A stretch of DNA of 20,119 bases from a virus: the IMG/VR virus record IMGVR_UViG_3300042870_000052, positions 1-20,119 of that record. One strand, given 5' to 3'. The stretch's first letter is position 1, and each line of letters begins with the position of its first letter. Positions 1 to 20,119 of the stretch are shown piece after piece. The notes under the pieces are model-generated. The model was not told where the DNA came from. It worked only from the letters and a program-made list of their open reading frames with translations, and searched no databases. Both the position numbers and the translations under genes were made by a program.

Positions 1-102
1 TTTTTCAGCCATCACCCATCTTTCAATTTCGGTTTGTGATGGCACTGAATCCGGATGGTGTAATTTCAACCATGCGATCAGGTTTTCAATTGGTGTTTTC
101 AT
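1..102 (-). CDS. Partial small protein of unknown function, cut by the window edge
   Basis: An ATG at 100-102 opens a frame of 34 codons that runs off the left edge without a stop. It begins MKTPIENLIAWLKLHHPD and continues to a Glu/Trp-rich stretch (TEIERWVMAEK). It starts 10 bases after the stop of the preceding minus-strand gene, which fits the tight spacing of this operon. The residue mix (charged, amphipathic, Trp-containing) looks like a real soluble protein. No family can be named from the fragment. Confidence 0.5.
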   Translation of the reverse strand, partial: MKTPIENLIAWLKLHHPDSVPSQTEIERWVMAEK

Positions 103-112
103 ATTTTGTTGT

Positions 113-529
113 TTATTGTTTGTCATTGCTCATGTAAATTTCAACTTTCAAATAATTGATCAGGAATGCGAAAACCTGATTGTCAATCCATCCGCATTTT
201 AAGGCCCTTTCTGCCCATTGCAATCGCTTTTGCATGTCGATATGCTTTGCATGACTTTCGATGCCATCAATGTCGCTTAATGCGACCCATTGCGAATAAA
301 TGTTGTTATCCATGGTGATTTGACCGGACTTCCTGATCAGGCCATCGGATTCCAATGATGACAATGAAGATGTCACCGATTGGTGTGATCCGCATTCCAA
401 TATCAATGATCGGGTTGAAATTGATGGCGCATTTTTTATTTTCCAATAAATTTCGGCGCGCATGTTTGCGATGTGACCTTCGTCGATACCTCGAAGAAAT
501 GTCAAAATTTTAGGGGTGTTATTTTTCAT
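113..529 (-). CDS. Winged-helix-like small protein, possible regulator
   Basis: This is a 138-residue soluble protein that I do not recognise as a named family. Residues about 35-70 look like a winged helix-turn-helix. A Ser/Thr-rich first helix (SISTRSLILECG) is followed by a recognition-like helix (HQSVTSSLSSLESDGLI) and then a short polar hairpin (RKSGQITMDNN) where a wing would be. The phrase 'SSLESDGLI' resembles the 'L...GLI.R' ending of MarR- or replication-type winged helices. The C-terminal half is helical with no obvious motif. It starts 11 bases after the 121-residue gene and is followed 10 bases later by the truncated gene at the window edge, so it is probably in the same transcript. 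DNA binding is inferred from the pattern only; a structural role cannot be excluded. Confidence 0.7.
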   Translation of the reverse strand: MKNNTPKILTFLRGIDEGHIANMRAEIYWKIKNAPSISTRSLILECGSHQSVTSSLSSLESDGLIRKSGQITMDNNIYSQWVALSDIDGIESHAKHIDMQKRLQWAERALKCGWIDNQVFAFLINYLKVEIYMSNDKQ

Positions 530-540
530 CTTGTAGGTTG

Positions 541-906
541 TTATTTTTTTGCTGATTTCAACTTTAAGGTTGATTTTTCGGCCCTGACTTGCCTTTTATA
601 CAATTTATCCCATTCCCGCTTTTTGGTTTGCTTTGCTTTGAACACCGACAATTCCGATTGTAAATTGGTGTTTTGTTCAATCAAATCATTGTGCGAATTC
701 ACCCATGTATTCAGGATGTCGCATTTTTGGTTCAATTTACTTTTGATATCCAACGCATTTAATTCCGCTTCGGTGCATGCCTTGGTCAATCGAAATACTT
801 GCTTTGTCAATCCCCTGACTTGGGCGCGGCTTGCATTATAAGCCAATGCAGTCACAATGAATGACATGAAAGATACAAATGCTGCTAAATTTATCATGAC
901 CGACAT
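541..906 (-). CDS. Membrane-anchored coiled-coil protein, function unknown
   Basis: This 121-residue protein has one N-terminal hydrophobic segment (about residues 4-24, INLAAFVSFMSFIVTALAY). A long, highly charged helix follows with heptad-like spacing and a very basic C-terminus (KSTLKLKSAKK). One membrane anchor plus a coiled coil is the layout of inner-membrane spanins, and the gene lies downstream of a lysis cassette. However, the Arg/Lys residues just after the membrane segment favour a cytoplasmic C-terminus, which argues against that role. The start at 906 overlaps the upstream gene by 13 bases. A second ATG at 897 (codon 4) would form an ATGA overlap with the upstream stop, the usual junction in this genome, so either start is possible. 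No family is recognised. Confidence 0.7.
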   Translation of the reverse strand: MSVMINLAAFVSFMSFIVTALAYNASRAQVRGLTKQVFRLTKACTEAELNALDIKSKLNQKCDILNTWVNSHNDLIEQNTNLQSELSVFKAKQTKKREWDKLYKRQVRAEKSTLKLKSAKK

Positions 907-1106
907 CCCTTTCCTTTGTAAAATTTGTGTTGATAAATGGTTTGGGTGTATTCGTCGAATGTCGGCAAATACTTGTCCTTTTCAAACTCATAGGGTTTGG
1001 CTTCCGGCATTTGATCAATGTCCCTTGAATACTGCTTAAATTTCCACACAATAAACATGGCCGCAATGGCGATGGGTGTGATGATGATTAGGTAGATTAA
1101 ATCCAT
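894..1106 (-). CDS. Small single-pass membrane protein
   Basis: This 70-residue protein opens with a strong transmembrane helix (residues about 3-22, LIYLIIITPIAIAAMFIVW). A basic stretch (KFKQYSR) follows, then an acidic, aromatic-rich tail of about 40 residues. The basic residues after the helix suggest the tail is cytoplasmic. It is translationally coupled to the following coiled-coil membrane protein by an overlap at 894-906, so the two may act together. I cannot name a family. A holin-like or lysis-accessory role is possible because the lysis genes lie upstream on the same strand, but the plus-strand gene at 1585-2151 and a terminator separate them. Confidence 0.7.
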   Translation of the reverse strand: MDLIYLIIITPIAIAAMFIVWKFKQYSRDIDQMPEAKPYEFEKDKYLPTFDEYTQTIYQHKFYKGKGCRS

Positions 1107-1139
1107 ATTTGTGTTTTTTATTTGTTTAGCGGTTAAAAT

Positions 1140-1159
1140 GGGGGCGATTAAACCCCCCC
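1140..1159 (-). terminator. G/C hairpin between two small genes
   Basis: A run of five G (1140-1144) faces a run of seven C (1153-1159) across an eight-base loop, giving a stem of five G-C pairs. On the minus strand it is followed by a short ATTTT only. On the plus strand it is followed by TTGTTTGTTTT. It lies in the 62-base gap after the Asn-rich gene, so it could trim or partly terminate minus-strand transcription. The T tract is weak, so a pausing or RNA-stability element is an equal possibility. Confidence 0.45.
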
Positions 1160-1168
1160 TTGTTTGTT

Positions 1169-1357
1169 TTATTTATTTAACATTTTGTTCAAATCATTTC
1201 CAATTTTTTTCCAATTTATCAAAGTTTCAAACTCTTTGTCAGTCATTTTAATTTGTGACTTTGGCAATTGTGGTTTTGGTACTTGAATTTTCATTTGAAA
1301 AATTTCATCCCAAATTTGGTCAATGTTTTTGTTGTTGTTGTTGTTGTTGTTTTTCAT
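1169..1357 (-). CDS. Small Asn-repeat protein of unknown function
   Basis: This is a 62-residue protein beginning MKNNNNNNNKN. The Asn run is encoded by seven AAC codons in a row. The rest is charged and helical, with a Pro/Gln/Lys-rich linker (PKPQLPKSQ) and an amphipathic C-terminal helix (EFETLINWKKIGNDL). I chose the ATG at 1357. The frame can be extended upstream only to a TTG at 1384, which adds nine residues without support. It has its own upstream signals: a possible promoter at 1432-1439 and a hairpin downstream at 1140-1159. No family is recognised. Confidence 0.6.
   Translation of the reverse strand: MKNNNNNNNKNIDQIWDEIFQMKIQVPKPQLPKSQIKMTDKEFETLINWKKIGNDLNKMLNK
1331..1351 (-). 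repeat. Trinucleotide repeat (AAC)7 encoding poly-Asn
   Basis: Seven perfect copies of GTT on the plus strand (AAC on the minus strand) lie right after the second codon of the 62-residue gene. Gain or loss of a unit would change the number of Asn residues but not the reading frame. Confidence 0.9.
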
Positions 1358-1431
1358 TTGTGTTTTTCTTATTTGTTGATGCAATGTTAAAAGACATTTT
1401 TACACAATGCAACATATATTGATAAATATTT

Positions 1432-1439
1432 CAAATTTA
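1432..1439 (-). promoter_or_regulatory. Possible minus-strand promoter -7 element (TAAATTTG)
   Basis: On the minus strand this reads TAAATTTG, matching the Bacteroidota -7 consensus TAnnTTTG. It sits just downstream of a minus-strand terminator and about 75 bases before the Asn-rich gene, a sensible place to start a new transcript. I see no good -33 TTG at the usual distance, and the eight-base pattern can occur by chance, so this is weak. Confidence 0.35.
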
Positions 1440-1454
1440 TGACATTTCAATGAC

Positions 1455-1488
1455 AAAAAAAGGGGCCACCCCCTAATGATGACCCCTT
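1455..1488 (-). terminator. Rho-independent terminator, minus strand
   Basis: The arms 1481-1488 and 1460-1467 form an eight-pair stem on the minus strand (AAGGGGTC with GGCCCCTT, one G-U pair) around a 13-base loop. The stem runs straight into a T tract (plus-strand A run 1455-1461). It lies beyond the plus-strand annealing-protein gene. The only transcript it could stop is minus-strand read-through of the late operon passing antisense to that gene. Confidence 0.7.
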
Positions 1489-1545
1489 CGAACAAATGAA
1501 AAACAACAAATACTGTGATGAACTCGCGCGAAATTACAAATAAAA

Positions 1546-1576
1546 TTTGCAAACAAATGTTGCATTCTTATCTTTG
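1546..1576 (+). promoter_or_regulatory. Bacteroidota-type promoter of the annealing-protein gene
   Basis: TTTG at 1546-1549 and TATCTTTG at 1569-1576 are separated by exactly 19 bases. This matches the consensus for the primary sigma factor of Bacteroidota (TTTG, about 19-21 bases, TAnnTTTG). The ATG lies only eight bases beyond the -7 element, so transcription should begin at or just before the start codon. That implies a leaderless or nearly leaderless message. Confidence 0.75.
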
Positions 1577-1584
1577 CTATCCCT

Positions 1585-2151
1585 ATGGAAAACAATGAAT
1601 TAACAATCGCCCCGCAAAACACCGGTGAATCCGGCCAAGTTTTCGCCCCCGCGCAATTTGAACATGCGCAAAGAATCGCCAAATTATTGTCATCATCTGA
1701 CCTTGTTCCTAACCAATACAAAGGGAATATCGCCAATACTATGGTGGCCCTTGAAATGGCATTTCGAATGAATGCATCGCCTTTAATGGTTATGCAAAAC
1801 CTTCACATCATCCATGGTCGCCCATCTTGGGCATCATCTTTCATCATTGCATCAATTAATTCATGCGGTAAATTCGGCACCCTCCGATTCAAATCGGATG
1901 ACAAATCATGTCGGGCCATTGCAACTGATCGCAGTACCGGTGAAATTATCGAAGGACCATTGGTGACAATGGAAATGGCAAAACAAGAAGGATGGATTGA
2001 TAAGGCCGGATCCAAATGGAAAACCATGCCGGAATTGATGTTGAAATATCGCGCTGCGGCCTTTTTTGGTCGCCTCTATTGCCCCGAAATTATGATGGGG
2101 TTATATAGTGCCGATGAAACCATTGATATTGTCGCAAATCAATCGAAATGA
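1585..2151 (+). CDS. Redbeta/RecT-like single-strand annealing protein
   Basis: This 188-residue protein is the only plus-strand gene. The family call rests on a Redbeta-like order of motifs. A helical N-terminus is followed by 'NASPLMVMQN' (62-71), then 'SFIIASINSCGKF' (85-97), then a strand pair around 'DDKSCRAIATD' (105-115). It ends with 'MPELMLKYRAAAFFGRLY' (148-165) and 'GLYSADE' (172-178). The last block parallels the 'P..ML.H.A.....RLAFG' block and the acidic tail of lambda Redbeta. Such proteins coat and anneal single-stranded DNA during phage recombination. At 188 residues it is shorter than Redbeta or RecT (about 260), lacking most of the C-terminal partner-binding part. No exonuclease or single-strand binding gene is nearby in this window. 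It is transcribed from its own promoter, against the late operon. The family is inferred from motif memory, not a search. Confidence 0.7.
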   Translation: MENNELTIAPQNTGESGQVFAPAQFEHAQRIAKLLSSSDLVPNQYKGNIANTMVALEMAFRMNASPLMVMQNLHIIHGRPSWASSFIIASINSCGKFGTLRFKSDDKSCRAIATDRSTGEIIEGPLVTMEMAKQEGWIDKAGSKWKTMPELMLKYRAAAFFGRLYCPEIMMGLYSADETIDIVANQSK

Positions 2152-2180
2152 TGTAACCTAAAAGGGATAAATTTGTTTCA

Positions 2181-2202
2181 AATGGGTGTTTAATGACCCA
2201 TT
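2181..2202. terminator. Hairpin between convergent genes
   Basis: AATGGGT (2181-2187) and ACCCATT (2196-2202) form a perfect seven-pair stem with an eight-base loop. It sits between the end of the plus-strand annealing-protein gene (2151) and the end of the minus-strand lysis operon (2201). The position suits a two-way terminator, but neither side has a clear T run and the right arm overlaps the stop codon of the lysis gene. Confidence 0.4.
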
Positions 2203-2761
2203 ATTTGATCAACAAATCTTTTGAATCAATAAGAGTGTATGAAAAGCGGTTGCCATGATAGGCGGCCGCTTTTTTCATTAATATCATGAATTTGTTGAAA
2301 TCTTGGGTCCGCTTGAATACCTGACAACCTTCGGACCAATTGTTGACCAATGCCGAATCGACACCGGCTTTGTGAATGTTGATTCCAAAAATTCCGGTTT
2401 GGGTGTTTTGCTCATTATAAATTCCATCTTTGATGTCATCGCGATATACAGTCAATGGACCGCATTGTTTTAATGCTTCATATTTGCCTTGATGCAATCC
2501 GATGGCATGGGACCCGCGATATTGCCCCGCCTTAACCCTTGCAGTTCCCGCGCCATTGTCGGTGGTCATGGCCCATTCGCTGATCATCCAATTGTCCTTT
2601 TCTTTGTAGGCCACAACCATTTTATCATCAAATTGATTTGTGACCCGCTGGCCGGTTGCTGAATTCCTGATGCCAATGATGTTGACATTATAGTCACCAT
2701 TTTCAAAGAATTTGTGACCTAATTTGGCCATTGTCGCTTTTAATATTGCAATTGTAATCAT
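2201..2761 (-). CDS. L,D-transpeptidase-like cell-wall enzyme, probable endolysin
   Basis: This 186-residue protein carries an L,D-transpeptidase/YkuD-like signature. 'GIFGINIHKAG' (123-133, His130) is followed by 'WSEGCQVF' (142-149, Ser143, Cys146), matching the H...S.GC pattern with Cys as the nucleophile. Upstream 'GSHAIGLHQGKYEAL' (83-97) and 'YNVNIIGIRN' (24-33) complete a layout I associate with a common Bacteroidota phage protein. It has no signal peptide, so export would need a holin; holin-like genes lie just upstream. Cleavage rather than cross-linking of peptidoglycan is inferred from the phage lysis context. The start at 2761 is preferred because it follows the stop of the metallophosphoesterase by one base. 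The frame could extend to an ATG at 2812, adding 17 residues and a 50-base overlap. Confidence 0.75.
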   Translation of the reverse strand: MITIAILKATMAKLGHKFFENGDYNVNIIGIRNSATGQRVTNQFDDKMVVAYKEKDNWMISEWAMTTDNGAGTARVKAGQYRGSHAIGLHQGKYEALKQCGPLTVYRDDIKDGIYNEQNTQTGIFGINIHKAGVDSALVNNWSEGCQVFKRTQDFNKFMILMKKAAAYHGNRFSYTLIDSKDLLIK

Positions 2762-2762
2762 G

Positions 2763-3605
2763 TCAATTTGTTTTGTAGGTATGCGCTGCAATGCGGCTTG
2801 TTTGATCTTCATCGCGATATGGTTTCAATTCCAACCATCGACCGCCCAATGGTTTTGGTGGCGCACCTCTTTCGATATGCCATCCCTTTGATCCATCTTG
2901 ATATTCTTCCTTATATGCCGGTGTTCTAATCATCAGGACATCGCGCAAAACAATTGTGTCCTTTTGGGTCAACCTTTCCATTGTGTAGGTCATTTCCATT
3001 GATTCATGGACATGGCCCATCCAAATTGCATCGGCCCCTTCAATCATTGTCATCATCCGGTTGAATTGGATTGAACCTTTTGTCACAACACCGCCCCCAC
3101 CTGATCCATGAAAATATTTGATTTTGAATGGTGTTGATGCGCGATCGCCGCGCCTCATGCGATAAATGATCCAACCACCATACCCACCAATTTCAATTGA
3201 TGATTTGGTGTTGGCATTTAACAATGTCACCAATCTTTCAATCAAATCGGTTTCACAGTGTTTCAATATGCTGGTTTCATGGTTGCCATAACCGATGACC
3301 TTGATGTTCTGCGCATATGGTGCAAACCATTCGGCCGCGGTTTCAACCAAGGAATCAAGATATTTGGCATTGTTATGTTCCGGCCTCATGTCAGATTTTG
3401 ACCGGCGGCCATCATATTTGCCTTGCATTGCGCAAAACAAATCGCCATTGATCAGGATGTCATGACCTCCGGCCACCGCTTGATCCAAATGCCTTTTCAA
3501 TAATTGGCGATCACAATGCGGATTGTCCCAATGCAAATCACTAATTAACAAAATGCGCCGATGCTTGAAATCGCAATTGATTTCAATGATGGCTTTTTGT
3601 TTCAT
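2763..3605 (-). CDS. Calcineurin-like metallophosphoesterase
   Basis: This 280-residue protein has the full metal-binding set of the calcineurin-like phosphoesterase superfamily. 'ISDLHWD' supplies Asp23 and His25, 'NGDLF' Asp55, 'GYGNHE' Asn108 and His109, 'YFHGSG' His166, and 'GHVHE' His198 and His200. These residues coordinate two metal ions and cleave phosphomonoesters, phosphodiesters or nucleic acid ends. The substrate cannot be read from sequence. It lies between a small membrane protein and the cell-wall enzyme, inside what otherwise looks like a lysis cassette, and is tightly spaced with both (six bases upstream, one base downstream). The fold call is secure; DNA processing, nucleotide turnover and a cell-envelope role are all open. 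Confidence 0.88.
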   Translation of the reverse strand: MKQKAIIEINCDFKHRRILLISDLHWDNPHCDRQLLKRHLDQAVAGGHDILINGDLFCAMQGKYDGRRSKSDMRPEHNNAKYLDSLVETAAEWFAPYAQNIKVIGYGNHETSILKHCETDLIERLVTLLNANTKSSIEIGGYGGWIIYRMRRGDRASTPFKIKYFHGSGGGGVVTKGSIQFNRMMTMIEGADAIWMGHVHESMEMTYTMERLTQKDTIVLRDVLMIRTPAYKEEYQDGSKGWHIERGAPPKPLGGRWLELKPYRDEDQTSRIAAHTYKTN

Positions 3606-3611
3606 AAAAAC

Positions 3612-3812
3612 TTAGTGAAAGAAGTTGGTCAGGAATTTTCCTAAAATACCGGCGATTTGTGTGATCAACATCACTTTTGGATTGTCACCAAATTGTGTTG
3701 AAACAAGTGCGGAACCAACTAATAATGCATCACCAACTTTGCGAAATTTTGCGGGTGTTGGTTTATAATAACCATTGATTCCAAATTCTGTTTTTTTTGT
3801 GTATATGCTCAT
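3612..3812 (-). CDS. Small membrane protein, possible holin or lysis accessory
   Basis: This 66-residue protein begins MSIYTKKTEFGINGYYKP. A basic N-terminal part is followed by one or two hydrophobic segments: about residues 26-39 (VGDALLVGSALVST) and about 47-65 (VMLITQIAGILGKFLTNFF). The phrases 'YYKPTP' and 'GKFLTNFF' recall a small protein I associate with Bacteroidota phage lysis regions. I chose the ATG at 3812 because it follows the 40-residue gene by ten bases. An upstream ATG at 3839 would add nine residues and overlap that gene. Membrane localisation is supported by sequence; holin activity is only inferred from the neighbours. Confidence 0.65.
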   Translation of the reverse strand: MSIYTKKTEFGINGYYKPTPAKFRKVGDALLVGSALVSTQFGDNPKVMLITQIAGILGKFLTNFFH

Positions 3813-3822
3813 GATATTGTTT

Positions 3823-3945
3823 TTAACCTTGACCGACATTCGGTTTCGATGATTTGTGTTTGTTTATATGCTTTGTGTGGCGGCGCAATTTCTTTCGCGG
3901 TTTCGCTTTAAATGTACCGGATGTTGATGCTTTAATTTTTGCCAT
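3823..3945 (-). CDS. Short highly basic peptide
   Basis: The ATG at 3943-3945 opens a 40-codon frame (MAKIKASTSGTFKAKPRKKL...) that ends in 'NVGQG' and a TAA at 3823-3825. About a third of the residues are Lys, Arg or His. The start overlaps the end of the holin-like gene by 14 bases and the stop lies ten bases before the next gene, filling the space between them. Short basic peptides of this kind, starting MAK and ending GQG, occur beside small membrane proteins in some Bacteroidota phages as I recall. Nucleic acid or membrane-surface binding is possible. The role is unknown. Confidence 0.6.
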   Translation of the reverse strand: MAKIKASTSGTFKAKPRKKLRRHTKHINKHKSSKPNVGQG

Positions 3946-4123
3946 CTAATTTATCAATTTTTTTACCCCAATAAATAATCGCCAAAATGCCCGATATAAT
4001 ACCAAGCAACCCCACACCAAAGGTAACCAAAGGTTGATAAATTTGTGCGAAAGTGATGATTGCACTTGATCCGCTGATTCCGGTTGCGATTGCCGCGGTT
4101 GTGTCATTTTGAAATTGTTTCAT
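3932..4123 (-). CDS. Holin-like small membrane protein
   Basis: This 63-residue protein has two predicted membrane helices, about residues 8-28 (TTAAIATGISGSSAIITFAQI) and 32-52 (around TFGVGLLGIISGILAII). A charged tail (GKKIDKLDGKN) follows. Size, two helices and a Lys-rich end match the general layout of class II holins, which open the inner membrane so that an endolysin can reach the wall. The start shares one base with the stop of the 127-residue gene (TAATG at 4123). A metallophosphoesterase and a cell-wall enzyme follow, which supports a lysis role. Holins are too diverse for a firm call from sequence. Confidence 0.65.
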   Translation of the reverse strand: MKQFQNDTTAAIATGISGSSAIITFAQIYQPLVTFGVGLLGIISGILAIIYWGKKIDKLDGKN

Positions 4124-4506
4124 TATTTGATTGGTTCAATTGGTTCCGGTAATTTGCAATATTCACTATCGGGAAACTTGGCACAAAAGGTCTTGAGATA
4201 CAAACTCTCATCACCGCTGAATGTATGCACCCCGCAAGGATTTGGATAAACCTCAAACGGGGCGAAACTTGCGGGGGGTTCTGAATAAAACAGAATGTCT
4301 ACCGCCCATTTGTCGCTTTGCTTTGTGCATACGGGTTTGTCATCCACTTGCCCCCACTCTAAACAAATAAATCCCAATTCAACAACTGCACAATTAACCC
4401 AAGAAGTTGTTTCTCCGCCGTCGGGTGTGGTTGTAGTTGTTTCTATTAACTTGCGAAGGGTTGCCCATTGTGTAGGGGTGAACTCGTATTTCAAAAAGGT
4501 TTTCAT
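4123..4506 (-). CDS. Protein encoded after the fibre gene, unknown function
   Basis: This 127-residue soluble protein starts MKTFLKYEFTPTQWATLRKL. It has a Thr-rich loop (TTTTTPDGGETT), many aromatic residues and six Cys, and ends in a Pro-rich tail (KLPEPIEPIK). Its ATG overlaps the stop of the fibre gene by four bases (ATGA at 4503-4506), so it is translated right after it. The DNA shares the lack of GATC sites seen in the fibre gene, suggesting the two arrived together. Small proteins in this position are often fibre-assembly chaperones or receptor-binding partners; that is inference. I do not recognise the family. Confidence 0.7.
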   Translation of the reverse strand: MKTFLKYEFTPTQWATLRKLIETTTTTPDGGETTSWVNCAVVELGFICLEWGQVDDKPVCTKQSDKWAVDILFYSEPPASFAPFEVYPNPCGVHTFSGDESLYLKTFCAKFPDSEYCKLPEPIEPIK

Positions 4507-6206
4507 AAGGTTGTGAGTGATGCAAGTTCTGCGTTTGTTAATGCGGTTGGGAAAATTATAGATTCATTTACATTGCAACTTCCATCAGTTCCAAATGGCC
4601 CCGAACCTAATTCTAATGTATTATAACTTTTGCCCGTTGTGACTGCGGTTAATGTTCCAACACTCGCACCATTTACATAGGCACTTGTAAGAACCCCGTT
4701 TTTGTAAGCAAGTGCCGCTTTTACACGAACACCAAACAAACAAGCACCTGCTGAAAAATCAAATCCATCGCCATAAAAACGAAATGTATTTGGCGTGCCT
4801 CCATTTGAAATTATAGCATTCCACCCATTACTAGTATTAGAAGCATTGTATATATTCATATAACGCCCTTGACCGCTTACAACAGTAGGAACCATATCAA
4901 TAAACAAAGTCCCCTCCGTCTGCCCAATCAAACTACTTATACCCGTCTTATAACAAGCATCCGCCACCCTTGTGGCACTTGCTGATGTTGTACTTATGTA
5001 GGATGTGGGGTAAGATGATGCTTCGAGTTGTGCGCCCCATACAAAAATGCCGTCCGTTCCATTGCCCGAAAATGCGTTTACGCTTGTACTTGTATTTTGA
5101 AGCACAAAAATCCCGTACCCATAATTTGCATTGCCCGTGTCATTTACTGAACATCTATACCACCCATTGCCGACATTTTCAATTGTTGCGGTTACTGAAC
5201 TTGTAGAAACAACAACTCCGCTATTAACATCGAAAATCGCATAACCCGCCGTAAAATATGAACGAATTGCAAATCTGTTATATTCTCCTTTTTTGGCAAA
5301 AATAGATGCAAGGCCATTGCTACTTACTCCGATGCCACTTCTATCGACATAGTGCGTGCTATTTGTAGTTGTTGGTATTAATTTATCCGCATTTGCCGTT
5401 CCGTCTGGGCTTGTTGTATTGTTTGCCGTTACTGTTGTTTCTGTCTTAAACCATGCCGCATTGTCAAAATCTTCCGAATAACTTAACAAATTCGTACTCT
5501 GCTTTTCAAGTAGTAACGAAGGACACCCGCCCCCGCCATTTTGATAAGTTAATCTTGGAACATTTAAGCGGTCGGTAGTGGGGAAGTAGGGGTTGGCGGT
5601 TGAGCCGATGTTTAGTTGTGCGTTTTGAATATAAACATTCCCCGCAACAGTACAACCAAATCGAACATAATATGTCGTTGTCATTACGGCGGTAACTGAA
5701 ATTCTGTACCAACCATTTCCAACGCTTTCAATTACACCTGTACCGCTTGTTATTGTACCGTTTGACAAATTTACAATTACTCTCGGGGTTGGCGTTTGGT
5801 ATATGTCAATAGCAAAAGAACTAACAGACCCCGCCTTTGCATAAATTGAAAAAGTTTGTGAACCTAACTGACTAATACCTTGGTACGCGCCATAATCTCC
5901 ATTTGCCCCACTATCTGTAAATAAAACGGCATTTGTAGTTCCATCATAACCCGTTTGCCCCGTAGTTACACCGCTTCCCGCAGTATAATTCCAAGCGCCT
6001 CCGCTTGTAGTAAAACTTTGACTTTGCTCCAACAAATTCCAAGCCACAACCTCCACCAACCCCGAACTATTTATTCGGGTTCCGTTGGATGCTCGAGTGA
6101 ATGATAAATCCCCGCTTCCGTCGGTTGGGACTGCTGAATATACGATGTCCTCTTTATATCCGCTTGGGATTAAAACTAGGGAGGCACTATTTAATAAGTC
6201 GCTCAT
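4503..6206 (-). CDS. Lectin-like tail fibre / receptor-binding protein candidate
   Basis: This 567-residue protein is rich in Ser, Thr, Gly and Asn. It opens with 'SASLVLIPSGYKED' and 'DGSGDLSFTRASNGTR', a block I associate with Bacteroidota phage fibres. Two related beta-sandwich-like repeats follow. Repeat A (about 58-212) begins NLLEQSQSF, contains SVGNGWYRISV and ends near AQLNIGS. Repeat B (about 239-407) begins NLLSYSEDF, contains NVGNGWYRCSV and ends near AQLEASS. A C-terminal LamG/concanavalin-A-like domain (about 425-567) ends in 'FPTALTNAELASL'. Such domains bind sugars, so recognition of host surface glycans is the likely job. Unlike its neighbours, the gene contains no GATC site. 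It starts one base after the stop of the 52-residue gene and overlaps the next gene as ATGA. Confidence 0.8.
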   Translation of the reverse strand: MSDLLNSASLVLIPSGYKEDIVYSAVPTDGSGDLSFTRASNGTRINSSGLVEVVAWNLLEQSQSFTTSGGAWNYTAGSGVTTGQTGYDGTTNAVLFTDSGANGDYGAYQGISQLGSQTFSIYAKAGSVSSFAIDIYQTPTPRVIVNLSNGTITSGTGVIESVGNGWYRISVTAVMTTTYYVRFGCTVAGNVYIQNAQLNIGSTANPYFPTTDRLNVPRLTYQNGGGGCPSLLLEKQSTNLLSYSEDFDNAAWFKTETTVTANNTTSPDGTANADKLIPTTTNSTHYVDRSGIGVSSNGLASIFAKKGEYNRFAIRSYFTAGYAIFDVNSGVVVSTSSVTATIENVGNGWYRCSVNDTGNANYGYGIFVLQNTSTSVNAFSGNGTDGIFVWGAQLEASSYPTSYISTTSASATRVADACYKTGISSLIGQTEGTLFIDMVPTVVSGQGRYMNIYNASNTSNGWNAIISNGGTPNTFRFYGDGFDFSAGACLFGVRVKAALAYKNGVLTSAYVNGASVGTLTAVTTGKSYNTLELGSGPFGTDGSCNVNESIIFPTALTNAELASLTTL

Positions 6207-6207
6207 T

Positions 6208-6366
6208 TTATAAGTTGTTTAATTTGTTCAACAAACATGAAATACCCTCATAATATCCGCCGTCGGCGGTGATGCGCGCTTTGTAAGCCAATACAATGGA
6301 CCAACCTTGGCCCCTATAATTCGCCCCGCCTCGCGTGCCAATTCCGAGTGTTTGCGATGTTAACAT
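6208..6366 (-). CDS. 52-residue tail-associated protein with Gly/Cys motif
   Basis: An ATG at 6364-6366 opens a 52-codon frame starting MLTSQTLGIGTRGG and ending at TAA 6208-6210, one base before the fibre start. Its second half reads 'AYKARITADGGYYEG', then 'ISCLLNKLNNL'. This closely parallels residues 36-61 of the 838-residue tail-tip protein ('YAARVLAAGGYQEG' then 'SSCLLTKLQSLN'). The shared pattern, the tight spacing (nine bases after the 93-residue gene) and the absence of other coding content support a real gene. It may be an adaptor between tail tip and fibre, or the detached N-terminus of the fibre protein; related fibres, as I recall, carry this motif at their start. Confidence 0.65.
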   Translation of the reverse strand: MLTSQTLGIGTRGGANYRGQGWSIVLAYKARITADGGYYEGISCLLNKLNNL

Positions 6367-6375
6367 GATATTTGA

Positions 6376-6657
6376 TTAATAACCAATAACCGATCCGGAT
6401 GAAATAACAAATCCAACAATTTTGAAACCTTTTCCGGCGGGCAAATATGCGCCTTGTTGAAAAGTGATCGATGACATCCCGCGCGCACTCAAAACATTGG
6501 TGCCGCTTGATTCATTGTCGCCTTGAACCGAAAATGAAGTAAAAATTGTGTCCTCTTGTGGGACGATTGCATCATAAGAAACACCGGTGACTGTTGCGGC
6601 CCCATGTCTTTTGAATCCTTGTGAACCCGCGATGATATCTGCGCTTGCTTGTGCCAT
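6376..6657 (-). CDS. Small tail-region structural protein, unknown
   Basis: This 93-residue protein (MAQASADIIAGSQGFKRHGA...) is rich in Gly, Ser, Val and Ile and looks all-beta, with no membrane segment. It has the character of a small virion protein such as a fibre base, trimer cap or decoration protein. It lies between the tail-tip gene (43 bases upstream) and the 52-residue gene (nine bases downstream), within the tail operon. It contains GATC sites, unlike the fibre module that follows. I do not recognise a named family; virion incorporation is inferred from position. Confidence 0.65.
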   Translation of the reverse strand: MAQASADIIAGSQGFKRHGAATVTGVSYDAIVPQEDTIFTSFSVQGDNESSGTNVLSARGMSSITFQQGAYLPAGKGFKIVGFVISSGSVIGY

Positions 6658-6700
6658 AATGGTTCAAAAATAATCGCATGACATTAAACAATTACAACAA

Positions 6701-9217
6701 TTATGGTCCGGTCGCGATGACATACCATGCCGACCCATCACAAATAATTGTTTTTGATGCATAATTTGTGTTAATGTCTAAATGATCGGATCCATTGATT
6801 GTTTGTCCGGCATATGCATTGACAACCGCGGTGTGCGCTGATCCCAACTTTACAAAATAATATCTTTTGCCTTTTTGTTCGGCAACCGCTGGCAAATTGA
6901 TTGTGATTGATCCACCGGCCCCATTTAACAAATGACCTTCGAATGCCAAATCTAATGAATGGGTCCCGGCGGTGTATGTCTTGAATGTTCCATGTTCCTG
7001 AACCAACCATGTCACCGAATCGGTGGAATCGGTATATTTCAACATCACTTCCCATTGTGTTGTTTGTGTGGGTTGTGTTGTTGGTGCCTGATCAGCATAA
7101 TTCACCAAGTGTTCCAACACCTGATTTGGAACCGCTGAAATTGATCCATTCAAATTGGCAACCGCGGTTTCGGTATAATTTAAGCGATCACCCAAATTGC
7201 CGGTTGTCGATTGGTTAACCCTTAATCCTTCGCCGGATGATGTCGAATTTGTGTAAACCGGTGAAATGGCCAACCATTCGCCATCCCATTGTTCGGACCT
7301 CGCATCGAATCGCACACCATTCAAAACCCATGCATAATTATCAAAATACAAAGATTTGATTGATGTCAATGTCCCTGAATCAACCCAATTGCCCCGAATA
7401 ACCGGCAAAAAATCGGCATAAACCGATGCCATTTGCAATCCCAACATTTTTGTAATTGTTCCATGGGTGATTGAATCCCATCCGCCATACCAATCCGATG
7501 CCAACACATCGATTGTCCCATTGTTGACCAACCAATTTCCAAGGCCATAAGGCAATGCATCGGTATAATATACCGGATCCAATATGACCGGTGATGAATT
7601 CACCAAATTGGCGGTGGCTGCGGTTGTTATTTCAGTTATATCAAAAGTATAATCCGCATTTTTATATGGCGATGCATCGGCAAATGAAACTTGAATTGAT
7701 CCCCAAAAATCCTTGGTTGCTGAATTTCCATTTTTCCATTTGCCACCACTTGAATAAGGCAATACATTTCCATGCACTTCTAATTCAATGCGCATTTCGG
7801 TAAATCCGGCCGGCGCGGTTGTGCATGTCAATTCAAATTCGGATGTGATCCAACCGCCTTTGATATTGTTGGTTGGCATTCGATACAATTGGGTTGTCAC
7901 ACTACCGGTCACCCAATATCCATTGTTATTCAATACTTTGATATTGCCACCTGAATCCAATAATTTAATTCTATAATAAAGATCGGTCGAATCTTCAACA
8001 TATGTTATACCGGCATCAACAATCGACCTTTTCAATGACTTTGCCATCAGGCGGATTCGCATTGGTGCATCATCCGGTGTTGATCCGGTTGGAACATCAT
8101 AAACCCGCAATTCCAAAATTGATGATGCGCGATCATTATAATTGCGCAATTGCTTTGCAAGGTTTTGGCGCTTTGTGTTAATAGTGACCGATTGGGCCGC
8201 TGGCTGATAATACAAAGAAGGTTTTGCCATCCACAATGGGCGAACATCATTGCCGATTGTTTGTCGGTGTGTGTAGGTGGTTGTTCCGATATACTGTGCA
8301 GTATATGAATACCGCCTTAAATTGATTGTGGTGGCACTATTATATGCGGTTGGTGGTATAACATAGTATGCACCAAGTTCGTGGATTAGGCGCGCCCCAA
8401 ACATCAACAATACATTTTCCAATGCTTGTTTGCATGATATGTAATTTGGTTCAACCAACCAACCGACCGCATCAACTATTTTAACATCACTAAATGGATC
8501 AAAGTTGGTCAAAAAGGTGTATTCATCCACTTTGTACATGTCGATTCCCAATCGGGATGCATGCGATTCCCGCAACAAAACACCTTCATATAAATATTCG
8601 GTTTGTGTTCCATTAATGGCCCAATATTCCCATAAATCAAATGATTCTAAACACCGGCGGATCAATTGTGAAATTGTGATTTTACCACTGCTAAACCATG
8701 CCGATTTCACTTTGAATCCATCCATCAATTCCAATCCATCAACCGCCACCAATTCAATGATGGGTTTTGATTGGATTGATTCCCGCAATCGGGTCATTTG
8801 GTCCGCCAATACTCGACCAACATACCACATGACATCATCGCGATAAATGATCATCGCCCATGCGGTTTCCGCCATGGTTTGGATTGCAATAAAATCATCC
8901 AAGGTTGTTTGATCAGGCATCACCCATTGCGCAGTTGCGCGGGATGATCTGACAAAATTTTCATATACTGAATCGCCTTCGCCTTGCCTTTCAATGCTGA
9001 AACCATTGCCGGCCAATTTTAATTCGGTGGATGAATTAAGGGATTGTAATTTTGTTAAAAGGCATGATGATCCTTCTTGGTAACCTCCGGCGGCCAATAC
9101 CCTTGCGGCATATAATCGCGCGGTGATTTCGGGTGTTGTTCCTGATGGATCATCCCATAATTCAATGCGATAAGTTACATTTTGAATACTTTTGAAGGAA
9201 CCGACATATTTTCTCAT
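6701..9217 (-). CDS. Tail-tip / tail-hub protein
   Basis: This 838-residue protein directly follows the tape measure gene (TAATG overlap at 9217), the usual place for distal tail and tail-associated proteins. The N-terminus ('NVTYRIELWDD', 13-23, then about 65-180) resembles tail-hub modules of Bacteroidota phages, including 'GNGFSIERQGEGDSVYENF' (70-88). Between the first strand and this block sits a 30-residue insert with a Gly/Cys motif (about 31-62). The middle is long and beta-rich. The last about 80 residues (starting near 'HSLDLAFEGHLLNG', ending 'IICDGSAWYVIATGP') look like a fibre-tip or trimerising beta domain. No other large tail-tip gene is present before the fibre, so this protein may combine distal-tail and tail-associated roles. 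No peptidase motif was seen. Confidence 0.8.
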   Translation of the reverse strand: MRKYVGSFKSIQNVTYRIELWDDPSGTTPEITARLYAARVLAAGGYQEGSSCLLTKLQSLNSSTELKLAGNGFSIERQGEGDSVYENFVRSSRATAQWVMPDQTTLDDFIAIQTMAETAWAMIIYRDDVMWYVGRVLADQMTRLRESIQSKPIIELVAVDGLELMDGFKVKSAWFSSGKITISQLIRRCLESFDLWEYWAINGTQTEYLYEGVLLRESHASRLGIDMYKVDEYTFLTNFDPFSDVKIVDAVGWLVEPNYISCKQALENVLLMFGARLIHELGAYYVIPPTAYNSATTINLRRYSYTAQYIGTTTYTHRQTIGNDVRPLWMAKPSLYYQPAAQSVTINTKRQNLAKQLRNYNDRASSILELRVYDVPTGSTPDDAPMRIRLMAKSLKRSIVDAGITYVEDSTDLYYRIKLLDSGGNIKVLNNNGYWVTGSVTTQLYRMPTNNIKGGWITSEFELTCTTAPAGFTEMRIELEVHGNVLPYSSGGKWKNGNSATKDFWGSIQVSFADASPYKNADYTFDITEITTAATANLVNSSPVILDPVYYTDALPYGLGNWLVNNGTIDVLASDWYGGWDSITHGTITKMLGLQMASVYADFLPVIRGNWVDSGTLTSIKSLYFDNYAWVLNGVRFDARSEQWDGEWLAISPVYTNSTSSGEGLRVNQSTTGNLGDRLNYTETAVANLNGSISAVPNQVLEHLVNYADQAPTTQPTQTTQWEVMLKYTDSTDSVTWLVQEHGTFKTYTAGTHSLDLAFEGHLLNGAGGSITINLPAVAEQKGKRYYFVKLGSAHTAVVNAYAGQTINGSDHLDINTNYASKTIICDGSAWYVIATGP

Positions 9218-11040
9218 TACCCGCGCTTTGAATCTTTATTGTATCTTTCTAAAACAATCGCCAAATCGCGACCCTGAATTGTTGTGGATGCTATAAATCC
9301 GCCGGATGATTGTTCGGGTTTCATTAGTGTTTTTAATTTATCTAATGGCGCAATAACTTCGGGGTTTGACCTTGCATTTGGGTATTCGCCCATCAATCCT
9401 AATGTCGGCCCGCTGACAATACCACCATCGGCAAATGCTGGCACTGATGGACCGGCTTTTAATTGTGATGAAACCGCGGTTCCCAATGCAACCATTGCAA
9501 TACCGGCGGCGACTGCGGCGGCCGGATTAACAAATGCTGCCTTAAATTTCGAAATCGCAATACCATATGCAATCAATTGTTTTCCGACTGTTTTAATAAA
9601 GTTCGCAATTGAACCCAAAATTACTTTTGCAAAATCTTCAAATGGGTTGCCCTGACCTGACAATGCATTTCCTAATGCTTCGCCCAATCCAATTGCCAAA
9701 TCTTCACCAAGGGTTTCAACTGACTTTGAAATGTCGGTTGTCAATTGGTCCATGTCTTGAACAATCTTTGATCGGCTTTTATCATCAATTTTAACCTGAA
9801 TCAATACCGGTGGAACCGCGGTTCCGGCAATCATATTTGTTCCGCTGAATTGTTTTGATTTCAACAAATCTGATGCGGCCTTTTCCCTAATCTTTTTATT
9901 TTGTTCAATAAAGAATCTTTCAGCATCATTGGTGGCTTGCCCTTGGGCCTTGATCAATGCGATTGAATCGTCAAATTCTTTTTGTTGCGCCTTCTTTTTT
10001 GCTTCGCGCCTTTTTTCGCCATTGGCAATTGATTGGCTTGTTTGCAGTTCTTCGATTTTGCCTTCGGTTTCTGATATGTTTCGGCTAATTTGTAAATATT
10101 GTGCCGAATATTTGTCATAACTGGCCAAATTGGATTCCAAATTGGATTTCCTTTTTTGCCAAAATGCAATTTCAATTTGTGTTTGTTCCTTATCGCTTGC
10201 ACCGCGCAATTTGGCGGCATCCAATTCTTTCTTCAACAATTGATCGGCAATTTCCATCCCGTTCTTTGATGCTTCTTTGGATGATTCCGCTTGCTTGTTA
10301 TATGCCTCGGTTAATGTATTAACCGCTTTTGTTGTGTCTTTTGTTTTGTCCTTGACATTGGAAAATGCTGATGCAATCAATCCGATTGCAACCAAGATTG
10401 CGCCCGCGCCGGTTGCCACTAATGCGCCGGCATAAACCCGCGCCGCAACTGTTGCTTGACCCATCACATAGGTTTGAATTCTCATTGCTGCGGTGTTCAA
10501 ACCAACCATGAATGCGCTTTCCGCTTGCAAATTACTTTGAAGCGCTTGCAATCCATTAACCAAGGCCAATGCACCTTGCAATTGCACCATTGTTTTTTGC
10601 AAATCCTTTGATTCAATTCCCATCAATGCCGCCGCGCCTTCAACCGCGCTGAATGCACCGGCCAAACCTTGAACACCACCCAAAACCGCATCCAATCGCC
10701 TTGTATCGCTGGCAAAATATCCAATTTCCGCCCGCATGTCACCAACTGAATCTTTGATCCGGCCGGCTTCTTTGATCACCTCATTTGCAAATTGTTGGAA
10801 TTCAGGACCCAATGATCGGGCCGTCATTGCGATATTTTGCATTTGTCGCACAGTTGCCATTGATGGCTTTGATGCGGCCAACTTGGCAAACTGATCTTGC
10901 ATCCCTTTGATGGCCTCACCGGTCGCGCCTGACAAATCTTTGCCGGCTTTTTGGGTTGCAACAACCGCCGCATCCAATCCCTTTTTAAGGTTTTGAATAT
11001 CGGCCCCGATGATAATATTGAGTGATTGGGATTTGGCCAT
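9217..11040 (-). CDS. Tail tape measure protein
   Basis: This 607-residue protein is long, helical and Ala/Gln/Lys-rich. Hydrophobic stretches lie at about 205-228 (GALVATGAGAILVAIGLIAS) and 504-526. A highly charged coiled coil spans about 230-400. The C-terminal signature is typical of tape measures: 'AFADGGIVSGPTLGLMGEY' (535-553), then 'NPEVIAPLDKL' (559-569). Tape measures fill the tail tube and set its length. Using the rule of thumb of about 0.15 nm per residue, the tail would be roughly 90 nm. It sits downstream of the tail chaperone pair, as expected, but with the tail terminator gene in between. It overlaps its neighbours on both sides as TAATG (11040 and 9217). Confidence 0.92.
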   Translation of the reverse strand: MAKSQSLNIIIGADIQNLKKGLDAAVVATQKAGKDLSGATGEAIKGMQDQFAKLAASKPSMATVRQMQNIAMTARSLGPEFQQFANEVIKEAGRIKDSVGDMRAEIGYFASDTRRLDAVLGGVQGLAGAFSAVEGAAALMGIESKDLQKTMVQLQGALALVNGLQALQSNLQAESAFMVGLNTAAMRIQTYVMGQATVAARVYAGALVATGAGAILVAIGLIASAFSNVKDKTKDTTKAVNTLTEAYNKQAESSKEASKNGMEIADQLLKKELDAAKLRGASDKEQTQIEIAFWQKRKSNLESNLASYDKYSAQYLQISRNISETEGKIEELQTSQSIANGEKRREAKKKAQQKEFDDSIALIKAQGQATNDAERFFIEQNKKIREKAASDLLKSKQFSGTNMIAGTAVPPVLIQVKIDDKSRSKIVQDMDQLTTDISKSVETLGEDLAIGLGEALGNALSGQGNPFEDFAKVILGSIANFIKTVGKQLIAYGIAISKFKAAFVNPAAAVAAGIAMVALGTAVSSQLKAGPSVPAFADGGIVSGPTLGLMGEYPNARSNPEVIAPLDKLKTLMKPEQSSGGFIASTTIQGRDLAIVLERYNKDSKRG

Positions 11041-11441
11041 TATTTGTTGTAATTAATGATATAATCTTGGGCAATATGATAAATTCCCGCAAATCCCGCA
11101 TTATCTTCACTCATATGGGCCTCGCCATCATATTGGCAAGTTTGAACAAATACCGAATTGAATGTCGCCGGCAATGTCAATTCCATTGCATTCCTTACAA
11201 GATCAGCAACCTGAACCGCACTTTGATAAGATGTCCCAAATGAATTGATCTGAATCCTTGCAAAATCACTTTCCGATGGTCCTGATTTGGATGGGTTTGG
11301 AACCAATGAAACCAATTGATAAGAAATCGCCGGAAATGATGATTCTTGTGGGATCCTTAATGGATTGATTCGGGTTGAAACAACCGCCGTCAATGCTGCA
11401 TTATTGGATAAAATATTATAAACTGCATTTATTGCTTTCAT
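11040..11441 (-). CDS. Tail terminator / tail completion protein (DUF3168-like)
   Basis: This 133-residue protein begins MKAINAVYNILSNNAALTAV, with 'RINPLRIPQESSFPAISYQLV' soon after. It continues with 'ARIQINSFGTSYQSAVQVAD' and 'LVRNAMEL'. This order (N-terminal helix, 'P..I..P.ISY', 'I.I..F..SY..A..VAD.VR.A') is the pattern of DUF3168/gp17-type tail completion proteins, which cap the head-proximal end of the tail tube. Those genes usually lie before the tail tube gene; here it lies after the chaperones and before the tape measure. Its ATG overlaps the stop of the T-type chaperone by four bases (ATGA at 11438-11441). Confidence 0.75.
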   Translation of the reverse strand: MKAINAVYNILSNNAALTAVVSTRINPLRIPQESSFPAISYQLVSLVPNPSKSGPSESDFARIQINSFGTSYQSAVQVADLVRNAMELTLPATFNSVFVQTCQYDGEAHMSEDNAGFAGIYHIAQDYIINYNK

Positions 11442-11782
11442 GCTTCGGCTGGCGGGGTTAACTTCGCAAATATATCCGCATATTGAGTAATTTTTGCAAC
11501 AATATCATCAGGTTCAATGATTTCCCATGGGAATGCCATCAACTTGTTTGGGGCGATGGGTTTTTTCAAATGGGGTGACATAATTGTTGCCGCCATCCAT
11601 CGGGACATTTCCCATTGATTTTGAAATTCCTGATATTGTGCATTGCGCATGCCAACCAATCGGGCGCGCCAATATCTTGGTGAACACCGACCGAAATCAA
11701 ATTCATTCATGCCCATTTCGCCGAATGCAATTTGTTCGACTTTGCGCCATGTCAATGGTGGGCCTTCATTGCTGGCACTTAC
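11438..11782 (-). CDS. Tail assembly chaperone T extension, made by -1 frameshift from G
   Basis: This frame lacks a convincing start. The first usable codon is TTG at 11753-11755, with no ribosome-binding signal. Read from a -1 slip at the A AAA AAG site (11782-11788), it continues the upstream chaperone as VSASNEGPPLTWRKVEQI. The phrase 'PPLTW..V...AFG.MG' is characteristic of the T part of phage G/GT tail chaperones. The extension is 114 residues, giving a 224-residue GT protein. GT-type proteins hold the tape measure while the tail tube polymerises and are absent from the finished particle. It precedes the tape measure as expected, with the DUF3168-like gene in between. Confidence 0.8.
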   Translation of the reverse strand, partial: VSASNEGPPLTWRKVEQIAFGEMGMNEFDFGRCSPRYWRARLVGMRNAQYQEFQNQWEMSRWMAATIMSPHLKKPIAPNKLMAFPWEIIEPDDIVAKITQYADIFAKLTPPAEA

Positions 11783-11788
11783 TTTTTT
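11744..11788 (-). promoter_or_regulatory. Programmed -1 frameshift site with downstream stem-loop
   Basis: The minus strand reads GAA AAA AAG TAA at the end of the G-type gene. The heptamer A AAA AAG (11788 to 11782) is the classic bacterial slippery sequence and is in the correct frame. Three bases later GTGCCA (11773-11778) can pair with TGGCGC (11744-11749). Inside that, CAATG (11767-11771) can pair with CATTG (11753-11757), forming a two-part stem-loop that could pause ribosomes. Confidence 0.8.
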
Positions 11789-12111
11789 TCTTCGCCTTCT
11801 TCGATGGTGAAAAAATCGGCGATGGCTTGTGAAAAACCATTCATGGCCGGCAATAATTCGGTATATTTTGTAATTTTTCGACCAATTTGTGATTCGGTCA
11901 AAAATGGCGATTGCTTTCCATCAATTTCATACCCTTCTAAAATGCCATAAAATGCGCAAACCAATGACAAATCCAAAGTTTTTGCCATGTCCAAATGCTT
12001 TTGCAAATCTGCGAATGATTCCATGCCAATGTGCGACATCACATTGCGCAATGAATTCATGTTAAAAATAAGGGGATGAATTTCACCCCCTATTTCAATT
12101 TTGTTTTTCAT
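11779..12111 (-). CDS. Tail assembly chaperone, G-type product
   Basis: This 110-residue protein (MKNKIEIGGEIHPLIFNMNS...) is small, acidic and helical, and ends in a Glu/Lys-rich tail 'TIEEGEEKK'. Position (after the tail tube gene, before the tape measure), size and the frameshift signal in its last codons mark it as the G half of the G/GT tail chaperone pair. Normal termination gives G; a -1 slip at 11782-11788 gives the longer GT form. G-type proteins bind the tape measure during tail assembly. The start at 12111 is an ATG in an AT-rich context, 24 bases after the tail tube gene. Residues 'GRKITKYTELLPAM' (about 76-89) form the most distinct helix. Confidence 0.8.
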   Translation of the reverse strand: MKNKIEIGGEIHPLIFNMNSLRNVMSHIGMESFADLQKHLDMAKTLDLSLVCAFYGILEGYEIDGKQSPFLTESQIGRKITKYTELLPAMNGFSQAIADFFTIEEGEEKK

Positions 12112-12135
12112 GCCTCAAATATAGGCAAATTTTAA

Positions 12136-12567
12136 TTAAATAGTTGAAACAGTCAATGCGCCGGTTCCTTGAATCGATGCAGTGAATGTTGAAACCGCAT
12201 TTTGTGGGGCGGTCAATTTCAAATCATTAAACAATGCTGATCCGCTTAATTTCAAATCGCCGGAAACATTTGATGTCATGACAATTGTCACCGATGTTCC
12301 GGCCAATAAATCAGTGATGATTTCTTTCCAACTGATTAATGCACCAACTGATCCATCTTCTTCGAACATACCTTCAACCGACATTGTATATCCATACTCA
12401 CCCGCGATGTATTCTTTCGCGCCGGCTGAATCTTTGTTAGTTGTTTCGATCATGTCTTTAGTGATTGTAAAATCATTTGATGTCGCATTCGCGATTTTTG
12501 TTAGGGTCCCGCTGATGTCTTTGTAGATCGCGATCAGGGTTCCATTGGTGATGCCTGTGGTTGCCAT
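12136..12567 (-). CDS. Major tail (tube) protein
   Basis: This 143-residue protein starts MATTGITNGTLIAIYKDISG. It follows the pattern of TP901-1-type tail tube proteins. A strand pair at the N-terminus is followed by 'TSNDFTITKDMIETTNKDS' (29-47), matching the family's 'i....' block that ends with 'ETT.KDS.G'. Then comes 'YTMSVEGMFEEDGSVG' (about 60-75) and a C-terminal beta half that ends in 'TFTASIQGTGAL'. The protein forms the stacked hexameric rings of the non-contractile tail tube. It lies between the neck gene and the tail chaperones, the expected order. No extra C-terminal Ig-like domain is present. Confidence 0.85.
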   Translation of the reverse strand: MATTGITNGTLIAIYKDISGTLTKIANATSNDFTITKDMIETTNKDSAGAKEYIAGEYGYTMSVEGMFEEDGSVGALISWKEIITDLLAGTSVTIVMTSNVSGDLKLSGSALFNDLKLTAPQNAVSTFTASIQGTGALTVSTI

Positions 12568-12586
12568 ATTATTATTTTTTTATATT

Positions 12587-13033
12587 TTATTTTGTTGAAA
12601 TATTGTGTTTTTTAGCCAAATCAATAATGCGCTTTCTTATATTCTCATTGATCGCTTCGGCAATTCTATTTTTATGCATGTCAAATGCTGGTCGCATAAA
12701 TGGGTGCATTGGAATCCGGCCGCGATGCGCCCCCGATTTTGTGAACCTTTCCGCCTGACCTCCAAATTCATACCATAATGCCAAATATCCATGTTCACTG
12801 CGCAAATTGGGCGCAATCATCACTGTGTACTTATATTTAGCATCTGAATTGGATATAAACCCGATTGAACTTGCCAATTGTCCTGAATCATGCGGGGCCA
12901 ATGATTTTGCGGTGTCGATGACTGGCCTTGCCAATTCTCGAATATCTGCGCGCAATTTTTCGGTGTCAATTTCAACACCAATTTTTTGCAATGCATCAAT
13001 TGTTTCCGCCAATCCTTGAACCTGATTTTTCAT
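12587..13033 (-). CDS. HK97 gp10-like neck / tail completion protein
   Basis: This 148-residue protein begins MKNQVQGLAETIDALQKI. It carries the family pattern: an N-terminal helix ending in 'ARPVIDTAKSLAPHDSGQLASSI' (residues about 36-58; compare the typical 'a...i...ak..aP..tG.L..si'), strands with 'YKYTVMIAP', then 'LALWYEFGGQAERF' and 'PMHPFMRPAF'. The 'A.wyE.Gt....a.PFmrPA' end is diagnostic of HK97 gp10-type proteins, which help join head and tail. Its ATG overlaps the stop of the head-closure gene by four bases, and the tail tube gene follows it. Confidence 0.88.
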   Translation of the reverse strand: MKNQVQGLAETIDALQKIGVEIDTEKLRADIRELARPVIDTAKSLAPHDSGQLASSIGFISNSDAKYKYTVMIAPNLRSEHGYLALWYEFGGQAERFTKSGAHRGRIPMHPFMRPAFDMHKNRIAEAINENIRKRIIDLAKKHNISTK

Positions 13034-13350
13034 TCTACCAATTCGCCTTGAATCTTCAAATACATGTCGCGATCAAGATTCGCGATGTTTATAATATTGA
13101 AATTTTTTGAATTCCAAACAATGCGGTGTTTCACCTGAACTGATGAATTGTATCTGATGGTGAATTGCATTGTTTGTTTGTGTTCCCTTCGGTCCGCATC
13201 AACACTTTCAATTCCTGATTCCGCTTCTTGAATTCGGGTCCACGCGGTTGCATATTCGGACCATGATTGCAATTTTTCACCGGTGTTTGAATCAATGCTT
13301 TCTGAATAAGATTGCAAAGAAACCAATTGATCCATCAACCCGGCGTTCAT
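13030..13350 (-). CDS. Head-closure / head-tail adaptor protein (SPP1 gp16-like)
   Basis: This 106-residue protein starts MNAGLMDQLVSLQSYSES and follows the phage head-tail joining pattern. An N-terminal 'mdqlV.lq....' is followed by 'WSEYATAWTRIQEAESGIE', an 'REHKQTMQFTIRYNSSV' strand, and 'HRIVWNSKNFNIINIANLDRD' near the end. This is the order seen in SPP1 gp16/HK97 gp7-type closure proteins, which plug the connector and dock the tail. It lies between the gp6-like connector and the gp10-like neck gene and overlaps both by four bases (ATGA). The family call is from motif order and context. Confidence 0.85.
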   Translation of the reverse strand: MNAGLMDQLVSLQSYSESIDSNTGEKLQSWSEYATAWTRIQEAESGIESVDADRREHKQTMQFTIRYNSSVQVKHRIVWNSKNFNIINIANLDRDMYLKIQGELVE

Positions 13351-14006
13351 GATAATACACTAATTTTATAAGCATCCAATAAATATTGGAACCCGAAATT
13401 CAAAGGTGAATTTTGAACCCCAACTGTGATGGCTTGGCGATTGTCATAATATTGACCAACCAATAACAATGCCGCATGCTTTATTGATGCGGGGCAAAGT
13501 TTGTCAGGATCAACACCGGCGGTTCCCGCTGGTTCAAAACCTTCGGTCACCTCGATAATATATTTGATCAAATCATCGGTGACTGATGTCGGCGATGATT
13601 CAATGAATACATTGCGCGAAAACAATCCCATCGGATCGGTTGATGAAATCCATGCATTTGAATCGAATTCGGTCAATGCTTGTGAACTATTCAAATAGTA
13701 AACCTTCAAAATGGCCAAAATCCGACTATTTAAGCGAAAATAATTGCCGGATGGTATATTTAGACCATTTATCGGATTGACCATCGCAGGTGCGCCGGTA
13801 AACCCATCAAATGCATACCGCGCAGTCCCTTTCCTGATGGAATAACCCAAATAAGCGGAACATGATTCGATTGCCATTGAAATCAAGTTGGTGATATATG
13901 TATCATCTGAACTCGATGTCACGCGCAAATGTTGTTTGGCCTCCGCTAAACTGACATAATCAGTTGCGGCATTGGCAAATGCGGTGTATCTTCTTGCAAC
14001 AAACAT
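13347..14006 (-). CDS. Head-tail connector protein (HK97 gp6-like)
   Basis: This 219-residue protein contains 'DYVSLAEAKQHLRVTSSSDD' (about 16-35), the hallmark opening of gp6/gp15-type connectors. It is followed by 'ITNLISMAIESCSAYLGYSI', the first long helices. A beta-rich middle follows. The C-terminal helix pair contains 'CPASIKHAALLLVGQYYDNRQA' (about 171-192), the conserved 'P..i..A.l.lv...y..R' block. It is about twice as long as HK97 gp6, mainly through the beta insert, as in the longer members of the family. The protein forms a ring under the portal. It begins two bases after the stop of the 67-residue gene and overlaps the closure gene as ATGA. Confidence 0.87.
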   Translation of the reverse strand: MFVARRYTAFANAATDYVSLAEAKQHLRVTSSSDDTYITNLISMAIESCSAYLGYSIRKGTARYAFDGFTGAPAMVNPINGLNIPSGNYFRLNSRILAILKVYYLNSSQALTEFDSNAWISSTDPMGLFSRNVFIESSPTSVTDDLIKYIIEVTEGFEPAGTAGVDPDKLCPASIKHAALLLVGQYYDNRQAITVGVQNSPLNFGFQYLLDAYKISVLS

Positions 14007-14007
14007 T

Positions 14008-14211
14008 TTATTCTGCGTCTAATTCGGTTTCGGGATTGATCGGTTTCTTTTTGCTCACTTTTGGCTTTTCGATTATTTCTTCTTCAACGATTTCAATTGC
14101 GCCGGCCTCCAATAACAATTCGCATTGTTTGGAATCCATTTCAACAATTTCGCCCGCATTATAAGACAAATTGAATTTGCCGGTTGGGTTAATCAAAAAT
14201 TTCACTTTCAT
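14008..14211 (-). CDS. 67-residue protein downstream of the capsid gene, unknown
   Basis: This small acidic protein begins MKVKFLINPTGKFNLSYNAG. A short beta domain with 'YNAGEIVEM' and 'QCELLLEAGAIEIV' (about 28-42) is followed by a charged, Lys/Glu/Pro-rich tail. The first 45 residues resemble small domains found at the N-terminus of head-fibre or connector-linked proteins ('Y..Gd.vel...qa..L...G.ae'). It lies between the capsid and connector genes, where decoration or head-fibre proteins are often encoded. The start codon lies three bases after a strong RNA hairpin, and no Shine-Dalgarno sequence is visible, so its translation may be controlled. Confidence 0.72.
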   Translation of the reverse strand: MKVKFLINPTGKFNLSYNAGEIVEMDSKQCELLLEAGAIEIVEEEIIEKPKVSKKKPINPETELDAE

Positions 14212-14214
14212 GGC

Positions 14215-14272
14215 CCATGGGCGGTGCAGTCAAGACCACCCATGGCATGCGGATAAACCCCCGCATGGGTTT
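14215..14272 (-). promoter_or_regulatory. Tandem and competing hairpins before the 67-residue gene
   Basis: The arms 14235-14245 and 14215-14225 form an 11-pair stem (one G-U on the minus-strand RNA) with a nine-base loop, ending three bases before the ATG. Upstream, 14261-14267 pairs with 14246-14252 (seven pairs). The same bases can instead form 14267-14272 with 14255-14260 (six pairs), so two folds exclude each other. There is no T run, so an attenuator of translation or an RNA-stability element after the capsid gene is more likely than a terminator. Confidence 0.6.
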
Positions 14273-14285
14273 TGATTTGTTGTTA

Positions 14286-15599
14286 TTAAGCAACAATATC
14301 TTTACACACTGCGAATGCAGCGGGGTTCAATACTGCTGTGTCCAAATAAGCATTCAACACAACATTAGTCAAACCGGCGGTTGCGCCTGAATATGGATCT
14401 ACTGTGAGTTCCATTCCACCCCATGATCCAACTAAAAATTTAGACCAATCTGCAAAAATCATGGCTGACAATGCGCTTGAATTACCTTTTGTCAAAGTTG
14501 AAGGACACAAAGTTGTTGTAGCAACACCATAGCCATTCAAATCGGTTCCACCTGATGCCCAAATGAAATTTCCTTCAACACCTGATGCCTGACGGCTTGT
14601 TGTTTGCAATTTCGCTTTTACCAATGGGTTTGTCAAATAAGCATAGCCATTGCCATTGCTATTTTCAACCGCTTTCATCAAATTTACAACATCAGCCCAA
14701 ACCGGTGCAGCACCATTGGCATTTGTTGAATTTGATGTTGCGCCACCTGCATAAACAACATTGACATTGGCATTTGCAATGATTCCGGTTGGCTCATTTG
14801 ATCCACCACCTTTAATCGCTGCACTTTCCAATGATTGCGCCATTGCATTCAACAACCAACTTCTTACATAACCATCAATTGAATTGCTTGATTGCAACAT
14901 CAACTGATTAGATACCTGAATATAGGCGGCCAATCTTTTTGGGCTCAAAGTTACTTTTGAAAATGCTGGTGATTTTTCAGTTGCAGTTCCATTTTCAGTA
15001 TTCCAACCCGCTGATGGCAAAGTTGATGCAGTTGGCAAATCAAGGTTTCCAACCAATCCGCTCAATTGCTGAACACCCAAACCGCTTAACACAGTTTTTG
15101 GCAACAAAACATCGATGATTGAACCTACTGATGTTTGAACATTCACGCCACCTTCTGAACCTGATGTTCCACCGGTTGCGCTCATGTCGCGCTTGAATAC
15201 TTCAGAAGGGATTTTGATGCTATGTGCAGAAACACTAACACCACTTCTTTGGAATTCTTCGCCACCCATTGCACTGAATTCACCTTCAACACCTTCGCGA
15301 CGGCCGGTAATTGCCATTTCCATTGCGCGCTTGAATGAATAATCTTTTGCCATGTTGCTTTTTTCCTTTTCTTCGCTGCGGCTGGCACTATGTCCGGCGG
15401 CTTGCGCTGCAAGGTTTTGTAATTTTTCAAGGGTTTCAACCTCGGATTTGATAGCACCTAAGCGGGCCTCAATTTCGGTCAATCGGCTTGTTTCTGAATC
15501 GGCCATTGATCTGCTTTCCTTTTCAATGGTTGTTTGCAAAAGTGCCAACTCGCCTAACAAGCGGCCTCTTTCTTCTTTTAATGCTTTAATTTTATTCAT
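14286..15599 (-). CDS. Major capsid protein (HK97 fold) with N-terminal delta domain
   Basis: This 437-residue protein has an N-terminal coiled coil (residues 1-65; MNKIKALKEERGRLLGELAL...) typical of the HK97 delta domain, which acts as built-in scaffold and is removed by the prohead protease. A flexible Ser/Gly-rich stretch (about 105-155) follows. The HK97 core then shows 'TASTLPSAGWNTENG' (195-209), 'KVTLSPKRLAAYIQVSNQLM' (about 221-240) and 'LESAAIKGGGSNEPTGI' (262-278). The end contains 'FLVGSWGGMELTVDPYSGA'. Cleavage probably falls between about residues 80 and 145; the site cannot be fixed by eye. It follows the protease gene by 15 bases in an AT-rich gap without a Shine-Dalgarno sequence. 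It is expected to be the most abundant virion protein. Confidence 0.93.
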   Translation of the reverse strand: MNKIKALKEERGRLLGELALLQTTIEKESRSMADSETSRLTEIEARLGAIKSEVETLEKLQNLAAQAAGHSASRSEEKEKSNMAKDYSFKRAMEMAITGRREGVEGEFSAMGGEEFQRSGVSVSAHSIKIPSEVFKRDMSATGGTSGSEGGVNVQTSVGSIIDVLLPKTVLSGLGVQQLSGLVGNLDLPTASTLPSAGWNTENGTATEKSPAFSKVTLSPKRLAAYIQVSNQLMLQSSNSIDGYVRSWLLNAMAQSLESAAIKGGGSNEPTGIIANANVNVVYAGGATSNSTNANGAAPVWADVVNLMKAVENSNGNGYAYLTNPLVKAKLQTTSRQASGVEGNFIWASGGTDLNGYGVATTTLCPSTLTKGNSSALSAMIFADWSKFLVGSWGGMELTVDPYSGATAGLTNVVLNAYLDTAVLNPAAFAVCKDIVA

Positions 15600-15614
15600 G
15601 ATTTTTTAGTTTTT

Positions 15615-16226
15615 TTATAAGTTAGTATATCGCGCCAATGCCAATTTCAAAATGTCGGCACTGACATTGCTTCTTTTTGCTGATTCGATTTCCAAATCCT
15701 GATCGCGCATTGCGATGATGGATCTTGCATCGGCTTCGGTTTCTTCATAGGCCGGATAAGTTACCGGTGAAACATCAAACAACTGATCAATCATTTTGAT
15801 TGTTCTTTTGCCCATGTTGCCATATTTTTCGCTTTCGGTCCAAACTTGTTCTTTGATGGTAAATGCAAATGATGATTGTGTGATATCACCGCGCATGATT
15901 GATCGAACCACTGACATATGGGTTGGGTTTTGATAATCAGGAACCCATGTATATTCCAAATTTCCATCAGCATTGACAAAAACATTGCATGTATTTGCCT
16001 TTGTCCGGCCCAATATCAATTCCGATTCATGATTGAATAAACACCGAATGTCATATTCGCCACTTAAACAATAATCAAATGCACCGGTCAAAATAACTTC
16101 TTCGAACATGCCCAAATCAGTCACCGAATTCACAACGGCGGCAATTCCGCCAATTTCGGTTGGCATTCCTTCGCCGGTGGCCCTTGCATGCACAGTGCCG
16201 GTGAATGTTCTTTTTTCTTGTTTCAT
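15615..16226 (-). CDS. Prohead protease (HK97 type, S78/U35 family)
   Basis: This 203-residue protein shows the family's catalytic blocks. 'IRCLFNHESELILGR' (60-74) carries His66. 'DITQSSFAFTIKE' (114-126) carries the Ser nucleophile, most likely Ser119 by analogy with the 'QMSFGF' motif. 'DVSPVTYPAYEETEADAR' (151-168) is the conserved exit block. The enzyme matures the capsid by removing the delta domain from the major capsid protein and then degrades itself. It lies between portal and capsid genes, the standard order, and shares one base with the portal stop (TAATG at 16226). The protein is complete. Confidence 0.93.
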   Translation of the reverse strand: MKQEKRTFTGTVHARATGEGMPTEIGGIAAVVNSVTDLGMFEEVILTGAFDYCLSGEYDIRCLFNHESELILGRTKANTCNVFVNADGNLEYTWVPDYQNPTHMSVVRSIMRGDITQSSFAFTIKEQVWTESEKYGNMGKRTIKMIDQLFDVSPVTYPAYEETEADARSIIAMRDQDLEIESAKRSNVSADILKLALARYTNL

Positions 16227-17509
16227 TATAAATTGGTTTGATTATTAATGCCGCTTGGGTTGTTTGTTTTATCGACTGATGCCATTAGTTGTTCAATTTT
16301 TGCATCCATAAATGCATCCATTTTGGATGATGGCATCAAATTGGCTTCGATCAAATATTCGTCGCCTCCTTCAAATCCATTTGCATCTTCAAATTCGCGG
16401 GCTTCATTCCTTGACAACCAACCACCGCGAATTCCTTTATTGTAAAAATCGGCGCGATCATTTGCGCTGGCCCTTAGCAATGAATTGAAATTAAATTTGA
16501 AATAATAAACCGACTTGTCATATTCGGTTAACAATTTGCGCTGAAATTCTTGTTCGATATTGATTGCATATGCCATCAATGTCCGCATATAGAAATCTTG
16601 ATATTCTTGTTCCACCGATGATTGTGTTCCATCTTTGGCACCAATCATTGATGCTGGCACCCCAAAGATCCGCGCGATTTCTTCCGAATCAAATTTCCTT
16701 GTGTCCAAATATTGCGCCTCCTCCGGTGTCAATGACAATTTTTCCATTTTGATGCCTTGTGGCAACACTGTTGATCGCGCCGCGCCATCAATGACATCAT
16801 CCAATGATTTTTTCAATGGTCCGGCTTGTTCCGGTTTGATTTGCGAATCCGATGTCAAAAGGAATTTTAACACCCCATTTTTGTAAACACCCGCATTTCC
16901 TGAAATTGCCGCCAAATCAATTCCCAATGTTTCAGCATGCAAAACAATTGGTGAAACACCGGCCAATGGATTGTCCAAACATTGACCTTTGAAATGCAAC
17001 ATGTCAACCGCCGGAATAACCGATGGGTAATTAGGCGCGCTGCACTTATAGAACAATTGGCCGTCTTGCAATGCCGGTGTAATGAAATCAGGTGAAATCG
17101 GATGCAATTCGACGGCCAAAAATCTTGCATCGCGGTTGATGAATGCATATGCATTCCCGCGCAATGCCAAATCGGATGTCATATATTTCATGAAATCGAA
17201 TTGTGTTTGATATGCATTTGGTTCGTTCAAAACCGGTGTTGTGTAGTGGATCACCACAGTTTCGCGGGATTTGCCATCAAATTTGTACAATTTAAGGTTC
17301 AAACCGGCGATTCCATCGGCAATCACTCGAACACATGCATGGACTGATGCAATTGATAATGCGGTCCGCGGATTAACCGCCTGACCGCTTTTTGTTTGAT
17401 AGCCAAAAACACTATTCAAAGAATTCATCAACCATTCGGTTGGTTGCGATAATGACGACCGCTTTTCAACTCCTTTGAACCCAAACAACCTTTTTACACT
17501 AAATTGCAT
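16226..17509 (-). CDS. Portal protein (HK97 family)
   Basis: This 427-residue protein carries the family landmarks. 'ALSIASVHACVRVIADGIAG' (50-69) is the N-terminal block, 'LRGNAYAFINRD' (116-127) the next. 'VDMLHFKG' (168-175) precedes the diagnostic 'RKFDSEEIARIFGVPASMIG' (271-290). The end block 'RGGWLSRNEAREFEDANGFE' gives 'G.ls.NEaR...g..p..gGDe' (about 362-390). Twelve copies form the ring at one capsid vertex through which DNA enters and leaves. It lies between the 65-residue gene and the prohead protease gene. The length matches the family (about 400-430). Confidence 0.95.
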   Translation of the reverse strand: MQFSVKRLFGFKGVEKRSSLSQPTEWLMNSLNSVFGYQTKSGQAVNPRTALSIASVHACVRVIADGIAGLNLKLYKFDGKSRETVVIHYTTPVLNEPNAYQTQFDFMKYMTSDLALRGNAYAFINRDARFLAVELHPISPDFITPALQDGQLFYKCSAPNYPSVIPAVDMLHFKGQCLDNPLAGVSPIVLHAETLGIDLAAISGNAGVYKNGVLKFLLTSDSQIKPEQAGPLKKSLDDVIDGAARSTVLPQGIKMEKLSLTPEEAQYLDTRKFDSEEIARIFGVPASMIGAKDGTQSSVEQEYQDFYMRTLMAYAINIEQEFQRKLLTEYDKSVYYFKFNFNSLLRASANDRADFYNKGIRGGWLSRNEAREFEDANGFEGGDEYLIEANLMPSSKMDAFMDAKIEQLMASVDKTNNPSGINNQTNL

Positions 17510-17549
17510 GGGGCGAATTTATTTTGTTTCCAATTAACATTTGCAACAA

Positions 17550-17747
17550 TTATCGATTTGTTTTAAGCCATCGCGACAACATGGATCGAAAAACTGTATA
17601 ATCCCGAAACCTTGGGCGATCAAAAACCGCCTTATGTCTTTTTTCAATTTCTTCATATGCTTCGCGATATGTCTTGTGTTTTGGTAATTCCTTGTAGTAT
17701 TCATTCATGAATTCATCAAGATAAGTTAACCATGCATCGGATTTCAT
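17550..17747 (-). CDS. 65-residue protein between terminase and portal, unknown
   Basis: This is a charged, aromatic-rich helical protein (MKSDAWLTYLDEFMNEYYKE...), with 'KTYREAYEEIEKRHKAVFDR' in the middle and 'FRDYTVFRSMLSRWLKTNR' at the end. It begins 12 bases after the large terminase stop and ends 40 bases before the portal start. The basic C-terminal helix with two aromatic anchors could bind DNA or a partner protein. No known family is recognised. A packaging accessory role is only a guess from position. Confidence 0.65.
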   Translation of the reverse strand: MKSDAWLTYLDEFMNEYYKELPKHKTYREAYEEIEKRHKAVFDRPRFRDYTVFRSMLSRWLKTNR

Positions 17748-17759
17748 CTTTTTATTTTT

Positions 17760-19397
17760 TTATAGTGATACAAACCAAAAATCGGTGTTTTGTTCCTTGG
17801 CCGCCGATTGCATCGCGGTCCCTAATGCCATAACAACTGAAACCGGACCATCGACTTTGTCACCTGATTTGGCTTTGTCGATTTTGACATTGCCGGCCGG
17901 ATCGGTTCGCAATAAGACATTCGACATCATCCATCGAGTGACGGGGTTGCCGGCATGCCTTAATTGTTTATTCTTGACCATTCTTTCCAATTCCTTGGTT
18001 GGTGTTGACATGCTGACAAAACCTTGACCAAATGGGAACATTGTGATTCCTTCATTTTGTAATTCAATAACCAATTGTGATGCATTGAATCGGTCAAATG
18101 CAATGTCTTTGATGTCATATTCCGTCGCTAACTGCACAATTTTAGCCTTAATGAAGGAATAATCGGTCACATTGCCTTCGGTTGCAACAATAAAGCCATC
18201 GGCGATCCATTGCCGGATTGAATTGCCCGCCGCATCATTTCTTTTGCGCGCAGCATCTTCGGGTAAAAAATACCATGTCCGGATTGCATGCATCGCTGGG
18301 AAATATAGTGTTAATGCACAAAAATCGCCGGTTGATGCCAAATCCAATCCGCCGAAACAATATTCACCTTTCAAATCATCATCACCACTGCATTCGCGCC
18401 AAATGTCATCAGCGATCCAAGTCAATTCGGTGTCGGTCCAAACATTTAACAATTTAGTTTTGAATTCAACTTCTTTGCCCGCATATTCTTTCGCCTCGGT
18501 CAATGCTTGTTCCAATTTCCTTGGGTAAACCGAAATGCCCCAATTTGGATTGGCCTTCGCCCAAACTTTGTCATCCATCCAATCATCGCCATTGTCCAAA
18601 GTATAAATCATGGAAAACAATGCATCATCTTTAATCGCACCATTCAAGACATTCACACAATATCCGCGATGGCGGAAACATGCCGATTCCTTATTGAATC
18701 CGGCGGTTGTGATTGTAAACAACAAAGGTTGTCGCCTTGCACCCATTGAATTAAAAAGTACATTGTACAATTCATCATTTGGGTGTGCATGGTATTCATC
18801 AATCACCGCCATATGGGTGTTTAATCCATCTTGTTTGTTTGGATTCCATTCAAGGGGTTTGTATAAATTTTGTTCGTGAATGATCCGGCGGTTGTTCACT
18901 GAATTGTTAACAATCACCGCATCTTTCAACCAATCGGTGTTTTGGCACATGCGGACCGATTCGCCAAAAACCATCATGGCTTGATCCAACTTTGTTGCCG
19001 CTGAATAAATTTGCGCGCCGGATTCATCATCAGCAATCAAGCCATAAAGCATGACGGCGGATGAAAATGTAGATTTGCCATTCTTTCGCGGAACTTCAAT
19101 ATATGCGCGGCTAAATCTTCGGGATCCATCAGGATTCAAAAATCCAAAAAGGTTCCAAATGATAAATGCTTGCCATGGTTCCAATATGAATTTGTTTCCC
19201 GCGCATTCACCGGTGGTGTGTTCCAATTCTTCAATGAAATTGATGGCATGCATTGCATAACCTTCATTGAAATCATATTTGCCCAAATCATCAATATATC
19301 GCTGGCATGCCGATTTCACCAATTCACATGCATGAATTTTTCCTGAAATGACATCCAAGGAATATTGATGGCCCTTATTTTGGAACTTGAGATTCAA
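17760..19397 (-). CDS. terL: Terminase large subunit (Terminase_1 family)
   Basis: This 545-residue protein has both motor and nuclease parts. The ATPase shows Walker A 'VPRKNGKST' (102-110), Walker B 'MAVIDEYH' (196-203, Asp200-Glu201) and a coupling motif near 'LLFTITTAG' (225-233). The RNase-H-like nuclease shows 'GGLDLASTGDF' (349-359, Asp352), 'IAFDRFNA' (432-439, Asp435) and 'KVDGPVSVVMA' (514-524, Asp516). The late block 'HAGNPVTRWMMSN' (481-493) is typical of the family. It pumps phage DNA into the prohead and cuts concatemers. The start at 19397 overlaps the 74-residue gene by 23 bases. All key residues are present, so it should be active. Confidence 0.96.
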   Translation of the reverse strand: MNLKFQNKGHQYSLDVISGKIHACELVKSACQRYIDDLGKYDFNEGYAMHAINFIEELEHTTGECAGNKFILEPWQAFIIWNLFGFLNPDGSRRFSRAYIEVPRKNGKSTFSSAVMLYGLIADDESGAQIYSAATKLDQAMMVFGESVRMCQNTDWLKDAVIVNNSVNNRRIIHEQNLYKPLEWNPNKQDGLNTHMAVIDEYHAHPNDELYNVLFNSMGARRQPLLFTITTAGFNKESACFRHRGYCVNVLNGAIKDDALFSMIYTLDNGDDWMDDKVWAKANPNWGISVYPRKLEQALTEAKEYAGKEVEFKTKLLNVWTDTELTWIADDIWRECSGDDDLKGEYCFGGLDLASTGDFCALTLYFPAMHAIRTWYFLPEDAARKRNDAAGNSIRQWIADGFIVATEGNVTDYSFIKAKIVQLATEYDIKDIAFDRFNASQLVIELQNEGITMFPFGQGFVSMSTPTKELERMVKNKQLRHAGNPVTRWMMSNVLLRTDPAGNVKIDKAKSGDKVDGPVSVVMALGTAMQSAAKEQNTDFWFVSL

Positions 19398-19599
19398 ACA
19401 ATGCGATTGCTAAATTTGCCAAATATTGATTTCGGTATAAATGCGGTTGAATTGACCATAATCCCATTTTGTCACAACATTTGAATTCACCGCCTTGACT
19501 GCGGGTGATGATGAAATGTTGTCCAAAGGTTTCAACCTTAAATTCCAATGTGATGCCTTTTGAATCAATTTCAAATGCGGCGATTGTCTTTTTTGCCAT
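19375..19599 (-). CDS. 74-residue protein between terminase subunits, unknown
   Basis: This small protein begins MAKKTIAAFEIDSKGITLEF and contains 'QHFIITRSQGGEFKCCDKMG' (about 27-46), then a helical end. It looks like a compact alpha/beta fold; the two adjacent Cys are the only distinctive residues. It starts on the last base of the small terminase stop (TAATG at 19599) and overlaps the large terminase start by 23 bases, so translation of all three is linked. I recognise no family. Confidence 0.7.
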   Translation of the reverse strand: MAKKTIAAFEIDSKGITLEFKVETFGQHFIITRSQGGEFKCCDKMGLWSIQPHLYRNQYLANLAIALFESQVPK

Positions 19600-20066
19600 T
19601 ATGCTGATTTTTTCTTTAATAGTTCCAATTTTGTCACTGGCTTTGCATTTGTGTTTGGAATGCGCGCCCGCGCTGATGGGGTGACCCCGATCAATTGTCC
19701 TAACTGCATTGCTTGCTTAACCAAATTTTGTTTTGTTGTAAACCACGGATTGACTTTTGGCCCCTGATCGGTTTCAATTACCATCCCTTGTTTTTCCACA
19801 ACCTTCACCGCCTCATAATAATTTGCCATTGTTTCGGAATACATTGCGATGATTCCCAAATCAACACCAACAAGCATGTTGATCTTTTTTAATTCCATGC
19901 ACATTTCATCAAAAACTTTTTTGGCAATTGGTGATTTGAATTCGATTTCGGTTGTTGGTTGTTCTGTTGTCATGGTTAATTGCATTTCATTTTCAATAAT
20001 CCACCTTTTATCGGCCGTTCCTTGAATCTTTTTTAGTTCGGTGGGTAGTTTGGGTCGCCCTCTCAT
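19599..20066 (-). CDS. terS: Terminase small subunit (P27-like)
   Basis: This 155-residue protein opens with 'RGRPKLPTELKKIQGTADKR' (2-21), the classic start of P27-family small terminases ('GRP..PT.lk.lrG...kR'). The middle is helical ('AKKVFDEMCMELKKINMLV', about 48-66, then 'GIIAMYSETMANYYEAVKVV'). The end contains 'KVNPWFTTKQNLVKQAMQLG' (104-123), which matches the family's 'NP.........l......fGltP.sR' block, here 'GVTPSARARI'. The subunit recognises the packaging site and regulates the large subunit. The ATG overlaps an upstream stop by four bases. Confidence 0.9.
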   Translation of the reverse strand: MRGRPKLPTELKKIQGTADKRWIIENEMQLTMTTEQPTTEIEFKSPIAKKVFDEMCMELKKINMLVGVDLGIIAMYSETMANYYEAVKVVEKQGMVIETDQGPKVNPWFTTKQNLVKQAMQLGQLIGVTPSARARIPNTNAKPVTKLELLKKKSA

Positions 20067-20119
20067 TTTGATGCTCTTAAATCGCCTGAAAATTGTTTTC
20101 TCGCGGGTGTGAGAAAGAT
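20063..20119 (-). CDS. C-terminal end of an upstream gene, cut by the window edge
   Basis: The minus strand is open from the window edge and reads IFLTPARKQFSGDLRASK before a TGA at 20063-20065. That stop overlaps the small terminase ATG as ATGA, the junction seen at many other places here, which supports a real gene. Eighteen residues are too few to name it. HNH nucleases often occupy this position in related phages, but nothing visible here supports that. Confidence 0.45.
   Translation of the reverse strand: MFLTPARKQFSGDLRASK

Follow-up and report, generated by a model that had tools for sequence, protein, structure and literature searches.

Organization of the locus

The window, meaning the whole stretch of DNA that was analyzed, is a virus record of 20,119 bases whose minus-strand structural genes run in the familiar order terminase, portal, capsid, connectors and tail tube, followed by a pair of small open reading frames, ORF1 and ORF2. 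The tail tube (major tail) protein gene (12136..12567, minus strand) was recognized by Pfam Phage_tail_2 (E=2.4e-10) and PHROG 1407, major tail protein (E=2.1e-18). The pair lies just downstream of it and upstream of the gene for the tape measure protein, the presumed client of the chaperones (9217..11040, minus strand), which was assigned by its position and length and by a match to phrog_1538 over part of the protein (E=3.2e-4). One extra gene, similar to a tail terminator or gp17 (11441-11040), intervenes between the second reading frame and the tape measure gene. The order differs in Geobacillus phage GBK2, whose tail terminator gene precedes the tail-tube gene. An Rfam scan of the window returned no match.

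ORF1 (12111-11779, minus strand), a gene G-like frame of 110 amino acids in the zero frame, ends in the heptamer A_AAA_AAG (11788-11782, minus strand) and a TAA stop that touches it (11781-11779, minus strand). A two-part stem-loop, a likely stimulator, follows at 11778-11744 (minus strand). ORF2 (11438..11782, minus strand) is a T-like second part of 114 codons, read in the -1 frame, that includes PPLTW and ends at the TGA at 11440-11438. A terminator-like hairpin with a U-rich tail, separate from the frameshift signal, occupies codons 7-14 of gene G (12071..12091, minus strand).

Identity of the two proteins

Searches of Pfam and NCBIfam with either reading frame gave nothing useful. ORF1 has a weak match to the tail protein family phrog_2115 (E=5.5e-4), and one of its relatives matches the tail chaperone family phrog_183. 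Its AlphaFold model (pLDDT 85) is a beta-hairpin followed by helices, and a comparison of this model with the BFVD collection retrieved proteins named tail assembly chaperone (E about 1e-3 and 2e-3, TM 0.59 and 0.72) and a protein of Cellulophaga phage phi18:2; a fold search of the PDB matched no solved structure. The first-pass annotation had called this gene a tail assembly chaperone, and the weak sequence match, the clear fold match and the position of the pair after the tail-tube gene agree with it. The assignment is supported by the predicted fold, with modest support from sequence.

All members of the ORF2 family match phrog_16333, a family of unknown function, and the alignment begins only at residue 18, as if the family had been built from truncated gene calls or internal starts. 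For the ORF2 model the fold match was to a second Cellulophaga phage phi18:2 protein (E=1.9e-3). A single viral protein of 247 residues, A0A0K1LMC7, is matched by both the ORF1 and the ORF2 models, as the joined product would be. A tblastn search with the T part found distant homologs in Bacteroides phages, Cellulophaga phage phi39:1, Geobacillus phage GBK2 and Bacillus phage Silence, in each case with a G-like gene on one side and the tape measure gene on the other.

Slip site and reading frames in the window

The end of ORF1 reads GGC GAA GAA AAA AAG TAA, which places A_AAA_AAG in the X_XXY_YYZ phase with TAA immediately after it; the earlier description of a first gene ending in GAA AAA AAG TAA with the heptamer in frame is exact to the base. 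An upstream TGA at 11923 bounds the -1 frame, which stays open from 11920 until the TGA at 11440-11438. It had also been claimed that a -1 slip would bypass the stop and enter a frame whose only independent start would be a poor TTG, and we find this TTG at 11755, inside PPLTW and 24 nt past the stop of gene G, as the first ATG, GTG or TTG of the ORF2 frame; the next are ATG codons at 11716 and 11710. The predicted fusion junction reads ...EEGEEKK-VSASNEGPPLTWRKVEQ....

Conservation of the slip site among relatives

Two sets of relatives were used. The first was gathered through the neighboring tail-tube protein, the next gene then being read, and comprises 78 loci with 66 distinct sequences; because it was collected through the tail-tube protein, it is unbiased as to the outcome at the slip site. 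The second was anchored independently on a DNA pattern at the 5' end of gene G and adds at least 66 further distinct genes. The relatives are not mutually independent, and mosaic exchange is visible among them. In one mosaic (L025) T is almost the same as in the window over its C-terminal half, and the block containing G and the heptamer belongs with the other group.

A perfect heptamer touches the stop in 60 of the 66 distinct relatives of the first set (A_AAA_AAG in 21, G_GGA_AAG in 35 and G_GGA_AAA in 4). Two more (L059 and L083) carry G_GGA_AAG placed 27 nt upstream of the stop, and the remaining four (L061, L070, L068 and L057) have no perfect heptamer. The sequence of L061 and L070 is CGG AAA AAG AAA ACC CCC TAA and that of L068 is TTG GAA AAG; L061, L070/L071 and L068 retain A_AAG in frame, which is known as a weaker slip motif (PMC5009743), and their G stop now lies in C_CCC_TAA, which overlaps the PLTF codons. 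It is conceivable that C_CCC_TAA is another slip point in L061, L070 and L068. The GGGAACG found in place of the heptamer in L057 may be a sequencing error. Among the matches listed for the second set, G_GGA_AAG occurs at least 58 times, G_GGA_AAA at least once and G_GGG_GAG at least 7 times (L173, L184, L186, L208, L241, L251 and L273), every heptamer stands directly before TAA and the -1 frame is open in all. The last of these heptamers is close to GGGGGAA, a motif that is very common at annotated chaperone frameshifts (PMC10274946).

As a control, we examined other reading frame ends on the same contigs, and a heptamer of the form X_XX[A/T] touched the stop in 3 of 319. A looser control was less striking: the -1 frame was open for 80 codons at 220 of 689 other mechanically listed ends, and 10 of those 220 also had an in-frame heptamer within the last 37 nt. 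The constraint is visible at the level of codons. The glycine codon at the slip site is GGA in 22/22 representatives, against 26% elsewhere in both genes, and the codon preceding GGA is GAG, GTG, TCG, GCG or CAG (E, V, S, A or Q), always with G in the third position. Synonymous differences near the site drop to about 0.24-0.36 of expectation. On trees built without the trait's own residues the heptamer changes state 5 times with ORF1 and 5 times with ORF2, its phase being kept. Across these alignments the heptamer is conserved by type and not by its letters or by the amino acids it encodes.

The same comparison bears on two other accounts of the junction. An RNA polymerase slipping on the A7 run could shift the frame in place of the ribosome: the run GAAAAAAAG is A-rich, long A runs are known to permit such slippage (PMC3711429) and phage phi39:1 has its second frame at +1 to an A8 run. 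The many close relatives that carry G_GGA_AAG or G_GGA_AAA, with at most 3-4 A residues, in the same place and phase make this account highly improbable for the window. Alternatively, ORF1 and ORF2 could be one gene that a sequencing error or mutational decay has split, and the junction does lie at a homopolymer, where such errors occur; yet the same break recurs at varied letters that form no homopolymer on more than 100 contigs from separate samples, and both frames are under purifying selection (median dN/dS 0.33 for ORF1 and 0.22 for ORF2), so that a broken gene is scarcely credible. The first-pass annotation had suggested comparing related phages for conservation of the heptamer and both frames, and the 60 of 66 relatives with a heptamer at the stop, together with the selection on the two frames, show such conservation.

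Start of the second frame

The T part is conserved in all relatives, with 25 invariant columns, and its conserved domain begins with an L-[TSD]-[WF] block. No ATG or GTG precedes the conserved domain of the second frame in any of the 66 relatives of the first set. In 41 of them there is no ATG, GTG or TTG at all between the upstream stop and the block, and in the other 25 the sole candidate start is a TTG at the Leu codon of the block itself. Since this Leu codon is CTA, TTA, CTT, CTC or CTG in 41/66, TTG is ruled out as a conserved start. A relative that had lost the slip site while keeping an ATG for the second frame would have spoken against frameshifting, and none occurs among 132 distinct relatives, the second set being counted from the matches listed.

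These observations weigh on the view that ORF2 is a separate gene, translated by reinitiation after the G stop at the TTG at 11755 or at an internal ATG. The TTG 24 nt past the stop and the ATG codons at 11716 and 11710 would offer such starts, and the phrog_16333 alignment looks as if its proteins had been called from an internal start. Codons that cannot serve as starts replace the TTG in those 41 distinct relatives, however, an ATG start would drop the conserved L-T-[WF] block and the conserved residues up to the ATG codons, and the conservation of heptamer type and phase would be left unexplained. We consider reinitiation very unlikely. Automated gene calls at this locus probably omit the first residues of the T part.

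Downstream stem-loop and other stimulators

A two-part stem-loop of six plus five pairs, three bases past the slip site, had been described at first pass, and it was recovered at the same place. It starts 3 nt past the heptamer and consists of 6 outer pairs, 5 inner pairs and 1 bridging pair, with a folding energy of -13.4 kcal/mol (z about -2.4 to -2.7; 1/200 and 3/200 shuffles folded equally well). In an alignment of the window's group (A4; 16 gap-free sequences, 12 pairs tested), 80.6% of cells are paired, against at most 45.6% (rounded, at most 46%) for any slid register. The covariation score, 0.271, is higher than in any of the 500 shuffles or any slid register, with compensatory changes at columns 20-34, 21-33 and 17-39. 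In the other group (A5), analyzed in one common register, covariation gives no support for a stem-loop; single members (L092 and L096) fold well and several have less stable folds. By eye, subgroups use a stem-loop register offset by one base. Because the covariation holds in A4 and the common register does not in A5, backing for the stimulator is confined to the window's own group, in which the comparative sequences support a stimulatory role. Inspection by eye of the region upstream of the site found no conserved purine-rich, Shine-Dalgarno-like core at 10-14 nt.

Stop codons and a hairpin in gene G

The stop after the slip site is TAA in 38, TAG in 28 and TGA in 0 of the 66 relatives of the first set, while other reading frames end in TAA (225), TGA (86, 27%) or TAG (8, 2.5%). 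Among the matches listed for the second set it is TAA throughout, which gives 0/132 distinct copies with TGA when the second set is counted from those matches. The amino acid does not explain this absence, because TGA would leave the slipped codon valine (GTG); a TGA at this position would, however, create a GTG start. We regard the avoidance of TGA as a lead and not as a result, since the relatedness of the sequences weakens the count.

The hairpin in gene G lies at 12091-12071 (minus strand), 45 nt after the tail-tube stop, with a U-rich tail extending to about 12063. Hairpin and T run fall within codons 7-16 and are present in all relatives L021-L100. The hairpin codons GGG GGT and CCC CTT are identical in 28/28 representatives, each being used at 9-24% elsewhere, and in the viral collection the DNA pattern of the hairpin occurred only at gene G among the loci checked. 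These features make it a candidate transcription attenuator. A strong terminator-like hairpin with a GGGGGTGGCCCC core and a T run, similar in sequence to that of gene G, is found in the window at 1489-1459 (minus strand).

It is possible, though we think it unlikely, that the stoichiometry of the tail is set twice, by an attenuator in the first 16 codons of G and by the frameshift site fused to the stop. If so, the attenuator would lower everything downstream of the tail-tube gene, and the release factor acting at TAA or TAG would compete with slippage and set the fraction of GT.

Comparison with known systems

The lambda G/GT heptamer is G_GGA_AAG. The locus resembles lambda G/GT in having two overlapping genes after the tail-tube gene, an X_XXY_YYZ heptamer that ends the first gene and a -1 frame with no conserved start, and the G_GGA_AAG of the relatives is identical to the lambda heptamer. 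Unlike lambda, no match to the named lambda G or T families was found here, the heptamer touches the zero-frame stop and T is separated from the tape measure gene by a tail-terminator-like gene.

Bacillus phage Silence (KT001912), in which joined tape measure chaperones are annotated, has the same gene order up to T and carries C_CCA_AAG directly before TAG, likewise touching the stop. Its T part shows weak tblastn similarity (E=0.04, about 25% identity), and it differs in its heptamer and in the phylum of its host. In Bacteroides phages F2, F4 and Bacuni_F1 the order is tail tube, G, T and tape measure, with the tape measure gene directly after T in F4, and their T part is similar to that of a relative of the window (E=5e-6). 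The G protein of F4 ends GEEKKS at its stop; its gene has A_AAA_AAA three bases upstream of that stop, and T follows in the -1 frame; in all three phages the pair is annotated as two hypothetical proteins with no frameshift. The pair of Cellulophaga phage phi39:1 (L280, about 1447-1812) is also annotated as two hypothetical proteins. There the T-like frame lies at +1 with respect to G, the two meeting at an A8 run, and therefore transcriptional slippage or a +1/-2 shift may operate in that phage.

Outside the tail genes, the combination of A_AAA_AAG with a 3' stem-loop is like the -1 site of dnaX, and in a few bacterial dnaX genes the zero-frame stop directly follows the slip site (PMC5009743). 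Unlike dnaX, where the logic of the E. coli products is reversed, the stem in the window begins 3 nt past the site, and no conserved Shine-Dalgarno-like element was seen upstream by eye. We had considered the stop-touching slip site as a novelty and dropped this, as it also occurs in Silence, Rous sarcoma virus, barley yellow dwarf virus and some dnaX genes.

Proposed mechanism

We conclude that the locus very probably encodes tail chaperones of the lambda G/GT type, expressed by -1 programmed frameshifting. The comparison strongly supports this reading, which was that of the first-pass annotation, and the frameshifting event and its rate are predictions from sequence. Most ribosomes would translate G and halt at the TAA right after the heptamer. 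A minority would slip back one base on A_AAA_AAG, with the stem-loop 3 nt downstream as a stimulator, and read ...EEKK-VSASNEGPPLTW... to give a predicted GT fusion of about 224 residues. The slip could take place while the lysine codons fill the P and A sites, or after one further step, once the stop has entered the A site. If lambda is a guide, G would coat the tape measure protein and the T part would recruit tail-tube subunits, and for this reason the ratio of G to GT would matter for tail assembly.

The ratio of G to GT is crucial in lambda, where it is about 30:1 (PMC5009743), and related chaperone fusions shifted frame at 6-7% when assayed with a reporter (PMC3711429). Slip site and stop lie a mean of 26 and 36 nt apart in two chaperone gene sets (PMC10274946); in the window the distance is zero, which is shorter than usual. 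Work on the HIV site shows that a stop in that position lets the release factor compete with slippage (PMC4373837).

Host and significance

Relatives of the T, G or capsid proteins occur in Cellulophaga and Bacteroides phages, and promoter-like motifs of the TAnnTTTG type are present. Together these suggest a host among the Bacteroidota; a host or prophage search of the bacterial genome collection found no relative. According to one report (PMC9976891), Bacteroidota ribosomes fail to recognize Shine-Dalgarno sequences, and if the hosts are Bacteroidota, the frameshift would have to work without a Shine-Dalgarno stimulator.

Lambda-type chaperone frameshifting is itself a well-known phage mechanism. 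What the locus appears to add is a well-supported, previously unannotated -1 frameshift for a group of uncultured phages, and with it a naturally occurring set of slip sites that can replace one another, A_AAA_AAG, G_GGA_AAG, G_GGA_AAA and probably G_GGG_GAG, placed nearly always against the stop.
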